Of a stretch of 5,768 nt of DNA, positions 1 to 5,768 are shown one piece after another (the stretch's first letter is position 1; the number at the start of each line of letters is the position of its first letter). Source of the stretch: Eubacteriales bacterium (lineage in GTDB: Bacteria > Bacillota_A > Clostridia > Christensenellales > Aristaeellaceae). The stretch lies in NCBI GenBank assembly GCA_028692205.1, contig JAQUXV010000187.1:1-5768 (forward strand), in the 5' to 3' direction. Position numbers and translations under genes: made by a program. The notes under the pieces are model-generated. The model was not told the DNA's origin and searched no databases. It worked only from the letters and a program-made list of their open reading frames with translations.

Positions 1-116
1 CCGCCGTACACCAGCAGCGCCTTGTCGCCATATTTCAGCGCCTCCTCGCCCAAATGGGAAAGCGCGTCCCTGCCAAAGATGATCTTGGCCGGATTCTGGA
101 AAATAAAATCAATCAT
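1..116 (-). CDS. Iron-containing alcohol dehydrogenase, N-terminal part (runs off left edge)
   Basis: Only the first 38 complete codons are in the window. The translation begins MIDFIFQNPAKIIFG and continues to LLVYGG, the typical opening of the group III metal-dependent alcohol dehydrogenases (YqhD / BdhA, NADPH- or NADH-dependent butanol dehydrogenase type). In these the N-terminal strand, the 'P.KI.FG' turn and the 'K.LLVYGG' strand begin the nucleotide-binding domain. The family reduces aldehydes to alcohols in the cytoplasm with Fe2+ or another divalent metal. The metal ligands lie beyond the edge and cannot be checked. The ATG at 116 is supported by AAAGGAG at 125-131 with an 8-base spacer, and by a promoter just upstream. 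The gene has its own promoter and follows the operon terminator, so it is probably a separate transcription unit. Family assignment is fairly sure; the substrate is unknown. Confidence 0.82.
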   Translation of the reverse strand, partial: MIDFIFQNPAKIIFGRDALSHLGEEALKYGDKALLVYG

Positions 117-431
117 AAACGACACTCCTTTTTACGGTTTTTCTGCCGTTATTATACCCTGCCATGCGCGTTCCGTAAAGGGAACCCGGCGAAAACAGCG
201 CTTTTTCATAACGCTCATCTGCATCATTCTGCCGGACGGCAGCAGCGGCAGCAGCGGTGCCTGCGACAGTATCGCCGGTATTATCTTTCATATTGGAAAA
301 TACGTCTTCATCTCCATCCGAATCCGCATCCCCGCCAAACAAGCTTTAACGCTTGCCCTGCCATGGGCGCAGCAAAAGCAGTCGTTCCCCCGCACGCTCC
401 ACAACGTGATCCCGCACAAACCGCCGGTCGC
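117..431. other. Intergenic region between operon terminator and alcohol dehydrogenase
   Basis: Apart from the promoter and ribosome binding site described separately, I see no supportable gene here. A TTG-initiated minus-strand frame (342 to 109) exists, but it has no Shine-Dalgarno sequence, a run of six alanines from a GCAGC-type repeat near 239-258, and it overlaps the alcohol dehydrogenase start. Plus-strand frames through this stretch run against the alcohol dehydrogenase and have no ribosome binding site. Small dyads (for example GCCC/GGGC at 355-368) are too weak to name. Confidence 0.5.
151..179 (-). promoter_or_regulatory. Sigma-70-type promoter of the alcohol dehydrogenase gene
   Basis: On the minus strand there is a perfect -10 TATAAT (156 to 151), a 17-base spacer, and a -35 TTTACG (179 to 174; 4 of 6 consensus). 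Transcription would start near 144-145, giving a leader of about 28 bases before the ATG at 116, with the ribosome binding site inside it. Spacing, a perfect -10 and correct placement before a gene make this the best promoter in the window. I saw no clear Rex-type operator around it. Confidence 0.72.
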
Positions 432-471
432 AAAAACCCCGTCCGCGTCAAATGACGCGAACGGGGTTTTG
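432..471 (-). terminator. Rho-independent terminator of the decarboxylase operon
   Basis: An almost perfect hairpin: AAAACCCCGT (433-442) pairs with ACGGGGTTTT (461-470), one C/A mismatch follows (443/460), and CGCGTC (444-449) pairs with GACGCG (454-459) around an AAAT loop. In the minus-strand transcript the stem ends in a U-run (436 to 432). It begins about 22 bases after the stop codon of the last operon gene. The T-run on the other arm (467-470) means it could also work for plus-strand transcripts, although no plus-strand gene is seen. Confidence 0.92.
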
Positions 472-492
472 TAACCTTATCCAGTCGATATA

Positions 493-1893
493 TTACACCG
501 GCATGGTTTTCTGTTCTTTGTCCAGCATGGTGCTGTCCACGCCAAGCTGCTTGGCCTGACGATACTGGAAGAACTTCAGCGCCACCTGCGGGAAGAGCGC
601 ATAGCTGAGCACGTCTTCTTCCTGCTGATAGTAATCGCGGATTTCTTCGCGGTACTTGTCCAGTTCCGGCGGGATATCGTCGGCGGGGCGGTGAGTAATC
701 ACCGTTTCATCCCCGATAACCTTCTTGCGCACCGCTTCGTCCACAGGCGCGGGCAGGCGGCCGTATTCGCCGCGCAACAGCGCTTTGGATTCTTTGGTGA
801 CCATCTTGTAGCGTTCGCCGCCGAGAATATTCATCACGGCCTGCGTGCCCACAATCTGGCTTGTCGGGGTAACCAGCGGCGGATAGCCGAAGTCTTTGCG
901 CACACGCGGCACTTCCGCAAGCACGTCGTAATACTTGTCCATCGCGTTGGCCTGTTTCAGCTGACCGATCAGGTTGCTCAGCATTCCGCCGGGCACCTGA
1001 TAGAGCAGGGTGTTCACGTCGGTCGCCAGCACGCGGGCGGGATCGCGCCAGCCCTCTTTGGTCAGTTCCGCCGCAACGCCGCGGAAGTGGCTGGCCAGAT
1101 CGACCAGCAGCTTCAGGTCGATGCCAGTATCGAACTCGGTGCCGCGCAGCGTCGCAACCATTGCTTCCGTCGGGGGCTGCGAGGTGCCGCCGCCCAGCGG
1201 GGAGAGCGCGGTGTCGATCACGTCTACGCCCGCTTCCACAGCCTTCAGCAGCGTCATAGCGCCGGTGCCGGTGGTGTCGTGCGTGTGCAGTACGATCGGC
1301 AAATTGGTTTCCGCTTTCAGGCGTTTCACCAGGCTATATGCGGAGTACGGCAGAAGCAGGTTCGCCATATCCTTGATGCAGATGATGTCCGCGCCCATTT
1401 CGGCGATTTCCCCAGCCAGTTTCACGAAGTAATCCTCCGTGTGAACGGGGCTGATGGTGTAGCTCATGGCCACTTCCGCGGTGCCGCCGTATTTCTTGGT
1501 GGCTTTCACGGCTGTTTCCATGTTGCGCAGGTCGTTAAGCGCGTCGAAGCAGCGGATGATATCAATGCCGTTTTCGATGGTCTTCTTGACGAAGAAATCC
1601 ACAACGTCGTCCGCATAATGCTTGTAGCCCAGAATATTCTGGCCGCGAAGCAGCATCTGCAGTTTGGTATCGGGAATACCCTTGCGGATCGTGCGCAGGC
1701 GCTCCCAGGGATCTTCGTTCAGGAAGCGCAGGCAGCTGTCGAACGTAGCGCCGCCCCAGCACTCCAGCGAAAAATAACCGGCCTTGTTCAGTTTTTCAAA
1801 CGCGGGTTCCATTTGCGAAATCCGCATACGCGTCGCGGCCTGGCTTTGATGCGCGTCGCGTAAAATGGTATCGGTAATTCCGACCTTGGCCAT
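493..1893 (-). CDS. oadA: Oxaloacetate decarboxylase alpha subunit / transcarboxylase 5S-type carboxyltransferase (no biotin domain)
   Basis: A 466-residue cytoplasmic enzyme that moves a carboxyl group between oxaloacetate (or pyruvate) and carboxybiotin. An HMGL-like TIM barrel fills roughly residues 1-290, followed by the conserved pyruvate carboxylase/OadA domain (about 290-440, including VRKDFGYPPLVTPTSQIVGT). Active-site residues are visible: LRDAHQS with Asp13, the barrel lysine in ICIKDMANL (Lys174) and the metal-binding histidines of LHTHDTTG (His203, His205). They match Asp17, Lys178, His207 and His209 of Klebsiella OadA with a constant offset. The protein stops where Klebsiella OadA (about 600 residues) continues into a biotin domain; that domain is the separate carrier gene upstream, as in the split 5S subunit of Propionibacterium transcarboxylase. 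The ATG at 1893 is preferred over an in-frame TTG at 1911 because AAAGGAG lies between them. It is the last operon gene, 49 bases after the beta subunit. Pyruvate versus oxaloacetate preference cannot be told. Confidence 0.93.
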   Translation of the reverse strand: MAKVGITDTILRDAHQSQAATRMRISQMEPAFEKLNKAGYFSLECWGGATFDSCLRFLNEDPWERLRTIRKGIPDTKLQMLLRGQNILGYKHYADDVVDFFVKKTIENGIDIIRCFDALNDLRNMETAVKATKKYGGTAEVAMSYTISPVHTEDYFVKLAGEIAEMGADIICIKDMANLLLPYSAYSLVKRLKAETNLPIVLHTHDTTGTGAMTLLKAVEAGVDVIDTALSPLGGGTSQPPTEAMVATLRGTEFDTGIDLKLLVDLASHFRGVAAELTKEGWRDPARVLATDVNTLLYQVPGGMLSNLIGQLKQANAMDKYYDVLAEVPRVRKDFGYPPLVTPTSQIVGTQAVMNILGGERYKMVTKESKALLRGEYGRLPAPVDEAVRKKVIGDETVITHRPADDIPPELDKYREEIRDYYQQEEDVLSYALFPQVALKFFQYRQAKQLGVDSTMLDKEQKTMPV

Positions 1894-1901
1894 ATTAGGT
1901 T

Positions 1902-1908
1902 CTCCTTT
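1902..1908 (-). promoter_or_regulatory. Shine-Dalgarno sequence that fixes the oadA start
   Basis: AAAGGAG on the minus strand, 8 bases before the ATG at 1893. It overlaps the coding part of a longer reading frame that begins with TTG at 1911, so that longer start is unlikely: it would put the ribosome binding site inside the gene and adds six residues (MKGEPN) not expected for this family. Confidence 0.88.
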
Positions 1909-1917
1909 CAAACGTCG

Positions 1918-1944
1918 GGTTCCGGCAACCGGATCCGTTTTTTT
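1918..1944 (+). terminator. Intercistronic hairpin that reads as a plus-strand intrinsic terminator
   Basis: GGTTCCGG (1918-1925) pairs with CCGGATCC (1929-1936) with one T/T mismatch, around a CAA loop. On the plus strand it is followed by G and seven T (1938-1944), the form of a rho-independent terminator. The T-run includes the complement of the beta-subunit stop codon. In the minus-strand operon mRNA the same hairpin lies between the beta and oadA genes but has no following U-run, so it should not stop the operon; it may stabilise or segment the mRNA. Confidence 0.5.
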
Positions 1945-3181
1945 ACGCGCCGAACATGCTCAGCAGAATACCGGCCGCAATCGCCGAGCCGATAACACCG
2001 GCGACGTTGGGGCCCATGGCATGCATGAGCAGGAAGTTGCTCGGGTTGGCTTTCTGGCCTTCCACCTGGCTTACACGCGCCGCCATCGGCACTGCGGATA
2101 CGCCAGCGGAGCCAATCAGCGGGTTGATCTTGCCGCCGGTCAGCTTGTTCATCAGCTTGGCAAGCAGCACGCCGCCCGCGGTGCCGCAGCTGAACGCGAC
2201 GATGCCCAGCACCAGAATGCCCAGCGTTTTTAAGTTCAGGAAGGTTTCCGCATTGGCCGTAGCGCCGACCGTTACGCCCAGGAAAATCACGACGATGTTG
2301 TTCAGTTCGTTCTGCGAGGTCTTGTTCAACCGGTCCACAACGCCGCTTTCCCTAAACAGGTTGCCCAGCATCAGCATACCGATCAACGGAGCCGCGGAGG
2401 GCAGCAGAAGGCTGACGATAATGGTAACGGCGATCGGGAACACGATCTTCTCACGCTTGCTCACGGGGCGAAGCTGCTCCATAACGATCTCGCGTTCTTT
2501 CCGGGTGGTCAGCGCGCGCATAATGGGCGGCTGGATCACCGGCACAAGCGCCATGTAGCTGTATGCGGCAACGGCAATGGGGCCCAGCAGATGGGGCGCC
2601 AGTTTACCGGTGAGGTAGATGGCCGTGGGGCCGTCCGCGCCGCCGATAATGCCGATGGAGCTGCTCTCGGCTACCGTAAAGCCCAGCAGCTGCGCGCCGA
2701 TGAAGGTAACGAAAATACCAAGCTGCGCGGCCGCGCCCAGCAACAGGCTTTTGGGATTTGCGATCAGGGGACCGAAGTCGGTCATCGCGCCCACGCCGAG
2801 GAAGATCAGCGGCGGGTAGATGCCCAGTTTAACACCCTGATAGAGGTAATACAGCAGGCCGCCGGTTTGCCTGATATACTGGTAGACCGTCGATCCGTCC
2901 GTCAGTACGACAGGGACGCCGCTCTTGCCCGCATGCACTGCTTCGTTAAAATACTCGTAGGTCGGGCCGTCCATCAAACCGGCGAACGGCAGGTTGGCCA
3001 GCAGCATGCCGAATGCGATGGGCAGCAGGAGCAGGGGTTCGTATTTTTTCACGATCGCCAGATAGATCAGCAGGCAGGCGATCACGATCATAATCAGGTT
3101 CAGCGGCGTGTTCAACAGCCCGGCGATACCGGATGATTGAGCCAGCTTGGCTAAACTTTCGCCAACATTGATACTTTCCAT
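1943..3181 (-). CDS. oadB: Sodium-translocating decarboxylase beta subunit (OadB/MmdB/GcdB family)
   Basis: A 412-residue polytopic membrane protein that decarboxylates carboxybiotin and exports Na+. It carries the family signatures: [12 protein letters not shown] (47-58), [11 protein letters not shown] (129-139), [14 protein letters not shown] (177-190), [15 protein letters not shown] (207-221), SKREK (241-245), [18 protein letters not shown] (353-370) and the C-terminal [17 protein letters not shown]. Every residue implicated in Na+ or proton handling in Klebsiella OadB is present at a constant offset of 20: Asp183, Tyr209, Asn353, Gly357, Ser362 and Arg369 (Klebsiella 203, 229, 373, 377, 382, 389). 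The pump therefore looks functional. The loop after the second membrane segment (about 66-106) is longer than in the short MmdB/GcdB proteins and shorter than in Klebsiella OadB; this region varies in the family. The ATG at 3181 is the first start after an in-frame TGA at the ribosome binding site. The substrate is set by the partner carboxyltransferase, so oadB and mmdB are equally fair names. Confidence 0.95.
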
Positions 3182-3194
3182 GGTCGACCATCAA

Positions 3195-3201
3195 CTCCTT
3201 T
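3195..3201 (-). promoter_or_regulatory. Shine-Dalgarno sequence of the beta subunit, unusually far from its start
   Basis: AAAGGAG on the minus strand is followed by 13 bases before the ATG at 3181, longer than the usual 5-10. An out-of-frame TTG (3194) and ATG (3191) lie in between. A 12-base perfect palindrome ATGGTCGACCAT (3180-3191) joins the decoy ATG and the true start, so both could be held in a small stem or compete for the ribosome. Confidence 0.6.
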
Positions 3202-3229
3202 GTCTATTTCTCGTTGGAGCGCGACGGCC

Positions 3230-3610
3230 TCAACCGATCACGACCATCACGTCACCGCTGTTGACGGAGGCGCCTTTGATCACGTTGACTTGCTTCACGG
3301 TGCCATCACCGGGGGCGACGATTTCGTTTTCCATCTTCATGGCTTCCAGAATCAGCAGCACGTCGCCTTTTTTAATGGCGTCGCCCACTTTGCACCGAAT
3401 ATCCAAAATGGTGCCGGGCATCGGAGAGCTGATTTTAACGCCTTCCGCAACGGGCGCGGCGGCGGGTTTGGCGGCAGGGGCCGCGGGGGCGGCGACAGGC
3501 GCGGCGGCAACAGGGGCCGGCGCGGCAACGGGAGCGGGCGCACCGGCGCCGACTTCCTCAACGGAAACCTGATATCCAATGCCATTGACAGTAATGTTAA
3601 ACTGACGCAT
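3230..3610 (-). CDS. Biotin carboxyl carrier protein of the decarboxylase (MmdC / 1.3S type)
   Basis: A 126-residue protein in three parts. There is a short N-terminal stretch (1-20, MRQFNITVNG...); an Ala/Pro-rich flexible linker (about 21-56) with repeated APAPVA and AAPVAAP units; and a biotinyl domain (about 57-126). The biotin site is EAMKMEN, with Lys92 the predicted biotinylated residue, 34 residues from the C-terminus, the normal spacing. The carrier shuttles CO2 from the carboxyltransferase to the beta subunit in the membrane. The linker is expected to give the reach needed to visit several active sites. It is the only biotin domain in the window, so it must serve both the mmdA-like and oadA-like enzymes if both belong to this system. 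The start is certain: a full AAGGAGGT (3619-3626) stands 8 bases before the ATG. The gene is equivalent to mmdC by position and size. A lipoyl domain is excluded by the AMKM motif. Confidence 0.95.
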   Translation of the reverse strand: MRQFNITVNGIGYQVSVEEVGAGAPAPVAAPAPVAAAPVAAPAAPAAKPAAAPVAEGVKISSPMPGTILDIRCKVGDAIKKGDVLLILEAMKMENEIVAPGDGTVKQVNVIKGASVNSGDVMVVIG

Positions 3611-3618
3611 AAGGGGTT

Positions 3619-3626
3619 ACCTCCTT
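3619..3626 (-). promoter_or_regulatory. Full-consensus Shine-Dalgarno sequence of the biotin carrier gene
   Basis: AAGGAGGT, the complete anti-16S complement, 8 bases before the ATG at 3610. It is the strongest ribosome binding site in the operon; the other genes have AAAGGAG or AAGGAAGGG types. It would suit high translation of a carrier shared among several enzymes. Confidence 0.85.
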
Positions 3627-3660
3627 GTTTTGCTTGTAATACGAACGTTTCATGATTTTC

Positions 3661-3687
3661 GGCCAAATCGCCTGCAGCGGCGCGGCC
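3661..3687 (-). other. Intercistronic hairpin between the anchor and biotin carrier genes
   Basis: In the minus-strand transcript GGCC (3687-3684) and CGCC (3682-3679) pair with GGCG (3672-3669) and GGCC (3664-3661). The loop is GCUGCA, with an asymmetric internal loop of G against AUUU between the two stem parts. No U-run follows, so it is not a terminator. It lies in the longest gap inside the operon (89 bases) and upstream of the carrier's strong ribosome binding site. A role in mRNA processing or protection is possible. Confidence 0.35.
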
Positions 3688-3699
3688 TTTCGAAACAGC

Positions 3700-4047
3700 C
3701 TACATCCGGCTGTATACCTGATCCTCACGGCCGGCGACGTTCCACGCGGCGGCGTTATGCACGCGGCGCACACGGCGAACGACAAACCCGGTGTCGCCCT
3801 CCCAAACCGCGGCAATGGCGGCGGTGATGGCGGCAATGGTTTCGGGTGCGATACCCTGCGGAATCTCCGCGATAGGCGCGGCCTCAACAGCCTTCTCCAC
3901 CGGTGCGGTGGGCGCGGCCTGTTTCGCCTTGCGCTGCGTGGATGCCAGCGTAATCAGCTTAACGCAACCGATCAGCAGCACCAGACCCGCGAAAACAACC
4001 ATAATGCCGATCGCAGCCACGGAAAGGCCGAACAGTAGTTTACTCAT
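3700..4047 (-). CDS. oadG: OadG/MmdD-family gamma/delta subunit (membrane anchor)
   Basis: A 115-residue protein with one N-terminal membrane segment (about residues 4-33), a basic stretch (TQRKAKQ, 37-43), an Ala/Pro-rich linker (about 44-66), and a conserved C-terminal tail. In the tail TGFVVRRVRRV (86-96) is followed by AAAWNVAGREDQVYSRM. This tail is the OadG/MmdD signature, known to assemble the carboxyltransferase with the membrane beta subunit. The length agrees with MmdD of Veillonella and is longer than Klebsiella OadG. I do not see the histidine-rich metal-binding C-terminus of Klebsiella OadG. The start ATG follows an AAGGAAGGG site 6 bases upstream, and the gene begins 21 bases after the carboxyltransferase stop, so the two are probably co-translated and co-assembled. 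Confidence 0.9.
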   Translation of the reverse strand: MSKLLFGLSVAAIGIMVVFAGLVLLIGCVKLITLASTQRKAKQAAPTAPVEKAVEAAPIAEIPQGIAPETIAAITAAIAAVWEGDTGFVVRRVRRVHNAAAWNVAGREDQVYSRM

Positions 4048-4068
4048 CGTTTACCCTTCCTTTCGCGT

Positions 4069-5544
4069 TTACAGCGGCATGTTGCCGTGCTTTTTAGCGG
4101 GATTGCTGTCCCGTTTGCTGATCAGCATTTCCAGCGCGGCCGCCAGCAGCTTGCGCGTCTGGGCGGGGTCGATCACGTCGTCTACCAGACCGGCTTTGGC
4201 GGCGTTGAGCGCGCCGGCCACGTTTTCAATATATTCGCCCGCATACTTGGCGCGCGCCTCATCGGGCGAAAGCTCTTTGCTCGCCTTCACCTCGTCGGCG
4301 TACAAAACGGCAACAGCCGCTTCCGGCGTGAGCGCGCTTACAACCGCGCCGGGCCATGCGTAGGCAACGTCCGCGTTCGCCTTGCCGCCCATGGCGACGT
4401 AGGCCTGGCCGATCGCGCTGCCGGTAATCACGCACAGCTTGGGCACGGTAGCCGTAGCGTAGGCGTATAACAGCTGGCTCTGCGCGTTCATCAGCCAGCT
4501 CTGGTTATCCAGCTTATCCACCGCCACACCCTGTGTGTTGATCAGGCTGACAACGGGGAGGTTGAAGCAATCCATAAAATGTACAAACCGGGCGGCCTTT
4601 TGCAGCGCACCGGCCGTGAGCGTACCGGCTTCGGTAGCCACAACGCCGACCGAACGGCCTGCAATGCGGCCCATAGCGGTATGCACACCGGTTTCATAGC
4701 CGGCTTTCAGCTCCATCATCGTTCCGGCGTCCAGCAACTGGCCCAGCAGGCCCTTCACGTCCGACGCATCCAGCGCGGGCAGCAGGCGGTTCATATCGTC
4801 GCCTTCCACCAGTTCCGCATCCTCGGCGTTACAGCCGGGCAGCAGCGCAAGCACTTTCTGCGTCAGCGCAAGCGCTTCGGCTTCGTCCGCGGCTACCAGC
4901 GAGCACGCGCCCTGCGCAGCCATCATTTCCGCGCCGCCAACTTTGTCGATATCCACATTGATGCCGTTCATCGCCGCAAGCACCTGCGGGCCAAAGACCA
5001 TCATGGAGCCGACTTTTTTCGCCATGATGCTTACATCCGCAAGCTGCGCAATCAGCGCCGCGCCGCCGATGCAGGGGCCCAGCACTACCGCGACCATCGG
5101 GCAAACGCCGCTCAGGCGCGCCATGTTGCGGTAGATTTCAGCATAGGCGTTCATCGCCTCCGCACCTTCGTCGATGCGCACGCCGGCGCTGTCGCAAAGG
5201 GCAATCACGGGCGCGCCCGTTTTCAACGCCATATCCAGCGTTTTGTTGATTTTCTGGGCCTGCAGCTTGCCCATCGCGCCTCCATGGACGGTAAAATCCT
5301 GCGCAAAAAGGTAAACCGGCCGTTCCTGAATGGTTGCGTATCCGGTTACTACCCCGGCCGCATCGCCGTTTTCGCTGACCAGCGCAAACAGCTCCACAAA
5401 GCTGCCCGCATCCACGAGTTTTTCAATGCGCTCGCGTGCCGTTAGCTTTCCGGCGTCCCGCTGTGCCTTGAGGCGCTTTTCATCGCCCTTGTTCAGAGCT
5501 TCGCGCAGCGCCTCCACCTTGGTGAGGTCTTGAGAGTTCTGCAT
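4069..5544 (-). CDS. mmdA: Acyl-CoA carboxyltransferase, methylmalonyl-CoA decarboxylase alpha / transcarboxylase 12S type
   Basis: A 491-residue enzyme of the carboxyltransferase branch of the crotonase superfamily, with two homologous halves. The N half shows GKLTARERIEKLVDAGSF (32-49), DFTVHGGAMGKLQAQKI (83-99), CDSAGVRIDEG (117-127) and the oxyanion-type GPCIGGAA (156-163). The C half shows GYETGVHTAMGRIAGRSVGVVA (282-303), TAGALQKAARFVHFMDCFNLPVV (310-332) and GQAYVAMGGK (379-388). It ends in KKHGNMPL, very close to the KKHGNIPL end of MmdA/PccB proteins. The family transfers carboxyl between an acyl-CoA (methylmalonyl-, glutaconyl- or malonyl-CoA) and biotin. Several classical motifs differ: NTQGV stands where PccB has DVPGF, and ITGSAIGQAYV where it has the RKAYGGAYV type. 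The clade is therefore divergent and methylmalonyl-CoA is only the likeliest substrate. It is the first gene of the operon; AAGGAG (5552-5557) is 7 bases before the ATG. With OadG, carrier and beta subunit next to it, decarboxylase or transcarboxylase is preferred over carboxylase. Confidence 0.88.
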   Translation of the reverse strand: MQNSQDLTKVEALREALNKGDEKRLKAQRDAGKLTARERIEKLVDAGSFVELFALVSENGDAAGVVTGYATIQERPVYLFAQDFTVHGGAMGKLQAQKINKTLDMALKTGAPVIALCDSAGVRIDEGAEAMNAYAEIYRNMARLSGVCPMVAVVLGPCIGGAALIAQLADVSIMAKKVGSMMVFGPQVLAAMNGINVDIDKVGGAEMMAAQGACSLVAADEAEALALTQKVLALLPGCNAEDAELVEGDDMNRLLPALDASDVKGLLGQLLDAGTMMELKAGYETGVHTAMGRIAGRSVGVVATEAGTLTAGALQKAARFVHFMDCFNLPVVSLINTQGVAVDKLDNQSWLMNAQSQLLYAYATATVPKLCVITGSAIGQAYVAMGGKANADVAYAWPGAVVSALTPEAAVAVLYADEVKASKELSPDEARAKYAGEYIENVAGALNAAKAGLVDDVIDPAQTRKLLAAALEMLISKRDSNPAKKHGNMPL

Positions 5545-5689
5545 TTCCGTTCTCCTTCCGTCGGGTTCGATCCTGTTTATCTGGGATATTGAAAAAGCTC
5601 AATTCTTTCCCGTTTCAATCTGTTCTCGTACTACCTCCTCTTTTCCTGCCTGACCGTTAGAAATTTGACAATTTTCTTCGTTTTTTTCA

Positions 5690-5705
5690 TGTACTTGTCC
5701 GTACA
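5690..5705. promoter_or_regulatory. Second small dyad upstream of the operon
   Basis: TGTAC-TTGTCC-GTACA, perfect 5-base arms with a 6-base centre, starting 12 bases from the other dyad. It could be an operator half of the same control region or a small RNA stem. The arms are short enough to arise by chance. Confidence 0.18.
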
Positions 5706-5716
5706 GGCCGGAACCG

Positions 5717-5735
5717 TTACCATACGATATGGCAA
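5717..5735. promoter_or_regulatory. Operator-like dyad upstream of the operon
   Basis: TTACCATACGATATGGCAA: two 8-base arms matching at 7 of 8 positions around CGA, with a perfect core CCATA-CGA-TATGG (5720-5732). The length and symmetry suit a dimeric repressor, and it covers the -10 of the weak promoter candidate. No regulator gene is in the window to pair with it. Confidence 0.25.
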
Positions 5736-5747
5736 TCCGTTTGCTAA
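5719..5747 (-). promoter_or_regulatory. Weak promoter candidate for the decarboxylase operon
   Basis: On the minus strand TTAGCA (5747 to 5742, 4 of 6 for -35), a 17-base spacer and TATGGT (5724 to 5719, 4 of 6 for -10). If used, the leader would be about 165 bases. A dyad overlaps the -10. No better pair was found between here and 5544, but such matches occur by chance, and this site would fall inside a gene if the edge-open frame is coding. Confidence 0.22.
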
Positions 5748-5768
5748 CCTCTCCGCCTCTATCGCGCG

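Follow-up and report, generated by a model that had tools for sequence, protein, structure and literature searches.

A clostridial five-gene operon combining two carboxyltransferases with one biotin carrier and a predicted Na+ pump

The operon and its gene products

The window, by which we mean the whole 5,768 nucleotide stretch of DNA analysed, carries five genes on the minus strand between positions 493 and 5544, in the order CT, OadG, biotin carrier, OadB and biotin-less OadA, separated by gaps of 21, 89, 48 and 31 nt. An earlier, sequence-only reading had described a single operon in which two carboxyltransferases go with one carrier and an intact pump, and profile matches for each gene established that all five are real and intact and that the gene content is as described. 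The first gene (4069..5544) specifies a divergent acyl-CoA carboxyltransferase of 491 aa (CT) belonging to the MmdA/12S/PccB superfamily (PF01039, 341.7 bits), its ATG being preceded by GGAAGGAG in the leader (5545..5768, minus strand). This is followed by an OadG/MmdD-like membrane anchor subunit (3700..4047; 115 aa; PF04277 48.8 bits, cut-off 27), which at 29.2 remains under the TIGR01195 cut-off of 36.05, and by a biotin carboxyl carrier protein (3230..3610; 126 aa; PF00364 70.5 bits) with the biotin lysine, K92, in the motif EAMKMEN. OadB, the carboxybiotin decarboxylase and Na+ pump subunit (1943..3181; 412 aa; PF03977 552 bits), matches TIGR01109 at 520.7 bits (cut-off 190.6) and retains the equivalents of E40, D203, R304, N311, S382 and N412, all six of the residues that are named as essential in the Salmonella protein.

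The last gene (493..1911) encodes an OadA/5S-type oxaloacetate-pyruvate carboxyltransferase (NF008985 736 bits, cut-off 718) of 472 aa if read from the TTG at 1911, the likelier start being the ATG at 1893 (466 aa), 8 bases past AAAGGAG. As had been claimed, it is without a biotin domain, comprising only HMGL-like and PYC_OADA domains; it scores 667.9 on the biotin-fused equivalog TIGR01108, under the cut-off of 756.5, the biotin carrier here being a separate protein, and 546.9 on the 5S equivalog NF008984, under the cut-off of 827. The motifs RDAHQS, IKDMA, LHTHDTTG and PTSQ, which we take to be functional, are all present. The operon is closed by an intrinsic terminator (425..485, minus strand; fold -36.2 kcal/mol, z -7.42), none of 200 shuffles being as stable. 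ORFs that we read as PurC-like and CapD-like lie upstream of the operon at three loci (L001, L002 and L004) and give no metabolic hint.

Occurrence in Clostridia

A CT was detected in 173 of the 291 genomes sampled from the class, the compared genomes being of unlisted completeness and many probably MAGs. A search for the same five-gene order was successful, as 50 of 86 annotated loci show it, the window counted; since 49 other loci keep this order the set is not a chance assembly, and it is widespread in Clostridia rather than peculiar to the window. Parsimony on the CT tree (81 scored loci) needs 6 changes for OadB as compared to 2 for OadA, which suggests that CT and OadA belong together. 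The window CT falls outside a sister clade of 25 five-gene loci with a conserved CT. Outside this clade four of 29 tree loci are without the pump and retain CT, carrier and OadA, albeit with an in-frame stop inside the CT match of one of them (G223).

The sequence-only reading requires that neither carboxyltransferase has a dedicated carrier and pump encoded elsewhere in the genome, and the near relatives bear on this. Five of six near relatives have their only other small, strong biotin-carrier match in a fab/acc gene cluster and G005, the sixth, has no further such match, so that these genomes showed no carrier dedicated to CT; the carrier profile is also matched by two larger ORFs (432 and 439 aa) in G004 and G006. 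A second OadB is encoded elsewhere in four of the six, and the copy at L030 has a short OadG-like neighbour, with no carrier or CT seen within 4.1 kb.

The acyl-CoA substrate of CT

The earlier assignment of CT as MmdA/12S-type was upheld as regards the superfamily and not as regards specificity for methylmalonyl-CoA. CT scores 397 bits on TIGR01117 (mmdA), for which the cut-off of 998.8 is strict, as the CT of one mutase-bearing genome scored 984; even so, the shortfall is such that a methylmalonyl-CoA-specific label is unjustified. The carrier reaches 122.5 of 200 on the MmdC equivalog NF047903 and OadG 27 of 150 on the MmdD equivalog NF047902. Some database names label these CTs methylmalonyl-CoA enzymes. 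Methylmalonyl-CoA mutase, sought via PF01642, was not found in any of the 73 genomes with OadA in the CT operon, the search being negative in the near relatives (G001-G006, 0/6) and in 68 further genomes with a CT and OadA operon. It was found in nine of ten genomes whose CT operon is without OadA, and in seven of these nine it lies within about 2.2 kb of the examined CT, in an operon that shows no OadA. In addition, the window CT has YVAMGG where the CTs of mutase-bearing genomes have YLAMC (8/9) or YIAMC, like 12S. Methylmalonyl-CoA or propionyl-CoA was rejected on the mutase distribution as the acyl-CoA of CT, and is probably not its substrate. A membrane-bound methylmalonyl-CoA:pyruvate transcarboxylase with a Na+ vent, as had been proposed, is consistent with the superfamily of CT, with the 5S-like OadA and with a similar Geobacter bemidjiensis operon (CT, 5S-like, hypothetical and biotin-domain genes) that was assigned to propionate use (PMC2996986); we nevertheless regard it as highly improbable, given the mutase distribution, the divergent motif and a CT-carrier-OadA cluster in isolate BL-4 that is reported without a mutase (PMC7764203).

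Even less credible is a CT that decarboxylates glutaconyl-CoA in glutamate fermentation, OadA being a second donor. The outlying locus L134 carries CT-OadG-carrier-OadB without OadA, and its genome (G102) has strong matches to PF06050, the 2-hydroxyglutaryl-CoA dehydratase partner; however, no PF06050 match was obtained in any of the six near relatives (0/6), on which ground this substrate was rejected, and GcdA is only a weak relative of the window CT (73 bits). The predicted structure confirmed an acyl-CoA carboxyltransferase fold and does not tell the substrate, and the absence of glutaconyl- and methylcrotonyl-type chains among the 50 structure matches listed has no bearing on it either way.

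For the sister clade the substrate pair is most likely malonyl-CoA/acetyl-CoA, with the operon acting in place of an ATP-dependent acetyl-CoA carboxylase. FabD and FabF are present in all 25 genomes of this clade and AccA/AccD were not found by PF01039 search in 23 of the 25 (extra PF01039 pieces in G088 being read as a second CT), making the operon the best candidate source of malonyl-CoA. It is a concrete candidate answer, for part of the class, to the case of the 141 of 211 FabD-positive genomes in which no stand-alone biotin carboxylase was recognised (PF02785 missing some AccC); that the malonyl-CoA route of some acetogens is unknown has been noted in print (PMC8671834). Among 211 FabD-positive genomes, CT alone occurs in 121, AccC alone in 38, both in 32 and neither in 20. 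CT tends to occur where stand-alone biotin carboxylase does not, and the reverse; the table ignores kinship and is weakened by the AccC missed in genomes having AccA/AccD. No PF02785 match was obtained in 61 of 80 genomes, yet six of the 61 (G010, G058, G093, G183, G135 and G016, the last with a single long PF01039 match containing a TAG) have AccA/AccD by PF01039; PF02785 absence alone is therefore no proof that acetyl-CoA carboxylase is absent, and the idea that all these genomes are without this enzyme was corrected.

That the window CT has kept on making malonyl-CoA, with acetyl-CoA and oxaloacetate as substrates and beside an ordinary acetyl-CoA carboxylase, we consider rather unlikely. 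Its operon order is that of the sister clade. The residue at what we take to be the PccB specificity position is V in the window, I in most of the sister clade (with V in L072 and L in L069) and L in eight of nine mutase-linked CTs. C. thermocellum is reported to be without a standard ACC and is modelled to make malonyl-CoA by a putative transcarboxylase, Clo1313_1523-1526 (PMC5414155), and a C. bescii operon, CT-hypothetical-carrier-oxaloacetate decarboxylase (B5X54_RS07175-07190), is reported to be under FapR control and is termed a malonyl-CoA unit (PMC7071700). Against this, all four near relatives with FabF (G001, G002, G004 and G006) have AccC and AccD alongside it, G003 has AccC, AccD and AccA, and the CT signature is altered, with GQAY replacing GGAY. 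Furthermore, the 24 five-gene genomes outside the sister clade all keep the operon, with FabF and AccD in 15 and neither FabF nor AccA/AccD found in nine; fab and acc genes often share one contig, so that one missing contig drops both, but gaps alone are unlikely to explain 9/24 as compared to 0/25 in the sister clade (Fisher p 6e-4, ignoring kinship).

Operator scans used a FapR operator consensus with up to 3 mismatches and a FabT-like search allowing 1 mismatch. Neither gave a match in the window leader. Five-gene operons yielded no FapR-like box other than a 3-mismatch match at L071, about shuffle level, and one FabT-like match (L107), while FapR-like matches occur at 5 of 20 pumpless sister-clade loci, about one being expected from shuffles; a palindrome scan at five-gene operons gave nothing informative.

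Where OadA is 62-68% identical, CT identity averages 0.40 in the window lineage as compared to 0.70 in the sister clade, indicating that CT diverged much faster than OadA and OadB in this lineage, and the rate of the lineage could be part of the cause. The altered active-site signature of CT is conserved. This divergence beside a conserved OadA and OadB would suit a CT that serves as a hexameric core for assembly of OadA and carrier, with no important carboxyl transfer, in a complex that is simply an oxaloacetate-driven Na+ pump, and the 12S hexamer is described, in the title of 1on3, as a multienzyme core. Such a role is nonetheless distinctly unlikely, as CT is under purifying selection (dN/dS 0.05-0.15), is retained with carrier and OadA at the four pumpless loci, and has Gly, Gln380, Tyr382 and Asp392 positions that are invariant among the 120 nearest homologues listed, a shallow test at 68-100% identity. 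Decay of CT was rejected on this selection and the conserved motifs. In the window lineage CT is probably an active enzyme, and the possession of acc genes by the near relatives suggests that its specificity has shifted to another acyl-CoA.

Proposed function and comparison with known systems

Of the sequence-only reading as a whole, the two carboxyltransferases, one carrier and one pump are supported and methylmalonyl-CoA is not. We lean, with modest confidence, towards an oxaloacetate decarboxylase that pumps Na+ and has its alpha subunit split, with the carrier shared by an active CT whose acyl-CoA specificity is probably other than methylmalonyl-CoA. The complex would be membrane-bound and Na+-translocating, with OadA and a free biotin carrier making up its divided alpha subunit, and we infer that both OadA and CT load this one carrier. 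From its family and motifs, OadA would load biotin with a carboxyl group taken from oxaloacetate; the loaded carrier would then meet OadB, with release of CO2 and export of Na+, or meet CT, with exchange of the carboxyl group with an acyl-CoA. An extension that we offer tentatively, and hold to be doubtful, is that one biotin serves two carboxyltransferases and a pump as a reversible, Na+-coupled carboxyl hub. The hub might have replaced ATP-dependent acetyl-CoA carboxylase outright in the sister clade, where genomes show no recognisable AccA/AccD and no stand-alone AccC, malonyl-CoA being paid for by oxaloacetate or the Na+ gradient, and in the window lineage CT might have been re-tuned to an acyl-CoA used by no known biotin enzyme of this type. 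If OadB works in a malonyl-CoA setting, a single biotin would tie lipid synthesis to membrane energy.

The window shares with OadGAB of Klebsiella and Salmonella the OadA carboxyltransferase domain, OadG and an OadB with the named essential residues, and differs in its separate biotin protein and the additional acyl-CoA carboxyltransferase in the operon. Veillonella Mmd is likewise composed of a CT, a small anchor, a separate carrier and an OadB-like pump; however, the window adds OadA, the mutase was not found in its relatives, and its CT, carrier and anchor score far under the Mmd model cut-offs. An acyl-CoA CT, a pyruvate/oxaloacetate CT and a free biotin carrier are shared with the 12S/5S/1.3S transcarboxylase of Propionibacterium, to which the window adds the membrane pump subunits OadB and OadG, its OadA being under the 5S cut-off. 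The operons of C. bescii and C. thermocellum assigned to malonyl-CoA synthesis share CT, a small protein, carrier and OadA, which stand in that order in the C. bescii table (PMC7071700); OadB is not among these four genes, the near relatives of the window have acc genes of their own and its CT belongs to a diverged lineage. In the portions of the literature that the search returned, the five genes together, OadB included, are nowhere described as a hybrid or as a system for malonyl-CoA.

Operon architecture and distribution

The window carries CT (an acyl-CoA carboxyltransferase), OadG, a biotin carrier, OadB and OadA as five intact minus-strand genes, each confirmed by family searches, with intergenic gaps of 21, 89, 48 and 31 nt and a strong terminator closing the operon. 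These searches found OadA to be without a biotin domain, the carrier has the EAMKMEN lysine, and the two carboxyltransferases, single carrier and single pump claimed by the sequence-only reading are indeed encoded in one operon. Past the terminator another gene begins, whose first 38 codons occupy window 3-116 (minus strand) and whose product we take to resemble an iron-containing alcohol dehydrogenase. Genome-level statements below derive from genomes of relatives, not from the window's own.

One scan of species genomes returned seven loci in six genomes, the five-gene order being complete in L001, L002 and L004, while a contig end cuts OadA in L005 and both CT and OadA in L007. CT was present in 173 of 291 genomes of a class-wide sample (E 1e-60 or better). 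Our annotated set of 86 loci (80 fetched, five from near relatives, and the window) excludes the weakest CT matches, and loci devoid of CT cannot appear in it because the search began from CT. The five-gene order, which was sought in other genomes, was found in 50 of these 86 loci (window included), while 24 were pumpless, with CT, carrier and OadA and no OadB (a small OadG-like gene being present in eight), nine held CT-OadG-carrier-OadB without OadA, and three were partial; L109 is counted among the nine, and its OadA may be unseen because the locus stops 219 bases past OadB. On the CT tree (FastTree, midpoint-rooted) 81 scored loci gave six state changes for the pump and two for OadA, against shuffled means of 20.9 and 7.8, respectively. 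Apart from the mutase branch and L134, the pump is thus the more dispensable component, and CT, carrier and OadA make up a more stable core.

The window's OadB retains equivalents of Glu40, Asp203, Arg304, Asn311, Ser382 and Asn412, named as essential in a Salmonella OadB study (PMC7274780). The question of a second carrier or pump elsewhere in the genome was addressed in the six near relatives (G001-G006). Another small strong match to the biotin carrier family PF00364 adjoins acc or fab genes in G001-G004 and G006, with none in G005; G004 and G006 additionally contain larger ORFs that match this family. A second OadB lies away from the operon in four of the six (L030 in G002, L031 in G003, L032 in G006, L033/L034 in G004), followed in L030-L032 and L034 by a short OadG-like ORF of 71-73 aa, of which only that of L030 was scored (24.2 bits, just under the Pfam cut-off). 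The L030 pump gene neighbours a GNAT gene, this short ORF and a Usp-like gene, has no carrier or carboxyltransferase beside it within 4.1 kb and, if active, would depend on a biotin carrier encoded elsewhere. The operon itself is best interpreted as having a shared carrier and an intact pump.

The substrate of the acyl-CoA carboxyltransferase

Methylmalonyl-CoA, the CT substrate suggested by the sequence-only reading, is not supported. The mutase (PF01642) was not found in G001-G006 and was found in nine of 79 further genomes; it was detected in none of 73 genomes with a CT plus OadA operon (68 from the 79-genome set and five near relatives) and in nine of ten genomes whose operon shows no OadA (including those of L109 and the carrier-ended L096). 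No mutase was found in the genome of the truncated L094. In seven of the nine mutase genomes the gene lies at most about 2.2 kb from the examined CT, in G161 it adjoins the other CT copy, and in G138 mutase and examined CT are on different contigs. The CTs of these nine read YLAMC (eight) or YIAMC (one), similar to the 12S subunit (YLAMCNRDLGAD); YIAMC also occurs in one five-gene CT (L097), and the window's CT reads YVAMGGKA-NAD at this motif. Six mutase-bearing genomes whose CT operon lacks OadA (G060, G115, G138, G161, G184 and G205, loci L093, L096, L120, L111, L102 and L105) encode FabD and gave no match to biotin carboxylase (PF02785).

The outlying CT of L134 belongs to an OadA-less operon (CT-OadG-carrier-OadB) of G102, where strong matches to the 2-hydroxyglutaryl-CoA dehydratase partner (PF06050) were present and no mutase was found; judged from sequence, it is possibly a glutaconyl-CoA decarboxylase on a 12S-type, not GcdA-type, subunit.

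The window is a member of a diverged branch of CT. Its sister clade, of CTs of about 516 aa (support 0.993), contains 25 five-gene and 20 pumpless loci with the mutase-linked loci nested inside; outside it fall the window, 23 more five-gene loci, four pumpless loci and L134. TIGR01117 scores were 890-984 for four clade CTs and 397-638 for seven outside, including the window, the cut-off of 998.8 lying above every scored CT in or out of the clade. At 62-68% OadA identity, mean CT identity was 0.70 in clade five-gene and 0.65 in clade pumpless loci, and 0.40 in five-gene loci outside. In close comparisons CT dN/dS was 0.05-0.15, similar to OadB (0.07-0.13) and OadA (0.07-0.17), as estimated by a simple counting method at dS of about 0.6-1.3, with the L007 OadA value from a contig end. 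Among the 120 CT homologues listed of 1140 (68-100% identical, window included), G156, P157, G160, G379, Q380, Y382 and D392 are invariant, and the nearest source-named homologue among matches listed is from Candidatus Limiplasma, a Clostridia genus. A structure model predicts the acyl-CoA carboxyltransferase fold, and residue 383 presumably corresponds to the specificity position Asp422 of Streptomyces PccB (alignment to the D422V structure 3iav). CT can be read as changed yet not decaying, a probable working enzyme with a shifted substrate.

Fatty acid synthesis in the two branches

The sister clade, in which the operon would replace the usual source of malonyl-CoA, offers the stronger story. 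All 25 sister-clade five-gene genomes encode FabD and FabF, AccA/AccD were not found in 23 (extra carboxyltransferase (PF01039) pieces in G088 being read as a second CT split across two contigs), and PF02785 had no match in 24, the sole match (G054) being of pyruvate-carboxylase size. AccA/AccD did occur in G016 and G135, the two genomes that branch lowest in the clade. These genomes should need malonyl-CoA, without another recognised route to make it.

Several observations adjoin this subject. A single PF01039 match at G016:C21:43635-44891 (model positions 10-429), about 600 bases from FabF, contains an in-frame TAG and may represent an AccD-AccA fusion that is either broken or translated by readthrough. 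In the class sample, both CT and a stand-alone biotin carboxylase (PF02785) were missing from 20 FabD-positive genomes, which may rely on a divergent AccC or on some further way of making malonyl-CoA. FapR-like palindromes, with one to three mismatches to a FapR consensus, lie upstream of five pumpless CT operons (L117, L116, L118, L095 and L115); among five-gene operons only L071 has such a match, close to the CT start.

In the window's lineage, 24 five-gene genomes outside the clade were considered (those on the tree minus the window, plus G006). FabF and AccD were present in 15, with AccA too in 14, and neither FabF nor AccA/AccD was found in nine; the operon therefore persists there without serving fatty acid synthesis. 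FabD was absent from the eight of these nine that were searched, G005 lying outside that search. FabF and AccA/AccD are absent together in five tree contrasts, some at modestly supported nodes (G005 vs the window clade, G132/G242 vs G260, G049 vs G010, G144/G094 vs G093, and G204/G023 vs G183/G058). Assembly gaps may add to this pattern, since the genes concerned are frequently found on one contig, but nine of 24 outside against none of 25 inside gives p 6e-4, with no kinship correction.

Comparison with known systems

No account of the five-gene hybrid was found in the literature searched. A Geobacter operon of CT, 5S-like, hypothetical and biotin-domain genes has been assigned to propionate use (PMC2996986), acetogens without detected ACC have been described whose malonyl-CoA route is unknown (PMC8671834), and oxaloacetate decarboxylation is described as yielding about -30 kJ/mol with coupling to 2 Na+ (PMC8473912). 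A related four-gene operon is under FapR control in C. bescii (PMC7071700), and malonyl-CoA synthesis via a related gene set has already been proposed for C. thermocellum (PMC5414155).
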